A stretch of 64,000 nt of DNA from Verrucomicrobiota bacterium. Lineage in GTDB: Bacteria > Verrucomicrobiota > Verrucomicrobiia > Chthoniobacterales > Terrimicrobiaceae. The notes under the pieces were generated by a model. The model was given only the letters and a program-made list of their open reading frames with translations. It searched no databases and was not told the DNA's origin. Numbering within the stretch: position 1 is the first letter of the stretch; each line of letters begins with the position of its first letter. Location of the stretch: positions 1 to 64,000 of the forward strand of contig JAPLTF010000070.1 of assembly GCA_026398275.1 (NCBI GenBank). The letters run 5' to 3'. The position numbers and the translations under genes were made by a program. Positions 1-64,000 of the stretch are shown here, in pieces.

Positions 1-1
1 C

Positions 2-133
2 TCCCTCGCCCAGACCGCCGCCCTCCAGGGAGCAAAAGTCATCGACTTGTTCCGTTCCCTCTTCCGCTCCTCCCCAATCCACGCCCAGGATGTCATTTTC
101 GCCTCCACGCCGAAGCTGAACCTGTCGGGCTAA
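2..133 (+). CDS. C-terminal end of an unidentified protein (partial)
   Basis: This open frame enters from the left edge and stops with TAA at 131-133, leaving the last 43 residues of a protein. The visible part contains ALQGAKVIDLFRSLFRSS and ends in TPKLNLSG. It has no stop codon in 132 bases and normal GC-rich codon use, so it is probably the end of a real gene. The fragment is too short to assign a family; I recognise nothing in it. The gene lies upstream of, and in the same direction as, the PEP-CTERM gene. The 50-bp conserved element sits between them, so the two are probably separate transcription units. Confidence 0.45.
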   Translation, partial: SLAQTAALQGAKVIDLFRSLFRSSPIHAQDVIFASTPKLNLSG

Positions 134-179
134 ACTGTTACCCCGACATTTCCATTGTCTTGCCCGCTCCCGGCGGGCT

Positions 180-229
180 CGGGTGTCCCGATTTCGTCGC
201 CAGTTCGAATGTGACGAAATTGTCACATT
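180..229 (+). promoter_or_regulatory. 50-bp conserved upstream element, copy 1
   Basis: Block one (180-198) reads CGGGTGTCCCGATTTCGTC. A 9-base variable spacer follows, then block two (208-229), which begins AATGTGACGAAAT. Block two is itself a palindrome, with arms AATGTGAC and GTCACATT around a 6-base centre. ATTTCGTC (191-198) and GACGAAAT (213-220) form a second, overlapping inverted repeat. The same arrangement occurs at 17903-17952 on the other strand, with 38 of 41 block positions identical and a 9-base spacer. The element ends 116 bases before the chosen start of the PEP-CTERM gene. Binding by a dimeric regulator is inferred from the symmetry. Confidence 0.75.
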
Positions 230-345
230 TCTCCCCTAGCCCCCTCTTGGAATTTCCCCGATACCTTGGCCCGTCAGCAGGCAAAGAGTCATGCTTGTTC
301 GGGTGGTTTGAGCAGCTGGCACACAAACCAAAAAATAAAAACAAA

Positions 346-1248
346 ATGATCAAAACAAAAACATCAATGCTTGCGCTGGTCACGCTCGCGACTGTGGCTC
401 TCTCCACAGGCGCCAATGCGGCCACCAACGGGAATCTGGTTCTCGCGTTCCAGAACCCCGGCGGAACAACCGGCGCCACTTCAACACTGCTTCTCGATTT
501 GGGAAGTCCCGCGACGCTCCGCGACGCGACCGGCTTCGTGAATCTTGGAACATTCTCGAACATCAGTGCCAACTTCGGCAGCACATGGTATGACGCCACG
601 ACCCTCAACGTGTCGGCTGTCTCGACATGGCGCGAAAGCACCACCAGCACCGCGCTGTTAAACAGGGATCCTTCGCTCACGCTTTACGTCTCACGTGCGC
701 GCACTTCTGCCGGGACAGCCGGGTCCGCAAGCTCAGCCTCGCTGGTTTCAAGCCAGACAGGGGTCTCGACTGCGGGTTCAAACATCTCACAGACCATCAA
801 AACCAACTCGTCCACCTACTTCGCCGGCAGCTCAGTCGTTGGCAACACCTCCGTTGCTGCGTCCGGAACTGGCGGCCAATACTTGGTGAACTATAATCCG
901 ACATCCGGGCAGTTGACCGCTTACAATGCGTTTGACGGCAGCCTGCAGCAGGCATTCACCTCAGGATCACTGTTCAACTTCGGAACTGTCGGCAATGTTG
1001 AGGCAGCCTTGGACATCTACCGGGTGCAATTCAACAACAACATTGCAACCCAATACGGATTCGGTGCAGACCTTTATACAGGTCAATTCATCGGAACGAT
1101 CACCCTCGCAAAAAATGCGGGCGATTCCTCTCTGACGGACATCGGCTTCACCGCCGCTGTTCCCGAGCCGTCCACCTATGGCCTGCTTGGAATCGCAGCT
1201 GCAGTGCTCGGCTTCGCAGCCGCACGTCGACGCAACGCGGCTGCTTAA
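346..1248 (+). CDS. PEP-CTERM sorting-domain surface protein
   Basis: The product is a 300-residue exported protein. It has a signal peptide (MIKTKTSMLALVTLATVALS, cleavage near TGANA-AT), a Ser/Thr/Ala/Asn-rich low-complexity middle with few charged residues, and a C-terminal PEP-CTERM tail. The tail is VPEPSTYG, a hydrophobic helix (LLGIAAAVLGFA) and a basic end (ARRRN). In known families this tail is recognised and removed by an exosortase in the inner membrane, and the protein goes to the surface or the extracellular matrix. No exosortase gene is in the window. An upstream ATG at 160 is in frame, but it would run through the conserved 180-229 element and lacks a signal peptide, so I start at 346. 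The next gene follows after 50 bases with no terminator, suggesting co-transcription. Confidence 0.9.
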   Translation: MIKTKTSMLALVTLATVALSTGANAATNGNLVLAFQNPGGTTGATSTLLLDLGSPATLRDATGFVNLGTFSNISANFGSTWYDATTLNVSAVSTWRESTTSTALLNRDPSLTLYVSRARTSAGTAGSASSASLVSSQTGVSTAGSNISQTIKTNSSTYFAGSSVVGNTSVAASGTGGQYLVNYNPTSGQLTAYNAFDGSLQQAFTSGSLFNFGTVGNVEAALDIYRVQFNNNIATQYGFGADLYTGQFIGTITLAKNAGDSSLTDIGFTAAVPEPSTYGLLGIAAAVLGFAAARRRNAAA

Positions 1249-1298
1249 GACAAACAACTCAAAACTCAATTATCCAACTTATTAATAATCGTAAACAT

Positions 1299-2642
1299 AT
1301 GAAAATTAGAACACTCACCCTCGCGGTTCTTGTGGCGGCGGCTTCGGCTCAGTCGGGCCATGCCGATCAGGAAATTCTTATCACTGGAGCAACTGCCTTC
1401 CGAAAGGCCTCGATTGATGCTATCGTGGCGTTGTTTGACTCCGTTCAGGTTAACGCTCTTGCCAACTCGTATAACTACGCCACAAGCGCCAACGGAGTAG
1501 GCACCAACGTTGTCAACGCAGCGGGAGCCTCGACCTTCAAGGGGACTTTTCCCGGCATCACTGGCGTAACAACCATCCGTTGTTCGTGGAACGGCTCTGT
1601 AGAAGGCATTCGTGCCCTTGTCAGCCCCGGCGCCACCTACAATGCAAAGTATATTCAGGATGCGGGGATTGTGGGGGCCGGGGCCAACTACAGCAAGTCG
1701 GCCACAACTCAGCAAGCTGCTGACTTCGCGTTTTCAGACGTGCTTCAAAGCTCGACGCCGGAACTGACTCCCACTTTGAATGGTGGGTCGGTTGGCGTCG
1801 TGATCTTTTCGCTGCTGGCCAATAAGGGAAGCACCCTGTCGAGCATCACGACAAACCAGTTCAAGGATCTGTTCGGCAATGGATACACGAAGAAGTCGCT
1901 GCTCACGGGAAACAGCACCGACACAACACGTGTGTATGCAATCGGCCGCAACGATGGCTCTGGCACCCGCACAACCTACTTGTCATCAACCGGCCTCGGC
2001 GTGACAAGCAAGGTCAAACAATATGCCGCAACGACCACCGCCAATGGAACGTTTTCTGCCATACAGCTTATTCCTGATTCTGGAACGGGCGTTAATAGCG
2101 ACGGCAACGTCATCGTCAATGGAACACCTGTCACCGACTTCAAATCCACAATTTGGGGTAATGATTTCGTTGGTAATGGTGGATACCAGAGCGGCGGCAC
2201 GCTTGGCGGCGTCATGCAGATGACCTCGAGCGGCAACGTCACAGTGAAAGATGAGTATGGCGATGCGGTTCCTGCCCTCTCCGGCGGCAGCGTGGACCTG
2301 GTGACATTTATGGCGGCCGGCGACATCGCAGCCAACGTAGCCAATGTCAAAGTGCTTGCCTTCAATGGCGTTACCGTGACCCCTCAATCCAGCGGAGCTG
2401 TTGTCAGTTCCACCGACAAGGCGAAGGTCACCTCGGGAGCCTATGAAGCATGGGGTACAGAAAACCTCTACTATCGCGGAACCATTGGCACAGTTACGGG
2501 TGGATATAAGACATTCTACGATGCTCTGAAACTCAAACTTGCGGATTCCACCATCGTGGACGCATCCGGCGTCACCTTGGGTGAAATGAACGTGGCACGC
2601 ACGCCGACAGACGGTGGCATTATCGGCCCGAAAACCCGCTAA
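1299..2642 (+). CDS. Secreted PstS-like substrate-binding-fold protein
   Basis: The 447-residue protein has a signal peptide (MKIRTLTLAVLVAAASAQSG, cleavage near GHA-DQ). The mature start, ILITGATAFRKASIDAI, and the later stretch RNDGSGTRTTYLSSTGLG resemble periplasmic phosphate-binding (PstS-type) domains, where a DGSGT segment helps bind the oxyanion. An LFGNGYTKKS segment before it also fits that fold. There is no PEP-CTERM tail, lipobox or membrane anchor. No pstCAB transporter genes lie nearby, so a role as a surface or matrix phosphate-binding or structural protein is more likely than classical uptake. Its position 50 bases behind the PEP-CTERM gene suggests one transcript under the 180-229 element. 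Two stem-loops follow the stop. Confidence 0.65.
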   Translation: MKIRTLTLAVLVAAASAQSGHADQEILITGATAFRKASIDAIVALFDSVQVNALANSYNYATSANGVGTNVVNAAGASTFKGTFPGITGVTTIRCSWNGSVEGIRALVSPGATYNAKYIQDAGIVGAGANYSKSATTQQAADFAFSDVLQSSTPELTPTLNGGSVGVVIFSLLANKGSTLSSITTNQFKDLFGNGYTKKSLLTGNSTDTTRVYAIGRNDGSGTRTTYLSSTGLGVTSKVKQYAATTTANGTFSAIQLIPDSGTGVNSDGNVIVNGTPVTDFKSTIWGNDFVGNGGYQSGGTLGGVMQMTSSGNVTVKDEYGDAVPALSGGSVDLVTFMAAGDIAANVANVKVLAFNGVTVTPQSSGAVVSSTDKAKVTSGAYEAWGTENLYYRGTIGTVTGGYKTFYDALKLKLADSTIVDASGVTLGEMNVARTPTDGGIIGPKTR

Positions 2643-2646
2643 TCCT

Positions 2647-2674
2647 GCTATCCGATCGAAACGAATCGGATAGC
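2647..2674. repeat. Perfect 10-bp stem-loop behind the PstS-like gene
   Basis: GCTATCCGAT (2647-2656) and ATCGGATAGC (2665-2674) pair perfectly around an 8-base loop, four bases after the stop codon. No T-run follows, so it is more likely an mRNA-stabilising or processing hairpin than a full terminator. A second, terminator-like hairpin lies 26 bases further on. Confidence 0.55.
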
Positions 2675-2700
2675 CTGATTCACGAACATCCATATATGAA

Positions 2701-2736
2701 CTGGCGCCGGAGGCAACTCTGGCGCCAGCTTCTTTT
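2701..2736 (+). terminator. Intrinsic terminator after the PEP-CTERM/PstS-like pair
   Basis: CTGGCGCC (2701-2708) pairs with GGCGCCAG (2721-2728) across a 12-base loop, followed by CTTCTTTT. This is a GC-rich stem with a pyrimidine tail. It ends six bases before the ATG of the next gene, so that gene must be transcribed by read-through or from a promoter overlapping the hairpin. Confidence 0.6.
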
Positions 2737-2742
2737 CCGCCC

Positions 2743-3465
2743 ATGGAAAAACAAATTCTTATCCCATTCCTGATCCTGGGATTTGTTGGTTTAGGGGTCT
2801 CTGCTTGGAGCCGGATATCCGGGCAAGTTTCCTCCCACCACGATGGCGCAACCAGCGCAACAAAGTCATTCAACGGCACACGAACCGAAACCAATTTCAG
2901 GCACGCACAAAACTCACAAGTCGTGCCCCCGCCCGCTCTTCAATCCAGCCTCAGTGCATCGCAGTCTGCTACTCCCCCTCCTGCCCCCGCTTTCTTCCCC
3001 CTTTCCAGTTCCCCTACAGCTCGCACTCAATCCAGCGGATTTGCAGCCTCATCCGAGCCGACAATACTAGGACCGCTCACAACGAACAGCTCGCCGGCCG
3101 GCATCAGCGCCACGCATGCGTCCAGGGCCAGTGCATTGTCAACGATCCCCGCCATCCCGGCTTCCGCTCCCACTCTGCAGCTCGACCTCGAGGACGGCGT
3201 TCCACTCCCAATAGCTGCTCTTCCCTCAAACACCCCAGTCACGCCGGCTGTGGCACAGAGCACAGAAAGCATTGCCGATAAATTTCAGAAGGAAGTGCAG
3301 GACGCGCTGGCCAGCCCGTCTGCCAGCGACCAAACGGTCTCAGAGGCCTACTGGGATGCTCAGGAACGTGCCGATCAAAACTACTGGGTCCTCTACGGCG
3401 ACACGGCATATAACCAGCAAAAAATCAATGCGCAGCTGGAAGCCTTGGGCTTGACCGGACGGTAG
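2743..3465 (+). CDS. Hypothetical membrane-anchored, Pro/Ser/Ala-rich protein
   Basis: The 240-residue protein has an N-terminal hydrophobic helix (ILIPFLILGFVGLGVSAW, about residues 5-22) acting as an uncleaved anchor or signal. A long linker (about 25-160) rich in Pro, Ser, Ala and Thr follows. The C-terminal part is more ordered and charged (SIADKFQKEVQDALASPSAS, then YWDAQERADQNYWVLYGDTA). I do not recognise a family. A membrane helix, a flexible stalk and a small tail domain fit an envelope-spanning adaptor. It sits between the PEP-CTERM/PstS-like pair and, convergently, the STT3-like gene (stops 22 bases apart). Confidence 0.6.
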   Translation: MEKQILIPFLILGFVGLGVSAWSRISGQVSSHHDGATSATKSFNGTRTETNFRHAQNSQVVPPPALQSSLSASQSATPPPAPAFFPLSSSPTARTQSSGFAASSEPTILGPLTTNSSPAGISATHASRASALSTIPAIPASAPTLQLDLEDGVPLPIAALPSNTPVTPAVAQSTESIADKFQKEVQDALASPSASDQTVSEAYWDAQERADQNYWVLYGDTAYNQQKINAQLEALGLTGR

Positions 3466-3487
3466 CGGAATTCCTTTCGGAAGGTGG

Positions 3488-5749
3488 TTAGTGCGCAGCT
3501 TCTTCAGCTCTTTTTGTCTCGGCAGTTGAGAGGAGCGCCGCGATTTGCGGATCTGCTGGCGCATTATTCTGTGCCTGCTTCAGCTTGTCTGCCGCGCGAT
3601 CGTAGTCTCCGGCCTCCAGAAAATAGATTCCAGTGTTGAGCAACGCGTCGTGCGGCGATTGATCCGGCAGGACGGCAAAGATTCGCACCTTCTGATCGCC
3701 AAGTCCAAAAACCGTTGGGATGGGATAGAAAAGCGGGCGCAACCAATCGGGGCACTCATTCCCTTCGATGAGGTCAGCCAAAAAGGGTTTGGCGGCTGTC
3801 GGAGGGACCTTTCCTGACATTTTCAGCAGCCGGACATAGGCCTCGCCAAAGTCGTCCCACGAGGCGATCACAATATGGGTGATCCCCGCTTTCAGAAGGA
3901 GCTGCTTGGCCTCGTCAGGGCTCGTGGCGGCAAAGATTCGTGCAGCGCGCTCGAGCCCGGGGAGATTTTCCCAATATAAAGTTCCCAAGGTTCGAATCCC
4001 TCCATAGTAGCTGAGATCCGTCGAAGAATTCACCCCGGAAAGCACAACTGGCAGCCGGTCGGGATTGGCCTGGATGAGTTGGTGCGCAATATCCCGAAGG
4101 AGAATTGTTGGGGCCAGATCCTTTGGAAGATTGTCTGCCAATCTTCCCCGGCCGAGAAAAGCCATCGCAGATCTCAGGGGGAACACTATGACTGCCAGAA
4201 AAGCAATGATCAGGAGCAGCCAGCGCAAAGGGGCGGGAATCCGCCCCGGATAACCTCCGGAGGAATGCACCACAAGAACCATCACCGCGCAGACCAACCA
4301 GATCCCAAGCGCTATCGATGCCCAGCGGATCTGGAGCAGGGCAAGACACTCCATCAGGGCAGCGGGGAAAATCGGGAAGAGCAGCAGAACACAATTTTTG
4401 CGGGGAATCTTAGACAAAAAAACGAGCGAAAGTGTCCCGAGCACAACGAAAGCCGGCCAAAGAAAGGAATCGAGAAGGATGACAGCCGAACCGGAACCAG
4501 CAAGCGACTTCCACAAGCCTTGAAACTCCTGAATGTATTCCACGTGCAGCGAGAGCAAAAACTGGTCGGACACCCAGAAGAACAGGTCGCGTCTCAGAAC
4601 CACCAGGAGCGGCGGGGCCAGGACAAACGCGGTGGCTAGTAAGGATATTCTCCACTCTTTCGCACTGGAGGGCAGCCATTCCTCGCCGCGAATGCCCCGA
4701 ATCGCCCTGGCAATCAGTTCCCCCGCGCCCAACCACGCGAGAGCGTAAAGTGGATGGTTGACCTCCAGCCGCCAGCCGAGGTGGTCCGGAAAATATTCAA
4801 GTAGATAAAAAAACAAACACCCGATGCCTCCTGAGAATCCCCAAAGGCGCCACAGCTCGGGATGAGGGGAAACCTTACTCTCCCCTCCGTTCCGCCCGAT
4901 CCAAGCAGCCGCCAACGCTCCGAAACCGCACCCAATAAGGATCGGCACGAAAGTGGCAGCGCTCACCCATAGCGCGGCCGCCCCCAGAATGCCTGAGAGC
5001 ACGAACCATTTCCGGGCAGCAGACAAGGCTGGAAAAAGTTCAAGAGAAGCGGGGTTTTGCGTGCGCCGTTTGGCCGAGGGCAGCACAAAACCCGCCCCTC
5101 CACAGCAAATAGACAAAACACTCCCCATCGCAAACGCGAGCACAATGCCGTGATGGTCGCACTCCGCGAAACGAAATGATTGGCAGACAAAGCAGCAGGT
5201 CGCCAGGGCAATGCCGAAAAAGACCGCGAACCGGAATCCAAAGCGTTTTGCAACCATCCATCCCAAGCCGGCAATCGCGCAGGCGTAGAGGATCGGGCAC
5301 GCGTAGAAGGCCGCCTCAGGAAGGGTGTCTAAAACGCCCTTGCCGGTAATAGAACCGATAAGGCTGCTCAGGGCCGCAAGGACCCACATCAGCAGCGAAC
5401 TCCAGTGGACCTCGCGCCCATCCGGGGCATTGTCACGATCTGTCGTCCGTATCCGCAGGCTGCCCTGCTTGATCATCTCGGTCGTATGAATGATCCACCA
5501 TCGAGCATCCGCGGACGTCGCGGGAAGGATAGTCCACCTCTCTTGGGCACCGGGTGAAACTCGGACGGCATGAGCAGGGATTTCGCTGGTCTTGACCGCC
5601 GTTGCGGCGCGAATGAGGGAGAGGCGGAACAGCGAGTCGCACCAGAATGAGGACGCGGCAAGAATCACGCCAAGAACAAGGCAAAGAGCGCCCTTCCGGG
5701 AAAACAACAACGAGGGTCGCGAATCTCGCGAGTTTTCTCTTTTCTTCAT
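3488..5749 (-). CDS. STT3-like membrane glycosyltransferase with C-terminal TPR
   Basis: The 753-residue protein has a hydrophobic N-terminal half with many membrane segments. Three features match the oligosaccharyltransferase STT3/AglB/PglB superfamily: an acidic segment after the first helix (SADARWWIIHTTEM, about 79-92), PDGREVHWSSLL (about 109-120), resembling the family's PDG..HW segment, and CDHHGIVLAF (about 197-206), resembling its DHH motif. In that family these residues bind the metal and the lipid-linked sugar. The large C-terminal domain is soluble, and the last 50 residues (ALLNTGIYFLEAGDYDRAAD onward) look like a TPR. No WWDYG motif is obvious. The gene is next to the giant exoprotein, on the same strand and 102 bases downstream of it. 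Glycosylation of surface proteins is an inference; another GT-C enzyme is possible. Confidence 0.6.
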   Translation of the reverse strand: MKKRENSRDSRPSLLFSRKGALCLVLGVILAASSFWCDSLFRLSLIRAATAVKTSEIPAHAVRVSPGAQERWTILPATSADARWWIIHTTEMIKQGSLRIRTTDRDNAPDGREVHWSSLLMWVLAALSSLIGSITGKGVLDTLPEAAFYACPILYACAIAGLGWMVAKRFGFRFAVFFGIALATCCFVCQSFRFAECDHHGIVLAFAMGSVLSICCGGAGFVLPSAKRRTQNPASLELFPALSAARKWFVLSGILGAAALWVSAATFVPILIGCGFGALAAAWIGRNGGESKVSPHPELWRLWGFSGGIGCLFFYLLEYFPDHLGWRLEVNHPLYALAWLGAGELIARAIRGIRGEEWLPSSAKEWRISLLATAFVLAPPLLVVLRRDLFFWVSDQFLLSLHVEYIQEFQGLWKSLAGSGSAVILLDSFLWPAFVVLGTLSLVFLSKIPRKNCVLLLFPIFPAALMECLALLQIRWASIALGIWLVCAVMVLVVHSSGGYPGRIPAPLRWLLLIIAFLAVIVFPLRSAMAFLGRGRLADNLPKDLAPTILLRDIAHQLIQANPDRLPVVLSGVNSSTDLSYYGGIRTLGTLYWENLPGLERAARIFAATSPDEAKQLLLKAGITHIVIASWDDFGEAYVRLLKMSGKVPPTAAKPFLADLIEGNECPDWLRPLFYPIPTVFGLGDQKVRIFAVLPDQSPHDALLNTGIYFLEAGDYDRAADKLKQAQNNAPADPQIAALLSTAETKRAEEAAH

Positions 5750-5851
5750 TTGCCAAAAATCCAGATGTCAACAGAAGGAACGCACAACTTTACCGTCGGC
5801 GTCACAGAGCGGAACTCAGTGTCCGCGCATGAGATTCCCACCCTCCCTGAG

Positions 5852-8800
5852 TCACCCTTCATCGCTGTCACCGCCGCCATACCCTAACACCTCCACGGTG
5901 ATGATGGAGGGCGCATCTTCTGCGGGTTGGGCATTCTGCCTGGCTTGGTCCGCCACATTGCTGGCAGCGCTGTTCGCAGCGCTGTTGGCGGCGGCCCCGG
6001 AGGTCAGGCCGGCGACATTCGGGGCCGAGACAGTTGGGGTCGTGGGAACTCCGGCAGCGGTTCCCCCGGCGGAAATATTGCTGGCATTTAGCACTGCGGC
6101 AGCGGCGATTGCGAGGTTTCCGGTCGCCTGGATCCCGGCATCTCCGGCATCCACAGTTCCCACGGGGGCCACAAGCGCTACGTCTCCCGGCGCAATTCCC
6201 TCGACGGAGGCCAGAACGCCAATTCCACCGCCAGTGGCCAGGCCTCCGAGGTCCGTCGCGATGTCGGCGCTGGTCGAATCGATCAAGACCCGTGTCGGGG
6301 GAGCCGTTACCACCGTTTTTGGCGAGGTTCCCGCTGCAATATCTCCGGTCGATGACCAGATCGTGATGTCTCCGCCCCGAAGAGTGAAGATTCGCGCCCG
6401 GCCGATGTCCACGCTGCCGTTGGTGAAAATGGAGATGGCACCTCCGTATTCCGTAACCACCCCTGGAGGTGTGAGCGGATTTCCAAAAATGTCGGAGGCA
6501 AGGGTGAGGCCGCCATTTGGAGCCGCCATGGAGATCGCGCCGCCATTGGTCGTTCGAATGTCGCGGGCCCGGGTGAAGATCTCCCCGGTCCGGTCCGTAG
6601 CTCCGAACAGGGCTTCAATGGCCGCAAACCCATTCGCATAACTTTGTGTTGTGGCATAATCAAGGCCGGTTTGTTTTAGAGTCTCAAAGAAGGTGTCCAG
6701 TTCAGTGATAGCCCCTGCCTCGACCGCGCCAACACCTTGCCCGCCTGTCCCGGAACCGGGCAGACTCGCAAAGACAAGATCGCTGTCCACCATCCCCAAA
6801 GCCGCCCCGCCTGACTTTCCACCCACTCCGGCAAATACGAGAAGGCGGGCTCCATCGAATGGCAGGAACGGGTTTTTCGCATTTCCAATCGAGGTGATTC
6901 CGGTTCCCGTTCCGTTGGAGAAGTTTTCTCCGGTACCGAGATCTACGTTGCGACCGGCCAGGACTTCAGCCGCGCCGCCACCGCCGATCTGTATGTCCCC
7001 CGGCAGGATGCTCACCTGGCGCCCGAGCACCGTCTGCTGGGTCGGATCAACGACGATGTTGCCAAGAGCAATATTCGAGGCGAGGGCCCGAAGAGGGGCA
7101 TTCGCATTGTAGGGAAGCACATCGCGTCCAGCCGAAACAATCGACACGCTCTGGGAGTTGACATTCTGGATATAGAACGAAACATCCGTGATATCCTGAA
7201 ATGCGGAGATTTGAGCAGCCTTCGAAGAGTAGAGGGTGAGGCCTGTGATGTCTCCGCTGCCCGCATAAATTCGGACCGGGTTGAGATCCCCTGAATGAAT
7301 CGGGGTTGTTGCATGCCTGGCGCGGATGATGTCGATTCCTGCATCTGAGCCCGAGAATGAACCGGACTCCGTAAAGACCTGGTCGAAGTTGGCAAATACG
7401 GCCTTGCTGGTTTTATTAAGTTCGTCGATCGAGGGGGTGACGCCGTAATAGCCGAGCGGAGATGTCACGCCATAAATCGACGCGGGATCGGCATCAGACA
7501 GGTTGATCATTCCCGTTGACCAGGCCTTGAGGTCGCCTGAGGCATTGTTGCGAGTCAGTCCGGTTGGCTGAAGGCCGATCACGCCTCCTGACGCGGCTAG
7601 CTCAATTGTCCCTGTCGCAGACGGGAACAAATTCATCTTCCCAACGATATTCAGATCGCCGGAGAATGATGAACTTCGCAATATCGGGGGTGCGACACTC
7701 GTTGCCGTCGCAAAAGCAGTGACATCGGTCTCAGCCAGACGTGCCCAGGGCTGCCAATATGTTGAACGGTTTTGACTGTTGATATCATAGCTATTCTGTT
7801 TGTTCATCCACGCTATGAGGACGGGAGTGGCGGCGGACTCGTAAGGAAGAGTCTCGGCCAGTCGGTGAGTGATGCTGCCACCGACAGATGTGACATTCAC
7901 GCTTGAGTCAGACGAATAGGTGTTGAAGTAGGTCTTATACCAGAATTTATTATTCAACCCCTGCGGCATCAGGAAGGCATTGACAACCGGTCCCAAGACA
8001 ACATCCGACCTGGCGGAGACATCAAATGCCCCCTTGCCCAAATAGAGAGTCGTCGGCAACCATGTGGACGGATCATAAACTTCCGGATTTCGACTTTGGA
8101 TGATCGAATCGGCCTCGCTTGGAAGCGAAGAGGCGCTCAAAATTCCGAATGATGGCGAACGGGCGGCATTAGTGGTGACAGAGCCTCCTGCTGAAAGGAC
8201 GCCATGGCCCCCTTCCACATAATAGACGCCACCGTCAATATTGTTTCCGGCTTTGACCAAAACATCGCCGCCGCCATACTCCAGCAATTTGGAGGAGTCC
8301 GGAGCGATGTTGTTGACCCCGTCCGTCCCGGGCATCCTCGCGTTGGTGGGAGCCACCGCATCCGCATTCACGATATCATGCCCCGCGACCAGCGCAATAT
8401 TCCCGCCCCCGAGGGTGCCGAAGCCTTCGAAGAAATTGCTGAAGTCGATCCACCACGCTGTCGAGGCAGCCGTATCGGTGACGAAGCCTTCAGCTGTCGT
8501 GATCACGCCGGCGGCGCCGGTTCCAGGATCGTCGTAGCCGCGACGGTAGAGCCAGTTGCCGGGGAGTTGGTGGGAGGAATCAACGATTAGATTTCCGGAA
8601 CCATCTTGCGTATAGCGTCCGATGTTCCGACCCGCCGAAATCTGAACATTCCCGCCTGCCAGCGACCATTGCGCAATATACCTCTGCTGAACAGCGCCGA
8701 GCGATCCTTGGTCGGGGTGGAAATTCGGATTCACCGAAACGACCGGGGTCACGAAGTCCCCGGCGGAGTAGATCTTGGTGGGTGTGGGAATTCTCACACC

Positions 8801-11800
8801 CGCAGTGTAAATGCTCGCAAACTGGTTCCGGAGCTGGACATCGCGCCCGGCGTTGATTTCAATATCTCCGGTGCCCGTGCGGATGACCTGGTAGCGGGTG
8901 CCTGTGTTTGCACCTGTCGTGGAGACGCGGATGGAGTTCGCGGTCAGGCCGTCAGGCCCAAGAGCGACGCCCGCCCCAGAAGTGGCGCTGTTCGGGATTG
9001 CCTGATAGAAGCGCCCCAGCAAGACGGAACCTTTGTCGGCGGCAAGCTTATCAGGACGCAACACCGAATGGAAATCCACCGCACTAAGATCCGAGCCGGC
9101 GGCGATTCGGTAGGACCACGACTGGGCATTTGCAGGAAGTGTCTCGTTAAGCCCCATGAGCTGGGCCAGCCACATGGAGGAGTTGCCATTGGTGCTGGTG
9201 GGGTTCACTGCGGTGAAGCCGTCACTTAAAGTATTCCAGAAGACAATATTTCCGGAGGCCCTGAGCGTCAGCACGCCCGCAGCCGCTTTCGGCCCGAAGC
9301 GGAAGTCTCCCAGGTTCCAGTCGGAGCTCCAGATGGTCGAGGAGCTTCCGAGGCTGATGTCACCGTTTGGCGTTGTGTTGCTAATTTCCGCACCCGGCGC
9401 AATCACCAGCAATGAGGAAAGACCATTGGGATCCCCAGCACCCAAGAGCGCATCCTTCATGGCGGTGTATCCGGCGGTGGTGGTGCCTGCGGTCCCCAGG
9501 AACTGCACGCCATTGTCATAGACCAGCCGCTGTGTGGTGCCCGCCGCCAGGCTTGTTCCCGGCAGCCCATTGAATGTCGATCTCGTTCCGGTGATCTGGC
9601 CCGTGGCCCCGGAGACATTAAAGATTTTGTAGCCCTCGACCAAAATGCTCGACGCACCGATGATTTCGTCACGAAGTTCGCTGACGGCGACACCTAGGCC
9701 CGATCCTGTGGTTCGCTGTGGAGCCCTCAGATGGAGAGTCCCGGCGAATTGCCCGTTGAAGGCGCTCGAACCGGGCGTCGCATAATCACCAGCAACAAAA
9801 GAACCAACCGACAGATCGATCACGGAATCCATTTTGATATCCAGCAGCGCCGTGGGGCTCACGACTCCATTAGTGGCTGAGCCGGCTTCAATGCTGATCG
9901 ATCCGCCTTTCCCGGCATTGTCAAAGACCTCGCCATGTGCATCAAGTTTGGAGTTTGCCTCGAGAGTAATGCTTTCATGGGCGATCAGGTTGATTTCGCC
10001 TCCCGTTTTCCCATGAGCATCAATCGTCCCCACCACGTCAATCGATCCGGTGTCGGTGGAAAGAGTGAATCTTCTGGAAACATTGATTCCCGAAACCGTC
10101 ACGTCACCGGTCCGGATTCGCAGATTTCTCTCTTCCGTGAAGCCGCCAACGTCCAGCTGGGAAGCGAGATCGTCGAAAGAGGTCAGGCTTCCCGCATCCA
10201 GCAAAAAGGCGCCGCCATTCCCTGCAACTCCGGCGGCCGTCGGCGCTTTTCCGAGAAGAGTTCCCAGCGACTCAAACGGCCCCTGTGAATAGATTGCCAG
10301 CGTGCCCGCGCTGCCGCCGCCCGCCGCCGCAGACACGGAGACGAGGCTGTCCGCCTGCAGCGACACCCGTCCTGAGCCCGCAGAAATATTGACGATCCCC
10401 GCATCGGCGTAACGGGTCAGGTCATAGAAGGTTTGCGAATAGCCGCTGACATCAATTTGACCGCCCACCGCCACGTCTCCGGTCAAAGCCGTCAGGCTGA
10501 CAAGACCGGAGGGCAGAACGATCCTGGAGTCCGCAGTGATTGATGTGCCGCTCATGGCCAGGGTGGCCCCGAGTCCGCTCGCCACGGTGGCCTGACCGCT
10601 CGAGGCCAACATGTTCAAGGCACCGTCCGCCACGAGAGAATAGTTCGAGCCGGCTGCGCCTGCGATAAGCGGCGCGGTGATATTCAGATCACCTGCGCTC
10701 GCAAATGTTCCAACACCCTCGGTGAGAGCTCCCCCGGTTGTGACAAGATTGACCGCGGCGTATCCGGCGATCCCGAATCGATTTACTCCGAAGCGAACCG
10801 TTCCTGCCTGAACACGAAACTCGCCGGAAAGCGGACCCGCTGGCGCGGTCAAGCCGACGGCGGCGGAAGGATTTTCAAACGCCACGGAATCCGCCACGAA
10901 CAAAGCCGTCCCTGTTCCCTGATTGAAACCACGGATTCCAAATTCGGAAGCGGAGGTGAGCGGGTCGTCCCCTCCGGCACGGAACGTGAGATGGCGCAGC
11001 AACGTCGATCCAAAGTTGCCCGCCCCGTAAATATCGATCGACCGATAACTCCCGATGGTCAGCTGTTCCGCACTCTGAGCCTGGGCAAGCAGCGTTCCTG
11101 ACAGAACAAGCTGGGGAGTCACAGCGGCCCCGGGAAGCGCTCCGGCCTGGGGCTGGAGAAGGATGCTGACCTGCCCGCTGTTGAGGGTCAAAGCGGTTGC
11201 CTTGATGCCGGCCGAAGGATCAAAATCCGAGCCGTAAGAGGAATCCGCTATCACGCCGGTTCCCGAGATCTTGGCGCCGGCCCCGATTGTCAGGCGGGGG
11301 GCCGTCGAGCTGGTCACCCCGGTTCGAGTAGATGCAATACCGGAGCTTCCGCTAACCCAAAGCAAAGCGCCATCTCCAATGATGGAGAGCGGCGAGGCGC
11401 TTGCGGAAAGCGCACCGGAAGATTCGACGCTCGAACCCGCGTCCGCTGTCACAAATTGCCTGGCGGCAAGAAGGATTTCTGGACCCGAGAACGAGGAGCC
11501 CGCATTGGAAACCGTCACGCTGTTCGATCTCACATCCAGCGAAGTTCCCGTCGCGGTGCTCCTTCGCAAGCCGCCAATCAGCAGGCTCTCGATACCCCAG
11601 GACTTGAGAACACCCTCATTCAAGACGACCGTCGCACCCGAAGGAGCCGAACCGGAACCGCCGATGACATACATATCGGAGGCACTGCTCACATCTGCCG
11701 AGGCTCCCCGCCCGGTGCTCGCCGCAGCCGCCAGGACATTTCCGTAGAGTCGAAGACCGGCATTGCCCTGAATGGCAAGGTAGCCAGCATCAGCCGGCAG

Positions 11801-14800
11801 ACGCTGCGTGGAGTTTTGATTTGCCCGCTGTGCGGCCTCCGGCATGAAGCTGTTCGCGCTAAAAATATCGTAAGAAGAGCGGGCGCTGACGACGTTGGGA
11901 GGAGCGACTTCAAACAGGGATCTTGTCGCGGGCGTTTGAATAGTCGGATTGTAGGAATTCAAGCGATAGCCAGTCGTGTAGCTTGCTCCCTCCGCTGTGG
12001 TATGCTCCCCATTCGCAGAATTGGATTTTGGCGTGATCATGTAGGCACCCGGCAGCAGGGCATAGCGTTTCGGAAGCAGGGTATAGTAACCCGCCGACAG
12101 GCCGGGTGTGCCGTTCAGATAAATGCGATCACCGACACTGAGTGAGGAACTGACATAACCTGGCTCACCGCCCAAATCTCCCGCATTGGCACCGGTGTTG
12201 AACGCTCCATAAGGAGAGTAGTTGAATCCATAACCAGGAAGAACGGCATAGGACTTCGGCACCTCGCTCCAATACAAACCAATCGTTGGAACCGGGGAGG
12301 ACCCGAGTGCGATTGGGTCGATCGAAACCCGGGCGGACCATGTTTTTCCACCATAAGAGACAAGATCCGCAGCACTGTATTTGGTCGAGGCATTCCACAC
12401 GGAACCGGCCTCGCCAAAAAGATCGCGGCTGCCGCCCGTTCCAGCAACCCACCGGTAGGCCAGCAGGTCTCCGCCGCCCCGCAGATCCACAAGGGATCCT
12501 GCCTCTGTGGTGACATTGTTGGCTCCGATGGCGATCCGTTTAGCAGTCAGCCCCGAAAGCGTGATGTTCACACCGCTTGGATCGATCCAGGAAAGTCCAT
12601 CCGGACTTAAACCAAAAGGAACGATAATCTCCTGGCCGGTGGAGGGATCGACACCCGAAACGGACGTTGTGCTTCCGGAGGTGAGAACGACAGTTTGGGT
12701 TGTGGGGACCGTTTGCGTGCTGCCGGCCACGGCGTCAATGGGCCGGTCAAATGCGGGGGTGGAGGGAATAAAGTCGGTTCCGTCCCAGCCGAGCACGATG
12801 GAACCAAAGGGTGCGCGCAAGTTGCCGGCTTGGGTGATATTTGAGGCAAAGATTCGAATCGTTCCGGCGGCTGAGAATGGCAGCGGCCGGTTGCCCGCAG
12901 CGATGATCTTCACCGAGCCTTGTTGGGCAATTCCACCCGCTGTGTAGTCATAAGCAAAGATATCGAACGTTCCCAAAGTCGTTGGGTAAACCTGACCTGC
13001 ACGAAGAATAATATTGCCGGCCACACTGACCACGCCATTCCCCCGGATATCCCCTCCGATGGCATTCAATTCCAGTTTTCCGGTGTTTTGGAGAACCAGT
13101 GTTCCCAGATCAATCAACTGCGCATTCAGGGTCACGGAGCCTGCGCCATAGGTCGGCTTTGGATGGTAGGCGCTGGAACCATCTGGCCCGGGGGGATTTT
13201 GTTCGAAGGGGATGAATTGATCAGAAGGGTTAAGCGGCGGTCGGAATGCCTGACCGATGGCAATGTAGGGCGCACTCAAACTCACCGCGGCGTCGGAGAC
13301 GATCACCCCTCCACCGGCTACGCGCAGGGCACCCCGGGCATTGATCGTGATTGGGCCTTGGAACTGGACGTTTCCTCCATAAGGGACATCGCCGGAGGTG
13401 GTGTATTTGTAGCCAAGGTCGAGGGAGTCAAATCCTCCCGCACGAAAACTCGCCAAAGAAAAAAATCCCTGGCCGGAAATGATTCCGCCGCCCGAGTTCA
13501 ACACCGGTATGCCGACTCCCGGAGCGGAATTGTTCGAAGCGATAACCTGCCCGCTTTGGGTCACAGTGAGATTGATGTCCGCCCCGGTTTTTTGTGCCCC
13601 GGATGGGTAGAAACGCCCGGAAGACACAGCCAGCAAACCACCCGTCGCCGTGGGTCCGCCAGCAAAGCCAAGAAGCGTGGCATCGGAGAGGAGCATTTGT
13701 GAGCCCTCCAGAGAGATCGTTCCCCCGTTGCTGTCCACCTTTGTTGCAACGCCTCGCATCGCCCAGGGCTTTTGATTCAGGCCACTTCTGGCAGAAGGGG
13801 TGGCGGCGCTATCAGTTGCGGCAAGAACCGGGTCCAGATCCAGAATGCCGCTGGTCCCTGAAACATCGAGAACAGCACCTTTATCCGCGAGGATATTTCC
13901 CGACACCAGAATGGTCCCCCCGGAATAAACATTCCCCTGTCTCCGACCATATGGGTCCGGAGTAAGAACCGTTGTTCCTGTAGCCAGCAATTGGGAGTCC
14001 GGACCAAGAAAGACAGTCGGCAGGGCATTTGTAGCGGAGTCCTTGAGCAGCTTCGGAAGCCGGAATTCGCTTTTTCCTGCAACCGTAATTTTTCCTGCCG
14101 GGGCGATAATGGATCCCAGAACGGTGACAGTATCTCCACTGAGATTCACGCTTCCCAAGGGGTCCGTAATGATACTGGCTCCCTTTTCAACAATCACATC
14201 GCCACGCACCTCCAACACATCTTCTGTAAAGGAATCGTCAGCCCCAATTCCTTTGAGAGTGAGGCTTGCCGGTTGCCTCAAACCCTGCGGACTTAGGGTG
14301 GGATACAGATGGAATCCGTCGCCGGATTGCTGATACGAGGCCACCACCAACTGCTCGGCCACCGGCGCAACAACCGTCCCAGCCACGATCCGCACGGCCG
14401 GAATGTATTCTCCCGGTGTTTTCGAGGCTTTGCCGATGCCTGTCAGACTATAACTCGTAAAGCCGCCGCGCCTGAAAAACTTCGGTTGAAAAACCAAGGT
14501 GCTTGGATCGGTGGAAGAGCCTCCGATCTGGATCAGATTGGCTTGAATGGCGAGTTTTCCGCCTGTCGTTGCGGAGTAGGCCGAGAGCGATCCACCAAGC
14601 GTCAAGTCCCCACCGATGGTTGTCGCGAGAACCGGATCCTTCCCGGCAAGAAGAGAGATGCTGCCTCCTGTGCCATAGATGTATCCACCCAGCGGCTTCG
14701 CCCGGGCACCTCCGGAGGCATCAATCCGGCTGTGTTGTTCCAAGCTCACCGTGTAACCCTCAAGTGTCACGCTTCCGCCATTCAAAGAACGGGTCATATC

Positions 14801-17800
14801 GAAAGGTTGGGCTGCGGTCGAGCGCTCATCGATCAGCATGCCGGAGACGTCAAGCTGCTTCCCTTGAGCAAGGGATATGACGCCCCTTCCCGCCACGGGA
14901 AGCGGAGCGGCCACTCCCGAAAGACCTCCTGTTGCATTCAATTCGGCATAGAGAAAAGGGGAGTAGTTGTAGGCGGTGAAACTCAAGAATCCTCCCGGCG
15001 CCAACACATCTCCCCGGACAAAGACATTGGCGGCCCTCACGATGAGTCCGCCCCCGGCCGGGGTCAGAATCCGGGTTCCGGGAGCCACCACGACATCACC
15101 GTCCCGGTTGTCTATCGTCACCACGCCGAATCCCCCTGCGCCCGCCTCGTAAATCGAGGTTCCGATCGAAAAAGTTGTCCGCAGATCCGCAGGAAGCGCA
15201 TCTGCCGACCCATACGCGATGCTGAATTCCGGCGCGGACACCTGGGCTTTTCCTGAAACAAAATTGACCGTAGGTGCGTAGGGGGAGGCGTCCACGATCT
15301 GGAAGGGTGTCCCCGCGATTCCCAGTCGTTTTTCCGCGAGGAATGAGATCGAGAGCGAAGAAGATGCAGCCGGGGAATCGAGTTGGCGGGGGCCAGTGAT
15401 TGTTTGACCCACCAGATCACCTGCAATCACGAGGCTCGGAGCAATCAGGCTGATGCTTCCCCCGGCTGCTCCTGTGATAAACTCGCCGCTATTGTAGGCG
15501 CCGAGCGGCGCGAGCGCAGCCTGATACAGATTTGTGATGCCCCATTTTGTCGAACTGGCTGTCGAAGTGCCTTGGTAAGTGGAATTGTAAACCATATCCG
15601 GAGTGGCCTTGGCAATATCGACCAGGTTCCCGCCCCGGAGAACGCGCGATGTCAGGATCCTTCCGGCCTCATTCCGGAAGTAACCGCCGGAAACATCCAA
15701 CGTGGCCCCGTTTTGAACGATAATGCTCCCGCCACTTTGAATGCTCAACCTGCCGCCCTGGGCCGTGAGCTGGGCAACATTTCGCTGGATGATCGCAGCC
15801 GCTCCTGTCAGATCACCCAGCGGCGTGCCAACCCAATAAAATCCGTTATATGTCCCGTTTTTTCGGATATCAACAACAAGAGGTTGGCCGCGGAGAATGG
15901 AAGATCTCTGTAGCGGGGAGTCCGCCAGTTCGGATCCGCGGAGTTGCACCGTCAGAATGCTCTGAGCCATCGGCACGAAGACCGCTGTGCTCCCGCTGAT
16001 ATCCAGCAACGACCCGGAATCAAAATACGTTTGGCCTCCGGTAAAAGCAAAACGTTGTGAGGAGCCGCTAATGCTGCTGGCAAGCTCTGGCTCGGCGGTG
16101 GTGCCGTCAGCAAGAAAAATCGTCCTGTTGTCGTCGACGTCTTTGTAGGGCCAGATGCCAGCACGGAAGTTCACGTTGGCGTTTGGCGCCAGGAGGACGG
16201 ATCCATTTTGCATGTGGATCGTAAAGCCTTCGACATTTACCCGGGAGTTCTCCGGAAGACTGGTTCCTGGAATGGTTTTCGGGCTGGAATAGTCCGGCAA
16301 AATGCGCGTTACGCTTCCCGGACCGAAATTGACGGTTCCGGTGAATTGCGAAAGAAACGGGGGCCCGCCTCCGCCGGTCGCCGCAGCGTTGTCAAAATTT
16401 GGATTTGCGACAGCCCCGTAACTTGCGATGAGATCGATGCGGCCGTTCAGGCTGACCGAGGTGGAGCTTTCCACAATTCCCGACTGGTTGATTTCCTTGC
16501 CGGCGAGAATGGTGCTCCCTGTCAACGACTCGATGTATCCTTTGTTGGTGACAGAGCCGCCATAGGCGCCGACATTTCCCACCCAGACATCCAGACCTCT
16601 GAGGCTTGGATCGCTTTGAGCGTGTGCACGAATCCCCAGTTGGAGCCCGGCGGCCAATATCGTCTGCCCGCTCGGCGTGGAAATCGTTCCTTCATTTTCC
16701 ACGTTGGCACCGACCAAAATCACCCTTCCCCCATTGCCATCCGCGCTAACCGGTCCGGAAATCATGGCTCCCTTCTGCACGACGATATTCCCGACTTTTC
16801 CATCCGGGGTAAGCGGGGCATCGGGAACAAAAGCCGACGTTCCATCTGCCCCTCCCGAAATGGGAAGCGCGGAGAACAAAAATTGCGCATCCTTGTTGTT
16901 GAGAAGCCCGCTGGAGATCAGGTTCAGGTTAATAGGGAGCGAGGAGGCAACGAGCGTGCGAGTGTTCACCTGGCTGCTGCCGCCGAAGATGATGCCGTTC
17001 TGGTTGATGACGTAGACTTGGCCGTCGGCGTTGATTTTTCCGAGGATTTTTGAGGGGACGCCGCTGGGATCGAAGACCTTGTTGAAGGCGATCCATTTGC
17101 CGGAGTCGTTGCCGCCGGCGCTCTGGTCGAAGTTGAGGGTCGTGTTCTTTCCGACGTTGAAGGTTTTCCAGTCGAGGAGGGCCTGGGATTTGAGCTGTTT
17201 GATGTTGACGATGCCGCCGGACTGGGTGGGGGCATTGGCGCCGGTCCATTTGCCGCCGGGAAGGCGTTCGAGTCCTCCGGTAACGAGTCCGTCCGGGACG
17301 GTGAGGGCGGATCCCGCCGCGCGGGCGGACGACTGCATCTGCCGCATGTCGTTGATGGCCTTGGTCGTTCGGGCGAGGCGGTCGGCGGCTTTGATTCTGG
17401 CGATTTCGGCGGCCTGGGCTCCCGCATTGGCCCGGGCGTCGGCGGCCATGCGCCCGTTGGCGGATGTTGCTCCGCCCCGCAGGATGTCCCCGGCTTGGGC
17501 GGTGGGAACCAGGTAGGCAAAAAAGAGCAAAACCAGCGCGATAGCGCTTTGTAGAAAGGGACACAGTCGGATGTTTGGCCCAGGGAACCAGGCGGCGAGG
17601 GGAGCCGCTCGGAAAATCAGCGCGATAGCGCATCCGTGATAGGGGAAGCTCGAGTGTTTTGGCTGGGGAGCCAACACTGCCGGAGGTAGCCCGCAGGGTG
17701 AGACACGCGGGAGCGTGCGAGGCATCGCAACCAGAGCGAAGCGGAGCAAGGATGAAGGATGGGCGAGCAACGCTCCGCCTTTTGCGCCGCGACGCACCCT

Positions 17801-17854
17801 GCCTTGGGAGGCTTGTCGGGCGGAGGAATTTTGGTCGGTCCGAGGCATGGGCAA
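5852..17854 (-). CDS. Giant filamentous haemagglutinin-type exoprotein (TPS domain)
   Basis: This is an uninterrupted 4000-codon frame. A hydrophobic signal segment ending AYLVPTAQA lies near residues 101-121. It precedes a haemagglutination-activity/TPS domain (about 175-330) with the hallmark NQNGIIFGGSSQVNTRTLVA near 281-300. The rest is Gly/Ser/Ala/Thr-rich sequence with short hydrophobic beta strands, as in right-handed beta-helix adhesins. A module near 1818-1865 (STKYSAADLVSYGGKTWSA, ending YWSEVP) resembles small chitin-binding CBM5/12 domains. The C-terminus is SIITVEVLGYGGGDSDEG, with no autotransporter barrel. TPS proteins are normally exported by a TpsB/FhaC porin, which is absent here. 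The true start is uncertain: residues 1-100 are unusual, and GTG (17677) or ATG (17725) are alternatives. The conserved 50-bp element lies just upstream. Confidence 0.88.
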   Translation of the reverse strand: MPMPRTDQNSSARQASQGRVRRGAKGGALLAHPSSLLRFALVAMPRTLPRVSPCGLPPAVLAPQPKHSSFPYHGCAIALIFRAAPLAAWFPGPNIRLCPFLQSAIALVLLFFAYLVPTAQAGDILRGGATSANGRMAADARANAGAQAAEIARIKAADRLARTTKAINDMRQMQSSARAAGSALTVPDGLVTGGLERLPGGKWTGANAPTQSGGIVNIKQLKSQALLDWKTFNVGKNTTLNFDQSAGGNDSGKWIAFNKVFDPSGVPSKILGKINADGQVYVINQNGIIFGGSSQVNTRTLVASSLPINLNLISSGLLNNKDAQFLFSALPISGGADGTSAFVPDAPLTPDGKVGNIVVQKGAMISGPVSADGNGGRVILVGANVENEGTISTPSGQTILAAGLQLGIRAHAQSDPSLRGLDVWVGNVGAYGGSVTNKGYIESLTGSTILAGKEINQSGIVESSTSVSLNGRIDLIASYGAVANPNFDNAAATGGGGPPFLSQFTGTVNFGPGSVTRILPDYSSPKTIPGTSLPENSRVNVEGFTIHMQNGSVLLAPNANVNFRAGIWPYKDVDDNRTIFLADGTTAEPELASSISGSSQRFAFTGGQTYFDSGSLLDISGSTAVFVPMAQSILTVQLRGSELADSPLQRSSILRGQPLVVDIRKNGTYNGFYWVGTPLGDLTGAAAIIQRNVAQLTAQGGRLSIQSGGSIIVQNGATLDVSGGYFRNEAGRILTSRVLRGGNLVDIAKATPDMVYNSTYQGTSTASSTKWGITNLYQAALAPLGAYNSGEFITGAAGGSISLIAPSLVIAGDLVGQTITGPRQLDSPAASSSLSISFLAEKRLGIAGTPFQIVDASPYAPTVNFVSGKAQVSAPEFSIAYGSADALPADLRTTFSIGTSIYEAGAGGFGVVTIDNRDGDVVVAPGTRILTPAGGGLIVRAANVFVRGDVLAPGGFLSFTAYNYSPFLYAELNATGGLSGVAAPLPVAGRGVISLAQGKQLDVSGMLIDERSTAAQPFDMTRSLNGGSVTLEGYTVSLEQHSRIDASGGARAKPLGGYIYGTGGSISLLAGKDPVLATTIGGDLTLGGSLSAYSATTGGKLAIQANLIQIGGSSTDPSTLVFQPKFFRRGGFTSYSLTGIGKASKTPGEYIPAVRIVAGTVVAPVAEQLVVASYQQSGDGFHLYPTLSPQGLRQPASLTLKGIGADDSFTEDVLEVRGDVIVEKGASIITDPLGSVNLSGDTVTVLGSIIAPAGKITVAGKSEFRLPKLLKDSATNALPTVFLGPDSQLLATGTTVLTPDPYGRRQGNVYSGGTILVSGNILADKGAVLDVSGTSGILDLDPVLAATDSAATPSARSGLNQKPWAMRGVATKVDSNGGTISLEGSQMLLSDATLLGFAGGPTATGGLLAVSSGRFYPSGAQKTGADINLTVTQSGQVIASNNSAPGVGIPVLNSGGGIISGQGFFSLASFRAGGFDSLDLGYKYTTSGDVPYGGNVQFQGPITINARGALRVAGGGVIVSDAAVSLSAPYIAIGQAFRPPLNPSDQFIPFEQNPPGPDGSSAYHPKPTYGAGSVTLNAQLIDLGTLVLQNTGKLELNAIGGDIRGNGVVSVAGNIILRAGQVYPTTLGTFDIFAYDYTAGGIAQQGSVKIIAAGNRPLPFSAAGTIRIFASNITQAGNLRAPFGSIVLGWDGTDFIPSTPAFDRPIDAVAGSTQTVPTTQTVVLTSGSTTSVSGVDPSTGQEIIVPFGLSPDGLSWIDPSGVNITLSGLTAKRIAIGANNVTTEAGSLVDLRGGGDLLAYRWVAGTGGSRDLFGEAGSVWNASTKYSAADLVSYGGKTWSARVSIDPIALGSSPVPTIGLYWSEVPKSYAVLPGYGFNYSPYGAFNTGANAGDLGGEPGYVSSSLSVGDRIYLNGTPGLSAGYYTLLPKRYALLPGAYMITPKSNSANGEHTTAEGASYTTGYRLNSYNPTIQTPATRSLFEVAPPNVVSARSSYDIFSANSFMPEAAQRANQNSTQRLPADAGYLAIQGNAGLRLYGNVLAAAASTGRGASADVSSASDMYVIGGSGSAPSGATVVLNEGVLKSWGIESLLIGGLRRSTATGTSLDVRSNSVTVSNAGSSFSGPEILLAARQFVTADAGSSVESSGALSASASPLSIIGDGALLWVSGSSGIASTRTGVTSSTAPRLTIGAGAKISGTGVIADSSYGSDFDPSAGIKATALTLNSGQVSILLQPQAGALPGAAVTPQLVLSGTLLAQAQSAEQLTIGSYRSIDIYGAGNFGSTLLRHLTFRAGGDDPLTSASEFGIRGFNQGTGTALFVADSVAFENPSAAVGLTAPAGPLSGEFRVQAGTVRFGVNRFGIAGYAAVNLVTTGGALTEGVGTFASAGDLNITAPLIAGAAGSNYSLVADGALNMLASSGQATVASGLGATLAMSGTSITADSRIVLPSGLVSLTALTGDVAVGGQIDVSGYSQTFYDLTRYADAGIVNISAGSGRVSLQADSLVSVSAAAGGGSAGTLAIYSQGPFESLGTLLGKAPTAAGVAGNGGAFLLDAGSLTSFDDLASQLDVGGFTEERNLRIRTGDVTVSGINVSRRFTLSTDTGSIDVVGTIDAHGKTGGEINLIAHESITLEANSKLDAHGEVFDNAGKGGSISIEAGSATNGVVSPTALLDIKMDSVIDLSVGSFVAGDYATPGSSAFNGQFAGTLHLRAPQRTTGSGLGVAVSELRDEIIGASSILVEGYKIFNVSGATGQITGTRSTFNGLPGTSLAAGTTQRLVYDNGVQFLGTAGTTTAGYTAMKDALLGAGDPNGLSSLLVIAPGAEISNTTPNGDISLGSSSTIWSSDWNLGDFRFGPKAAAGVLTLRASGNIVFWNTLSDGFTAVNPTSTNGNSSMWLAQLMGLNETLPANAQSWSYRIAAGSDLSAVDFHSVLRPDKLAADKGSVLLGRFYQAIPNSATSGAGVALGPDGLTANSIRVSTTGANTGTRYQVIRTGTGDIEINAGRDVQLRNQFASIYTAGVRIPTPTKIYSAGDFVTPVVSVNPNFHPDQGSLGAVQQRYIAQWSLAGGNVQISAGRNIGRYTQDGSGNLIVDSSHQLPGNWLYRRGYDDPGTGAAGVITTAEGFVTDTAASTAWWIDFSNFFEGFGTLGGGNIALVAGHDIVNADAVAPTNARMPGTDGVNNIAPDSSKLLEYGGGDVLVKAGNNIDGGVYYVEGGHGVLSAGGSVTTNAARSPSFGILSASSLPSEADSIIQSRNPEVYDPSTWLPTTLYLGKGAFDVSARSDVVLGPVVNAFLMPQGLNNKFWYKTYFNTYSSDSSVNVTSVGGSITHRLAETLPYESAATPVLIAWMNKQNSYDINSQNRSTYWQPWARLAETDVTAFATATSVAPPILRSSSFSGDLNIVGKMNLFPSATGTIELAASGGVIGLQPTGLTRNNASGDLKAWSTGMINLSDADPASIYGVTSPLGYYGVTPSIDELNKTSKAVFANFDQVFTESGSFSGSDAGIDIIRARHATTPIHSGDLNPVRIYAGSGDITGLTLYSSKAAQISAFQDITDVSFYIQNVNSQSVSIVSAGRDVLPYNANAPLRALASNIALGNIVVDPTQQTVLGRQVSILPGDIQIGGGGAAEVLAGRNVDLGTGENFSNGTGTGITSIGNAKNPFLPFDGARLLVFAGVGGKSGGAALGMVDSDLVFASLPGSGTGGQGVGAVEAGAITELDTFFETLKQTGLDYATTQSYANGFAAIEALFGATDRTGEIFTRARDIRTTNGGAISMAAPNGGLTLASDIFGNPLTPPGVVTEYGGAISIFTNGSVDIGRARIFTLRGGDITIWSSTGDIAAGTSPKTVVTAPPTRVLIDSTSADIATDLGGLATGGGIGVLASVEGIAPGDVALVAPVGTVDAGDAGIQATGNLAIAAAAVLNASNISAGGTAAGVPTTPTVSAPNVAGLTSGAAANSAANSAASNVADQARQNAQPAEDAPSIITVEVLGYGGGDSDEG
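17527..17674 (-). repeat. Diverged 84-bp-spaced duplication at the exoprotein signal region
   Basis: Two segments, 17527-17590 and 17611-17674, resemble each other. Both contain CAGCGCGATAGCGC (17534-17547 and 17618-17631, exactly 84 bases apart) and related flanks that read in protein as CAIALI and SAIALVL, each preceded by a Pro-containing stretch. The spacing is a multiple of three, so the exoprotein frame stays open. This suggests that the region coding for the signal peptide was duplicated in tandem and that the upstream copy is now extra 5' sequence. Confidence 0.55.
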
Positions 17855-17902
17855 AAATCGCTCATCAGCCTCGTTCAGGTCGGCATCCCGCGAAAGGAAC
17901 CG

Positions 17903-17952
17903 AATGTTACGATTTCGTCACATTGGAGGGAGTGACGAAATCGGAACACCCG
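17903..17952 (-). promoter_or_regulatory. 50-bp conserved upstream element, copy 2
   Basis: Read on the minus strand this is CGGGTGTTCCGATTTCGTC, a 9-base spacer, then a block beginning AATGTGACGAAATCG and ending AACATT. It differs from copy 1 (180-229) at one position in block one and two in block two; the spacer is not conserved. Here the symmetry is even clearer: GATTTCGTCAC and GTGACGAAATC are perfect 11-base arms around 10 bases (17911-17942). It lies 48 bases upstream of the first ATG of the giant exoprotein frame, or 177 upstream of the ATG at 17725. It points at the exoprotein exactly as copy 1 points at the PEP-CTERM gene. Confidence 0.75.
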
Positions 17953-18005
17953 AGGCTGGGGGACGGGTGAATGGATGTGCTGGGGAGCATACGCGCCCTC
18001 GCGTG

Positions 18006-18032
18006 TCGTGAACGGCGCCCCGCCGTTCACGA
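18006..18032. repeat. Perfect 12-bp stem-loop
   Basis: TCGTGAACGGCG (18006-18017) and CGCCGTTCACGA (18021-18032) pair perfectly around CCC. There is no T-run on either side, so it is not a standard terminator. It lies between the exoprotein promoter element and the REP-like sequence. Confidence 0.6.
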
Positions 18033-18153
18033 GAACAAACGATTCCTGGCCACAAAAATGCACAAGGAGTCGCAAAACGCGGATTCTCCACAGCCGCCGG
18101 TTTTTTTGCCTCTTGGTATGCTTGCAGTCCGATTTGAGAACCCGCAGGCTGTT

Positions 18154-18230
18154 GTTGTAGCCGGGGTCTGTGACCCCGGATCGCCCGGCAGGCCAGCGGG
18201 GATGGGGCGCTCAGAGAGCCCCCCTACAAC
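18154..18230. repeat. REP-like palindromic element with GTTGTAG/CTACAAC ends
   Basis: The 77-bp element starts with GTTGTAG and ends with its inverse, CTACAAC. Inside are the hairpin CCGGGGTC-TGT-GACCCCGG (18161-18179) and a second imperfect stem around GGGGCGCTC. Short GC-rich twin-hairpin units of this kind are typical of REP/BIME-type extragenic repeats. Related palindromes occur at 28541-28563, 35765-35816 and 62691-62842. Confidence 0.6.
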
Positions 18231-18389
18231 GCGACCGTGGGACATGCGGGCACATCTTCTCGTGAGCAACCTTTTCTTCCAGTCGCACCATTTTGCGGAA
18301 TCCGCAGGTCACGCTTCTGTCCGACTGCGACAAAGAATTCGCGGTTCACGACTTGCCGTAGAGGGTGTTTGGGGTTAGGTTCCAGTTTT

Positions 18390-19865
18390 ATGCCGAACGA
18401 GAGCGAGCCAGAGAAGAAGCTAAGGATCCGACCGCGCGGCTTGGATGAAAAAGACAAGGAACCGGAGGATGGAGGCGAGTCTGCCGAGGCTCCAGGGCAG
18501 GCATCGGATTCCCAAAAGCTCAAATGGGACAACCGATTGAGGCAGAGCGGGGTCAAATTTCCAGCGAAGATGGTTTCAAAGCCATTGAAGCGTTCGAGGA
18601 GGCCCGGTGAGAACAAGGATCTCACTTTGCCATCGGATGAAGGAGAGCCGGAGCCCGACAGGCTGGCTGTTCAGGATGCGAAAGAGCAGAGCGCTGAAAG
18701 TTCCAGACAGGGAGAGCCTGCTGCCAGCTTGGTTGAGCCCGGGGTCGGGCGCCCGGCTGCCATGCCCCCTGCGGGAGGGAAGCCCGTGCTCCCTGACGAT
18801 CCAGTGCCGGTTGCAACTTCTGGAGACCGGTCCGACTCAAAGCCCGTGGAGCCCGCCGTCGCCAAGCCTCCCAAAGCTCCCGCTCCTGAAGGCTGGGAGG
18901 CATCGCCCGTTGCCCCGTCGTCGGATGGCGTTGCTCCCTTGCCCGGGAAGCCGCCTGCCTACAATTTTCGTGAATTGCTCCCCGTCATCCGCAGGCGGGC
19001 ATTCAAGCGCATCCGGCTGATCTATGCGGTCGCGGCGGGGCTGGTTGCGGTCATATTTTTCAGCATCCTTTTCTGGAATCTGGGTGTTGGGGCCGGGATC
19101 AGCCAGTCGCTCGAGGAGGAGACGAAGGAACGGGCCACGGTCTCCAAGGAATTTCTTGCGGATCTTGATCGGGCGATGGCCGACCTGCGTGCCGGGGATT
19201 CGGACAAGGCGGTAAAAAAACTTCAGGAGCTGGAGGGTTCGAAGGCGGATGTCGCGTCGCTGACGTATTTGCTTGCGGTGGCGGCAGTGCAGAATGGCGA
19301 CATCCCGCTCGCCGAGGCGAAGACCGCCGAGAGCATTGCCAAACATGAGCGCATCTCGGACTCGCTCGCTCTTCAGGCCGTTCTAGAAACCCAGAAGGGT
19401 TCCGATGCCTCGATCAAGAAGTTCGGCGACACGCGGATGAGATCCGAGCTTCTGCTCAGGCAGGCGATGCTCGCCGATGCGGCAAATCCCTTTCCGATGG
19501 TCGAGCTGGCCACGCTCCTGAGATACCAGAAGCGGACGGATGAGGCCCTTGCTCTTTTGAGGGCCGCGCGCTCGCGGCTGAATCCGGTGGACAGCCATTC
19601 GGTGGTGGACGTCACGATCGAACTGGCAACGCTCCAGGAAATCCCCGATGCCGATCTGCCGCAGATTGCCGATCCCGGGAAGGACCTAATATCATCGTTC
19701 TCTGCCGCCTATATCGCGATGCGAAAAGGGGATTTTGACCGGGCGGCGGAGAGCGTGAAAGTCGCGCGCAAAATAGCTTCTGCGGATCTCTTTGACTACC
19801 TGATCAACGACCCGGCGATCCGACGGTATGCCAGCGAGCCCAAGCTCCGGGAGTTTTTCCAGTAG
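18390..19865 (+). CDS. Single-pass membrane protein with periplasmic TPR-like domain
   Basis: The 491-residue protein has an unusual layout. The N-terminal ~200 residues are charged and Pro-rich (MPNESEPEKKLRIRPRG, many KP/EP steps) and look disordered. One membrane helix follows (LIYAVAAGLVAVIFFSILFW, roughly 210-230). The rest is a helical domain with paired repeats such as DLDRAMADLRAGDSDKAVKK and LATLLRYQKRTDEALALLRA, typical of TPRs. The topology predicts a cytoplasmic tail and TPRs outside the membrane. I start at 18390 because an upstream in-frame ATG (18237) adds a Cys/Arg-rich stretch unlike coding sequence and overlapping the REP area. No family is recognised. Its stop is one base from the stop of the convergent cytochrome b gene. 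Confidence 0.7.
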   Translation: MPNESEPEKKLRIRPRGLDEKDKEPEDGGESAEAPGQASDSQKLKWDNRLRQSGVKFPAKMVSKPLKRSRRPGENKDLTLPSDEGEPEPDRLAVQDAKEQSAESSRQGEPAASLVEPGVGRPAAMPPAGGKPVLPDDPVPVATSGDRSDSKPVEPAVAKPPKAPAPEGWEASPVAPSSDGVAPLPGKPPAYNFRELLPVIRRRAFKRIRLIYAVAAGLVAVIFFSILFWNLGVGAGISQSLEEETKERATVSKEFLADLDRAMADLRAGDSDKAVKKLQELEGSKADVASLTYLLAVAAVQNGDIPLAEAKTAESIAKHERISDSLALQAVLETQKGSDASIKKFGDTRMRSELLLRQAMLADAANPFPMVELATLLRYQKRTDEALALLRAARSRLNPVDSHSVVDVTIELATLQEIPDADLPQIADPGKDLISSFSAAYIAMRKGDFDRAAESVKVARKIASADLFDYLINDPAIRRYASEPKLREFFQ

Positions 19866-19866
19866 G

Positions 19867-21339
19867 CTACTCCATCGGAGGCCGACCCGGCTGCGAGGAA
19901 TCGCGCGCGGCAGCGACGCCCGGAGTCCGCAGGGAAACCATATAGGCCACGACCGCATCGACCTGGTCGGGGGTGAGGTTTTTTCCGTAGGCGGGCATGT
20001 TGCCGCCACCCTGGATGACCTGGCGGACGAGTTGGTCCTTGGTCAGCCGCGCTCCGACATCCGCAAGGTCGGGGCCGCGCTGGCCGCCGATCCCGTCGAT
20101 GGCATGGCAGTTCCTGCACTGCATGGACTGGATGACGAGCGAGCCCTGAAGCTCGAGCGGCGAGCGGCCTTCTAGGAATTTTTTCGGAGTGTGGGCCGAC
20201 CTCCAGGCATTCATGTCCGGCGACCACGGCGACGTGTGGCCGAGGTAGGTGAGCAGGCCGAGCGAGACATACGTGAGGATGACGGTGAGCACGGCGATCG
20301 GCCGCCGCCGCCAGCTCTTTTCTCCGGTTCCGTTGAAGAACGGCAGGGCAAAGAGGATGATGCCGATGATCACCGGGCCGCCCAGCAGGGCGACGCTCTC
20401 CATCCAATCCGGCATCAGCGCCGCGATGGCGAAGATCCACAGAAAATAAAAATCCGGACGGGGAAGGGTATCGATCTGGAGCGGATTCGGTGGTCCCAGC
20501 GGGCCTTTGGGGCCGAAGAAAGTTGCGCAGGCGAGGATCCCAATGATCACAACAGCCGCCGCAACGAGGTCCTTGCTGATGGCTTTTGGGAAAAACGGGA
20601 CGCCCTCTTTTTTGATGATGGCGGCGTATTCCTTATCGTAGGACTCGCGGCGGACGAGCATGCCCGGCTGCGGGTATTCGTTGATGCCTTTGGTGAGGAC
20701 CATCCGCAGGTGGATGCTCACGAGCGCAAGGATTCCGCCGGGCAGGACGAAGACATGAAGAGCAAAAAACCGTGACAATGTGTCGGACGCGATGATCGGG
20801 CCGCCGAGCATCATGTTCACCAGCTGCTCGCCGAGGAGCGGGACGCGGCCCATGATGGCGACGCCGATTCCGAGGCCCCAGTAGGCATCCTCATCGAACC
20901 GCATCACCTGTCCGGTGAACGCGAGGCCGAGGGTCAGGACCATGAGGACCACGCCGGTGATCCAGGTGATCTCGCGCGGATATTTATAGGCGCCGAAAAG
21001 AAAGACCTGCGTCATGTGGAGGAGCATGATGCCGACCATGAAATTCGATCCCCAATAGTGGACGCCGCGCAGGAACCACCCGAGATACTGGTGGAACGTG
21101 AGGTATTCGAGCGTCGTGTAGGCCTCGGCGGCTGACGGCACGTAGACCATGGCCAGCAGGATGCCAGTCGCGATCTGGATCATGAAGCAGAGCAGGGTCG
21201 CGCTGCCGAAGACGTAGAACCAGCTGCCCGAGCTCTGCGGGACATGGTGGCCGGCCGTGGACTCATACAGTTTGGTGAGATGCAGCCGGTCGTCCACCCA
21301 AAGGAAAACCCCTCGCGCCGCATGGATCAGCTTGTTCAT
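19867..21339 (-). CDS. Cytochrome b fused to a C-terminal cytochrome c domain
   Basis: This 490-residue protein is the quinol-oxidising core of a bc-type complex. The haem b ligands are visible as histidines 94 and 108 (RGVHYWGSN, LLHMTQ) and 195 and 210 (ALHVFVLPG, SIHLRM). PDFYFLW (295-301) stands where the Q-site PEWY motif normally lies. After the subunit IV-like helices there is a cytochrome c domain with CRNCH (408-412) and a later Met in NMPAYGK as probable axial ligand. It therefore replaces separate subunit IV and cytochrome c1. It is last in the seven-gene operon; its ATG overlaps the Rieske stop by 4 bases, which fixes the start. Confidence 0.9.
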   Translation of the reverse strand: MNKLIHAARGVFLWVDDRLHLTKLYESTAGHHVPQSSGSWFYVFGSATLLCFMIQIATGILLAMVYVPSAAEAYTTLEYLTFHQYLGWFLRGVHYWGSNFMVGIMLLHMTQVFLFGAYKYPREITWITGVVLMVLTLGLAFTGQVMRFDEDAYWGLGIGVAIMGRVPLLGEQLVNMMLGGPIIASDTLSRFFALHVFVLPGGILALVSIHLRMVLTKGINEYPQPGMLVRRESYDKEYAAIIKKEGVPFFPKAISKDLVAAAVVIIGILACATFFGPKGPLGPPNPLQIDTLPRPDFYFLWIFAIAALMPDWMESVALLGGPVIIGIILFALPFFNGTGEKSWRRRPIAVLTVILTYVSLGLLTYLGHTSPWSPDMNAWRSAHTPKKFLEGRSPLELQGSLVIQSMQCRNCHAIDGIGGQRGPDLADVGARLTKDQLVRQVIQGGGNMPAYGKNLTPDQVDAVVAYMVSLRTPGVAAARDSSQPGRPPME

Positions 21340-21875
21340 ACGTTCTGGTTCGAAAGGTTCGGGATCACTCCGCCCATGATGAAGAGCTCCCCGTTCTCGA
21401 CTTTTACCTCGTAGGTGTAGAGCCCGCGCGGCGGCGGGCCTGCCGCGTGGCCGCCATCCTCGTAGAACGCGCCGCCGTGGCACGGGCACATGAAGAGCTT
21501 GGATTCCTCAAACCACCGCACCGGGCACCCGAGGTGCGTGCAGTTGATGGCGAAGACCTGAAAGTCGTTTCCCTGGATGCGGCGGACCCAGCACGGGATG
21601 TCTGCGGTCTGGCCGTCCCACTCGCGATGCATCGGGTTCTTGTAGCTTGCGAACCGTGTCTTGCCCTCGGGAAACGCATCCACCTGGCCGAGCGAAATTT
21701 TTTCCAGTTTGTTCGGTTTGAAAAACGAGGAGAAGAGGTAGCCGACGAGCGGGATCCCGATCATCGCGCCCGCGATGGCATTGAGCCCGAATCCGGTCGC
21801 GAGAAGGAAGTCGCGGCGCGAGGTCTTTTTCGGCGCTGCGCTGCAGGCGCAGGGTTTGGCGGGTTCTTCGTTCAT
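21336..21875 (-). CDS. Rieske iron-sulfur subunit of the bc-type complex
   Basis: The 179-residue protein has a Tat-type N-terminus (TSRRDFLLATGFGLN) that anchors and exports it. The [2Fe-2S] motifs are CTHLGC and CPCHGG, with the expected two Cys and two His ligands. It passes electrons from quinol bound at cytochrome b to the c-type haems. A Cys-rich stretch before the Tat motif (KPCACSAAPKK) is unusual. I choose the ATG at 21875, which overlaps the stop of the upstream dihaem lipoprotein gene by 4 bases. The longer frame from 21941 would overlap that gene heavily. Translational coupling with both neighbours is likely. Confidence 0.92.
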   Translation of the reverse strand: MNEEPAKPCACSAAPKKTSRRDFLLATGFGLNAIAGAMIGIPLVGYLFSSFFKPNKLEKISLGQVDAFPEGKTRFASYKNPMHREWDGQTADIPCWVRRIQGNDFQVFAINCTHLGCPVRWFEESKLFMCPCHGGAFYEDGGHAAGPPPRGLYTYEVKVENGELFIMGGVIPNLSNQNV

Positions 21876-22576
21876 GGCAGTGGTGGCTGGGCCGGCGCGT
21901 GCGGTTTGCCGAATTCGTTCCTCCGGTTCGAGATGAGCCACGCGGTGACATCGGCGACCTCCTCGTTTGAGAGCGGCTTTCCGGGTGTCCGGGCAGTAAA
22001 ATCCGGGCAGCCGAGATCCGGCCGGCCGGCGATCACGACCGTGCGCAGGTATTGGTTGCTCACCAGGTCGAGGTAGGCGGGGTTGATGACGGAGCCGGCC
22101 TTTTCGCCGCCGTCACCGGTATTTCCGTGGCACGAAGCGCAGGATGCGGCGAAGACCGTTGCTCCCCGTGCCGGATCGCCAGGGTCTGCCGCATAAGGCG
22201 GAAGCGGCGACGGCTGCGCCGCCGGCTTTTTGGCGAGGATGCCGTTGGTCAGGATTTCAATTTGTTCCCCCGTCAATGTGCCGCCGACCGCCGCCGAGAA
22301 GCCCGGCATGGCGGTCGAGGGAACTCCGTTGGAGATCACATTCAGCAGGACCTCGCGGGGAACGACCGAGAGGTAGGTCGGGTTGTCCATCGCAATCGAG
22401 CCCGAAACCACCTGCCCGATGCCGTGGCATCCGAGGCAGTTCTGCCGGTAGAGAATTGCAAAATCGGATGTCTCCGATGCCTCTCTCCACTTGGAATCCG
22501 GGTTCGGCTTGCCCGGCATCCAATCGCAACCGCCGAGGGCGAATAGAGAGACGAGGAGAAGTATGGTGCGGATCAT
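21872..22576 (-). CDS. Dihaem cytochrome c lipoprotein
   Basis: The 234-residue protein has a lipoprotein signal (MIRTILLLVSLFALGGC), so it should be anchored by a lipid on the mature Cys. It carries two c-type haem motifs, CLGCH and CASCH, each followed by a candidate Met ligand. This is two mono-haem domains in tandem. It lies between an unknown membrane protein and the Rieske gene, with 4-base overlaps on both sides. It is probably the electron carrier linking the bc part to the caa3-type oxidase. The start at 22576 is set by the lipobox and the overlap; the longer frame to 22708 gives no signal. Confidence 0.88.
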   Translation of the reverse strand: MIRTILLLVSLFALGGCDWMPGKPNPDSKWREASETSDFAILYRQNCLGCHGIGQVVSGSIAMDNPTYLSVVPREVLLNVISNGVPSTAMPGFSAAVGGTLTGEQIEILTNGILAKKPAAQPSPLPPYAADPGDPARGATVFAASCASCHGNTGDGGEKAGSVINPAYLDLVSNQYLRTVVIAGRPDLGCPDFTARTPGKPLSNEEVADVTAWLISNRRNEFGKPHAPAQPPLP

Positions 22577-23391
22577 GGTTCCTTGTGTTGCGCCTCCACG
22601 CCGAGCTTCGCCGCGAGCGGGAGGCTTTGGATGGTTTCCACTTTTTCCGATTTGAAGACGACATATCCGCCTACCATGCCGAACGCGATCTGGCAGACGA
22701 TGAACCATGGCCAGTCAACATGCTGGGCGAGGAGCGGATTGATGAGCCGCATGGACGCCGCCACGAGTGCGGTCCAGATCACGGGCGTCATGATCCCTCC
22801 CCAGAACCACTCGAAGCGGGCGGGAAGCATCGGGAGCAGGACGACATAGAGAAGGCCGATCAGGATGGACATCGTCAGGTGGGTGACGGTGCCGACCAGC
22901 AGGCCCAGCGCGCTGAACTGCTGGAGCGTCTGCACCCCGGCGAGCGCCAGACTCGGAACGCCGGCTGCTGCAAGCAGGTTGATCGGATACCAGATCGTGT
23001 GGAAGACAGCTCCCCACGCGCACGCCAGGACCGCCATCACAAAGCCCCCGGCCAGCCCGCCTTTCACTCCCGAGAGATACGGATGGACGGCCACCGGGAG
23101 GCGCAGCCGGTGCCCGCCTTCTCCAAAGTGCATGTGCTCGACCCGACGGTCGGAGCGCTTGATGCTCGATGCCCGCTCGGACTCCGGAACGAGCTCCACG
23201 TATTCGTGCTTTGGGTGTGGAAAAACATCGCGGAACCAGCCGACGGCCCCGATCAAGCCGGTAAGAAGGCCGACCGCGGAGACGACCAGACTCGTGACCA
23301 GCCCGGCAAAAACCAGGCACAGGCCGAAAGCGGCGACGATCGGCCAGCAAGTCGGCGCGGGAAGTTCGATTTTGTTGGGTTCCTCGGACAT
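22573..23391 (-). CDS. Unknown polytopic membrane protein of the respiratory operon
   Basis: The 272-residue protein has about six membrane segments: two near the N-terminus (IVAAFGLCLVFAGLVTSLVV and LLTGLIGAVGWF), then a charged loop with PHPKHEYVELV, then four more towards the C-terminus. No haem-copper oxidase ligand set or c-haem motif is visible. It sits between coxC and the dihaem lipoprotein gene with a 1-base gap and a 4-base overlap, so it is surely co-translated with the complex. Its job is unknown; an oxidase subunit IV-like or assembly role is a guess from context. The start is the ATG at 23391. Confidence 0.75.
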   Translation of the reverse strand: MSEEPNKIELPAPTCWPIVAAFGLCLVFAGLVTSLVVSAVGLLTGLIGAVGWFRDVFPHPKHEYVELVPESERASSIKRSDRRVEHMHFGEGGHRLRLPVAVHPYLSGVKGGLAGGFVMAVLACAWGAVFHTIWYPINLLAAAGVPSLALAGVQTLQQFSALGLLVGTVTHLTMSILIGLLYVVLLPMLPARFEWFWGGIMTPVIWTALVAASMRLINPLLAQHVDWPWFIVCQIAFGMVGGYVVFKSEKVETIQSLPLAAKLGVEAQHKEP

Positions 23392-23392
23392 G

Positions 23393-23983
23393 TCAGTAGC
23401 GGATGCTGATGATGTAAACCACGGTGACGACAACAATCCAGATCACATCCACGAAATGCCAATACCACGAGATCATCTCGATGTGCTCGGTGTGGTCGGC
23501 GGGGATTTTGCCGAGCAGGCTGAGGACGAGGATGAGCGTCAGGAGAAAGAGGCCGATGATCACATGGCTCGCGTGGAGGCCGACGAGCGAATAGAACGTG
23601 GTGCCGAAGACATTCGTCGCCAGCGTGAGGTGCTCGGTGAAGATCAGGTGCTTCCACTCCGTTCCGGTGAACCAGAGGAAGTAGGCGCCGAGCGCGATCG
23701 TGAGCGCCCACCAGAAGTGGAACGCCAGCCTGTTTCCGCGATGCAGGGCCATCTCGGAAAAGACGATCGTGAAGCTGCTCGAGAGGAGCGCGATTGTGGC
23801 AAAGAGCGGGAACGTGAGGACCTGCGAGGGATACGGAGGGTTCAGGCTCCTCCCCATGTAGAACAGGTAGGCCACGAGAAAAATCGTGAACAGCGCGGAT
23901 TCTGTAAGGATGAGCGAAATGACCGCGACCTTCCGGGTCGAGGGCATTTTCCATTCCAGGGATTGGGCGGGCGCGGCGGTCAT
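23393..23983 (-). CDS. coxC: Cytochrome c oxidase subunit III
   Basis: The 196-residue protein has five predicted membrane helices, the usual size for the short bacterial subunit III. Family features include the acidic residue in LILTESALFTIFLVAY, TTFYSLVGLHASHVIIGL in the fourth helix, and HIEMISWYWHFVDVIWIVV near the end. Subunit III stabilises subunit I and its proton uptake. It is one base downstream of coxA and one base upstream of the unknown membrane protein. The gene name follows common usage; ctaE is equivalent. Confidence 0.92.
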   Translation of the reverse strand: MTAAPAQSLEWKMPSTRKVAVISLILTESALFTIFLVAYLFYMGRSLNPPYPSQVLTFPLFATIALLSSSFTIVFSEMALHRGNRLAFHFWWALTIALGAYFLWFTGTEWKHLIFTEHLTLATNVFGTTFYSLVGLHASHVIIGLFLLTLILVLSLLGKIPADHTEHIEMISWYWHFVDVIWIVVVTVVYIISIRY

Positions 23984-23984
23984 G

Positions 23985-25679
23985 TCATTCGTATTTCCAA
24001 TCCGGATCGTCCGGGTGTTTCAAATCCCAGAGCGGGCGGCGGCTGCGGACTTCCGGGATCGTTTCAAAATTGTAGCTCGGTGGCGGCGAGGTCGTCGCCC
24101 ACTCCAGCGACCAGGCATCCCACGGATCGTCGCCGGCCTTTTTGCCTTTGACGTAGGAGTAGATCAGGTTGAAGACAAAGAAGAGGATTCCGATGACCTG
24201 GAAGAACACGCCGATCGTCGAGATGAGGTTCCAGAGGTCCCAGCCTCGCCCGGCATCATACGTGTAGATGCGCCGCGGCATGCCCAGAAATCCCGAGATG
24301 TGCTGCGGAAAAAAGGTGATGTGGAATCCGACCGTGAAGAGGATGAAGTGCCAGAGGCCGAGCTTGAAGTCCGGCATCTTCCCGAGCGCTTTCGGATACC
24401 AGTAGTAGAGGCCCGCGAAGATCGTGAAGAGCAGCCCGCCGATCAGGACATAGTGGAAGTGCGCGACCACGAAATACGAGTCGCTGAGCTGCCAGTCGAA
24501 CGGTGCGATCGCAAGCATCACACCGGTGAGGCCGGCGATCAGAAATTGAAAAAGAAAGGCGAGGCAGAAGAGCATCGGCAGTTCAAACCGCAGCTTCCCG
24601 CCATACATTGTGCCGATCCAGTTGAAGATCTTAATCCCGGTCGGGATCGCGACCAGCAGGGTTGAGATCGCAAAGAACGTGTTGCCGATCGACGTCATCC
24701 CCACCGTGAACATGTGGTGGGCCCACACCCCGAGGCTGATGAAGCCGATCATCACGCTCGCGGCCACCATCACCGGATACCCGAAGATCGGCTTGCGCGA
24801 AAACACGGGGATCACCTCGGAGGCGACCGCGAAACCCGGGAGGATCAGGATGTAAACCTCCGGGTGCCCGAAGATCCAGAAGAAGTGCTGCCAGAGCACC
24901 GCCGAGCCTCCGGCCTGGGTGTCGAAGAAGTGCGCGCCGCAATACCGGTCGAGGATCAGCATGATCTGGCACGCGGAGAGCGGCGGCATCGCGATGATCA
25001 CAAGAAACGCCACCACGAGGAACATCCAGACAAAGAGCGGCAGGCGACCGAGGATCATGCCCTTGCAGCGCAGGCAGAGCGTCGTCACGATGATGTTGAT
25101 CGAGGTCGCGATGCTGCCGATGCCTCCGAGCAGGAGCGAGAGCGTCCAGTAGTCGGTGCTGTGCCCGCGGGAAAAGGCCTTGGCCGTAAGCGGCGAGTAG
25201 GCAAACCACCCGACGTCGGGCGCGGAGCCAGCCGCATAGAGTCCGGGCGCCCCGAGGTAGCTGAAATACAGCAGCAGCCCGCTGAAAAAGAAGACCCAGA
25301 ACCCGAACGCATTCAATCGCGGAAACGCCATGTCGCGGGCACCGATCATCAGGGGGATCAGGTAGTTTGCGAATCCGAAAATGATCGGCATGCCGACCAG
25401 AAAAACCATCGCCGTGCCGTGCATCGTGAACAGCCGGTTGAAGACATCCGGATCGAGGAAGTGATTCCGCGGCACGGCGAGCTGGATGCGGATCATGACC
25501 GCCATGAGGCCGGAGACGACGAAGAACAGGAGGCCGGACGCGATATACATCAGGCCGAGAGTTTTGTGGTCCACCGTGAAAACCATCTCCTGGACGATCC
25601 GGGTGAGCGATCCGCGTTCCGCCCCGATCCGCTCGGGCGGCGGGATTTGAAAATTGTCGTCGAGCGTTTCGTGGTTCAT
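23985..25679 (-). CDS. coxA: Cytochrome c oxidase subunit I
   Basis: This 564-residue catalytic subunit reduces oxygen to water and pumps protons. The binuclear centre is clear: FGHPEVYILILPGF carries the CuB His and the Tyr cross-linked to it, WAHHMFTVGM the two further CuB histidines, and HFHYVLIGG the haem ligands. The HPEVY motif places it in the A-type oxidases. The ATG at 25679 overlaps the coxB stop by 4 bases, so I use it in preference to the longer frame to 25913, which overlaps coxB. No haem O/A synthase genes are in the window. Confidence 0.95.
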   Translation of the reverse strand: MNHETLDDNFQIPPPERIGAERGSLTRIVQEMVFTVDHKTLGLMYIASGLLFFVVSGLMAVMIRIQLAVPRNHFLDPDVFNRLFTMHGTAMVFLVGMPIIFGFANYLIPLMIGARDMAFPRLNAFGFWVFFFSGLLLYFSYLGAPGLYAAGSAPDVGWFAYSPLTAKAFSRGHSTDYWTLSLLLGGIGSIATSINIIVTTLCLRCKGMILGRLPLFVWMFLVVAFLVIIAMPPLSACQIMLILDRYCGAHFFDTQAGGSAVLWQHFFWIFGHPEVYILILPGFAVASEVIPVFSRKPIFGYPVMVAASVMIGFISLGVWAHHMFTVGMTSIGNTFFAISTLLVAIPTGIKIFNWIGTMYGGKLRFELPMLFCLAFLFQFLIAGLTGVMLAIAPFDWQLSDSYFVVAHFHYVLIGGLLFTIFAGLYYWYPKALGKMPDFKLGLWHFILFTVGFHITFFPQHISGFLGMPRRIYTYDAGRGWDLWNLISTIGVFFQVIGILFFVFNLIYSYVKGKKAGDDPWDAWSLEWATTSPPPSYNFETIPEVRSRRPLWDLKHPDDPDWKYE

Positions 25680-26764
25680 TTCAGCGTGAGAAGGTAGGCG
25701 GTGATTGAGTCCACTTCGCTGTCGAGGAGCTTCATGTCGGGCATGAGGCAGCCGGTCTTGAGAGTTTGCGGGTTCCGCACCCACGCGTGCAGGGTTTCCG
25801 GGGTGAGGGGAGCCACGCCCGCCCCGATCGTCTGCCGGGTCATAAGCTTGGTGAGGTCCGGGCCGAAGACGCCCCTGGCATTCGTCCCATCCACTTTGTG
25901 GCAGTTGACGCACGAGTTTGCGTAGAAGGCCTTGTGTCCCTGGGCGGCGAGTTCGGCCTGCGGCACGGGCACCGGCGCTTTCATTTTTTGAACCCAGCGC
26001 TCATAGGCCTCCGGCTCCTCCACGATCACCCGCAGGAGCATGTTCGCATGCTGGGTGCCGCAGTATTCCGCGCAGTTTCCAAAGAACGTTCCGGTGGCAA
26101 ACGGCTCGATCCACGTCCTATTTTTCCGGTTCGGTATGAGATCCGTCTTCCCGGCAAGCTGGGGAACCCAGAAGCTGTGGATGACATCCGCCGATTCCAG
26201 AATCAGCTCCGTGGGCCGCTCGCCCGCCCCGTCGCGCCGGCTCAGCGGCACATGGATTTCGTTCGCGGTGACGATCCCCTCCTTCGGGTAGTGGACCTCC
26301 CACCACCACTGGTGCCCGACAAGCCGGATCTGGACGGCGTTTTCCGGCATCTTCCTGTTCTGGATTTCCCCGATCGTCCGGCTCGTGACAAGGATCAGGA
26401 CAAAGGTGATGAGGATCGGCACCACCGTCCAGGCGAGCTCAATATGCGTGCTCCCGTAGATCTGTGGAGGCTCTTTGAGGTCGTCCTCCGGCCCCTTGCG
26501 GCGGAATTTCCACACCACATAAACGAGAAGCGTGGTGACCACGACAAAAATTCCCGCCGTGATCGCAAGGACAAGCATGGAGGAACTGTGGATCATCTCC
26601 GCCGGCCTGGACAGCGGCTGAAACATGTCCGCCACCGGCCGCATCTGGCCGCCGTCCTGCGCATAAGCCGGCGAACACGCAAACGCCGCAAGAACCAGCC
26701 ACAGCACAGCCCCGGCGATCCGGCGGCTGACGCAAAAAATGATTCTGTTTAATCCCGAAAACAT
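25676..26764 (-). CDS. coxB: Cytochrome c oxidase subunit II with fused cytochrome c (caa3 type)
   Basis: The 362-residue protein has a signal sequence (AGAVLWLVLAAFACSPAYA), two membrane helices and a cupredoxin domain with the CuA motif CAEYCGTQHANM. A C-terminal cytochrome c domain contains CVNCH, and GCLMPDM supplies the likely Met ligand. The fusion identifies a caa3-type oxidase, which takes electrons from membrane-bound c haems rather than from a soluble cytochrome. It is the first gene of the operon. I start at the ATG 26764; residues of the longer frame look non-coding. The promoter should be in the 161-base gap to the divergent peptidase gene. Confidence 0.94.
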   Translation of the reverse strand: MFSGLNRIIFCVSRRIAGAVLWLVLAAFACSPAYAQDGGQMRPVADMFQPLSRPAEMIHSSSMLVLAITAGIFVVVTTLLVYVVWKFRRKGPEDDLKEPPQIYGSTHIELAWTVVPILITFVLILVTSRTIGEIQNRKMPENAVQIRLVGHQWWWEVHYPKEGIVTANEIHVPLSRRDGAGERPTELILESADVIHSFWVPQLAGKTDLIPNRKNRTWIEPFATGTFFGNCAEYCGTQHANMLLRVIVEEPEAYERWVQKMKAPVPVPQAELAAQGHKAFYANSCVNCHKVDGTNARGVFGPDLTKLMTRQTIGAGVAPLTPETLHAWVRNPQTLKTGCLMPDMKLLDSEVDSITAYLLTLK

Positions 26765-26925
26765 GTCCCCCTCCGGCCTACACGAACGGTTCCAAAACTG
26801 CCACGCCTTTTTTTGCTGGATCAACCCCGCCCGATCCGGCGGGCCTGGCATGGGACTTGCTAAAACTTTTTTTGAAAAAGCACTTTGCGCCTCGTGGAAT
26901 TGTGCTTTGTTACACCCTTATAGAA

Positions 26926-27543
26926 ATGGACCAACAACTGATCACCATCCCCCGCCGCCGCCTGATGGGCCTGATCCTGTGCGCAGGAGCGGGCATGCTC
27001 GTGGGTGCCGGCAAAGCGGACGCGATGTGGAGCGTGATGGACGTCCTCAATGGCGAGTCCGGAGAGACGCCCGACAGGCCGGCGATTCCGCCCTCGATGC
27101 GCGGTGTCATGGGATACAACGCCGAAGTCTACAGGAAATTTCTCAGCCGGATGGGGCTCCGGAGGATCTCGGTGCAGCAGATCATGGATTCCCACGCGAA
27201 GGCCCACGGCCGGATCCACAATACCCTTCCTCCCCGCCAGCTCTGGGGAAATATCCGCACCACCCTCCTTACGGTGGACAAGGTTTGCGGACGCATGGGG
27301 GAACCCGTCGGCGAGGTGCTCTCCGTCTACCGCTGCCCGGCTTACAATGCGACCTGCCCGGGCGCAAAAAGCCACTCCTACCACCTTCGCAACAACGCCA
27401 TCGACATGCGCTTCAGATCCTCTCCCCGCAAGGTGGCCGCGATGGCGCGCGACATGCGCAAGGCCGGGATCTTCAAGGGCGGCGTCGGCCAGTATCCCGG
27501 CTTCACCCATCTCGATACCCGCGGATCGAACGCCGACTGGTAG
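26926..27543 (+). CDS. Exported M15-family (YcbK/DUF882-like) peptidase
   Basis: The 205-residue protein has a Tat-like leader (TIPRRRLMGLILCAGAGML, cleavage near GKADA). The C-terminal half has zinc-peptidase features of the M15A/YcbK group: SYHLRNNAIDM (the S-x-H-x6-D pattern) and GFTHLDTRG with the second His and Asp. Such proteins cut or remodel peptidoglycan peptides, or are inactive relatives. The preceding segment (VLSVYRCPAYNATCPGAKSH) also resembles the family's standard approach to the first His. An upstream ATG at 26857 exists, but the Tat motif is best placed from 26926. It is divergent from coxB. Confidence 0.82.
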   Translation: MDQQLITIPRRRLMGLILCAGAGMLVGAGKADAMWSVMDVLNGESGETPDRPAIPPSMRGVMGYNAEVYRKFLSRMGLRRISVQQIMDSHAKAHGRIHNTLPPRQLWGNIRTTLLTVDKVCGRMGEPVGEVLSVYRCPAYNATCPGAKSHSYHLRNNAIDMRFRSSPRKVAAMARDMRKAGIFKGGVGQYPGFTHLDTRGSNADW

Positions 27544-27665
27544 GATTCTTCACTTTTCGGGCATGGCCGAGGATTGGCCGGTGCCAACTCGATCTTTCGT
27601 CACACAAGACCCGTAAAGTCGTTTGACCGGAGGCGGTCTTTTCGATTAACTACCCACTCAGTGTT

Positions 27666-27753
27666 GGTGAGGTGGCTGAGTGGTCGAAAGCAGCGCTTTG
27701 CTAAAGCGCCGTAGTCCAAAAGGCTACCGAGGGTTCGAATCCCTCCCTCACCG
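27666..27753 (+). tRNA. tRNA-Ser (anticodon GCU)
   Basis: The acceptor arms GGTGAGG (27666-27672) and CCTCACC (27746-27752) pair fully. The anticodon loop reads TTTGCTAAA with GCT in place. A long variable arm (GTAGTCC...GGCTAC) and GGTTCGAATCC for the T arm identify a class II serine tRNA. CCA is not encoded. Its 3' end is repeated at 27911-27934. Confidence 0.96.
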
Positions 27754-27934
27754 CGCTTTTTAAAAGCAAGCAGGTGCATTTTTATGGTTTGGCCGGAAAA
27801 CACAGGCTGGAGGGATGAGAACCCGAAGAGAGGGTTTGACTGCCCGCGCGAAAGCGCAGTGGATAAGATGAGCGGAGCGAGCCACTCTGGCAGAGCATGC
27901 AAAGCAGGATAATCCCTCCCTCACCGCGCTTTTT
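27738..27934. repeat. 24-bp direct repeat of the tRNA-Ser 3' end bounding a short insertion
   Basis: AATCCCTCCCTCACCGCGCT plus four T occurs at 27738-27761, covering the end of tRNA-Ser and its downstream flank, and again, identical, at 27911-27934. The 149 bases between hold no gene. This is the footprint expected of an element that integrated into the tRNA 3' end and has since been lost or reduced, or of a very small element. Confidence 0.7.
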
Positions 27935-28348
27935 CTATAAGCTCAAAAGCCCTGTAGAGTGGCTTAGATAAAGGCTTTGCTGGCTGATTGAGAATCCCGC
28001 AGCACGCCACCCCGCCGCCAATACGCGAACGGAGGTGCCCGGTGATCGCGCTCGCGCCTCCGGCACACATCGAGCGTCGTGCCTCCGGGAGAGGAGGCAG
28101 TCATCTTTTTTCCGGTTTTCGGAACGGATTTTTTTACCATAAATCGATCAGACGACGGTTGCCACGCTACCCCAGGCGGTCGAAAAGGGGTGTTTTTGTC
28201 GCAACTTTGTCGCGATGTTTTTTTGCGACACAGGCCTTTTCTCACCGTTTCCAGCCTCTCCGAAAAAATGAGATTCGCTGGCTATGAATTCTTCTGATCT
28301 CACTGTTTATCAGTATATTGAAGATATTCTAACGGCGAGAAATAGGAC
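27762..28348. other. Gene-free region between the two tRNA genes
   Basis: After the bounded insertion, 27935-28348 contains several T-runs, a GC-rich palindromic area around 28040-28100 (GCCTCCGG repeated), and GTCGCAAC/GTCGCGAT repeats near 28199-28215. I see no frame with convincing coding character and no recognisable RNA. Short open frames here are Arg/Phe-rich in both directions and look like chance. Confidence 0.5.
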
Positions 28349-28422
28349 TGCACCCGGCGGGGGTCGAACCCACAACCTACGGCTTCGGAGGCCGTCACTC
28401 TATCCAATTGAGCTACGGGTGC
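28349..28422 (-). tRNA. tRNA-Arg (anticodon CCG)
   Basis: On the minus strand the gene starts GCACCCGTAGCTCAATTGGA. The anticodon stem ACGGC/GCCGT encloses CTCCGAA, giving anticodon CCG. The T arm reads GTGGGTTCGACCCCCGC, and CGGGTGC plus discriminator A closes the acceptor. CCA is not encoded. The size is 74 nt. Confidence 0.95.
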
Positions 28423-28540
28423 TTTGAAGAAACCAGAGTCTCCGCGATCTTGCGGAAAACATCAAACGGAAAACGGGGTTCGCGAGCGCGTGCGTGATGA
28501 AAGGCGGGTGCGGTGCTCAAATCCGCCAACGCCATGCTCC

Positions 28541-28563
28541 GGCGGGACAAGCCGGGTCCCGCC
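28541..28563. repeat. REP-like GC-rich hairpin downstream of lysC
   Basis: GGCGGGAC (28541-28548) and GTCCCGCC (28556-28563) pair around a 7-base loop. It lies in the 296-base gap between tRNA-Arg and the lysC stop. No T-run follows. The core GGCGGGAC is shared with the palindrome embedded in ispG. Confidence 0.55.
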
Positions 28564-28718
28564 TGCGTGGAAACGAAGAATGGGGTGCCCCCCATTTCCT
28601 GATCGGGAAACCGGCGCGCAGGGTTGCGACATGAGAAAAAATTTACCGCCCGGGGCTGCAAGCGCGGTTGTCCCATGAGAAGCACCGGGTGGGAATGAAC
28701 GAAGCCGCGCGCGATCGG

Positions 28719-29939
28719 TCAGGCCACGGCGCCGAGGCCAAAGGCTTCGTGGGCGAGCCTGGCGGCGGACTCGATGTTTGATTCGTCGATGATCACGGCG
28801 ATTTTGATTTCGGAGGTCGAGATCATCTGGATGTTGATTCCGCCATGGCCGAGGCATTCGAAGAGCTTGGCGGCCACGCCCGAGTGCGAGCGCATGCCGA
28901 TGCCGACGACGCTGAGCTTGGCGACGCCGCGCTTTTTCGTAACGGCTCCCGCGCCGATTTCCTTCGCGACCGAATCGATCATCCCGCCGAGCTTTTCGAG
29001 CTCGTCGCCGTTCATTGTGAACGAGATGTCGGTGGTGCCGCTCACCGAGACGTTCTGGACGATGACATCGATGCTCATGTTCGCCTCCGCCAGGGCGGTG
29101 AAGATGCGCGAGGCGGTGCCCGGCTTGTCCGGCACGTTGGTGATGGTCACCTTGGCCTGGTTGCGTTCAATGCTGATGCCGCGGACGACGACGTTTTCAA
29201 GTCCGTGTGGTTCTTCTTTCACAATGGTTCCCCGGTTGGTGTTGAAACTGCTGCGCACTTCAAAAGGCACTTGGAATTTTTTTGCGAACTCGACCGAGCG
29301 CGACTGCATGACCTTCGAGCCCGAGCTCGCCATCTCGAGGAGCTCGTCGTAGTCGATGGTTTCGAGCTTGCGGGCATCCGGCACGACGCGCGGGTCGCAG
29401 GTGTAGACGCCGTCGACGTCGGTGTAGATCTCGCACATTTTCGCCTTGAGCGCCGCGGCGATGGCGATGGCGGTGAGGTCCGAGCCGCCGCGGCCGAGCG
29501 TCGTGATATGCCCCTGGAGGGTCTGGCCCTGAAATCCGGCGACGATGCAAATGTAGCCCTCATTGAGATGCTTGCGGATCTGGCGCGGGGTGATGTTGGC
29601 GATCTTCGCCTTGGTGTGGATGCCGTCGGTGATGATGCCGGCCTGGGCGCCTGTCAGGGAGATGGCCCTGGCGCCGAGCGAGTGGAGCGCCATGGCGGTG
29701 AGGGCGATGGTCGTCTGCTCGCCGGTCGAGAGGAGGACATCCATCTCGCGGTCCGTCGGCTGATCCGAGACCTGCCGGGCGAGTTTGATGAGGCCGTCGG
29801 TGACGCCCGACATCGCGGACACGACGACGACGACGGAATTCCCCGCCTTCTGGGTCTCGACGACCCGGCGGGCGACATTCAGGATTCTTTCGGGATTTCC
29901 GACGGAAGTTCCGCCATATTTTTGGACGACGATGGGCAT
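28719..29939 (-). CDS. lysC: Aspartate kinase
   Basis: The 406-residue enzyme phosphorylates aspartate, the first step towards lysine, threonine and methionine. The N-terminal kinase motif VVQKYGGTSVG, VVVVSAMSGVTDGL and the aspartate/ATP segment EIYTDVDGVYTCDPR are clear. Two ACT domains follow in the C-terminal third (ISIERNQAKVTITNVPDKPG and LSVVGIGMRSHSGVAAKLF), the usual site of feedback inhibition by lysine and/or threonine. It is the last gene of the hom-thrC-lysC operon. I use the ATG at 29939, 11 bases after the thrC stop. A TTG at 29954 that overlaps that stop is an alternative. Confidence 0.95.
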   Translation of the reverse strand: MPIVVQKYGGTSVGNPERILNVARRVVETQKAGNSVVVVVSAMSGVTDGLIKLARQVSDQPTDREMDVLLSTGEQTTIALTAMALHSLGARAISLTGAQAGIITDGIHTKAKIANITPRQIRKHLNEGYICIVAGFQGQTLQGHITTLGRGGSDLTAIAIAAALKAKMCEIYTDVDGVYTCDPRVVPDARKLETIDYDELLEMASSGSKVMQSRSVEFAKKFQVPFEVRSSFNTNRGTIVKEEPHGLENVVVRGISIERNQAKVTITNVPDKPGTASRIFTALAEANMSIDVIVQNVSVSGTTDISFTMNGDELEKLGGMIDSVAKEIGAGAVTKKRGVAKLSVVGIGMRSHSGVAAKLFECLGHGGINIQMISTSEIKIAVIIDESNIESAARLAHEAFGLGAVA

Positions 29940-29950
29940 GGGTGCGGGGG

Positions 29951-31030
29951 TCAATCAAGCACGCGGCGCACTGCGGTCAAGTCCGCATCTGCTTCGATCG
30001 GCGCAAATCCGCCGTGTTTCACCGGCGCTTCGGGATCCTTCAATCCGTGGCCGGTGACGGTGAGGACGATTTTTCCGCCGGCCCGGAGAGGCAGCGGGCA
30101 TGTGGTGCAGCGTCCGGAGGAGAGGCATTTCAGGAGGCCCGCCACGCTCGCGGCGCTCGCGGGTTCGACAAAGATCCCCTCGTTGGATGCCAGCCATTGC
30201 TGGGCATCGAGGATCTGCTGGTCGGTGACGATGTCGATGCATCCGCCGGATTCCTTGACCGCGTTGTTTGCGCCCTCCCAGCTCGCGGGATTTCCGATGC
30301 GGATCGCGGTGGCGACCGTGTGCGGCTCGACCGGATGGCCGAGATAGATCGGCGCGGCCCCCTCGGCCTGGAAGCCGACCATCCGTGGCCGGCGGGTCGA
30401 GCGGCCCGCGGATTGGAATTCCCGGTAGCCCTTCCAGTAGGCGGTGATGTTCCCGGCGTTTCCGACCGGCAGGATGTGGATGTCCGGGGCGTCTCCGAGC
30501 TCCTCGATGATTTCAAAAGAGGCGGTCTTCTGGCCCTCGATCCGGTCCGGGTTGATCGAGTTGACGATCGCGACCCCGTCCACGCCGCCGAATTCACGGA
30601 CGATCCGGAGGGCGTCGTCAAAGTTTCCGCGGATGGCCACGACCTTCGCGCCGTAGGCAAATGCCTGGACGAGTTTTCCCGCGGCGATCTTTCCCGCAGG
30701 TAGAATGACGGCGCAGCGGATGCTGGCGCGGGCGGCATAGGCGGCTGCGGCGGCGGATGTGTTGCCCGTCGAGGCGCAGATGACGGTGGATGCGCCGCGC
30801 TCGACGGCTTTGGAAAGCGCGACCGTCATGCCGCGGTCCTTGAATGAACCCGTTGGGTTGAGTCCTTCGAATTTGAGATAGACCTCCGCGCCCGTGCGTT
30901 CGCTGAGCTTGGGCGAGTGGATGAGCGGGGTGGAGCCTTCGTTGAGCGAGATGACCGGGGTGGCCTCCGTCACCGGAAGATAGGCTTTGTAGCGGGAGAT
31001 GACCCCGCGGTCGTGGAGCGGTTGGTTCAC
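29951..31030 (-). CDS. thrC: Threonine synthase
   Basis: This 359-residue PLP enzyme converts O-phosphohomoserine to threonine. The PLP lysine lies in NPTGSFKDRGMTVALSKA, and the phosphate-binding loop is PVGNAGNITAYWKGY. The start is a GTG at 31030 whose last bases overlap the hom stop (GTGA), giving MNQPLHDRGVISRYKAYLPV, the expected N-terminus for the short bacterial form. The longer open frame upstream is a shadow of hom. A CTTCPLPL stretch near the C-terminus adds two cysteines not usual in the family. Confidence 0.95.
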   Translation of the reverse strand: MNQPLHDRGVISRYKAYLPVTEATPVISLNEGSTPLIHSPKLSERTGAEVYLKFEGLNPTGSFKDRGMTVALSKAVERGASTVICASTGNTSAAAAAYAARASIRCAVILPAGKIAAGKLVQAFAYGAKVVAIRGNFDDALRIVREFGGVDGVAIVNSINPDRIEGQKTASFEIIEELGDAPDIHILPVGNAGNITAYWKGYREFQSAGRSTRRPRMVGFQAEGAAPIYLGHPVEPHTVATAIRIGNPASWEGANNAVKESGGCIDIVTDQQILDAQQWLASNEGIFVEPASAASVAGLLKCLSSGRCTTCPLPLRAGGKIVLTVTGHGLKDPEAPVKHGGFAPIEADADLTAVRRVLD

Positions 31031-32325
31031 GAGAAGGACTCCATGTGCAGCAGCAGCGGTTCGGTTTTCACGCAGGGGAGAGACGCAAGGGTCGCCGCGG
31101 CGGTTTGCATTTTTCCGTATGGCGCGTCGTGGAGCGTCAGCACGAGGGGCACCGAGCCCTCGGTGTGGCTCTCCGGCTGGATGACCGAGAGGATGCCGAT
31201 CCCCGCGCCGCCAAGCGTGCCCGCGATCTGCGCCAGCACGCCGGGCCGGTCCTCGACGCCGAGCCGGAGGTAGTATTTTGAAATCGAATCCGCCGCCGGC
31301 TTGCATTCGCCGTAGAGGTCGTGTGTCGCGAAGCCACAGGATTCGCGCGGTGAGATCAGGGCCGCCGCCGCCTCGGCCAGGTCGCCCAGGACCGCGCTCG
31401 ATGTCGGATCCTGCCCGGCACCGCGCCCGTAGAATAGCGTTTCGCCGACCACGTCGCCCCGGACGGCCACCGCGTTGAAAACCCCGTTCACCGAGGCCAG
31501 CACGTGGGATTTCGGGATCAGGGTCGGCGCGACACGCACCTCGATCTCGTCCTTGTCATCCGCCTTGATCGTGGCGATGAGTTTGATCCGGTATCCGAGC
31601 TCGTCCGCGAACCGGATGTCCGACGCCGTGACCTTTTCAATTCCCTCCACCAGAACCTTCGACGGTTCGACCCAGAACCCATAGGCCAGCGAGGCAAGGA
31701 TGATCGCCTTGTGCGCGGCGTCCCATCCGTTGACGTCGAGCGCGGGATCAGCCTCCGCATAGCCCAGCTTCTGCGCCTCCCCGAGCGCCGGGGAAAAATC
31801 CAGACCGGCGTCGGTCATGCGGGTCAGGATGTAATTGCTCGTGCCGTTCAAAATCCCGTGGATCGACTCGAAGCGGTTTCCGACAAATGCTTCGCGCACG
31901 GCCTTGATGATCGGAATCCCGCCCGCCACCGCCGCCTCGTAAAAGACAGCCACGTTCTTTTCCTTCGCCAGTTCGAAAATTTCCTTCCCGTGCTCCGCGA
32001 GAAGCGCCTTGTTCGCGGTGATCACGCTTTTGCCGGCCAGGATGGCCTTGCGGATAAACTTGAGGGGGAATTCGATCCCGCCCATCAGTTCGATGACGAT
32101 CCGGATCGAGGGATCCGCGATCAGATCATCCGGACTCGTGATAAAAAGCTCATCCGGGGCATCCACCTTGCGGGGCTCGGCCAGATCCTTCACGGCAATG
32201 CGGCGCACCGCAAAAGCCACCCCCGTGCGTTCTTCAATGAGCGCACCATTGCGGATGAGGTTCTTGTAAACCCCCGAGCCCACCGTGCCAAATCCTGCCA
32301 GTCCGATCCCAATTTCAGTTTTCAT
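31027..32325 (-). CDS. hom: Homoserine dehydrogenase
   Basis: The 432-residue enzyme reduces aspartate semialdehyde to homoserine. The NAD(P) fold starts GIGLAGFGTVGSGVYKNL. The catalytic-domain signature is seen around GILNGTSNYILTRM and AQKLGYAEADPALDVNGWDA. A C-terminal ACT domain (YYLRLGVEDRPGVLAQIAGT) suggests threonine feedback control. It is first in the operon with thrC (4-base overlap) and lysC. The ATG at 32325 gives the standard start, MKTEIGIGLAGFG. The promoter should lie in the 250-base divergent gap to the sigma-factor gene. Confidence 0.95.
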   Translation of the reverse strand: MKTEIGIGLAGFGTVGSGVYKNLIRNGALIEERTGVAFAVRRIAVKDLAEPRKVDAPDELFITSPDDLIADPSIRIVIELMGGIEFPLKFIRKAILAGKSVITANKALLAEHGKEIFELAKEKNVAVFYEAAVAGGIPIIKAVREAFVGNRFESIHGILNGTSNYILTRMTDAGLDFSPALGEAQKLGYAEADPALDVNGWDAAHKAIILASLAYGFWVEPSKVLVEGIEKVTASDIRFADELGYRIKLIATIKADDKDEIEVRVAPTLIPKSHVLASVNGVFNAVAVRGDVVGETLFYGRGAGQDPTSSAVLGDLAEAAAALISPRESCGFATHDLYGECKPAADSISKYYLRLGVEDRPGVLAQIAGTLGGAGIGILSVIQPESHTEGSVPLVLTLHDAPYGKMQTAAATLASLPCVKTEPLLLHMESFS

Positions 32326-32445
32326 CGCGAGCCGCACACTATCGCCGCGCAGGGAATTGCCTGTAAAGCGCGATCATCGAAAAGTCGCCCCAAACCGCAA
32401 GAATCTTGGAATCCGCCTGCGGGAATAAATTGACCGAAATCAATC

Positions 32446-32464
32446 ATTTCAATTTTGTTGAAAT
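32446..32464. promoter_or_regulatory. AT-rich inverted repeat in the hom/sigma-factor divergent gap
   Basis: ATTTCAA (32446-32452) and TTGAAAT (32458-32464) are perfect arms around TTTTG. The surrounding 32430-32525 stretch is strikingly AT-rich for this genome, with TTGACC, TTGAAC and CATATTTAA pieces. It is therefore the likely promoter zone of the sigma-factor gene. I could not fix a -35/-10 pair with normal spacing. Confidence 0.4.
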
Positions 32465-32575
32465 TTCTTTGAACAAAACCCCAACATCGGGCGTCTCATA
32501 TTTAACCTCATTAATTAATTTTCCGGTCTGGTTTCGGAAGCGGGATCCGGCCGGGAGCAACTCCCCAAGAAACTT

Positions 32576-33421
32576 ATGGCCATTGAAGATTCAGACACAG
32601 GATTCCAGCTTTACCTGAGAGAGATCGCGCAGTTTCCTCTTTTGACGGTGAAGGAAGAAGTGCAGCTTGCGCGGAAGATCAAGCGCGGCGACCAGGAGGC
32701 GCGGGCGCGGATGGTCCGGTGCAATTTGCGGCTTGTTGTAAAAATTGCACGCGACTACAGCAACTACGGTCTGCCGCTGCTCGACCTGATTTCCGAGGGG
32801 AACATCGGCCTGATGAAGGCCGTCGAGCGGTTTGACCCGAAAAAGGGCGGGAAGCTGAGCACGTATGCGGCCTGGTGGATCAAGCAGTCGATCAAGCGTG
32901 CGCTTGCGAACCAGAGCAAGACGATCCGGCTGCCGGTTCATTTGGTCGACAAGATTGCGAAGATGCGCAGGGTTTCGATGCAGATGACCGAGGACCTTGG
33001 GCGCGAGCCATCCGACGACGAGCTTGCGGAGGAGGTGGGATTGTCGCCGGCCAAGGTCACGGCCCTGAAGAGCGCCGCGATCCGCCCGACATCTCTGGAC
33101 CAGCCGATCGGGGACGATGATTCCACGCAGTTCGGCGATCTGGTTGGCGATACCGAGGCGCAGGATCCGTTCGAGATGCTGCGGGACAAGGATCTTCGGG
33201 ATGAAGTCGGCGACCTGCTGGATGTCCTCGACGACCGCGAGCGACGGATCATCAACTGCCGGTTCGGCCTTGACGGGAAGAAGGCAAAGACTTTGGAGGA
33301 GGTCGGGGTGAAGTTCGGAGTGACCCGCGAGCGGATCCGCCAGCTTCAGAACATTGCGCTCCACAAGCTGCGCAAGGCCCTGAGCAAAAAAGAAAAGCCG
33401 AAGGTCGACGCCTACGCCTGA
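32576..33421 (+). CDS. Sigma-70 family RNA polymerase sigma factor (RpoD/RpoS-like, short)
   Basis: The 281-residue protein has sigma regions in order: 1.2 (DTGFQLYLREIAQFPLLTVK), 2.1-2.4 (RCNLRLVVKIARDYSNYGLP through STYAAWWIKQSIKRALANQS), 3 (LVDKIAKMRRVSMQMTEDLG) and 4.1-4.2 (TLEEVGVKFGVTRERIRQLQ, the -35 helix-turn-helix). Region 1.1 and the long non-conserved insertion of RpoD are absent, so the size matches RpoS, group-2 factors or the compact primary factors of some PVC bacteria. Promoter specificity should be standard sigma-70. A strong terminator follows the stop. I leave the symbol blank because rpoD and rpoS cannot be told apart here. Confidence 0.9.
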   Translation: MAIEDSDTGFQLYLREIAQFPLLTVKEEVQLARKIKRGDQEARARMVRCNLRLVVKIARDYSNYGLPLLDLISEGNIGLMKAVERFDPKKGGKLSTYAAWWIKQSIKRALANQSKTIRLPVHLVDKIAKMRRVSMQMTEDLGREPSDDELAEEVGLSPAKVTALKSAAIRPTSLDQPIGDDDSTQFGDLVGDTEAQDPFEMLRDKDLRDEVGDLLDVLDDRERRIINCRFGLDGKKAKTLEEVGVKFGVTRERIRQLQNIALHKLRKALSKKEKPKVDAYA

Positions 33422-33444
33422 TTATTTTTCATAAGTTGGGTTGG

Positions 33445-33481
33445 GGCCGGGGTGTTTTGTTCACACCCCGGCCTTTTTTTT
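33445..33481 (+). terminator. Strong intrinsic terminator of the sigma-factor gene
   Basis: GGCCGGGGTGT (33445-33455) pairs perfectly with ACACCCCGGCC (33463-33473), a 7-base loop, followed by eight T. The photolyase ATG comes only 16 bases later, so that gene must have its own promoter inside or near the terminator, or rely on read-through. Confidence 0.92.
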
Positions 33482-33497
33482 CATATCATCATTTTTC

Positions 33498-34901
33498 ATG
33501 AACAGGGTTCTCCATTGGTTTCGCCGGGATCTGCGGCTGACCGACAATACCGCGCTGAGCGCGGCGGCGCGGCAGGCGGCGAGCGTGATCCCGGTTTATG
33601 TGCTCAGCGATTGGGGCGGGTGGCATCGCTGGGCCGGAGCGAACCGCCAGTATTTCCTCTGCGGGTGCCTCGCCTCGCTGGAGAAAAACCTTCGGACCAT
33701 CGGCGGGCGGCTGGTGATCCGGCAGGGGGATCCGGTCGCCGAGTTGGAGAAGCTCGTGGTCGAGACGGGGGCGGAGGCGGTATTTTTCAACCGCGACCCC
33801 GATCCGCACGGACGGGAAGCCGAGCGGCAACTTGCGGTGATGGCGGCCAGCCGCGGCATTGTGCTCCGGGATTTCAAGGATGTCTGCGTGCATGAGCGCG
33901 ACGAGGTGCTGACGGGTGCAGGAGATCCCTTCCGCGTGTTCACGCCGTATGCAAGAGCCTGGCAGAAAGTTTCGAGGCCGGCGATGAGCCCGCGGCCGAA
34001 GGCGCTCGCGCCACCCCCGGGAATTTTATCGCTCCCTCTTCCTTCGCTGGACACATGGAACCTTTCTGGGCCAGCCCGGGGAATTTTGGAGCCGGGAGAG
34101 AAAGCCGCCCGGCGGCGCTTGGGAGATTTTCTTTCGGACCGGCTTGCCGGCTACGGGGCGGCGCGGGATTTTCCATCCGGGCCATCCGCCTCCCGGCTCT
34201 CGCAGGATCTTCGATTCGGACTCCTCTCGATCCGGGAGGTCCTTGATTCCGTCGAAAAGCGGGCGGCGGAGCTTCCGGCCGCCGGGCGCGACAACGCGGC
34301 GAAATTCACCACCGAGTTGATCTGGCGGGAGTTTTACATGCAGATCCTCTGGCATTTTCCGGAGGTGTTGGATCACGCGTTCAATCCGAAGTTCCGTCGG
34401 CTCCGCTGGCCGGGGACCGTGCGGAATTTCGAGCGGTGGGCAGAGGGAACGACCGGCTTTCCCATCGTCGATGCCGCAATGCGTGAGCTCTGCGGAACCG
34501 GATTCATGCACAACCGCGCCCGCATGATTGCGGCGATGTTTCTCACGAAAGATCTCCATCTCGACTGGCGTCTGGGAGAGTCGTTTTTCATGCAGAAGCT
34601 CACCGACGGCGAGATCGCAAGCAACAATGGGGGATGGCAGTGGAGCGCGGGCACCGGGGCGGATGCCGCGCCATATTTTCGCATCCAAAATCCGTGGACT
34701 CAGACGCAGCGGTATGATCCCGAAGGAGCGTATATCAAGGCATGGATCCCCGAGCTGCGGGATGTTCCGCCGGAAAAGTTTTTTGCGCCCCCGGCATCCG
34801 GAGGGAGTCTTGCAAAGGGCTATCCGCGCCCGATCGTGGACCACGCGGAGGCGCGCGGCATCACGCTCGATCTTTTTGCGGCCTGCAAGGCCACGGCCTG
34901 A
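33498..34901 (+). CDS. phr: Deoxyribodipyrimidine photolyase (class I)
   Basis: The 467-residue flavoprotein uses blue light to split pyrimidine dimers. The N-terminal antenna domain starts MNRVLHWFRRDLRLTDNTAL. The FAD domain has FTTELIWREFYMQILWHFPE, TTGFPIVDAAMRELCGTGFM, NRARMIAAMFLTKDLHLDWR and SNNGGWQWSAGTGADAAPYF, with the conserved Asn and Trp residues. The start at 33498 is the standard family start; an upstream in-frame ATG (33441) would lie in the terminator. It is convergent with ispG, with stops 4 bases apart. Confidence 0.94.
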   Translation: MNRVLHWFRRDLRLTDNTALSAAARQAASVIPVYVLSDWGGWHRWAGANRQYFLCGCLASLEKNLRTIGGRLVIRQGDPVAELEKLVVETGAEAVFFNRDPDPHGREAERQLAVMAASRGIVLRDFKDVCVHERDEVLTGAGDPFRVFTPYARAWQKVSRPAMSPRPKALAPPPGILSLPLPSLDTWNLSGPARGILEPGEKAARRRLGDFLSDRLAGYGAARDFPSGPSASRLSQDLRFGLLSIREVLDSVEKRAAELPAAGRDNAAKFTTELIWREFYMQILWHFPEVLDHAFNPKFRRLRWPGTVRNFERWAEGTTGFPIVDAAMRELCGTGFMHNRARMIAAMFLTKDLHLDWRLGESFFMQKLTDGEIASNNGGWQWSAGTGADAAPYFRIQNPWTQTQRYDPEGAYIKAWIPELRDVPPEKFFAPPASGGSLAKGYPRPIVDHAEARGITLDLFAACKATA

Positions 34902-34905
34902 TCAT

Positions 34906-36702
<1,797 letters not shown>

Positions 36703-36706
36703 CGGG

Positions 36707-38083
36707 CTACTTGGATTTTTCCGCGACCGGAGGCTTCGGCGAAAAAATGTCTCCGACGTCGTAGAATGTCAGGTACAGCATGAACCCGATGAGCGCGAGC
36801 GCGCAGGCGGTCTGGACAAATTCCAGCACGCGCACATTGATCGGCTTGCGGCGGATGCCCTCGATGATCGCGAGCGTGATATGCCCTCCGTCAAGCACCG
36901 GGAACGGCAGGAGGTTGATCAGCGCGAGGTTCACGTTGATCAGCACGCTGAACGCCAGCGCGAGCCGCCAGCCGTTCTCGTTTTCAAAGATCTGATAGTA
37001 GAGCCGCATGATGCCCACCGGCCCGCTGAAGTGAGCGGCCTTGACATCGGATTTCGGCGAGAAGAGCGCGCCGACCATCCGGAAGATGCTGGTGGCGGCA
37101 TCCTTCACCTGGCTGACGGGATCGGGATAAACCAGCGTCGTGCGGCCCCATTCGATGCCGAAGTCCACGGGCCTTGCCTCGGGGGTCGTCGGCGGAAGCG
37201 GGAGCGTCAGCGCTGTTTCGGCACCGTTTCTCTCAACGGCGATCGCGAGCGATTTCCCGCGGTTCGCGTCCACCAGCGGACCAATTTCATCGAGATTGAA
37301 AATCGGTTGCCCGTTGATCGACGTGATCAGATCGCCGGATTGGAAGCCGGCCTTGTCGGCGATGCTGCCGCGGACGACGAATCCGATCCCTGGAATCAGC
37401 CGTGGTCCGATCTGGACCTCCCGCAGGGCCGGGCGGCGCCAGCTCGATGTCTCGGGTTTCGTCCAGCCGGTCGGGATCGTGATCTCCTGTCCATCGCGCT
37501 TGACCGTGAACGCGATCGTGTCGCCCTCGCTGCGGACGATCCGCCACTTGACGCTGTCGGTTCCGCTCACAAAATGTTTCACCGGCTGCCCGTCCACAGC
37601 AACGATCACATCACCCACCCGGATCCCCGCCTTGTCTGCGGGGCCGCCCTCCTTCACATACCCGATGGTGGGGAAGTCGAATTCGCTCTGCGGCTTTCCG
37701 ACGGACCAGACGATGCAGGCCATGACAAATGCGAGCCCGAAGCTGAAGAGCGGGCCGGCTGCTGCGACGATGATTTTGTCGAGCGGCTTGACCGGCGGGA
37801 GGTTGTCCCGCGACTGCTCGACCTTGCCTTCCAGCGCCTCCATCGGCGCGAGCTGGGGGATGGCCACAAACCCGCCGGCCGGGATCGAGCCCAGGCGGTA
37901 TTCCACTCCCCCGATGGTTTTCTTCCAGATCGGCCTGCCGAACCAGACAGCGAACTTTTCCACGACAAGCCCCCGCCATTTAGCCGCCAGAAAATGCCCG
38001 AGCTCATGCACAACGATGAGCAGATTGAAGATCAGGACGACCTCCAGGCAGATAAAAACAAATTTCAGAATGTCGAAAACCAT
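36707..38083 (-). CDS. rseP: Site-2 intramembrane metalloprotease RseP
   Basis: The 458-residue inner-membrane zinc protease has HELGH at 26-30 in the first helix and the partner motif NLLPFPVLDGGH near the C-terminus, the standard S2P active site. Two PDZ domains lie between (around GGPADKAGIRVGDVIVAVDG and GSIADKAGFQSGDLITSING), so substrates must be pre-cut before entering. It degrades anti-sigma factors or remnant signal peptides. The ATG at 38083 gives the family-type N-terminus. The gene is in the cdsA-dxr-rseP-ispG envelope/isoprenoid cluster, although a Uma2 gene separates it from dxr. Confidence 0.94.
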   Translation of the reverse strand: MVFDILKFVFICLEVVLIFNLLIVVHELGHFLAAKWRGLVVEKFAVWFGRPIWKKTIGGVEYRLGSIPAGGFVAIPQLAPMEALEGKVEQSRDNLPPVKPLDKIIVAAAGPLFSFGLAFVMACIVWSVGKPQSEFDFPTIGYVKEGGPADKAGIRVGDVIVAVDGQPVKHFVSGTDSVKWRIVRSEGDTIAFTVKRDGQEITIPTGWTKPETSSWRRPALREVQIGPRLIPGIGFVVRGSIADKAGFQSGDLITSINGQPIFNLDEIGPLVDANRGKSLAIAVERNGAETALTLPLPPTTPEARPVDFGIEWGRTTLVYPDPVSQVKDAATSIFRMVGALFSPKSDVKAAHFSGPVGIMRLYYQIFENENGWRLALAFSVLINVNLALINLLPFPVLDGGHITLAIIEGIRRKPINVRVLEFVQTACALALIGFMLYLTFYDVGDIFSPKPPVAEKSK

Positions 38084-38185
38084 ATGGAGTGCCGGAACCC
38101 TATTCCACGTTCCCGCACGAGGCAAGTTCCTTGGACATCCGGACTCGGACCCCGCGCGAACCTCATTGCGAGCCGAAAGATTTAC

Positions 38186-38770
38186 CTACCTGCGGAAGAT
38201 CTCGGCGAGTTCGATGCGGAGTCCCGGAAAGAGGGGGGATTCAAAAACCGCGTTGTTGCGGTGGTGAGAGGTCGGCTCCTCGCTCGTCGAGTCTGACCCG
38301 GCAAAGAGATACTGTCGGAGGGATTTTTCCTCCGGGTCGGCGATCCAGTATTCCCGCACCCCGGCGGCGGCGTATTTCCGGCGTTTGCGGGTCATGTCGC
38401 GGCGGTAGGTGCTTTCAGAGAGGACTTCGACAACCAGATCCGGCGCCCCGTGAAGACCGTCCGTTTGGGCGATGAGCCTGAGCTTTTCCGCCGAGACAAA
38501 AACGACGTCCGGCTCGAAGCAATCCTCGCCGAGAAAAACGTCCAGCGGTGCTATGAAGGCTTTTCCGGAAGGATGGGATTTTTCCCAATTTCTCAGCAAG
38601 AGGTAGATGTTTCCGGTAATTTCCTGATGATAAAGGTTCGGTGCGGGGGCCATGATGAGTTCTCCGTCGATGAGTTCGAAATGCGGCGGCCCCTCGGGCA
38701 ATTCACGGAATTGCCCGAGGGTCATGCGGTGCGGAAGGCGCGGCAGATCGAGTTGAGGCATGTGCTGCAT
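38186..38770 (-). CDS. Uma2-family (DUF820) putative nuclease-fold protein
   Basis: The 194-residue protein has the Uma2 layout: LPEGPPHFELIDGELIMAPA with the first acidic residues, then LGEDCFEPDVVFVSAEKL and GAPDLVVEVLSESTYRRDMT, where Asp/Glu and later Lys/Arg form a PD-(D/E)XK-like site, then KYAAAGVREYWIADPEEKSL. The family has a restriction-endonuclease fold, but its biological role is not established. It starts one base after the dxr stop and interrupts the usual dxr-rseP order. Two nearby ATGs (38770, 38761) are possible starts. A spread by gene transfer fits the family's patchy distribution. Confidence 0.85.
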   Translation of the reverse strand: MQHMPQLDLPRLPHRMTLGQFRELPEGPPHFELIDGELIMAPAPNLYHQEITGNIYLLLRNWEKSHPSGKAFIAPLDVFLGEDCFEPDVVFVSAEKLRLIAQTDGLHGAPDLVVEVLSESTYRRDMTRKRRKYAAAGVREYWIADPEEKSLRQYLFAGSDSTSEEPTSHHRNNAVFESPLFPGLRIELAEIFRR

Positions 38771-38771
38771 T

Positions 38772-39878
38772 CTATTCCAGAACCAGCCGCGAAGCAAGCG
38801 CCCGCGCGGCACGGTCGGTTTCGATCACCTGCTCCAACCCCGGATGGTCGATGTGCGGGCATTTTGCCATCACCTTCGCGACAATCTCCCAGATTTTTGG
38901 AAACCGGATTTTCCCCGCGAGGAAGGCATCGACCGCAATTTCATTGGCGGCGTTGAGCACGGCCGGAAGGGTTCCGCCGCGCGTGCCGGCCTCCACGGCA
39001 AGGTCGAGCGCGGGAAAGTCGTCGCGTCGCGGGGATTCGAAATCGAGCCGTCCCAGCGCGGCAAAATCCAGCGGCCTGAGCGAGTTCGGAACCCGGTCCG
39101 GCCATGTCACGGCATAGTGGATCGGGAAGCACATGTCCGAGTGGCTCATCTGCGCGAGCGTCGAGCCATCCACAAACTCGACCATCGAGTGGATGATGCT
39201 CTGCGGGTGGACGACCACCTCGACCTGGCTGATCGGCAGGCCGAACAGCCACCGCGCCTCGATCATCTCCAGCGCCTTGTTGAAAAGTGTGGCGGAATCG
39301 ATCGAGATCTTTCTCCCCATCTGCCAGGTCGGGTGCCGGAGCGCGCGCTCCGGGGTGATCGCATCAAATTCTTTGCGCGGGGCGTCGCGGAACGGCCCGC
39401 CCGAGCAGGTGAGGATGAGCCTTTTTATGGAGGAGATGTCGCGGCCCTCGATACACTGAAAAATTGCATTATGCTCGCTGTCCACCGGCAGGATCCGCAC
39501 GCCGGTTTCCGCCGCCGCCTGCATGACCGCCTCCCCGGCCATGACGAGAATTTCCTTGCTGGCCACAGCGAGGTCCTTGCCGGCCTCGATCGCAGCAAGC
39601 GCCGGCCTCAGGCCCGCAGTCCCGACGATGGCGACCAGCACAAGGTCCGCTTCCGGCATCGTGGCCAGTTCGATGAGGCGCTCGAGCCCATCCGGCCCGT
39701 GGGTGCGGACGCAGCGGGCTCCGGGAAAATCCTTCGCCGCAGCGGCCAGGGCCTTCTCATTCGTGTGGGCGGACATCCCGACGATCTCCATGCGATCAGG
39801 AATATCCCGGGCCACTTTGAGCGCGCTCTGGCCGATGGACCCCGTGGCCCCGAGAATGACGACGCGCCGTTTCCTCAT
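38772..39878 (-). CDS. dxr: 1-deoxy-D-xylulose 5-phosphate reductoisomerase
   Basis: The 368-residue NADPH enzyme makes MEP in the isoprenoid pathway. The nucleotide-binding start is RRVVILGATGSIGQSALKVA. The metal and substrate residues lie in VDSEHNAIFQCI, LTCSGGPFRDAP, MGRKISIDSATLFNKALEMI and the flexible loop HPQSIIHSMVEFVDGSTLAQ. The ATG at 39878 overlaps the cdsA stop by 4 bases. With ispG in the same cluster, two MEP-pathway steps are encoded together. Confidence 0.96.
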   Translation of the reverse strand: MRKRRVVILGATGSIGQSALKVARDIPDRMEIVGMSAHTNEKALAAAAKDFPGARCVRTHGPDGLERLIELATMPEADLVLVAIVGTAGLRPALAAIEAGKDLAVASKEILVMAGEAVMQAAAETGVRILPVDSEHNAIFQCIEGRDISSIKRLILTCSGGPFRDAPRKEFDAITPERALRHPTWQMGRKISIDSATLFNKALEMIEARWLFGLPISQVEVVVHPQSIIHSMVEFVDGSTLAQMSHSDMCFPIHYAVTWPDRVPNSLRPLDFAALGRLDFESPRRDDFPALDLAVEAGTRGGTLPAVLNAANEIAVDAFLAGKIRFPKIWEIVAKVMAKCPHIDHPGLEQVIETDRAARALASRLVLE

Positions 39879-40753
39879 GACACCCCGAGGACAAGCCTCA
39901 TGTAGAAAAACAGGAGGGGCGATGTGAAGAGCAGGCTGTCGATGAGATCGAGGGTTCCGCCGATTCCCGGAAGCATGTGGCTCGAGTCTTTGGTGTTGGC
40001 ACCGCGCTTCACAATGGATTCCGCAAGATCTCCGATGACTGCGGCGAACCCGAGCAGAAGCCCCAGCAGAATGATGTCGTCAAAGCGGAACGCCGAGAGC
40101 CTCTCCGGGATCAGCGCATACAGCCAGGTTGCGGCGAGAACCGATGTCACCAGGGCGCCCGCAAATCCTTCCCACGTCTTGTTCGGGCTGATGTGCGGCG
40201 CGAACGGATGCCTGCCGAAAAGGCTCCCGAAAACATACGCCCCCATGTCGCTGAACTTCGTCACCATCACAAGAAAAAGCACGTAGTATTGCCCGGTGGT
40301 CGCGCCGTCTGCCGCCCGCGGGGTCAGGTAGATGATCTTCGTGATGAAGCTGAACAGCCAAGGGATGTAGAGCAGCCCGAATACCGTGTAGCTCATCGCG
40401 CGGAGCGGGTCGCCACGGGTGCCCCGGAACATCTGTCGCGCGAACGTAACGATCAGGAAAAGGACGAGCACGACGAGCTCGAAATCGTAGGCGTTCTCCG
40501 GCCCCTGCTCCTTCATCAGCAAAAACCCTCCCGCCAGCAGGACGACCGCGCAGATCAGCCCGGTCAGCGTGAACACCCCGATCCCGTCCGCCTCGAGCAT
40601 CCGGTAATATTCCCACAGGGCCACCAGCGCCATGAAGGCCAGCAGGCAGAAAAATCCAAAATCGTAGCCCGCAAATATCGTGGCCAGCATCAACACCCAC
40701 AAAGCCACCGTGCTCGAAAGCCGGAGAAAAAATGTGAGCCGCTTGGAGTTCAT
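39875..40753 (-). CDS. cdsA: Phosphatidate cytidylyltransferase
   Basis: The 292-residue inner-membrane enzyme makes CDP-diacylglycerol, the precursor of all phospholipids. About eight membrane helices are visible. The conserved C-terminal region includes SDMGAYVFGSLFGRHPFAPH, ISPNKTWEGFAGAL and SIVKRGANTKDSSHMLPGIG followed by GTLDLIDSLL. The signature normally reads PGHGG..DR.D; here it is PGIGG..DLID, a variation within otherwise normal motifs. I use the ATG at 40753. The uppS gene usually found upstream is missing; pseudogene remnants lie there instead. Confidence 0.92.
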   Translation of the reverse strand: MNSKRLTFFLRLSSTVALWVLMLATIFAGYDFGFFCLLAFMALVALWEYYRMLEADGIGVFTLTGLICAVVLLAGGFLLMKEQGPENAYDFELVVLVLFLIVTFARQMFRGTRGDPLRAMSYTVFGLLYIPWLFSFITKIIYLTPRAADGATTGQYYVLFLVMVTKFSDMGAYVFGSLFGRHPFAPHISPNKTWEGFAGALVTSVLAATWLYALIPERLSAFRFDDIILLGLLLGFAAVIGDLAESIVKRGANTKDSSHMLPGIGGTLDLIDSLLFTSPLLFFYMRLVLGVS

Positions 40754-40910
40754 GGTCGCTAGGAGAAACAATCAGACCAGCGCGGCACCGGCAATCCCGA
40801 ATCCCTCTTGATTGCGGCATCCCCGAGCCGTCCAGGTTGGAATGGCCAGCAGAATCACCTCGTTACAGTCGACTTGTTCCCCGTCTCAAATCTGGTATGC
40901 CTCTTCTGCC

Positions 40911-41058
40911 GTGCTGACTGACTACCATGCCAAATACTTCGCCCACGAGCTGACGAAGCGGTGCGCGTCGGACAGCCTGGAAAAGCAGGCGGGCGCGGTG
41001 GCTGGTGCTCAGGTGGATCTGAATCCGCATCAGGTGGATGCCGCCCTGCGCGACATCC
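40911..41058 (+). pseudogene. N-terminal remnant of a SNF2-type helicase
   Basis: From a GTG at 40911 the frame reads VLTDYHAKYFAHELTKRCAS followed by DSLEKQAGAVAGAQVDLNPH and QVDAAL. I recognise this as the very start of a family of SNF2/DEAD-like helicases found in restriction and defence islands, where LNPHQVDAALFAF leads into the helicase motifs. Here the match ends at VDAAL and joins ATPase-like sequence directly. Everything after the first ~50 residues of the helicase has been deleted. The assignment rests on memory of the family, not on a search. Confidence 0.6.
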
Positions 41059-41385
41059 CCCGATTTTGTGTTCTCGTGGGAGCCAACGGCACCGGAAAAC
41101 CAGCTTTATCCCAAGCTGCTTTGCGAACTGGCAGAGGAGTTCAGGGATTATGCGCGGCGTGGCGGGCAGGTTTTTGTCTCCACCCACTCTCCGGATTTCC
41201 TCAACGCCGCAGAGCTGGAAGAGGTTTTTTGGCTGGTGAAGCAAGACGGCTACACTGTGATCCAACACGCCTCCGACCACGCCACCCAAAACGGCGGCAA
41301 ACCATGGAAGTATCTGCTCATCCCGCACGATGCGATTGCTGAGAACATGAGTATTAAAGGATTGGCTGCCCAGTTTTGCGCGTAA
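41059..41385 (+). pseudogene. Internally deleted, frameshifted AAA-family ATPase remnant
   Basis: RDIPRFCVLVGANGTGK (about 41053-41103) is a Walker A segment of a predicted AAA ATPase. Immediately after it, in another frame, comes the family's C-terminal part: QLYPKLLCELAEEFRDYARR, GGQVFVSTHSPDFLNAAELE (the Walker B/H-loop area) and EEVFWLVKQDGYTVIQHASD, ending ENMSIKGLAAQFCA. The roughly 200 or more residues expected between the two parts are missing and the frame changes at the junction. It cannot make a working protein. Related intact ATPases occur in defence-type neighbourhoods. Confidence 0.7.
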
Positions 41386-41396
41386 AAACTGTTCCC

Positions 41397-42623
41397 ATGC
41401 ACATCCCGTCCCTCATTGAAAAAAAGCGCGATGGCGGCCGCCTGGAGGACGCGGAGATTGCGCAGCTGATCGCCGCATATTCGTCGGGCGAAGTCCCGGA
41501 CTACCAGATGAGCGCGTTTGCGATGGCGGTCTTTTTTAGCGGGATGTCCGACGGCGAGACATCCGCTCTCACAGCAGCCATGCGGGACAGCGGGCGGGTG
41601 TTCCGCTGGCCGGAAGGCTCGCCTCCGAAGGTGGACAAGCATTCCACGGGTGGGATCGGCGACAAGGTTTCGCTGATCCTTGCCCCGCTCCTCGCCTGCG
41701 ACAGCCTGTGGGTTCCGATGGTCTCCGGGCGCGGGCTCGGGATCACCGGCGGTACGCTCGACAAGCTGGAGAGCATCCCCGGATTCGACATCCATTTGGA
41801 CGAACCTGCCTGTCTGCGCCAGATCGAAAAGATCGGCGTCTTCATGGCCGGGCAGACGGAAGATTTCTGTCCGGCGGACAAGCGGCTTTACGCGCTCCGC
41901 GATGTGACGGCCACCGTGCCGTCGCGGCCGCTCATCATTGCAAGCATCATGTCGAAAAAGCTCGCCGAGTCGCTCGACCGGCTTGTGCTCGATGTGAAAT
42001 TCGGCAGCGGAGCGTTCATGAAAACCCGCAGCGATGCGGAGCTGCTGGCGGCCGGGCTGGCCTCGGCGGGCTGGGGCAACGGAGTTCGAACGTCGTTTCT
42101 CCTGTCGCCGATGGATGAGCCGCTCGGGCGCGCGGTCGGCAACGCGTTGGAGGTCCGCGAGGCGGTCGAAACCCTCCAGGGCCATGGTCCGGACGACCTG
42201 GTCGCCATCACGCTCGACCTCGCGGCGGCGGTTTCGGATTCCCCGCGCGACGTGCTGGCCCGGCGCTTGCGCGACGGCACGGCATGGGAGAAATTTCTCG
42301 CGCTCGTCGAAGCCCAGGGCGGGGACCCGCAGGCATTTGAGGATTGGGATCAATTTCATCCGGCTCCGGTTGTGCGACCATTCGCGGCGCCCCATGACGG
42401 CACGATTGCCAGCATGGATGCCGGGCGGATCGGCGCGGCCGCGGTGCAGTTGGGGGCCGGGCGCCACAAGTCGGGCGACGCGATCAACCCGGCGGTGGGT
42501 TTTTCTCAGATCCGGAAAACCGGCGAGCGCATCTCAAAAGGCGAGCCGCTTCTCCGGATCCACGCCGCATCCGAAGCCGATGCCGACGCAGCCGCGCGGG
42601 CGTTGGACATCAAGGTGGGATAA
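41397..42623 (+). CDS. deoA: Thymidine / pyrimidine-nucleoside phosphorylase
   Basis: The 408-residue enzyme splits pyrimidine nucleosides to base and sugar 1-phosphate for salvage. The N-terminal helical domain (LIEKKRDGGRLEDAEIAQLI) and the phosphate-binding signature KVDKHSTGGIGDKVSLILAP are typical. MVSGRGLGITGGTLDKLESI and RDVTATVPSRPLIIASIMSK complete the active site. I start at the ATG 41397, twelve bases after the ATPase remnant. Its end overlaps the convergent DegT gene by 14 bases. The distinction between deoA and pdp is not secure; family membership is. Confidence 0.92.
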   Translation: MHIPSLIEKKRDGGRLEDAEIAQLIAAYSSGEVPDYQMSAFAMAVFFSGMSDGETSALTAAMRDSGRVFRWPEGSPPKVDKHSTGGIGDKVSLILAPLLACDSLWVPMVSGRGLGITGGTLDKLESIPGFDIHLDEPACLRQIEKIGVFMAGQTEDFCPADKRLYALRDVTATVPSRPLIIASIMSKKLAESLDRLVLDVKFGSGAFMKTRSDAELLAAGLASAGWGNGVRTSFLLSPMDEPLGRAVGNALEVREAVETLQGHGPDDLVAITLDLAAAVSDSPRDVLARRLRDGTAWEKFLALVEAQGGDPQAFEDWDQFHPAPVVRPFAAPHDGTIASMDAGRIGAAAVQLGAGRHKSGDAINPAVGFSQIRKTGERISKGEPLLRIHAASEADADAAARALDIKVG

Positions 42624-43800
42624 GCCCCGGGGTTGGAGGGACCGGCGCCGTCCGGTCCCATTCCTCCGGCCGGAGCTCGGGGAAAATCGGCAGTGCCAGC
42701 GACTCGCGCGAGGCGGCTTCGGAAACCGGCATGTCGCCGGCCTTGTAGCCCAGATACGCAAAGCATTCCTGGAGGTGCAGCGGGACCGGATAATAAATCG
42801 CACATCCGATCTCCGCCTTTTGGAGATGGGCCATGAGCGCGTCGCGATCGCAGGCCCGGATCACGTATTGGTGGTAGATGTGGCTGTTCTCCAAATCCGC
42901 GGCTGGCGAAACCGGGGGAGTCAGAAATTCGCCGAGCCCCTTCGCGGCAAATGCTTCGCGATAGAGGGCGGCGTTGTGCCTGCGGGCGGCGTTCCAGCCT
43001 GCGAGGTGCGGGAGCTTGGCGTGGATGACCGCGGCCTGGAGCGCATCGAGGCGGAAGTTGCCGCCAACCTCGTGGTGGAAATACCTCTGCTCCATCCCGT
43101 GGTTGCGCATGAGGCGTAGGCGGACTGCCAGTTCCTCATCGCGGCAGACCGACATTCCCCCGTCGCCCGCACCGCCCAGGTTTTTTGTCGGAAAGAAACT
43201 GAAGTAGGAGCTCGCTGCAATCGCCCCAGCATGTTTGATTCCCGATGCGCCGCGGTATTCCGCTCCGACCGCCTGGGCCGCATCCTCGATGACCGCCAGT
43301 TTGAAGCGGTCTGCGATCGCCTGGATCTCATCCATCTTGCAGCACGTTCCGAAGAGGTGGATGGGAATGATTGCGCGGACCTTGTTTCCGCGCGGTGTGA
43401 GGAGATTTCCGTCGGCATCCGCTTTGCAGCGCGATTCGAGAAACTCGAGAAGCCCGGCGGGATCGAGGTTCAGCGTGCCCTGCTCGACATCCACAAACAC
43501 CGGCTCGGCACCGGTCCGGTGGATGCATCCCGCCGTGGCAAAAAAAGTATACGGCGTCGTAATGACCGCGTCGCCCGGGCCGATGCGCAGCGCCATCAGG
43601 ATCGCAAGCTGGGCGTCGGTGCCAGAGGACATCCCGACCGCATGCCCGCCGCCGACGAGGTCCCGGAACGCGGATTCAAATTCTTCGACCGCGGGGCCAA
43701 GGATGAACTGCTGCGACTCGAACAGCCGCGCCACGCGGGTGGCAACGTCGTCCTTCACCAGCTCGTGCTGGCGGGTCAGATCAAGCAACGGAACGCGCAC
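42610..43800 (-). CDS. DegT/DnrJ/EryC1-family sugar aminotransferase
   Basis: The 396-residue PLP enzyme has the family start VPLLDLTRQHELVKDDVATR, the substrate/PLP segment GMSSGTDAQLAILMALRIGP, the Asp-containing VIEDAAQAVGAEYRG and the Schiff-base lysine in SSYFSFFPTKNLGGAGDGGM. It ends with the CAIYYPVPLHLQECFAYLGY region. Such enzymes aminate keto-sugars for surface polysaccharides or glycans. It follows pal by 6 bases, so it may be the last gene of a tolB-pal unit. Its end overlaps deoA by 14 bases. The particular sugar cannot be told from the sequence. Confidence 0.93.
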   Translation of the reverse strand: MRVPLLDLTRQHELVKDDVATRVARLFESQQFILGPAVEEFESAFRDLVGGGHAVGMSSGTDAQLAILMALRIGPGDAVITTPYTFFATAGCIHRTGAEPVFVDVEQGTLNLDPAGLLEFLESRCKADADGNLLTPRGNKVRAIIPIHLFGTCCKMDEIQAIADRFKLAVIEDAAQAVGAEYRGASGIKHAGAIAASSYFSFFPTKNLGGAGDGGMSVCRDEELAVRLRLMRNHGMEQRYFHHEVGGNFRLDALQAAVIHAKLPHLAGWNAARRHNAALYREAFAAKGLGEFLTPPVSPAADLENSHIYHQYVIRACDRDALMAHLQKAEIGCAIYYPVPLHLQECFAYLGYKAGDMPVSEAASRESLALPIFPELRPEEWDRTAPVPPTPGLIPP

Positions 43801-43806
43801 AGCGCG

Positions 43807-44310
43807 TTATTTCACAACGCCGAACTCGGCGCGACGGTTTTTTGCCCAGGCGGCCTCTCCGCTTCCCGTATCGGCGGGCATTTCCTTGCCGAAGCTCACG
43901 GTTTGAATCTTTCCGGCGGGAACGCCGTCGTTGATCAGGGCCTGCCGGACCGCCTGCGCGCGGCGCTCGCCGAGGCCGCGGTTGTATTCGTCGGTGCCCC
44001 GGTCGTCGGTGAACCCGGCGATGATCAGGTTGCCCGGAGCGGACTTCATGTCGGCTGCGACCTGCTGGATCTTTGGCAGCTCGCCGCTCGAGACCTCGTA
44101 GCTGTCATAGGCAAATTGAACCGGGGAAAATTTCCCGCGGTTGACGCTCGACCCAAAAAAGTTCGCGCCCTCGACGCGGTCGCCGAGCGGTGTGCCGGTG
44201 ACGTAATCGCCGTCCACGCCGGCGTATTGGTCGCCCTTCTTTTTGTTGCAGGCGGAGAGGCTGAGGCCCAGTGCTACGGCAAGGGCGAAATGAAGCGGAA
44301 ATTTGCTCAT
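43807..44310 (-). CDS. pal: Peptidoglycan-associated lipoprotein Pal
   Basis: The 167-residue protein has a lipoprotein signal (FALAVALGLSLSAC), so it is anchored in the outer membrane. The OmpA-like domain follows, with the peptidoglycan-binding segments IIAGFTDDRGTDEYNRGLGE, RRAQAVRQALINDGVPAGKI and, at the end, AWAKNRRAEFGVVK. With TolB upstream it forms part of the Tol-Pal envelope system. tolQ, tolR and tolA are not in the window. A Lys-rich CNKKKGDQY stretch lies directly after the lipid-modified Cys. Confidence 0.94.
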   Translation of the reverse strand: MSKFPLHFALAVALGLSLSACNKKKGDQYAGVDGDYVTGTPLGDRVEGANFFGSSVNRGKFSPVQFAYDSYEVSSGELPKIQQVAADMKSAPGNLIIAGFTDDRGTDEYNRGLGERRAQAVRQALINDGVPAGKIQTVSFGKEMPADTGSGEAAWAKNRRAEFGVVK

Positions 44311-44356
44311 GGAGATGGAATGCAGGATATCGGTCGGAAAATCAAGATTCTCTTTG

Positions 44357-45499
44357 TTACCGCGACCAGGTCGGCTCGCTGACCTTCCCGAGGCCGCTGA
44401 TAATCGGGACCGGTCGGCCTTTGACGGTGTCGAGGAGGGTGAGGGTCGAGCCGTTGCTGTAGATGATGTGGCGGGAGTCGGCACCCCAGACCGGATCTTC
44501 GCCCTCGGCCACGATCCGGGTTGCGCCGGTGGCGAGGTCGAGGATGGCGATCGAGAACCCGCCCTGGCGGACGGTGAAGGCGATTTTTTTCCCGTCCGGC
44601 GACCAGCTCGGCTCGGTGGAGTAGGCATATCCGGTGGGGATGAATCGCCCGCTTCCGCCGCCGGATGCGATGCGGAAAAGCTGCGGTCCGCCGCGCACAT
44701 CCGACGAGTAGACAATTTCGCTGCCGTTTGGTGACCACGACGGCGAGGACTCGACGCCGCGGGTTTGCGTGAGGCGGTGGGCACCGCCGCCGCCCGCTCC
44801 GACGACATAGAGCTCCGGGTTTCCATCCTTGCTGATCGAGCAGGCGATCCGCCCGCCATCCGGCGAGAACGCCGCGCCGGAATTTGTGCCCGGGAATTTG
44901 ATGATCCGGTTTCGCGCGCCGGAGTTCAGGTCGATGAGGTAGATGTCCGCATACCCGCTCTGGTAGCCGGTGTAGGCGAGTTTCGATCCATCGTGGGAGA
45001 GGGCCGGTGCGACGCTGATGCCGCCGTCGTTGGTGAGCTGCTTCGCGTTCGCGCCGTCATAGTCGGCGGTGTAGATTTCTTTTTTTCCGGTGCGGGAGGA
45101 GGCGAATGCGATTTTCGAGGAGGCGATCCCCTTGTTGCCGGTGATCGTCTCGACGATGTCGTCTGAAAATTGGTGGGCGGCGGCGCGCGTGTTTCCGCTG
45201 TAGGTTTTTTGAAGGATCGTGCCGCCCGCGTGGTCGGTCACCGATCCCTGGAGCGATCCGCCTCCCGCCGTGGCTCCCACCGAGAAGCTGGCCCGCTCGG
45301 GCGGGGAGAGCAGGAACAGGCCTGAGAGGTCGAGGTCGTTCTGGACGACCTTCGCCGCCGCAGCCCCCTCGGCACCGCCGAACGGCTTGATGGCAATGCT
45401 CGTCGCGTCGCCCTTCTTGACGGTGATGGTTGTTTCTTCGGCGAGGAGCGCAGCCGGGAAAATGATCGCTGCCGTGGTGAGGATCCGGAGAAATTTCAT
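44357..45499 (-). CDS. tolB: Tol-Pal system protein TolB
   Basis: The 380-residue periplasmic protein has a signal peptide (MKFLRILTTAAIIFPAALLA), an N-terminal alpha/beta domain (TITVKKGDATSIAIKPFGG to FSDDIVETITGNKG), then a C-terminal six-blade propeller of PD40 repeats. Examples are SVAPALSHDGSKLAYTGYQS, SPSWSPNGSEIVYSSDVRGG and EPSWSPDGKKIAFTVRQGG. TolB binds Pal and links the inner-membrane Tol complex to the outer membrane. The start at 45499 is set by the signal peptide; pal follows after 46 bases. The usual N-terminal TolA-box region is short. Confidence 0.93.
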   Translation of the reverse strand: MKFLRILTTAAIIFPAALLAEETTITVKKGDATSIAIKPFGGAEGAAAAKVVQNDLDLSGLFLLSPPERASFSVGATAGGGSLQGSVTDHAGGTILQKTYSGNTRAAAHQFSDDIVETITGNKGIASSKIAFASSRTGKKEIYTADYDGANAKQLTNDGGISVAPALSHDGSKLAYTGYQSGYADIYLIDLNSGARNRIIKFPGTNSGAAFSPDGGRIACSISKDGNPELYVVGAGGGGAHRLTQTRGVESSPSWSPNGSEIVYSSDVRGGPQLFRIASGGGSGRFIPTGYAYSTEPSWSPDGKKIAFTVRQGGFSIAILDLATGATRIVAEGEDPVWGADSRHIIYSNGSTLTLLDTVKGRPVPIISGLGKVSEPTWSR

Positions 45500-45536
45500 G
45501 ACCCACTGCTTCGCAAACCGGCGGGCGTTTGACAAG

Positions 45537-46361
45537 TCAGGAACAAAACCGTTTGCCCAGCGGGAATGTCCCGAGGCTCGTCAGCGAGCGGGCGATTTTT
45601 TCCGCGCGGCCGAGGGCGCGCTTGACGGCCGGGGTATCCGGTCCGCCCTCGATCTCGACATAGAAGACATACGTCTGCGGCTGGCCGGGGACCGGGCGGG
45701 ACACGATGCGGGTCAGGCTCACATGCTCGCGCGCGAACGGGCCGAGAAATTTGTGCAGGCTCCCGCATTCGTTCCGGAGCGCGGCGATGAGCGCGGTGCG
45801 GCCCGGCTTGCGCGTCGCCGCCGGCTTCCGCGAAATCACAAAGAAGTTCGTGACGTTCACCGGTTCGCCCCCGGAGGGAAACTCGATGACATCCAGCCCG
45901 TAGAGTGCGGCGGTGCCGGGGGACGCCAGCGCGGCCGCGTTCCGGCTTTCCGCTGCGCGCTTGGCGGCCACTGCGGTGCTTGAGACGGGCACGAGCTTGG
46001 CAGCCGGGAGGTTCTGCTTGAGCCATTCGCTGTGGTGCTTGATTTGGATGAAATGCGAGTAGACCGTGTTCACGGGTTTCCCCGCGCGACCGAGCAGGGC
46101 GATCCGGATATCCAGCGAAAGCTCCTCCCGGATCGAGACCTTCCCCGCATGGCGGATCAAAAGATCCACCGTGTCGTAAACCGTGCCTCCCGAGGAATTC
46201 TCCACCGGGATCAGCCCCATGCCGGCATCGCCCGCCAGCACGCGGTCAAAGATGCCCTCGATGCTCCCGCAGCCGACATACGCAGCCGCTTCGCCAAACC
46301 GCTGCCGCGCAAGAATCGCGGAAAATGTTCCGTCCGGTCCGAGATAAGCGATGGATTTCAT
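45537..46361 (-). CDS. pheA: Prephenate dehydratase
   Basis: The 274-residue enzyme converts prephenate to phenylpyruvate for phenylalanine synthesis. It starts MKSIAYLGPDGTFSAILARQ. The catalytic domain continues with GLIPVENSSGGTVYDTVDLL and EPVNVTNFFVISRK, equivalent to the usual TRF motif but with TNF. A C-terminal ACT domain follows (TALIAALRNECGSLHKFLGP, then SLTRIVSRPVPGQPQTYVFY) and probably senses Phe. No chorismate mutase domain is fused in front. It begins 31 bases after the rsmE stop, downstream of the terminator-like palindrome there. Confidence 0.93.
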   Translation of the reverse strand: MKSIAYLGPDGTFSAILARQRFGEAAAYVGCGSIEGIFDRVLAGDAGMGLIPVENSSGGTVYDTVDLLIRHAGKVSIREELSLDIRIALLGRAGKPVNTVYSHFIQIKHHSEWLKQNLPAAKLVPVSSTAVAAKRAAESRNAAALASPGTAALYGLDVIEFPSGGEPVNVTNFFVISRKPAATRKPGRTALIAALRNECGSLHKFLGPFAREHVSLTRIVSRPVPGQPQTYVFYVEIEGGPDTPAVKRALGRAEKIARSLTSLGTFPLGKRFCS

Positions 46362-46370
46362 GGGGCGTTT

Positions 46371-46402
46371 AAAAAACTGTGATGCGGCCGCATCACAGTT
46401 TT
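46371..46402 (-). terminator. 30-bp perfect palindrome overlapping the rsmE stop codon
   Basis: AAAACTGTGATGCGG (46373-46387) is the exact reverse complement of the following 15 bases, giving a 30-bp perfect palindrome. On the minus strand it is followed by further T residues (the A-run 46371-46376), the form of an intrinsic terminator. The rsmE stop codon (46393-46395) lies inside the stem. The sequence could also act in the plus direction. Confidence 0.7.
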
Positions 46403-47145
46403 GTGGGTTGGAAGAGTTCGTGGGCGAGGACGCTGAGGCAGTAGATCGCGGCGGTTTCGGTGCGCAGGATGATCGGTCCGAGGGTGACGGGGAGGCATCC
46501 GTTGCTTTTTGCCAGGGAGAGTTCGGCGGGGGTGAAGTCGCCCTCCGGGCCGACCAGAACGGTGGCGCTGCGCGGGAGGCGCGAGTGGGTCGAGACAAAA
46601 TCCGCGAGGATCGATTTGAGCGGCTTGGCATCCGGCTGGAGGGACGCGATGAGCATGAGTTCGCTGCGCTCGGCGCGCTCGAAAAACTCTTTGGGGGCGG
46701 AGGGTTTGGCGACCGCCGGGAGGTGGTTCTGACCGCACTGCTTGCAGGCCTCGAGGGCAACCTCCTGCCACTTGGCGCGCTTTTTCTCAAGCTCTGCGGC
46801 ATCGAGCTGGACCACGGTCCGGTCGGAGAGGATTGGCGCGATCAGGGATGCGCCCAGCTCCACGGCTTTCTGCACGATGAGGTCCATGTTCTTTCCCTTG
46901 GGAACCGCCTGGGCGAGGGTGATCGAGCAGGGCGGGGGAGGGGTTTTCGTCGCGGAGGAAACCTTCAGCTTCACGCCTTTGGGATTGGCCTCCACAATGA
47001 CAGCTGCGGCCTCGCGTCCGGCTCCGTCGAATACGGTGACCCGCTCGTCGGCCCCGAGCCGCAGGACGTTTGCGCAGTGGTGGGATTCGTCGGCGGGCAG
47101 GGTTGCGGATTCCCAGTTTTCAGCGGGCAGGTGGAAGCGGTGCAT
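46393..47145 (-). CDS. rsmE: 16S rRNA m3U1498 methyltransferase
   Basis: The 250-residue SPOUT-class enzyme methylates U1498 of 16S rRNA. The N-terminal PUA-like domain (MHRFHLPAENWESATLPADE, SHHCANVLRLGADERVTVFD) precedes a knotted methyltransferase domain. That domain has VQKAVELGASLIAPILSDRT, EACKQCGQNHLPAV, the SAM-binding VLVGPEGDFTPAELSLAKSN and LGPIILRTETAAI. The ATG at 47145 gives the normal start and overlaps the upstream reductase gene by 26 bases. The end runs into a 30-bp palindrome. Confidence 0.95.
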   Translation of the reverse strand: MHRFHLPAENWESATLPADESHHCANVLRLGADERVTVFDGAGREAAAVIVEANPKGVKLKVSSATKTPPPPCSITLAQAVPKGKNMDLIVQKAVELGASLIAPILSDRTVVQLDAAELEKKRAKWQEVALEACKQCGQNHLPAVAKPSAPKEFFERAERSELMLIASLQPDAKPLKSILADFVSTHSRLPRSATVLVGPEGDFTPAELSLAKSNGCLPVTLGPIILRTETAAIYCLSVLAHELFQPTKL

Positions 47146-48004
47146 ATTTTTTTTGGATGTAATCGCGGACGGCATCCTGCCAGGGGCGGGGAACGATGCC
47201 GGTGACGCGGGTGAGTTTTTCTGTGGAGAGAATGGTATGAACAGGCCGGGGGGCTTTGAAAGCTTTCATATCCTTCAGGCGGACAGGTTCGACAACCGTC
47301 GTCGCGAGCGGAAGGCCGGCCTCGGCGGCGCATTGAATGGCGTAGGCCCCGTAGTCCCGCCACGAGCAGCCCCCGGTGTTGCAGGCATGGTAGAGCCCGC
47401 CGGGGAGGGCCGGATCGAAAAACGGTTCCAGCCAGCCGGCCACATCGGGCGCGTAGGTCGGCGAGGAAAATTTGTCCGCAACCGCCTCCACCCGCGGGTT
47501 CGTGCGGGCGCGTTCGAGGATCATGTCCACAAAGCTCGGCTTGTCCGGCCCGAAGACCCAGCAGACGCGGACGACGAGGTGCGAGGGGGCATCCGTCAGG
47601 ACTGCGGACTCGCCATCGAGTTTTGTCTGTCCATACCATCCGAGCGGATGGGCGGCATCCTCCTCCGAGTAGGGGGAGATCTTCAGTCCGTCCATCACGT
47701 AGTCGGTGCTGAAGTGGATGAAGCGGGCCCCCTTCCGCGTTGCGGCGGCGGCCATCGAGGCCGGGGCCAGCGCGTTCACCGTGCGGGCCTCGTCGTGCCG
47801 CGTCTCGCACTCGTCCACATTTGTCATCCCCGTTCCGTTGACCAGCACGTCGAAGGTTGCGCCCGCGAGGAGTTTCTCCATCGCGGAAAGATCCGCCACA
47901 TCAAGCTCCGGCCGCGACAGGCACGAAACCTCATGGGCCGGGCCCCAGACTTTTGCCAGCGCAGCAGCGAGGCGGCCGCGGCCGCCCAGAATCAGGATTT
48001 TCAT
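47120..48004 (-). CDS. RmlD-like dTDP-4-dehydrorhamnose reductase family protein
   Basis: The 294-residue extended SDR starts MKILILGGRGRLAAALAKVW, a slightly unusual Gly-rich NAD(P) loop. LDVADLSAMEKLLAGATFDV, VDECETRHDEARTVNALAPA, FIHFSTDYVMDG and the catalytic Y-x3-K in LGWYGQTKLDGESA match the RmlD group. Members make dTDP-rhamnose or related sugars; no rmlA, rmlB or rmlC is nearby, so the substrate is uncertain. It overlaps rsmE by 26 bases and probably heads the rsmE-pheA-tolB-pal direction of transcription. Confidence 0.85.
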   Translation of the reverse strand: MKILILGGRGRLAAALAKVWGPAHEVSCLSRPELDVADLSAMEKLLAGATFDVLVNGTGMTNVDECETRHDEARTVNALAPASMAAAATRKGARFIHFSTDYVMDGLKISPYSEEDAAHPLGWYGQTKLDGESAVLTDAPSHLVVRVCWVFGPDKPSFVDMILERARTNPRVEAVADKFSSPTYAPDVAGWLEPFFDPALPGGLYHACNTGGCSWRDYGAYAIQCAAEAGLPLATTVVEPVRLKDMKAFKAPRPVHTILSTEKLTRVTGIVPRPWQDAVRDYIQKKYAPLPPAR

Positions 48005-48096
48005 GGAATGCGGAGGGGCGGTGGATTTGGCATGGTGCCCGCAAAATTTTCATGCCCGGACTGGAAGGTCAAGGGAGGGTTTGATATATTGAGCGC

Positions 48097-49236
48097 ATGA
48101 AAAGCGCTTTGTCCGCAGTTCTGACCTTCGCCTTTGCACTGTGCGCGCACGCGGAATTTCGCGGCGCATGGATTTCCTCCGTCTACAACATCAATTTTCC
48201 TGCAGGCAGCGGGCTTTCCGCCGATGCGCAAAAAGCCCAGGCCATCCGCCTCCTCGACGCCGCGAAGGCCGCGGGCCTGAATGCCGTCCTCTTGCAGGTG
48301 CGACCCGAGAGCGACGCCCTCTACGATTCGCCGATCGAGCCGTGGAGCAGGTATCTCACGGGATCGCAGGGCCGCTCGCCCGGGTATGATCCCCTCGCCT
48401 TTTTTATCTCCGAGGCGAAAAAGCGGGGGATCGCCGTCCATGCCTGGCTGAACCCCTACCGCGCCGCGGCAAATGCCGGCGAGCCGCGGTCCGAAAACCA
48501 CATCAGCAAAAAATTTCCACAATTCGCCTACCGGGTCGGGAGCGTGCTCTGGATGGACCCCGGTGCGCCGCCGGTGCAGAAGCAGATCGTGAACGTCGCC
48601 CGCGATCTGGTGAAGAGGTATGACATCGCGGGAATCCATCTCGACGATTATTTTTACCCGTATCCCACGAACAGCGGGGCGGTCTACCCGTTTCCCGATG
48701 ACAAAACCTACGCGGCCTACCGGGCCGGCGGAGGCGCGCTCGACAAGGCAGACTGGCGCCGCAACAACGTGAACACACTCGTCCGCACACTCGGCGAGGC
48801 GGTCCACTCCGCGAGGCCCGGGGTGCTTTTCGGCGTGAGCCCGTTCGGCATCTATACCAAGGGCTCGCCTCCGGATGTCAAAGCCGGCGTCGACCAGCTT
48901 CACGATCTCTACTCCGACCCGGTGAAATGGATGCGCGAGGGGTGGGTGGATTACCTGGCTCCCCAGCTCTACTGGGCTGAAGGTGGCCCCCAGAGCTTCT
49001 CCTCCCTCCTGCGCTGGTGGCGCAGCCCGCAGGTCAACCCGCGCGGCGTGCCCGTCTGGCCGGGCATCGCGGCCGACCGGATGTCCTCGCACGGATGGCC
49101 GGCCTCGGAGATCGCCACCCAGCTCGGCCTGGAAAAATCCATCGCCCCGCGCGGGCGCGGCGGATTCCTCCTGTGGAATATCGGTCCGGTTGCCAACAAT
49201 ACCAAGGGCGTTGTTCCGGCGATCCGGGCGCAATAG
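48097..49236 (+). CDS. Exported GHL10-family glycoside hydrolase-like protein
   Basis: The 379-residue protein has a signal peptide (MKSALSAVLTFAFALCAHA) and one GHL10/DUF187 domain. EFRGAWISSVYNINFPAGSG, GLNAVLLQVRPESDALYDS, IAVHAWLNPYRAAANAG, DIAGIHLDDYFYPYP and VDYLAPQLYWAEGG are the family's barrel motifs, with acidic residues in HLDDYF as candidate catalysts. The related FenI-type proteins act in the cell envelope, probably on glycan or peptidoglycan. It diverges from the RmlD-like gene; the next gene follows on the same strand. Confidence 0.88.
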   Translation: MKSALSAVLTFAFALCAHAEFRGAWISSVYNINFPAGSGLSADAQKAQAIRLLDAAKAAGLNAVLLQVRPESDALYDSPIEPWSRYLTGSQGRSPGYDPLAFFISEAKKRGIAVHAWLNPYRAAANAGEPRSENHISKKFPQFAYRVGSVLWMDPGAPPVQKQIVNVARDLVKRYDIAGIHLDDYFYPYPTNSGAVYPFPDDKTYAAYRAGGGALDKADWRRNNVNTLVRTLGEAVHSARPGVLFGVSPFGIYTKGSPPDVKAGVDQLHDLYSDPVKWMREGWVDYLAPQLYWAEGGPQSFSSLLRWWRSPQVNPRGVPVWPGIAADRMSSHGWPASEIATQLGLEKSIAPRGRGGFLLWNIGPVANNTKGVVPAIRAQ

Positions 49237-49314
49237 CGGGGATTGTCCGCGTTGGTTTTCGCTTTCAAGTTGATATTGGGCCGCCGCTGGAGCAATCTGT
49301 GTGGCTCTTTTGTG

Positions 49315-51492
49315 ATGACCATCCTTCGGAAATTCCTCCTTCTCGCCTGCGGCTTTCTTTTGCTCGCGGCCCCGGCGTGGTCGCAGGAGGCTTCGGACCT
49401 TTTCCTGCGGGCGTATCAGGATTTTCAGGCGGGCGAGAAGCTCGAGCGTGACGGGAGTCCGCGCGAGGCGTTTGCCCGTTATCAGAGCGCGGCAAAGCTC
49501 CTCGAGCAGATCGTCAAAGCGCAGCCGGACTGGCAGCCCTCCGTCATCGAATACCGGCTCAAAAAAACCCGCGAGAACATCACCCGCCTCGAAGGCGAGG
49601 TCGCCGCGCTGCCCGCTGTTCAGGAGGGGCCCGAGGGCCCGCTTCCGCAGCCCGACGTGCCTCTCCCGCCGCCGGTCATCAATACCAGCCAGCCGCTGAT
49701 TCCCCGCCCGCCCGCGAACGGAACGCGCCAGCCCGTCCCAACCGCGACCCCGCGCCCCACTCAAGTTCCGACCAGCGAATCCGCAGCCCTGCGCCAGCAG
49801 CTCGCCGCCGCGCGCGCCGAGAATGAACGCCTGCAGGACAAGCTCTCCCGCCAGTCCGCCGAAGTCCGCAGCAAGCTCGTCGAAATCGATAAAATCAAAG
49901 TGACGGTCGTCGAGCTCAAGGCCCAGCTTGCGCAGGCTCAGGATGCCATGGAGACCGCGGCGAAAGACCGCGAGGTTCCCAAGGCGGTCCAGGTGGACGA
50001 CAAGCGCGTGGCCGAACTGACCGATCGCATCCAGGGAGCCGAGGCGGACAACGAGGCGCTCATCGAGGAAAACCAGCGCCTCCTCGCAAAGCTGGAGAGC
50101 GCTTCGAAATACATCGAGTCCGCGGATTCCGGGCGGAAGGTTTTGGAGGAAGACCGCAAAAAGATCGCGAAGCAGCGCGATGAGGTCATCGCCCGCACGA
50201 AGAGGATCAAGGACAACACGGCGGCGCTCGAGAAGCTGACGCAGGAAAAAGAAGACCTTCAGGCCCGGTTTGCCAAGGAGAAGAAGGAGCTTGAGGACAA
50301 GCTGGCCAAGGCGACGGACAGCGAGAAACTCGACAGGCTGGCCGCAGAGAACAAGGACCTTGCCGCCCGCCTGGCAGAGACCGAAAAGAAGCTCGCCGAT
50401 GCCGCCGCCAAGCCGGCGGAAAACGACAAGGTGCTCACCGACCTCCGCAGCGAGATCAATTCTCTCAACGACCGTCTCCTGGAGAGCCAGGCCCAGATCG
50501 CCACGCGCGACGACCAGCTCAAGGCCCTGGCCAAGCAGCTCGACGAATCGTCCGGTGAGGCCGCCCGGCTCAAATTGAACCCCCAGCCGACGGACGACGA
50601 GAAGCGCACGATGGTGGAGAACGATCTCCTCCGCGGAATCATCCTCCGCCAGATCAAGGAGCAGGCTGAGCGGGATGCCGCCCGCAACGGGCTGGAAAAG
50701 GAAATCCAGACCCTCCAGGTCAAATCCGACACGATCTCCAGCCAGCTCGCCATCCTTTCCCGCCCTGCGTTTCAGCTCACCGATGACGAGCGCCTGCTTT
50801 TCAAGGAACCGATCGCGGCGCTGAGCGAGCCGGATTCTTCCTCCCTGAACGTTTCCATGGTCGTGGCCAAACCCGCTGACGGATTTCCGGCTCCGACTGC
50901 CGCCGAGGGGCCGGAATCCCTGCCGGATGCCACCCGCGACATGGTGGACCAGGCCAGGAAGCTGTTTGAGCAGGGGCGTTTCGGCGACGCCGAAAAGCTC
51001 TACCAGCAGATTGTGGATTCGGCTCCGAACAACTATTTCGCACTGTCCAATCTCGGGGTCACACAAATCCAGGTGCGCAAGCTTTCCGCGGCGGAGGTCG
51101 CGCTCAAAAAGGCGATTGAGATCAACCCCAAGGATGCCTTTGCCGCCACCAACCGCGGCATCGTCTATTGCAAACAGGGCCGGTTCGACGATGCGGTTGC
51201 CGCATTAAAGGAGGCGATCATCTCCGACGATAAGGACTACATTGCCCAAAATTATCTCGGCATCTGTTACGGAGAGAAAGGGCTCAAGGGAAAAGCGGAG
51301 GAGGCCTTCAAGCGCAGTATCGAAATCCGCGACGATTATGCGGATGCGCACTTCAACCTCGCCGTGCTCTACGCCACGACCGAGCCACCCTCGCTCGATC
51401 TCGCGAGGGAACATTACAAAAAGGCGGTCGCCCTCGGCTCCACTGCGGATCCCTCCCTCGAAAAACTTCTCGATCTGCCGGGCGCGCCCTGA
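49315..51492 (+). CDS. Secreted coiled-coil and TPR protein
   Basis: The 725-residue protein starts with a signal peptide (MTILRKFLLLACGFLLLAAP, cleavage near AWSQ). A short helical domain and a Pro/Thr-rich linker (roughly 115-165) follow. A long coiled coil (roughly 170-480) is rich in Glu, Lys, Ala and Leu, with segments such as LRQQLAAARAENERLQDKLS. Classical TPRs cover the last ~190 residues (ARKLFEQGRFGDAEKLYQQI, DAFAATNRGIVYCKQGRFDD, KAEEAFKRSIEIRDDYADAH). The ATG at 49315 gives the signal peptide. No known family; an envelope scaffold or cell-division-related role fits the layout. It follows the GHL10 gene by 78 bases. Confidence 0.8.
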   Translation: MTILRKFLLLACGFLLLAAPAWSQEASDLFLRAYQDFQAGEKLERDGSPREAFARYQSAAKLLEQIVKAQPDWQPSVIEYRLKKTRENITRLEGEVAALPAVQEGPEGPLPQPDVPLPPPVINTSQPLIPRPPANGTRQPVPTATPRPTQVPTSESAALRQQLAAARAENERLQDKLSRQSAEVRSKLVEIDKIKVTVVELKAQLAQAQDAMETAAKDREVPKAVQVDDKRVAELTDRIQGAEADNEALIEENQRLLAKLESASKYIESADSGRKVLEEDRKKIAKQRDEVIARTKRIKDNTAALEKLTQEKEDLQARFAKEKKELEDKLAKATDSEKLDRLAAENKDLAARLAETEKKLADAAAKPAENDKVLTDLRSEINSLNDRLLESQAQIATRDDQLKALAKQLDESSGEAARLKLNPQPTDDEKRTMVENDLLRGIILRQIKEQAERDAARNGLEKEIQTLQVKSDTISSQLAILSRPAFQLTDDERLLFKEPIAALSEPDSSSLNVSMVVAKPADGFPAPTAAEGPESLPDATRDMVDQARKLFEQGRFGDAEKLYQQIVDSAPNNYFALSNLGVTQIQVRKLSAAEVALKKAIEINPKDAFAATNRGIVYCKQGRFDDAVAALKEAIISDDKDYIAQNYLGICYGEKGLKGKAEEAFKRSIEIRDDYADAHFNLAVLYATTEPPSLDLAREHYKKAVALGSTADPSLEKLLDLPGAP

Positions 51493-51605
51493 AGCTGGCG
51501 GTTGCCGCATCCGGGCTGATCCCCCTCTGAGAATTGGAAGTATTCCGCGCGAAATCTTGCAACGCCCCGGAAACGTTCATAGCGTCAGTTCCGTCATGGC
51601 AACGC

Positions 51606-52844
51606 ATGGTTACGCAAAGCAGCGTGCATCCTAAATCCGGAGGAAAGCCCGTTTCCGCAGCTTCCCCTGTTTCCCGCCGCACCCGTTCCCGCGCTGTGGC
51701 CTCGGTCCGTCTCGGCATTGCCGGGGTTGGCAACATGGGCGGATATCACGCGCGGCTTGTGCTTTCGGGAGCGGTTTCCGGCTGCGTTCTCGCGGCCGTG
51801 TGCGACACCGATGCCGGCAGGATACGGCCATACGGGGATGCGGACCGGTTTGCCGATGCCGGCGAGATGATCCGCTCGGGGAAGATCGACGCCATCCTCA
51901 TCGCCACTCCGCACTATTCGCACACGCCGATCGGCATTGAGGCGCTCCGGGCCGGGCTGCACGTTCTTGTCGAAAAACCGATCTCCGTCCAAAAAGCCGA
52001 TGCCGAAAAACTCATCGCGGCGCACCGGTCGAAGCGGCAGGTTTTTGCCGCGATGTTCAACCAGCGGACCGATCCGGTTTTCCAGAAAATCCGGTCGTTG
52101 GTGAGCGCCGGCGAGTTGGGCGAGATCCGGCGGGTGCAGTGGACGATCACCGACTGGTTCCGCAGCCAGGCCTATTACGATTCCGGCGGCTGGCGTGCGA
52201 CCTGGGCCGGAGAAGGCGGCGGGGTCCTGCTCAACCAGTGCGTTCACAACATCGACCTTTTCCAGTGGATTTTCGGGATGCCGCAGAAGGTGCGCGCTCT
52301 CTGCTGCTTCGGGCGCCACCATGCCATCGAGGTCGAGGACGATGTCAGCGCGATCTTCGAGTTTGCCAGCGGAGCGACCGCCGTGCTGGTGACGTCCACG
52401 GGGGAGGCCCCCGGCGTCAACCGCCTCGAGGTCTCCGGCGATCTCGGCCGGCTCACCTGCGAGCAGCGCAGGCTGACCTTTGTCAGGAACGAAGTTGGAA
52501 CGGCGGAGTATTCGCGCACCACCCGTGAGGGCTATCTCCCGCCCGCCACGTGGCAGGTCGAAATCCCGGTTCCGGCCGATGCCGGAAACCAGCATCGCGA
52601 AATCCTCGAGAACTTCATCCGGGCGATCCTTTATGGCGAGGAGCTGATCGCGCCGGCGGAGGAAGGGTTGAAATCCCTCGAGCTCATCAACGGCATCCAG
52701 CTCTCCTCGTTCAAGGACCGCACGGTGGAATTTCCAGTTTCCTCCGCCCGGTATGCCGCATTTTTGCGGGGCCGAATCGCCGGCTCCAAACCCGCCAAAA
52801 AGCCGGTTGCCTACCGGGGGGCACCGGGCAACTACCTGGCCTGA
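51606..52844 (+). CDS. Gfo/Idh/MocA-family oxidoreductase 1
   Basis: The 412-residue NAD(P)-dependent protein has a Rossmann start at VRLGIAGVGNMGGYHARLVL, the second strand with AVCDTDAG, and the hallmark HVLVEKPISVQKADAEKLI (the EKP motif with catalytic Lys). The C-terminal beta-sheet domain includes GGVLLNQCVHNIDLFQWIFG, with the GG..xD.g.H-type pattern. Such enzymes act on sugars or inositols. The first ~30 residues (MVTQSSVHPKSGGKPV, Arg/Ser-rich) are not conserved, and a GTG just before VRLGIAG could be the real start. A second family member follows after 4 bases. Confidence 0.9.
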   Translation: MVTQSSVHPKSGGKPVSAASPVSRRTRSRAVASVRLGIAGVGNMGGYHARLVLSGAVSGCVLAAVCDTDAGRIRPYGDADRFADAGEMIRSGKIDAILIATPHYSHTPIGIEALRAGLHVLVEKPISVQKADAEKLIAAHRSKRQVFAAMFNQRTDPVFQKIRSLVSAGELGEIRRVQWTITDWFRSQAYYDSGGWRATWAGEGGGVLLNQCVHNIDLFQWIFGMPQKVRALCCFGRHHAIEVEDDVSAIFEFASGATAVLVTSTGEAPGVNRLEVSGDLGRLTCEQRRLTFVRNEVGTAEYSRTTREGYLPPATWQVEIPVPADAGNQHREILENFIRAILYGEELIAPAEEGLKSLELINGIQLSSFKDRTVEFPVSSARYAAFLRGRIAGSKPAKKPVAYRGAPGNYLA

Positions 52845-52848
52845 AATT

Positions 52849-53919
52849 ATGAAAGATGGAATGAACTACGCCCCGAAAGGGAAACCCGCCCCGGTCTGCG
52901 GACCCGGAGAATTTGTTTTCGCTGCCACCGCGCTTGACCACGGCCACATTTACGGACAGTGCAACGGGCTTGTCGAAGCCGGCGGCGAACTCCGCTGGGT
53001 CTTTGATCCGGATCCGGAAAAAGCCGCCGCGTTTCAAAAATCTTTTCCGCAGGCAAAGGCCGCTGGGAGCCTTGACGAAATCTTTCAGGACGATGAGGTG
53101 AAGCTGGTCGCCGCTGCCGCCGTCCCGAGTCTGCGCGGGCCGCTCGGGTGCCGGGTGATGGAGTCCGGGCGCGACTACTTCACCGACAAGACGCCCTTCA
53201 CCACGCTGGCGCAGCTCGATGAGGCGCGCGCGACGGCTCTCCGCAGCGGAAAAAAATACATGGTCTACTTCAGCGAACGGCTGCACGTGGAGTGCGCGGT
53301 TTTCGCGGGGCAGCTCGTCGCCGACGGGGCGATCGGCCGCGTGATCCAGACCATGGGCACCGGCCCGCACAGGCTGAGCGCCGGCTCCCGCCCGCCATGG
53401 TTTTTTGAATTTGAAAAATACGGCGGCATCCTCTGCGACATCGGCAGCCACCAATGCGAGCAGTTCCTGCACTATACCGGCGCGGCGGATGCCCGGGTGA
53501 ACTTCAGCGCCGTGGCAAACTACGGCAACCCCGCGCATCCGGAGTTCGAGGATTTTGGCGAGGCTTCGTTCACCGCCGACAACGGGGCGTCCGGATACTT
53601 CCGCTGCGACTGGTTCACCCCGGATGGCCTGCGCACATGGGGGGACGGACGGACGATTCTGCTCGGGACCGACGGCTTCATCGAGATGCGGAAATACATC
53701 AACCTCGCCAGTGAGGAGACCGGTGGAGATCACCTGTTTCTCGTGGACAAAACGGGCGAGCGCCACATCCCCTGCGCGGGGAAAGTCGGGTATCCGTTCT
53801 TCGGAAAACTGATTCTCGATTGCCTCAACCGGACCGAGGAGGCCATGACCCAGGAGCACGCATTCAAAGCCGCAGAGCTCTGCCTCAAAGCCCAGGCAAC
53901 AGCGGTGCGGCTCGGCTGA
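52849..53919 (+). CDS. Gfo/Idh/MocA-family oxidoreductase 2
   Basis: This 356-residue paralogue follows the first by only 4 bases and is surely in one operon with it. The N-terminal nucleotide-binding part is atypical: GEFVFAATALDHGHIYGQCN replaces the usual Gly-rich loop with LDHGHIYG. The DYFTDKTPFTTLAQLDEARA segment takes the place of the EKP motif with DKTP. IGRVIQTMGTGPHRL and YGGILCDIGSHQCEQFLHYT are the C-domain motifs. Subgroups with DHGH and DKP variants are common in Verrucomicrobiota and Planctomycetota sugar clusters. The substrate is unknown. Confidence 0.87.
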   Translation: MKDGMNYAPKGKPAPVCGPGEFVFAATALDHGHIYGQCNGLVEAGGELRWVFDPDPEKAAAFQKSFPQAKAAGSLDEIFQDDEVKLVAAAAVPSLRGPLGCRVMESGRDYFTDKTPFTTLAQLDEARATALRSGKKYMVYFSERLHVECAVFAGQLVADGAIGRVIQTMGTGPHRLSAGSRPPWFFEFEKYGGILCDIGSHQCEQFLHYTGAADARVNFSAVANYGNPAHPEFEDFGEASFTADNGASGYFRCDWFTPDGLRTWGDGRTILLGTDGFIEMRKYINLASEETGGDHLFLVDKTGERHIPCAGKVGYPFFGKLILDCLNRTEEAMTQEHAFKAAELCLKAQATAVRLG

Positions 53920-53949
53920 GCCTCAGGTTCAACACCAGAACAAGCTCGC

Positions 53950-54126
53950 AGCGACAGCCTTGTTGCGAGGAAAATCTTCCGGCTTCGCACGCAAGCCGGG
54001 CTCTCCCAACGAGCTTTGGAAAAAATGGTCGGAACCACCGCATCTGTGATTAGCCGGCTGGAAGATGCCGACTACGAAGGGCGCTCGAAAACAGATCCCC
54101 CCGGCGCTCAGTCGTACCGGCAATGA
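53950..54126 (+). pseudogene. Remnant of a HigA/XRE-type antitoxin (helix-turn-helix)
   Basis: The frame reads SDSLVARKIFRLRTQAGLSQ, then RALEKMVGTTASVISRLEDA, then DYEGRSKT. This is the DNA-binding core of an XRE helix-turn-helix antitoxin, in which VGTT.SVISRLEDADYEGHS is a highly typical string. There is no start codon or normal N-terminus in front and the sequence diverges right after RSKT, so both ends are missing. No toxin gene is nearby. It lies between the second oxidoreductase and the convergent URO-D gene, whose end it overlaps by 19 bases. Confidence 0.7.
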
Positions 54127-55220
54127 TCCTGCGTCAGCTTCATGAACCAGCGCATCCGGCCGACCCCGGTCCCGGCAGCAAGGGATCCGGCCGTGGTGAT
54201 GCTCATCCCGCCGGTCTGTCCGGCTTTCTTGAAATCGTCGATCAAACGCGTTTTAATTTCCTCCGGTGATCCGTTCCGCAGCAGGAACGGCGGCATGTGC
54301 CCGTTGATCATCGTCTCCGGCATCTTCTCCCGGATCAACGCCACGTCAACGGTTGGGCCGTAATTGACCGACTTGATGCCGAGTTCGCGCTGGTCGTCGA
54401 GCAGATGCCCCATCGCGCTGTCCGAATGCTGGTAACGAATCGCGTCGCCCGGCGCCATGGCATCCATGACTTGTTTCAGGATGGGAAAGCAATAGTCGCG
54501 GTATATCTCCCGGTTGAAGAGCGCGCAGTTGTCGTCGAGAATAAACCAGCCCGTGTCGGTGTTCCCGCTGAACTCGCGCAACACCCGGTTCATCTCCACC
54601 ATTTTTTCCGCAAGCAGACCGCTGAATCTCCGGACCAACTCAGGAATATCATAAACCCAGAGGAACAGGGTTTCCGCGTCGATCACGGAAGTCATGACGG
54701 TGGCCGGGCCGCGGCTGCCGGATCCGAATTTTGGCAGCGGTTTGCCCGCTTTTTTCCGCTCTTCCCATTCGACCAGGAACTCCTCCGGAAACGCCCACGT
54801 TTTCAGATCGATCTTCTCGATCCGGTCAAGGACCCGGCTGAACTCGTCCGGATCGTTCGTGACCGGCATCAGCCAGGGAGTGCCTCCTTCGTGGTAGGCG
54901 AATTCCGAGCCGAACAGGTTTTCGATCCGCTTCGGTGAATGCACCCACGAATCCTCGTCGAAAAATGTGATCCCGACATGTTCCTTCGTGACCCGGTTCG
55001 TCTCCTTATGCAGGTTGTCGCGGTATCCCTTGTCCCGGTAGTATCGAAGAAGCGACGGGACGGACATGAACTCGAACATCCAGTGATCGTCGGGCGCAAG
55101 ACTCAGGGAGCATCGCGGCTTGTTTGTGCTGAAGTCTCGGCACCGCTCGTTCTCCTCCCAGAACGCTTTCGCATCGAACCCGGCGGTCAATTCCATGAAT
55201 TCTTTTTCAATGATGGGCAT
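54108..55220 (-). CDS. Uroporphyrinogen decarboxylase (URO-D) superfamily protein
   Basis: The 370-residue barrel protein belongs to the URO-D/methyltransferase superfamily. Features are FGSGSRGPATVMTSVIDAET, GWFILDDNCALFNREIYRDY, CFPILKQVMDAMAPGDAIRY with HSDSAMGHLL, and near the end INGHMPPFLLRNGSPEEIK. True HemE has an N-terminal RPVWFMRQAGR motif, which is absent, so this is not the haem-pathway enzyme. Relatives include corrinoid-dependent methyltransferases such as MtaA, and many uncharacterised proteins in Verrucomicrobiota sugar or methoxy-compound clusters. The partner corrinoid protein is not seen. Confidence 0.8.
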   Translation of the reverse strand: MPIIEKEFMELTAGFDAKAFWEENERCRDFSTNKPRCSLSLAPDDHWMFEFMSVPSLLRYYRDKGYRDNLHKETNRVTKEHVGITFFDEDSWVHSPKRIENLFGSEFAYHEGGTPWLMPVTNDPDEFSRVLDRIEKIDLKTWAFPEEFLVEWEERKKAGKPLPKFGSGSRGPATVMTSVIDAETLFLWVYDIPELVRRFSGLLAEKMVEMNRVLREFSGNTDTGWFILDDNCALFNREIYRDYCFPILKQVMDAMAPGDAIRYQHSDSAMGHLLDDQRELGIKSVNYGPTVDVALIREKMPETMINGHMPPFLLRNGSPEEIKTRLIDDFKKAGQTGGMSITTAGSLAAGTGVGRMRWFMKLTQDHCRYD

Positions 55221-55362
55221 AAAAAAACTGTGACCGCCGGTCGCATGGCATGCAAGGAGGAATCGACGCTCATAGAGCGCCTCGACCGTGGAATTTGCGG
55301 GCTAGTTCCGATGGGGATGTCGTGGGGCGGCAGGTCATCCCGCTGCTCGCTCCATGGGGTGT

Positions 55363-56196
55363 TCAGTAATCCACGCCCTTCTGGCGCGGGTGGCCGAGGA
55401 GGCGCTCGATGTAGTCCTCGGGCGAAAGCTTCAATGGCACCGGTCCGTCGGGCTCGCCTTTGATGAACTGCTGAACCTCGGGATCCGGGTGGTTCCGGAT
55501 TTCGTCCGGAGTTCCCTCGGCGATGATCGTTCCGGCTCGCTTGCCGGCTCCGAGCATGATCATCTTGGTGCCGATGCGGAAGGCGCTGGTCATGTCGTGA
55601 GAGATGACCACGGCGGTCATGTCGATCTTGCGGGTCAGGTCCAGGGTAAGCTGGTCGATGACGGCGGTCATGATCGGATCCAGGCCGGATGTCGGCTCGT
55701 CGCTGAAGAGGAGCTCGGGATCGAGCGCGACCGCTCGGGCGAGGCCGACCCGCTTGCGCATGCCCCCGCTGATCTCGGCCGGCTTGAGGTTTTCAAATCC
55801 TGTGAGCCCGACCAGTTCGAGCTTCATTTTGACAATGAGGTCCACAATTTCCGGATCCACTGTGCTGTTTTCAATAAGCGGGAGCGCCACGTTCTCGCCG
55901 ACCGTGAGCGACTGCAGGAGCGCTCCGAACTGAAAGTTCATCCCGAAGCGCAGGCGCAGCTTTTCCAGCTGGGCCTGCGGCATGGTGGTGATCTCCTCGC
56001 CGAAGAGTTTGATCGATCCCGAGGTGGGTTTCATCGCCCCGATGATGTGGCGCAGCAGCGTGCTCTTCCCGCATCCGGATCCTCCCATGATGATCACCGT
56101 GTCTCCTTTGTTCACGGAGAAGGTGATCCGGTTGAGGACGGTGCGATCCCCGAATTTCCTGACCAGATCACGGACTTCGATGACGGCGTCGGGCAT
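55363..56196 (-). CDS. mlaF: Mla-type lipid transport ABC ATPase
   Basis: The 277-residue ATPase has Walker A GGSGCGKSTLL, the Q-loop in FGMNFQFGALLQSLTVGENV, the signature AEISGGMRKRVGLARAVALD, Walker B LLFSDEPTSGLDP and the switch His in VVISHDMTSAF. The FQ.GALF..LTV stretch and GGMRKR signature are typical of the MlaF/Ttg2A branch, which drives phospholipid movement between the membranes. It lies 1 base downstream of the mlaE permease gene. The MlaD substrate-binding protein normally encoded next is not in the window. Confidence 0.93.
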   Translation of the reverse strand: MPDAVIEVRDLVRKFGDRTVLNRITFSVNKGDTVIIMGGSGCGKSTLLRHIIGAMKPTSGSIKLFGEEITTMPQAQLEKLRLRFGMNFQFGALLQSLTVGENVALPLIENSTVDPEIVDLIVKMKLELVGLTGFENLKPAEISGGMRKRVGLARAVALDPELLFSDEPTSGLDPIMTAVIDQLTLDLTRKIDMTAVVISHDMTSAFRIGTKMIMLGAGKRAGTIIAEGTPDEIRNHPDPEVQQFIKGEPDGPVPLKLSPEDYIERLLGHPRQKGVDY

Positions 56197-56197
56197 C

Positions 56198-56953
56198 TCA
56201 GGTAAAGAAGAAGAGGGCGGTGAGGATCGCGTTGGCCACGAGCATGGCCAGGATCGAGTTGACGACGGAGGAAGTGGTGGCTTGCCCGACGCCCTCGGCT
56301 CCCCCGGAAACTCCCAGCCCGGCCTGGCAGGAGATCAGGATGATGAGCCACGCAAAGACGATGCTTTTGATGATTCCGGAGTAGAGGTCATTGGGGTGTC
56401 CGGCCTCGATCAGGCGCTGGATGTAGCCGGCCGTATTCATGTCGAGCGAGAAGTGGCAGATGATCCAGCCGCCGGCCATCCCGATGTAATTTCCAAAAAC
56501 GGTGAGGACCGGCAGCATGACCATCATGGCCAGGAAGCGCGGCACGACGAGGAACCGCACCGGGTTGATCGCCATCACTTCGAGCGCCTCAATTTCCTCA
56601 CCGACCTTCATGGTCCCGAGTTCCGCCGTCACCGCCGACCCGCTGCGGCCGATGACCACGACTCCCACGAGCAGGGGGCCGAGCTCGCGCAGGATCGTCA
56701 TGGCAACGAGATTGGGAACATACGACGTGGCGCCCATCCGCGAGAGCTCCTGGGCTCCCTGCATGGCGAGGGTCAGCCCGATGCTGAGCGAGGTGAGTGC
56801 CGTCATCGGGAAGGCCTGCACACCGATGCGGACCATCTGCTGGAACATCGCGGACAGCCGGATCGGCTGGCCGTGGAGCGGGCCGACAAACAGCCAGTAG
56901 AGAATACTCCCGTTGAGGGAAAAAAATGCGCGGATCTGCTCCAGCAGGGTCAT
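56198..56953 (-). CDS. mlaE: Mla-type lipid transport permease
   Basis: The 251-residue inner-membrane protein has about five or six helices and the MlaE/DUF140 family features: FPMTALTSLSIGLTLAMQGA, RELGPLLVGVVVIGRSGSAV, TAELGTMKVGEEIEALEVMA, INPVRFLVVPRFLAMMVMLP and STIMACQ-like IILISCQAGLGVSGGAEGVG. The TAELGTM.V.EE.DAL motif is characteristic. Its start overlaps the STAS gene stop by 4 bases, and its stop is one base from the mlaF start, so the three form one transporter operon. Confidence 0.94.
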   Translation of the reverse strand: MTLLEQIRAFFSLNGSILYWLFVGPLHGQPIRLSAMFQQMVRIGVQAFPMTALTSLSIGLTLAMQGAQELSRMGATSYVPNLVAMTILRELGPLLVGVVVIGRSGSAVTAELGTMKVGEEIEALEVMAINPVRFLVVPRFLAMMVMLPVLTVFGNYIGMAGGWIICHFSLDMNTAGYIQRLIEAGHPNDLYSGIIKSIVFAWLIILISCQAGLGVSGGAEGVGQATTSSVVNSILAMLVANAILTALFFFT

Positions 56954-57291
56954 TTTGCTGCGAGAGCGGCGATGGCCTCATCGGCCGTGCTGCTGATCAC
57001 AAACAGTTCGTTCAGGCGGACGAGATCGAAAATGGTGCGGACTTTTTTCTGGAGGCCGAAAAGTGCGACCTTGCCTTTATAGGCAGAGCTCTCGCGCACG
57101 TATTCGATCAGGGTCGCCAGTCCGCTCGAGTCGATGTAGTCCACGGCGGTGAAATCCAGGAGAAGCGCGGCCGTTTTCGCATGCGCGCATTTCTGGAGCT
57201 CGGCCCTCAGCGCGGGGGAGGCGTGCAAATCGATTTCCCCCGACAGCTTGAGCGTCGCGGTGCCTCCCGTGTCCAGTTTTTCGATTTGCAT
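56950..57291 (-). CDS. STAS-domain protein (MlaB-like or anti-sigma antagonist-like)
   Basis: The 113-residue single STAS domain contains ATLKLSGEIDLHASPALRAE and LDFTAVDYIDSSGLATLIEY. The serine of DSSG (55-56), which SpoIIAA-type proteins phosphorylate, is kept. In the Mla system a STAS protein (MlaB) binds the ATPase and is needed for activity; its position at the head of mlaE-mlaF supports that role. The phosphorylatable serine leaves room for a SpoIIAA-like switch, but no kinase gene is nearby. The ATG at 57291 is the only sensible start. Confidence 0.88.
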   Translation of the reverse strand: MQIEKLDTGGTATLKLSGEIDLHASPALRAELQKCAHAKTAALLLDFTAVDYIDSSGLATLIEYVRESSAYKGKVALFGLQKKVRTIFDLVRLNELFVISSTADEAIAALAAK

Positions 57292-57465
57292 GACCTGTGA
57301 CTAGCCGTTCGGTGCGCACGAGGGAAGCGCGGAGTTGCCGCCATTTGCTATTTCACAGGTTCTGAGACACCCCAGCCCCCTTCGATCCACCGGCATCTGC
57401 CCGGCCACATTGATCCCGGAGTGGGTGCGCTCCGCGCGGCGGAACGCACCCGGTTTGGGCATTAG

Positions 57466-57606
57466 CTATTTGCAGCAGGATTTGCAATTGCCCTTGCAGC
57501 ACTCGGCGCACTTGTCTCCACAGCATTTCTGGCAGGAGCTTTTCGTCTCCGCACTTGCTGTGAAAGTGAGCGCCAAGGCCGCGATGGCCAGAAGAATCGT
57601 CTTCAT
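57466..57606 (-). CDS. Tiny exported cysteine-rich protein
   Basis: The 46-residue precursor has a signal peptide (MKTILLAIAALALTFTASA) and a mature part of about 27 residues containing nine cysteines in CC and CxxC pairs (SCQKCCGDKCAECC, then KGNCKSCCK). The pattern suggests metal binding or a disulfide-rich peptide. The start has a good ribosome-binding site (AAGGAAAA about 6 bases before the ATG). It follows the 101-residue Cys-rich gene by 77 bases on the same strand. No known family is recognised; metallothionein-like function is a guess. Confidence 0.75.
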   Translation of the reverse strand: MKTILLAIAALALTFTASAETKSSCQKCCGDKCAECCKGNCKSCCK

Positions 57607-57683
57607 GGGTTTTCCTTTCGATAATGTTCTTTTTTCAGGTGAACCCCGCCCGGTCAGGAGGCCGGGCGGGCTGGAGCGAAGAC

Positions 57684-57989
57684 TCACGCCGCAACCCGGG
57701 GAGGAGGAGTGGGAGGACGGTCGCTCCGCGAGTTCGAAGACTCATCGACAGGGATGCCGAAAGAGCGCCCCGGGGAGAGAGGCGGGGGCAGGGAGGTGGA
57801 GACGACGGCGTCCATCACCGGCAACTTCACGCAGGGGGATTCCACGGGACAGCCGCAATCGGAGGGCGGCGCGGTCTGCGCACAGCCATCGCAGCAACAT
57901 CCACCCGCATCGGACAGCGAGGTAACCGGGAGGACTTCCCCAGTGAGCAATATGGCGGCGGCCACAAGGAATGCTGCAAGGCACTTCAT
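57684..57989 (-). CDS. Small exported protein with an N-terminal cysteine cluster
   Basis: The 101-residue protein has a signal peptide (MKCLAAFLVAAAILLTGEVL, possibly cleaved near TSLSDA) and then GGCCCDGCAQTAPPSDCGCP with seven cysteines in about 20 residues. The tail is Pro/Ser-rich (PPPLSPGRSFGIPVDE). CCCDGC is the kind of motif seen in small secreted metal-binding or metal-sensing proteins. It precedes the 46-residue Cys-rich gene, probably in one transcript. The function is unknown. Confidence 0.65.
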   Translation of the reverse strand: MKCLAAFLVAAAILLTGEVLPVTSLSDAGGCCCDGCAQTAPPSDCGCPVESPCVKLPVMDAVVSTSLPPPLSPGRSFGIPVDESSNSRSDRPPTPPPRVAA

Positions 57990-58151
57990 GGGGAATACTG
58001 TCGACCGTTTCCTCGCCTCTGCAAATACTATTTGCCGCCTTCAATCATTGCGATCCTGTGGCCCGGACGTGGGGCGCAGATTTTTTTGTCACGCGATTTG
58101 CCCCGGCTCACGGGAAAAACCGTGGGAAGCCGACCCTGCCCAACTGCCGTA

Positions 58152-59291
58152 TCAGGCCGTCGGTGTCGGCAGCTCCCGGTGGGTTTCGACCCAATGCCGG
58201 ATCGATGCCCGCAGCTGATCCGCGGCCTCGCGGACATCCCTCTTGAGCGCGCGCATTTCGCGGCGGGAGATTTCTCCCCGGCGCTCGGCGGCTTCGCGGT
58301 ATTGGACGAGGAGGGTTTCCCAGCGTTCGAGGGCGACATTCAGGCGGGTCCTGGCATTTTCCAGCATCGCGTGGAGCGAGTCGGTCAGCGGGTGCTGGTC
58401 GATGTGCGCCTGCAGGCGTCGCTCGTGCTCCGCGATCTGGGCCTTCAGGATTTTTTCCTCGGGCACGGTGCGCAGCCCCTTGACGAGCCCGACCTTGTTG
58501 AGCGCCCAGATCGTCCATTTTGTCGGGTCGAACTGCCAGGGCTTCACTCCGTTGCGGTAGTCGTGCTGAAACTCGTGGTGAAAGTTGTGGTATCCCTCGC
58601 CGAATGTGCAGACGGCCATCAGGACGCTGTCCCTTGCCGTGCAATCGCTGGAATACGGCCGGTCGCCGATCCAGTGGCAGAGGGAGTTGATGCAAAATGT
58701 CATGTGATGCACGACCACGATGCGGGCCACGCCTGCGATCAGGAATGCACCGAGCGCGGCAACCGGTCCGCCCCAGGCCCAGCCGATGGCTGCGGGAAGG
58801 GCGAAGGCCATCGCGATGGCGACCGGGACATAATATTCGTGCTGCCACCAGGCCAAACGGTCCTTTTGAAGGTCGCGCACCCATGTGAGCGGGGTCTCCG
58901 GGCCGGTGCGGAAGAGCAGCCAGCCGATGTGGGCATGGAAAAGCCCTCTGTTGATATCGTAGGGATCCTCCTCGTGATCCACGAATTTGTGGTGGCGGCG
59001 GTGGTCGGCCGACCATGCGAGCGCCGAGCCTTCAAATGCGGCGGCGCCGAACAGGAGGGTATACATCTTCACCGGCCAGCTCGCCTTGAAGGTCAGGTGG
59101 GAAAACAGCCTGTGGTAGCCGAGCGTGATGCTCATGCCGGTCGAGATCAGGAAGAACCAGAACAGCGTGATCTGGAACGCGTCCAGTCCGTAGTGCCAGA
59201 TGTAGAGCGGCACGGCGGTGATCGTGGTCACGAATGTTCCGATCAGGAAGATCGAGTTGGTCCAGCGGATGTAGTTCAGAAGTTCTTTCAT
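58152..59291 (-). CDS. Delta-9-type acyl-CoA/acyl-lipid desaturase with extra C-terminal coiled coil
   Basis: The 379-residue membrane di-iron enzyme has three His boxes: HRLFSH (60-65), HRRHH (97-101) and HNFHH (235-239), plus four hydrophobic spans. It puts a double bond into saturated fatty acyl chains, adjusting membrane fluidity. After the catalytic part (ending near 275) there is a charged helical tail of about 100 residues (KAQIAEHERRLQAHIDQHPL onward, ending RELPTPTA) that is not part of the usual desaturase. I chose the ATG at 59291. The gene diverges from the 315-residue secreted protein. Confidence 0.9.
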   Translation of the reverse strand: MKELLNYIRWTNSIFLIGTFVTTITAVPLYIWHYGLDAFQITLFWFFLISTGMSITLGYHRLFSHLTFKASWPVKMYTLLFGAAAFEGSALAWSADHRRHHKFVDHEEDPYDINRGLFHAHIGWLLFRTGPETPLTWVRDLQKDRLAWWQHEYYVPVAIAMAFALPAAIGWAWGGPVAALGAFLIAGVARIVVVHHMTFCINSLCHWIGDRPYSSDCTARDSVLMAVCTFGEGYHNFHHEFQHDYRNGVKPWQFDPTKWTIWALNKVGLVKGLRTVPEEKILKAQIAEHERRLQAHIDQHPLTDSLHAMLENARTRLNVALERWETLLVQYREAAERRGEISRREMRALKRDVREAADQLRASIRHWVETHRELPTPTA

Positions 59292-59373
59292 AGATATAGC
59301 GGGGCGTGTTCCCCTGGAGTTTTGACCCCGGTCACACTTCCGCGCACCGTGGGGCCATAAGCGCCTCTTGTCA

Positions 59374-59393
59374 ACCAGAACACACCAGAACAC
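59374..59393. repeat. Two tandem 10-bp repeats in a divergent promoter region
   Basis: ACCAGAACAC occurs twice back to back (59374-59383 and 59384-59393) in the 142-base gap between the diverging desaturase and hypothetical genes. A one-helical-turn spacing fits a regulator binding site, but chance cannot be excluded. Confidence 0.35.
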
Positions 59394-59433
59394 ACTGGAC
59401 CAGGGTGGCGGGAGCTGGCAGGGTCAAGCTTCC

Positions 59434-60381
59434 ATGAAATTCCCCCGACTGGTTGGCGTTTTTGTTTTTCTGTCGATTTCCCTGCTTCGTGCGCAGCAGC
59501 AGGACGTTGCTCCGCCGAATGTGGACTCGATCATCAAGGAGATCGAGGCTCTGGAGCTCAAGCAGAAGCAGGGCAAAATCTCTGAGCGGAATGCCCTTCT
59601 CGGGGCGATCCAGTCAGCGGCCGCGAGCGGGCCCGCTGCCGCGAATTTCTATACCCAGGCGGTGGAGGAGGTCAATTTCAAGGGCAAAAAGGACAAGGTG
59701 GAAGCGTTTATCGGCTGGAAAAAATCCCATTCCGACCTGCTCCGCACGAAGGAGATGCAGACGGCCCTGCTGCTGCATCTGAAATATCTCCTGCTGGCGC
59801 TTCAGCGGAAGGAGCTGGAGAAGCCGGAGACCCAGCTTCCCGCAGTGATGGCGTACCTGAACGAGCTGATCGCCTGCGACGACCTGTTTGCGGACCAGAA
59901 GCCGCCCAACGACGAGACGCGAAACCTCCTCGCCCAGCCGCTCAATCAGTCGGTTTTTGCCCAGTGGTTGAGGCTCGGGGAATGGCTTCCCGACGATAAA
60001 ACCTGGGAGGGCCGCCCGGGGAACATCTCCGGGATTCTCGAAAAAAATGTGCGTTCGGTGATGCGCGATACAAAAGATCCGCAGCTCATCCAGACATGGG
60101 ATCTGGAGATGAAGGTCGAGGCGGCCCGGATCACCACCGGGCGCTCCGACCATCAGGCGGATCAATTCAACGCCGTCAACCGCCCCAGGCTGCAGTTCAA
60201 ACAAGCGCAGGACATGATCATTGTCGGGCAGCCGAACCGGGCGCTGGCGCAGATGATCACGCTCGTGCGGACGAGTCCGTCACATCCGGATTTCGCCACC
60301 TGGGTGGCGAAGATCCGCGAGCTCGTCAAGCCGGCTTCGCCCCAAACATCGCCTTCACCAGCTCCTGATACCGCTCCGTGA
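59434..60381 (+). CDS. Hypothetical exported helical protein
   Basis: The 315-residue protein has a signal peptide (MKFPRLVGVFVFLSISLLRA, cleavage before QQQ). The mature protein is mostly charged alpha-helix (IIKEIEALELKQKQGKISER, LLLALQRKELEKPETQLPAV), ending in a Pro/Ser-rich tail (KPASPQTSPSPAPDTAP). I recognise no family. The ATG at 59434 is chosen for the signal. Its last 56 bases overlap the end of the convergent acyl-CoA ligase gene. Confidence 0.7.
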   Translation: MKFPRLVGVFVFLSISLLRAQQQDVAPPNVDSIIKEIEALELKQKQGKISERNALLGAIQSAAASGPAAANFYTQAVEEVNFKGKKDKVEAFIGWKKSHSDLLRTKEMQTALLLHLKYLLLALQRKELEKPETQLPAVMAYLNELIACDDLFADQKPPNDETRNLLAQPLNQSVFAQWLRLGEWLPDDKTWEGRPGNISGILEKNVRSVMRDTKDPQLIQTWDLEMKVEAARITTGRSDHQADQFNAVNRPRLQFKQAQDMIIVGQPNRALAQMITLVRTSPSHPDFATWVAKIRELVKPASPQTSPSPAPDTAP

Positions 60382-62251
60382 TGACGTGGCGCTTGAGCTT
60401 GTAGGTGTTGGTCAGCTCATCGCCCACCTCGAACGACCTCGGGACGAATCGCCAGACCGCAATCCTCTCGAAGGGCTTGAACCCGGTCTCGGCGCCCACG
60501 AGCCTGCGGATTTCGGCATCCATGAGCCGGTGGGCGTCCTCGCGGGGGAGGATGTCCGCGATATGCGCCACCTTCAGCCCCGCGGCGCGGAATCCATCTG
60601 CGGCGGGAACAATCAGGGCACCGAGGTTCTTTTCATCCTGCCCGACGACCATGCATTGCTCGATGAGCGGCGAGCTGACCAGTCGCGCCTCGATCGGAAC
60701 CGGCTCCACGTTTTCCCCGCTCAGGAGCACGATCGTGTCCTTCGATCGCCCAAGGATTTTCAGGCAGTTGTTGAATGTCACCATCCCGATGTCGCCGGTA
60801 TTGAACCACCCGTCCCGGAGGACATGGTCCGTTCCGGCCGGATCCTTGTAGTAGCCGTTCATGACCTGGGGGCCGCGCACATGGATCTCCCCGCGCTTTC
60901 CGCGCCCGTGGCCCCGGCTCCATGTGCTCGGGTAAAGAACGTCACCCGTGTGCAGGTCGACGATCCGGATTTCTGTTCCCGGATAGGGGTGGCCGACGGT
61001 GCCGATGACCAGGTTTTTCCACGTGCGGACGGCGAGCACCGGCGATGTCTCGGTGAGGCCGTAGCCCTCGAGGACCGGGATTCCGATGAAGTTGAAAAAC
61101 TCATCCACATGCGGCTGCAGGGCGCCGCCTCCGGAGATCGTGCCGCGGAACCGCCCGCCGACGATGCTGCGAAGTTTCGACAGCACGAGGCCGTCCAGAA
61201 TCCGGTGCGGCACGACGGAGAGCAGCCAGCCTGCGGCACGCGACACGGCGAGGGCGAGGCTTTGCGTCAGTCCGCGCCCGGTCATGTCGAGTTCCTGGCC
61301 CATGAAAAACCGCTCCGCGCGGTGGACATTCCGGGCGCTCGCATACGCGGCATGGAAGAGGATCCGGCGCACGGGCGGGGCGGATTTCACGTTCGAGAGA
61401 ATTTTTTGGTAGAGGCTTTCCCAGAGCCGGGGGGCGGATGCCATGAGGGTGGGGCGGACGACTTTCAAGTCCTCCCCGATCGCACGCAGGCTTGTGTAAT
61501 ACGTGCAGGCCCCCATTGCGATGGCGACCATCTCGAAGATCCGTTCGTAACTGTGCCAGACCGGGAGGATCGAGAGTGTCCGGTCACCGGGTTCGAGGTT
61601 GAACGGCAGGTTGGCGATCTGCGAGCACATGTTCGCGTGCGTGAGCTGGACGCCTTTCGGAGTTCCCGTCGTGCCCGACGTGTAGATGATCGTGAAGAGG
61701 TCGTCCGGCTTCACGGCCGCCGCGCGATCGATCGCGGAGCGGTCGCCGGACTGCCGCAGCCTGGCTCCTTCCCGGATCAGATCCTCCAGCCGGAGAACCC
61801 CTCGCGGAGGCTCGCCGCCGGACGACATCAGGATGACTTTCTCGTGCCGCTTCAGCCGGTGGTGGCATCGCTGAACTTTTTCAAGGACAGTCAGGTTTTC
61901 GACGAAAACCACGCGCGCGTCGGCATGGTTGAGGATGTAAACCAGCTCGTCGTCGGTGATGTCCGTCCCCCGGGGAACGTCGGCCGCCCCGGCGAGCAGG
62001 ATGCCGTAGTCGCAGAAAATCCACTCCAGCCGGTTGTCTGCGATCAGCCCGACATGATCCCCGGCGCGCACGCCAAGCGGAATGAGCGCCGTTGCGAGGT
62101 CGAGCCCGGTTTCATAAAGTTCGCGAAAGCTTGTTGGGATGAACTTCCCCGAGGCATCTTTTCTCGCAAACGCCGGGAGATCGCCGAATCGTTCAGCCGC
62201 TCCGGCGTAGACTTCAGTAAGGGTGGGGGCGACGATGCGATGTTCCGGCAT
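60326..62251 (-). CDS. Long-chain fatty acid--CoA ligase (AMP-forming)
   Basis: The 641-residue adenylate-forming enzyme activates long-chain fatty acids. Visible motifs are the AMP/ATP P-loop IIYTSGTTGTPKGVQLTH, ISGGGALQPHVDEFFNFIGI, VLEGYGLTETSPVLAVRTW and DGWFNTGDIGMV with the ribose-binding Asp, followed by LKILGRSKDTIVLLSGENVE. The layout matches FadD15/ACSL-type ligases. The start at 62251 gives MPEHRIVAPTLTEVYAGAAE; the longer upstream frame crosses the divergent lipoprotein gene. It may work with the nearby desaturase in lipid remodelling. Confidence 0.93.
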   Translation of the reverse strand: MPEHRIVAPTLTEVYAGAAERFGDLPAFARKDASGKFIPTSFRELYETGLDLATALIPLGVRAGDHVGLIADNRLEWIFCDYGILLAGAADVPRGTDITDDELVYILNHADARVVFVENLTVLEKVQRCHHRLKRHEKVILMSSGGEPPRGVLRLEDLIREGARLRQSGDRSAIDRAAAVKPDDLFTIIYTSGTTGTPKGVQLTHANMCSQIANLPFNLEPGDRTLSILPVWHSYERIFEMVAIAMGACTYYTSLRAIGEDLKVVRPTLMASAPRLWESLYQKILSNVKSAPPVRRILFHAAYASARNVHRAERFFMGQELDMTGRGLTQSLALAVSRAAGWLLSVVPHRILDGLVLSKLRSIVGGRFRGTISGGGALQPHVDEFFNFIGIPVLEGYGLTETSPVLAVRTWKNLVIGTVGHPYPGTEIRIVDLHTGDVLYPSTWSRGHGRGKRGEIHVRGPQVMNGYYKDPAGTDHVLRDGWFNTGDIGMVTFNNCLKILGRSKDTIVLLSGENVEPVPIEARLVSSPLIEQCMVVGQDEKNLGALIVPAADGFRAAGLKVAHIADILPREDAHRLMDAEIRRLVGAETGFKPFERIAVWRFVPRSFEVGDELTNTYKLKRHVITERYQELVKAMFGAKPA

Positions 62252-62288
62252 GGGATGAAAGCGATTCAAGAGAGCTCTTTCCCGCGGG

Positions 62289-62316
62289 TTGCGCAAACAG
62301 TTTTCTCTGCTACAAT
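62289..62316 (+). promoter_or_regulatory. Putative sigma-70 promoter of the small lipoprotein gene
   Basis: TTGCGC (62289-62294) and TACAAT (62311-62316) are separated by 16 bases. The ATG of the gene is only 10 bases beyond the -10 box and no ribosome-binding site is present, so the transcript would be almost leaderless. Confidence 0.5.
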
Positions 62317-62326
62317 TTCCTTCAGT

Positions 62327-62515
62327 ATGAAATCCATCATCACACTTCTCTCCGTCGCCTTCATCGCATCCGTCGGTTTCACCGGCTGCTGCACAAAGGG
62401 AGCACAAAGCAACTGCCCGATGAAGAACAAGCCAGCCTGCAGCGCCACCGGCACGTCGTGCTGCGCCAGCTCCACGGCTACCTGCCCGATGAAGAAGAAG
62501 ACCTCCTCACAGTAG
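62327..62515 (+). CDS. Very small cysteine-rich lipoprotein
   Basis: The 62-residue precursor has a lipoprotein signal (MKSIITLLSVAFIASVGFTG then C) and a mature part with eight cysteines in three clusters: CC at the lipid site, NCPMKNKPAC, and SCCASSTATCPMKKK. CPMK occurs twice. It resembles the two small Cys-rich exported proteins near 57.5-58 kb in composition, but not closely in sequence. Surface-anchored metal binding is a guess. It diverges from the acyl-CoA ligase and has its own good promoter. Confidence 0.7.
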   Translation: MKSIITLLSVAFIASVGFTGCCTKGAQSNCPMKNKPACSATGTSCCASSTATCPMKKKTSSQ

Positions 62516-62887
62516 TAGGAGGCATAGCAGGGGGCGCGGGAGCATGGTTGCGGAATATTCCACGAGCCTTGCGGCGATGCCGTTTGCCGCTGGCGTGCCC
62601 GCAGCCGGCGGGGACCCCGCGCGTCTGTTTGCAGGCGAGCGGAAATGACCGCCGTGGTCGCATCACCGAAAGTTGCATAAGTAGAAGAAGTGGCGGCGAA
62701 GCCGCGATCACGCCTCGACAGAGCGAGGCGGCTACATCGGGGCGCAAGGCGTCGCTGGGGCCTTGGTGTTGTAGCAACGGCGCTGTGTCGCCGTGTTCGT
62801 CCCGACCCGCGCGAAGCGCGCTCACTGCCTCCCGCGCGGGGCTGCGAAGCATTGGACAAATCCGGCCGCGTGTGATTGCGTGGGACC
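62516..62887. other. Gap with REP-like hairpins before the UPF0173 gene
   Basis: These 372 bases contain no credible gene. The second half is a run of palindromes described separately (62691-62842). The first half (62516-62690) shows GC-rich sequence with GCC/CGG repeats and nothing I can name. Confidence 0.5.
62691..62842. repeat. Cluster of REP-like palindromes
   Basis: The hairpins in order are GCGGC-GAA-GCCGC (62693-62705), CGCCTCG-ACAGAG-CGAGGCG (62711-62730), an imperfect stem around AACGGCG...CGCCGT (62776-62793), and CGCGC-GAA-GCGCG (62808-62820). They sit between two genes transcribed in the same direction, where REP-type sequences commonly accumulate. Confidence 0.6.
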
Positions 62888-63568
62888 ATGAAACTCACCT
62901 ATTTCGGGCACTCGTGTTTTCTTGTGGAGAGCGGCGGACAGAAGTTGCTTTTTGATCCGTTCATCACTCCGAACCCGCTGGCGAAAGGCGTGGATATTTC
63001 AAAAATCCAGGCGGACCTGATCCTGCTCTCCCACGGCCATGTCGACCATGTGGCCGATGCGGTGGCGCTCGCGAGCCAGACCGGTGCGCCGGTGGTGAGC
63101 AATTGGGAAGTGTCCGAGTGGCTCGGGCGGCAGGGGCTTACGAACCTTGTGGCTATGAACCACGGCGGATCCAGGAGCTTCGGCTTCGGTCGCGTGAAGA
63201 TGACCGGCGCGATCCATTCCAGCACGATGCCGGATGGCTCGGCCGGCGGAAACCCCGGCGGCTATGTCGTGGAGTTCGCGGAGGGGGCGTTCTATTATTC
63301 CGGCGACACGGCGCTCACGATGGACATGAAGCTGATTCCGGAAGAATTTGCGATCCGGTTCGCGGTCCTGCCGATCGGTGACAACTTCACGATGGGCGCA
63401 TCCGACGCCACCAGGGCCGCCGGATTCGTGGACACGAGCATCGTCGTCGGCGTCCACTACAATACATTTCCTCCGATTGTGATCAACAAGGAGGAAGCAG
63501 TCGCAACCTTTTCAAAATCCGGGCGGACGCTGCTGCTGCCGGCGATTGGGGAAACGGTGGAGATTTGA
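62888..63568 (+). CDS. UPF0173 metal-dependent hydrolase (metallo-beta-lactamase fold)
   Basis: The 226-residue protein starts MKLTYFGHSCFLVESGGQKL and has the metal motif LLSHGHVDHVADAV (H-x-H-x-D-H), then YYSGDTALTMDMKLI and a late His in VVGVHYNTFPPI. This is the standard UPF0173/YtkL family layout. Members bind two metal ions; the substrates are not known. I start at the ATG 62888; an alternative start 12 bases earlier is less family-like. Confidence 0.92.
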   Translation: MKLTYFGHSCFLVESGGQKLLFDPFITPNPLAKGVDISKIQADLILLSHGHVDHVADAVALASQTGAPVVSNWEVSEWLGRQGLTNLVAMNHGGSRSFGFGRVKMTGAIHSSTMPDGSAGGNPGGYVVEFAEGAFYYSGDTALTMDMKLIPEEFAIRFAVLPIGDNFTMGASDATRAAGFVDTSIVVGVHYNTFPPIVINKEEAVATFSKSGRTLLLPAIGETVEI

Positions 63569-63658
63569 TCCGCCCTCGGGTCGGAGGTGACGATTTTGGC
63601 GCAACCGAGCTCAGCCACAGCAGCGCAAACGGGCGGAGTGTGGGCGTTGCCGGATTTT

Positions 63659-64000
63659 TCACCTGGCGAGATATTGCTTGCGGCGGCTTTCCGGAAATTT
63701 TTCAATCGCGTAGCGCAGCATCGTTCGCGGCATGCGCGCCCGGTTTTCATCCAGGAAGTTTTCCAGGGCGCGCACGTCCCGCTTGCCGGCCTCGCGCAGC
63801 ATCCACCCGCAGGCCTTGTGCATGAGGTCGTGCGGGTCGCTCAGGAGCTTGTTTGCCAGGGAGAACGTGTCGCTCACGTCGCCGGCACGGATGAATGCAA
63901 ACGTTGAGATGATCGCGATCCGTCTATCCCAAAGCCATGGCGAGGACGCCAGCTTCCTGAGCGGGGCGCGGTTGCGGCCGAGCAGCCAGGCCCCGATGAT
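63659..64000 (-). CDS. C-terminal part of an AlkD-like DNA alkylation repair protein (partial)
   Basis: The frame is open from the right edge and ends at 63659, giving 113 residues. LASSPWLWDRRIAIISTFAF followed by IRAGD, then DPHDLMHKACGWMLREAGKR and MPRTMLRYAIEKFPESRRKQ, are typical of the AlkD HEAT-repeat glycosylases. These remove N3- and N7-alkylated purines. The W.RRIAI.ST..FIR.GD segment carries residues that flank the DNA-binding cleft. The N-terminal half lies beyond the window. Confidence 0.88.
   Translation of the reverse strand: MIGAWLLGRNRAPLRKLASSPWLWDRRIAIISTFAFIRAGDVSDTFSLANKLLSDPHDLMHKACGWMLREAGKRDVRALENFLDENRARMPRTMLRYAIEKFPESRRKQYLAR

Follow-up and report, generated by a model that had tools for sequence, protein, structure and literature searches.

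The window (the whole stretch of 64,000 nucleotides analysed here) carries on its minus strand an intact open reading frame at 3488..5749, located on contig 96 of the 4.66-Mb assembly G000, which starts with ATG, contains no internal stops and encodes a multi-span membrane protein of 753 amino acids that carries a DHH motif and ends in a short TPR tail. The initial annotation had called it an STT3-like glycosyltransferase with a TPR tail, pointing to the segments PDGREVHWSSLL (residues 109–120) and CDHHGIVLAF (residues 197–206); both are present and fall inside blocks conserved among 27 homologues. The gene was also said to follow a giant exoprotein on the same strand, as it does, with 102 bases between the exoprotein end and the ATG; the exoprotein matches the Pfam models TPS (3.2e-15) and DUF3739 (2.8e-27). 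The PEP-CTERM gene named as a neighbour is nearby but not directly adjacent, since two plus-strand genes (1299–2642 and 2743–3465) intervene. The features of the locus are:

3488..5749, minus strand: predicted STT3-like GT-C membrane glycosyltransferase, 753 aa, with a C-terminal soluble domain and a short TPR tail (ORF, alignment, TIGR04154, hhalign)
5507..5509, minus strand: codon of D81, matched by motif order to Asp47 of A. fulgidus AglB, the first metal ligand (EL1), and invariant in 27/27; the D81–Asp47 match was made by eye, just outside the hhalign alignment
5402..5434, minus strand: EL1 block DNAPDGREVHW, residues 106–116 (conservation; aligns with EL1 of L134, an AglB-like protein)
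5147..5158, minus strand: DHHG, residues 198–201, putative second metal-binding motif (Asp-His-His in AglB, PMC8342417), 27/27, with DHH aligned to DHH
4526..4537, minus strand: YIQE, residues 405–408, TIXE counterpart on EL5 (E408; E in 27/27, I in 25/27)
4322..4333, minus strand: QIRW, residues 473–476, counterpart of the EL6 Arg (R475), with Q, R and W in 27/27, aligned with QERF of L134
4022..4036, minus strand: GVNSS, residues 572–576, at the WWDYG position by alignment; family consensus [GS]PN[ST][ST]
3965..3976, minus strand: YWEN, residues 592–595, family-specific invariant motif (27/27) in the soluble domain
3527..3652, minus strand: TPR tail, residues 700–741 (Pfam matches, Foldseek)
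5852..17854, minus strand: giant TPS exoprotein of the TpsA type (TPS domain plus DUF3739), 4000 aa, true start codon uncertain, probable partner or substrate
2743..3465, plus strand: exported protein of small size (240 aa) that is found repeatedly in exoprotein cassettes, at the c5 position (locus comparison)
1299..2642, plus strand: PstS-like protein, exported, 447 aa, also found repeatedly in exoprotein cassettes (weak TIGR04505 match, 0.0017)
346..1248 (approximate), plus strand: PEP-CTERM surface protein of the cassette (PF07589, 2.7e-6)

In the window protein itself the TPR signal consists of one weak repeat (TPR_16, residues 700–734, E 0.0072), while TPR families are matched at E<=1 by up to 20 of the 27 homologues (TPR_19 by 20). 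In the averaged hydropathy profile about 10 to 11 peaks are seen from residue 21 to residue 524, with no further peak beyond, to be compared with the 13 helices expected of an oligosaccharyltransferase. AlphaFold modelling from a three-row alignment (the window protein, L031 and L032) was unusable, with a mean pLDDT of 38.5; the C-terminal 220 residues alone reached a mean pLDDT of 50.0, confident in the TPR part only, and the 50 matches listed by Foldseek for this C-terminal model were mostly TPR proteins, none of them at E<=0.001.

Catalytic and acceptor-side residues of the family

Conservation was read from an alignment (A1) of 27 proteins, the window protein included, whose other members are 26–44% identical to it; of the 44 family matches listed, fragments, split pieces and near copies were left out, and others for size (e.g. 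G035:C4). Invariant in all 27 are D81, R101, D106, P109, G111, R112, H115 and W116, the tetrad D198-H199-H200-G201, E408, Q473, R475, W476 and the YWEN motif at 592–595.

These positions can be set beside two described active sites. The metal ligands of A. fulgidus AglB are Asp47, Asp161 and His163 (Asp-His-His), and Glu360 of the TIXE motif is described as acting through waters (PMC8342417); in PglB the active-site residues are given as D56, R147, D154, D156, E319 and R375 (PMC6801728). The metal ligands expected of STT3, AglB and PglB enzymes, an Asp in EL1 and an Asp plus His or Asp in EL2, are found as D81, D198 and H200 in 27/27 sequences. The Glu of TIXE/SVSE on EL5 corresponds to the invariant E408, with Ile kept at position 406 in 25/27 and the Thr not retained, and the EL6 Arg (R375 of PglB) to R475, again in every sequence. 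The EL2 Arg of PglB (R147), seven residues before the EL2 Asp, has no equivalent, as position 191 is not Arg in any of the 27 proteins (S/T/G and others).

The acceptor side is different. WWDYG, which in AglB binds the sequon Ser/Thr together with DK/MI (PMC8342417), is absent from all 27 proteins: residues 572–576 contain no W, D or Y and mostly read [GS]-P-N-[ST]-[ST]. The register of these residues at the WWDYG position was set by the hhalign alignment with L134 and by the match of L134 to AglB. Judging from the alignment, the donor-side chemistry looks intact and the acceptor-side motif exchanged. Because the catalytic residues are kept but WWDYG is lost, we label the protein STT3-like and not a canonical oligosaccharyltransferase.

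A further block, EYFP...R.E.NHP.Y, spans residues 318–335 of the protein encoded at 3488–5749 (minus strand) and is invariant in 27/27; a likeness to the NHPL segment of c6, a membrane protein described below, was noted by eye. We know of no STT3 counterpart of this block.

Kinship with STT3/AglB and distribution in the phylum

Profile searches point to a distant relationship. The archaeal STT3 model TIGR04154 (archaeo_STT3) is matched at E<=1 by 25 of the 27 homologues, the best at 2.4e-9 and still far under the curated cut-off; the window protein alone scores E 0.012 and 14 bits, where the curated cut-off is 450. PF02516 gave no match for the window protein at E<=1 in the Pfam scan and is matched by 2/27 family members; a paralogue on another contig of the same assembly (G000:C65) passes its cut-off, with 24.9 against 24.5 bits. 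As a PDB search with the full alignment was swamped by TPR proteins, it was rerun without the TPRs, and the top two matches of the TPR-free profile were then AglB C-terminal domains, 3vu0 (E 0.032) and 3vgp (E 0.16), not significant alone. The entry 3vu0 is one we take to be AglB, in agreement with the PDB search for L134.

The strongest link runs through L134, which comes from the same phylum and is of an AglB-like kind rare there (TIGR04154 at 2.7e-86; AglB structure 3waj at 1.3e-14). An hhalign comparison of the 27-row profile with L134 gave E 2.5e-5 over 494 collinear columns and paired the EL1 block with EL1, DHH with DHH, the EL5 Glu region with VESQPL and QIRW with QERF, as well as VLSGVNSST with VLASWPYGH and EAKQLLLKAGITHIV with EAAMAMLRAYGVRYVV. 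With -M 50 the score was 49.15, against a maximum of 25.5 and at most 99 columns in 150 shuffles. The score depends on the setting: with -M first it was 33.0, where the highest of 40 shuffles reached 30.0, and a third setting, run without shuffles, gave 32.7. The 494 columns were aligned under all three settings, while shuffles gave at most 105. The 12-row clade profile alone (the clade is defined below) matched L134 weakly (E 0.0021, 105 columns), the match to the PglB-like L135, which carries WSWWDNG, was also weak (E 0.015, 150 columns), and the controls L136, c6 and cytochrome b gave E 0.40–0.49. The family is thus remotely but credibly related to STT3/AglB; the kinship to oligosaccharyltransferases first proposed from the two segments gains support from the TIGR04154 family matches, the PF02516 match on C65 and the L134 alignment.

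With AglB, STT3 and PglB (GT66; PF02516, TIGR04154) the family shares the order of motifs, the EL1 Asp, the DHH, the EL5 Glu, the EL6 Arg and a soluble C-terminal domain with an EEA...GV.hIV segment. It differs from them by carrying [GS]PN[ST][ST] in place of WWDYG with the invariant YWEN beyond, by the additional EYFP...R.E.NHP.Y block (318–335) and TPR tail, and by the scores of the window protein, which lie under the curated PF02516 and TIGR04154 cut-offs. Other GT-C enzymes also act on proteins, such as the O-mannosyltransferases TMTC1-4 (GT105) and the C-mannosyltransferases DPY19 (GT98). TMTCs are described as having TPRs in a long C-terminal domain and a proposed 11 membrane helices (PMC6801728). 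The family shares with them C-terminal TPRs behind a GT-C membrane part (TPR_19 in 20/27 at E<=1). Unlike TMTC and DPY19, the window protein has the STT3 model as its sole GT-C match and a DHH/TIXE-like pair of the AglB type, and no TMTC/PMT family model appears among the eight Pfam families listed for it.

Classical oligosaccharyltransferases are rare in this phylum, as initially presumed: PF02516 is matched at E<=1e-6 in 3/288 genomes, and one of the matched proteins, L136, looks like another GT-C family. The STT3-like family is commoner, with matches at E<=1e-10 in 27/288 genomes; no relative was found in the viral contigs scanned. L134 (646–2736) has SWPYG in place of WWDYG, and L135 (91–2238) is likewise rare in the phylum. 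Bacterial STT3 homologues have been placed within a euryarchaeal clade (PMC4973528). One locus (L042, 5385–10690) holds two diverged STT3-like paralogues in tandem with a 4-base overlap.

Conserved linkage to the exoprotein and its cassette

A tree of 35 rows (34 family members and L134 as outgroup) places the window protein in a 12-row clade with support 98/98. Upstream sequence is available for ten clade rows, and in all ten the next gene upstream is that of the exoprotein, on the same strand; L038 and L131, the remaining two, stop at a contig end. The adjacency is found in none of the 20 testable rows outside the clade; of the 22 rows there, L048 lies at a contig end and was not counted, and L034_12949 was counted separately, being a second paralogue that shares a cassette with the window-type gene of L034 but does not adjoin the exoprotein. 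For L016, L018, L020, L021, L022 and L026, whose flanking sequence was short, the call of no exoprotein is based on the contig places of DUF3739. The tree does not include a decayed copy in G015 (L041) or the pieces in G001, which are adjacent to DUF3739 on C115. Ten loci from outside the order (L139–L148) show no exoprotein within their short flanks. The spacing of the exoprotein and enzyme genes varies: they overlap by 4 bases in L037, lie 6 bases apart in L035, L040 and L130 and 102 apart in the window, and reach the maximum of 263 in L036.

The proposed link to a surface system, for which a conserved neighbourhood was the suggested test, is therefore upheld, with the exoprotein linkage maintained over deep divergence (10/10 against 0/20). 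Since the adjacency belongs to a conserved gene cassette, the STT3-like enzyme is probably dedicated to the exoprotein as its sugar-attaching partner. The exoprotein does not depend on the enzyme, because the exoprotein domain occurs in 30/58 genomes, many of them without an STT3-like gene alongside; G006 has the exoprotein cassette but lacks the enzyme, and G009 and G012, which belong to the same genus, have both. Such enzyme-less cassettes, and the one decayed copy, would also suit a bystander carried in a conserved operon, for instance a chaperone-like membrane protein that transfers no sugar; a complete catalytic residue set left unchanged at 26–44% identity makes this highly improbable.

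Two observations concern the exoprotein itself. At L041 (8410–11325, G015:C2) the decayed STT3-like copy is convergent with exoprotein fragments, and the pair was seemingly lost together there. On C1 of the window's own assembly (G000:C1, L107) a second giant DUF3739 exoprotein (2804–14356) stands beside a ShlB-type TpsB (14856–16574), the only one found in G000; no such gene turned up close to the exoprotein of the window, and that exoprotein may be served in trans by the TpsB on C1.

The remaining cassette comprises the PEP-CTERM protein, the PstS-like exported protein, the small exported protein and often a Sel1-repeat protein; Spartobacteria bacterium LR76 (L032) is among the carriers of the cassette. 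Genes of the PstS-like and small exported proteins (1299–2642 and 2743–3465) recur next to TPS exoproteins across many genomes, whether the STT3-like gene is there or not. The same holds for the PEP-CTERM gene (e.g. L117), which is therefore no particular companion of the enzyme; its proximity, originally offered as a sign of the enzyme's role, follows the exoprotein cassette instead, and we discarded it as an enzyme-specific linkage.

In four clade members a further membrane protein, c6, comes directly after the STT3-like gene (L036 11325–12791, L035 1115–2509, L037 17940–19586 and L038 2338–3864), with WFDE and NHPL segments. It occurs in 4/58 genomes, the same four, solely in that position, and has no Pfam or NCBIfam match; from WFDE...NHPL, read by eye, it looks like a second GT-C enzyme. 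A second clade of the STT3-like family, about 30% identical (L033 on G000:C65, L044, L045, L047, L048, L052 and L133), adjoins GT2 genes, not the exoprotein, and may make another surface glycan. Both c6 and the GT2 neighbours would fit a GT-C enzyme engaged in the synthesis of a cell-surface polysaccharide or lipid-linked glycan, and not in protein modification, its adjacency to the exoprotein reflecting a shared surface function. We consider this unlikely for the window protein, whose clade is tied to the exoprotein and which keeps the STT3-type soluble domain with TPRs added.

Acceptor and proposed role

To address the acceptor, sequons were counted in 9 exoproteins linked to the enzyme (with L103 and L104 taken from close relatives) and 20 unlinked ones, after duplicates and shorter pieces had been dropped. 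N-X-S/T was observed 249 times against 255.6 expected in the linked set and 686 against 617.9 in the unlinked set, the reverse of what sequon selection would give. No amino acid differed in composition at p<0.05 between the two sets, and richness in Asn, Ser and Thr is common to exoproteins without such an enzyme. The Ser/Thr/Asn richness first taken as a pointer to glycosylation is thus not peculiar to enzyme-linked exoproteins, and N-X-S/T richness was likewise dropped as support, there being no enrichment in linked exoproteins.

A true oligosaccharyltransferase N-glycosylating N-X-S/T sequons of the exoprotein would need a Ser/Thr pocket built differently. The invariant catalytic set and the collinearity with the AglB-like L134 agree with such an enzyme, as does a slight excess of [DE]-X-N-X-S/T in linked exoproteins (28 against 19.7 expected, z 1.7, n=9; 42 against 45.3 in the unlinked, n=20), owed mostly to the window and L040. 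Against it stand the replacement of WWDYG in 27/27, from which N-X-S/T sequons are probably not recognised, and the sequon counts. We therefore judge this explanation quite improbable, and the original notion, taken as an N-glycosylating oligosaccharyltransferase as such, is not supported.

The explanation that we favour, with somewhat better than even confidence, is a periplasm-facing, lipid-sugar-dependent STT3-like GT-C glycosyltransferase dedicated to the exoprotein system and acting on a non-sequon acceptor. Mechanistically, the active site would face the periplasm, with a divalent metal bound by D81, D198 and H200 and with E408 and R475 in the roles that the EL5 Glu and EL6 Arg have in AglB and PglB; homology and conservation suggest that a sugar would be moved from a polyprenyl-phosphate carrier. 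From the linkage, the modified protein would be the exoprotein, or else one of the other exported proteins of the cassette, and modification would take place between Sec export and secretion through TpsB; the TPR tail may serve as a docking site that helps to keep the acceptor in place. The exoprotein is, by linkage, the most likely acceptor; otherwise it would be a cassette partner or a non-protein glycolipid.

In function the closest known system is HMW1 two-partner secretion, whose third partner, HMW1C, is a glycosyltransferase encoded by a gene dedicated to a TpsA exoprotein; HMW1C is described as cytoplasmic, using UDP-linked sugars on Asn (PMC3983070). Here too a glycosyltransferase gene is tied to tpsA, in 10/10 testable clade members; the window enzyme differs in being a membrane GT-C protein, not a soluble cytoplasmic one, that would act in the periplasm, and the HMW1C family is absent among its Pfam and NCBIfam matches. 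In the literature on oligosaccharyltransferases of Verrucomicrobia/Spartobacteria, PEP-CTERM/exosortase glycosylation and TPS/hemagglutinin, the titles and abstract openings, with few subscription papers covered, do not describe an STT3–TPS link.

A bolder version, which we put forward tentatively and hold to be possible but short of probable, is that the sequon pocket has been rebuilt, with [GS]PN[ST][ST] and the invariant YWEN, and that the enzyme is a periplasmic third partner of two-partner secretion adding a lipid-carried glycan to the exoprotein or its cassette partners at a non-N-X-S/T acceptor, that is, a new class of protein glycosyltransferase. If true, two-partner secretion would gain a third partner that resides in the membrane and uses lipid-linked sugar, next to the known cytoplasmic HMW1C that acts on Asn. 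The family would also offer naturally occurring STT3-like enzymes that retain the catalytic core but have exchanged the acceptor pocket, so that acceptor choice in the STT3-like group could be tested by comparison.

Follow-up and report, generated by a model that had tools for sequence, protein, structure and literature searches.

A giant two-partner secretion exoprotein with a near-invariant tail motif belongs to a class associated with a TonB-linked TpsB operon

The stretch of DNA analysed here, which we call the window, comprises 64,000 nucleotides (G000:C96:1-64000) that begin at base 1 of their own contig, in an assembly of 117 contigs that is 98.7% complete with an estimated contamination of 3.8%. 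On its minus strand, a detail that the original prediction had not supplied, the translation of positions 5852-17854 gives 4000 codons without interruption, and thus the earlier claim of an intact 12-kb frame is borne out. The first possible start is a TTG at 17854, further in-frame ATG codons are located at 17848 and 17725, and the protein, for which several start codons are possible, is at most 4000 residues long. The frame encodes a giant two-partner secretion (TPS) exoprotein, or TpsA, with matches to both PF05860 and PF12545. A signal-peptide-like hydrophobic stretch spans residues about 98-122 (17489-17563, minus strand), according to the translation and a comparison with the N-terminus of a paralogue encoded on contig C1, with which the predicted mature start AGDILRGG, after residue ~122, is shared. 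The TPS secretion domain occupies residues 215-401 (16652-17212, minus strand; PF05860, E 3e-15; TIGR01901, E 3.5e-17), which agrees with the earlier description of a TPS-type exoprotein.

The other end of the protein is organized into three parts, all on the minus strand. A DUF3739 domain, labelled by Pfam as a filamentous haemagglutinin family outer membrane protein, covers residues 3827-3938 (6041-6376; PF12545, E 3e-27). It is folded with good confidence in an AlphaFold2 model, and a fold search of this region against the PDB returned no significant match. This domain is followed by a variable linker rich in A, S, N and Q (residues 3939-3981; 5912-6040) that is poorly conserved and is modeled with pLDDT values of 37-51 from residue 3942 on, and then by the tail motif PSIITVEVLGYGGG (residues 3982-3995; 5870-5911), such that the C-terminal end of the protein reads SIITVEVLGYGGGDSDEG. 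No translocator barrel family in Pfam matched the protein, again as originally claimed for its C-terminus. Its only cysteines, at residues 54, 75 and 98, all lie within the presequence. By its sequence the protein would be classed as type Vb, with a TPS domain, no barrel of its own and a TpsB encoded in the same genome. We also considered a CdiA-type CDI toxin and rejected this identity, since the C-terminus is conserved rather than polymorphic in about 110 homologues and the gene next to tpsA, where an immunity gene was considered, is oligosaccharyltransferase-like.

That neighboring gene (3488-5749, minus strand) begins 102 bp downstream of tpsA in the same direction and encodes a predicted STT3/PglB-like oligosaccharyltransferase with a TPR-like C-terminal part. 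The top PDB fold matches of its AlphaFold2 model are STT3, AglB, DPY19 and PglB, and a similar gene follows tpsA in six relatives (L069, L071, L081, L084, L094 and L099). Judging from this model, the enzyme may glycosylate the adhesin; HMW1 is a TpsA that is glycosylated by another enzyme. On the opposite strand, positions 1299-2642 (plus) encode a PstS-like secreted substrate-binding protein with a weak match to phosphate-binding proteins. Relatives of this protein occur in many loci: one is near the tpsA gene on contig C1 (L008:2427-4094, minus strand), about a third of the relatives carry one no more than 10 kb from tpsA, and in Methylosinus and Cupriavidus the annotation places substrate-binding proteins beside tpsA. 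A comparable gene cluster of Pseudomonas aeruginosa is under phosphate control (PMC7035377), and by analogy a phosphate link may be general for DUF3739 tpsA loci. Between the two neighboring genes, positions 2743-3465 (plus) encode a secreted-looking protein of 240 residues, rich in S, P and A, that matches no family and has weak relatives near DUF3739 tpsA genes in L090, L115 and L167.

Profile searches detected no TpsB gene in the window or in the flank that was searched, as had been stated for the window. The genome-wide search for POTRA-barrel genes that the original prediction proposed returned exactly one gene with POTRA_2 and ShlB domains, located on contig C1 (about C1:58855-60573). 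This gene resides about 59 kb from the nearer end of that contig, and so we reject the notion of a tpsB gene adjoining the window, an arrangement that would have spoken against the earlier reading. This tpsB gene and a second giant tpsA gene, whose product (P0008) has 3850 residues, diverge from each other. No TPS domain and no full DUF3739 domain occurs in the genome apart from those of P0008 and the window TpsA. The TPS domains of the two proteins are 68% identical, their DUF3739 domains 71% and their final motifs 93%, compared to 48% for the body, as might be expected of two substrates of one exporter. This sequence evidence favors a single, unlinked TpsB that serves both proteins, with the window TpsA most likely as its second substrate.

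The term orphan, as originally applied to this gene, therefore holds locally and fails for the genome as a whole. Similarly, the suggestion that the partner is elsewhere or that the export route differs is upheld in its first half, while a single TpsB beside a paralogous TpsA makes a different route unnecessary. More than one tpsA per tpsB is also found in genome G333 and on a Klebsiella plasmid, and several orphan tpsA genes per tpsB were noted in 2009 for Rhodopseudomonas (R. palustris) and Janthinobacterium (PMC2729926), which makes the state of the window gene ordinary. A true orphan that leaves the cell by some route independent of TpsB would account for the lack of a TpsB gene in the window and searched flank, but the intact gene on C1, the two TPS domains that are 68% identical and the frequency of such many-to-one arrangements render this scenario scarcely credible.

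The C-terminal end, which had been described as conserved-looking, proved to be strongly conserved. Homologues were drawn mostly from one phylum, sampled with 387 genomes of which 12 carry DUF3739, along with a few plasmids, and a genome scan for DUF3739 loci yielded 80 loci. The consensus of the tail motif is S-x-I-[TS]-V-E-V-[LI]-G-Y-G, and S-x-x-[TS]-V-E-[VI]-[LI]-G-Y-G or a close variant is present in 93 of the 95 complete C-termini from the phylum. The two exceptions, L108 and L134, retain a degenerate core (SIFTVEVLVSDGG and NVSVEVSFGESDD, respectively). In 62 of 65 long relatives, a pattern of the V-E-V-x-G-Y-G type occurs within the C-terminal 120 residues, compared to only 6 matches in 224,000 residues elsewhere in the same proteins, and shuffled versions of the window TpsA tail match it 0.2% of the time. 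These frequencies place the motif far from chance. Among 56 aligned sequences, conservation averages 3.5 bits per column in the motif but is only about 1-1.5 bits in linker residues 3965-3981, and S3983, G3991, Y3992 and G3993 are invariant.

Conservation of this element extends beyond the phylum. Although a plasmid search with 136 residues at an E-value limit of 1e-5 found nothing, a longer query at a loose limit recovered 15 records. These Proteobacterial plasmid homologues all end in recognizable variants of the motif (for example PSTISVEILGYG, PSVFTVRVLGFG and PSIVTVEVIGYG), the most divergent of which is KSIMVDVVGFG. In six relatives that form a subgroup (L016, L017, L026, L028, L138 and L145), the motif and a variable stretch are followed by the ending P-[PVI]-Q-A-S-L, which by sequence appears to be a second, lineage-specific terminal signature.

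We noted that, beyond about residue 3941, the AlphaFold2 model leaves the chain unpacked, the motif included. The linker is thus probably disordered, and we rejected the idea that the motif, with pLDDT of about 45-50, caps DUF3739 within the same molecule. Such a short stretch, almost invariant in sequence yet carried on a variable and disordered tether, looks like a docking motif, and the original suggestion of a sorting or anchoring signal is a reasonable guess at its function. If the tail were instead fully exported, the motif might serve as an extracellular signal for surface attachment or self-association. Its conservation, often with acidic residues after it, would suit such a role, but an unsystematic look turned up no co-conserved cell-surface sorting enzyme, and we consider this explanation highly unlikely.

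The original prediction did not foresee the nature of the operon to which the TpsB gene belongs, which includes a proton-driven TonB/ExbB/ExbD motor and always accompanies this DUF3739 class of TpsA. On contig C1, the gene order is TpsB, ExbB, ExbD, TonB (TonB_2) and Porin_5. The ExbB protein carries an N-terminal DUF2341/laminin-G part in front of its channel (L008:18576 to L009:649), and the porin (L009:1748-4156) has a long proline-rich N-terminal part. DUF2341 has been named as an unexplained addition to ExbB-like proteins (PMC12505986), and the constant association of the DUF2341-ExbB fusion with DUF3739 TpsA proteins offers a lead to its role. The same order is found in ten loci of related genomes, two of which are clipped by contig ends. 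In a twelfth genome (G215), the contig starts inside ExbB and continues with ExbD, TonB and Porin_5, and then the N-terminus of a TPS protein.

Several observations indicate that this association is specific. First, a search of all 387 genomes for orthologues of the ExbB fusion found one in 12 of 12 genomes with DUF3739 (full-length in 11, plus the fragment in G215) and in 0 of 375 others, where weaker matches were confined to the final 50 residues or to the laminin-G/DUF2341 part. The corresponding Fisher p-value is 5e-23, or 2e-14 when counted by genus, neither being corrected for ancestry, and all of the co-occurrence data can partly reflect common descent. Second, the Verrucomicrobiota genomes with DUF3739 also contain six further TpsB genes that serve as an internal control. 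None of the six has an ExbB, ExbD or TonB gene beside it, and the two TpsA proteins without DUF3739 that adjoin control TpsBs end differently. Third, the TonB-linked TpsB proteins, including the one from Klebsiella, form one clade with support of 100/100, and the branches of the controls are long. Fourth, plasmids of Methylosinus and Klebsiella carry the same kind of operon.

Profile searches detected no Plug domain and no TonB-dependent-receptor barrel in the genome of the window, and therefore the TonB protein of the operon lacks its customary receptor client there. One might argue that the complex serves the Porin_5 protein or an unrecognized outer-membrane client in nutrient uptake or signalling, that its link to TpsA is regulatory, for instance through phosphate starvation, and that the role of the motif is unrelated. 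The position of the porin within the operon, the recurrence of PstS-like proteins as neighbors and the response of the P. aeruginosa cluster to phosphate starvation (PMC7035377) would all be compatible with this interpretation. However, it must contend with the absence of a receptor from the genome and with the restriction of the operon to DUF3739 TpsA proteins across two phyla, and we judge it to be quite unlikely.

As an explanation for the tail, we instead propose that these proteins constitute a TonB-linked TPS subclass in which the window TpsA is exported by the C1 TpsB while its tail docks in the periplasm with the apparatus of the operon, a proposal to which we give about even weight. 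The protein would first be exported by Sec, whereupon its TPS domain would engage the C1 TpsB and the beta-rich body would be threaded outward with the N-terminus leading. The disordered linker with the motif PSIITVEVLGYG would arrive last and stay in the periplasm. There the tail would dock with the operon apparatus, most likely TonB, by beta-strand addition, so that the adhesin would be retained at the inner membrane or acted upon from there. We infer the pairing with the C1 TpsB, the periplasmic retention of the tail and the identity of TonB as its docking partner.

TonB is the most attractive partner for the tail: it recognizes short beta-prone segments through strand addition, and proteins are among the things it can act upon. 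Examples are the import of colicins and import by FusB (PMC7593965), and the export of PopC via Oar (PMC6434023). The Oar/PopC system of Myxococcus and the FusB/ferredoxin system thus resemble our proposal in that TonB/ExbBD takes part in protein export or acts directly on a protein, but the pores in those systems are TonB-dependent receptors and not a TpsB. Three points count against our proposal. The motif does not qualify as a canonical TonB box: when 29 TonB boxes from receptors of sister genomes were compiled into a profile, the motif reached a median rank of 75 of about 3600 windows, and permuted profiles perform equally well. In addition, TonB_2 is encoded a second time in the genome, which also has ten ExbD domains. 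Finally, no gradient powers type V secretion according to a published review (PMC5422565).

The same mismatch with the TonB box would favor an arrangement wherein the motif is a retention plug that binds the pore or POTRA domains of TpsB, and the TonB complex acts otherwise or only on TpsB. Conservation of the motif goes together with a distinct TpsB clade, and so a site on TpsB would serve as well as one on TonB. Moreover, retention of the C-terminus at or below the pore is established for HMW1, HxuA and CdrA (PMC5422565, PMC7616799), and it would be shared by the tail described here. Those proteins rely on a disulfide loop or cysteine hook, whereas the window TpsA has no cysteine after residue 98; we have rejected a hook of the HMW1/CdrA type for its mature part, and a plug would lack the known kind of hook. 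This explanation also leaves the constant presence of the TonB/ExbBD operon unaccounted for, and we find it somewhat unlikely.

Our proposal of a TonB-docked tail can be taken one step further, although only tentatively and with distinctly less than even confidence. A dedicated TonB/ExbB/ExbD complex might grip the periplasmic tail motif of giant TpsA adhesins and either power the end of secretion or tether, tension or release the adhesin. If true, such a TPS system coupled to the proton motive force would break with the principle that type V secretion is not powered by an ion gradient. The review regards the driving force of two-partner secretion, in the absence of an energy source, as an open question (PMC5422565). 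That question becomes directly testable in a recognizable subclass that has a TonB motor of its own and a tail motif that hardly varies.

The window TpsA resembles FHA/FhaC, HMW1, EtpA and other classical TPS systems in its TPS domain, in the lack of a barrel of its own and in its probable reliance on a TpsB exporter. To our knowledge, neither a TonB/ExbBD operon nor a DUF3739 tail has been described for those systems. The closest known relative is the P. aeruginosa PdtA/PdtB-exbB2-exbD2-tonB4-PA0696 cluster (PUMA3/VreI), in which a giant TpsA is accompanied by TpsB and then ExbB, ExbD, TonB and a putative porin (PMC2729926, PMC7035377), a likeness at the level of published operon content. The C1 operon fits this PdtAB/PUMA3-like pattern of TpsB-ExbB-ExbD-TonB-porin. 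The tpsA and tpsB genes of P. aeruginosa are neighbors controlled by a sigma factor and PhoB, whereas the window tpsA is on another contig and is unlinked to the C1 operon. That TonB genes can be linked to TPS genes of this kind has therefore been recorded before. In the literature searched, which covers few subscription papers, we found no description of the tail motif, its exclusive association with the TonB operon or the TonB-linked TpsB clade, no mention of DUF3739, and nothing on TpsA tails in connection with the TonB box. The TonB system of P. aeruginosa has been described as uncharacterized (PMC7035377), and the motif and its co-occurrence with the operon offer a candidate client for it.

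Some individual homologues are unusual in their arrangement. On the conjugative plasmid pKqq_SB98_1 of Klebsiella quasipneumoniae (L168:5946-40651), there are two giant DUF3739 tpsA genes. Each is preceded by a separate group of STN/TonB-receptor-like, sigma factor and FecR/DUF4880 genes, and a single TpsB-ExbB-ExbD set follows the second tpsA. The tpsA of a Methylosinus trichosporium OB3b plasmid (L171:7801-20843) is represented in the annotation by two overlapping genes, a sign that its frame may be broken. In genome G215, the assembly breaks inside the TPS domain (L165, L166 and L167, corresponding to contigs C59, C75 and C30): two tpsA genes, which give equal matches, begin at the ends of C30 and C75, and the end of C59 lies within a TPS domain. 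This pattern suggests that the tpsA genes of G215 have near-identical 5′ ends and underwent recent duplication or recombination.
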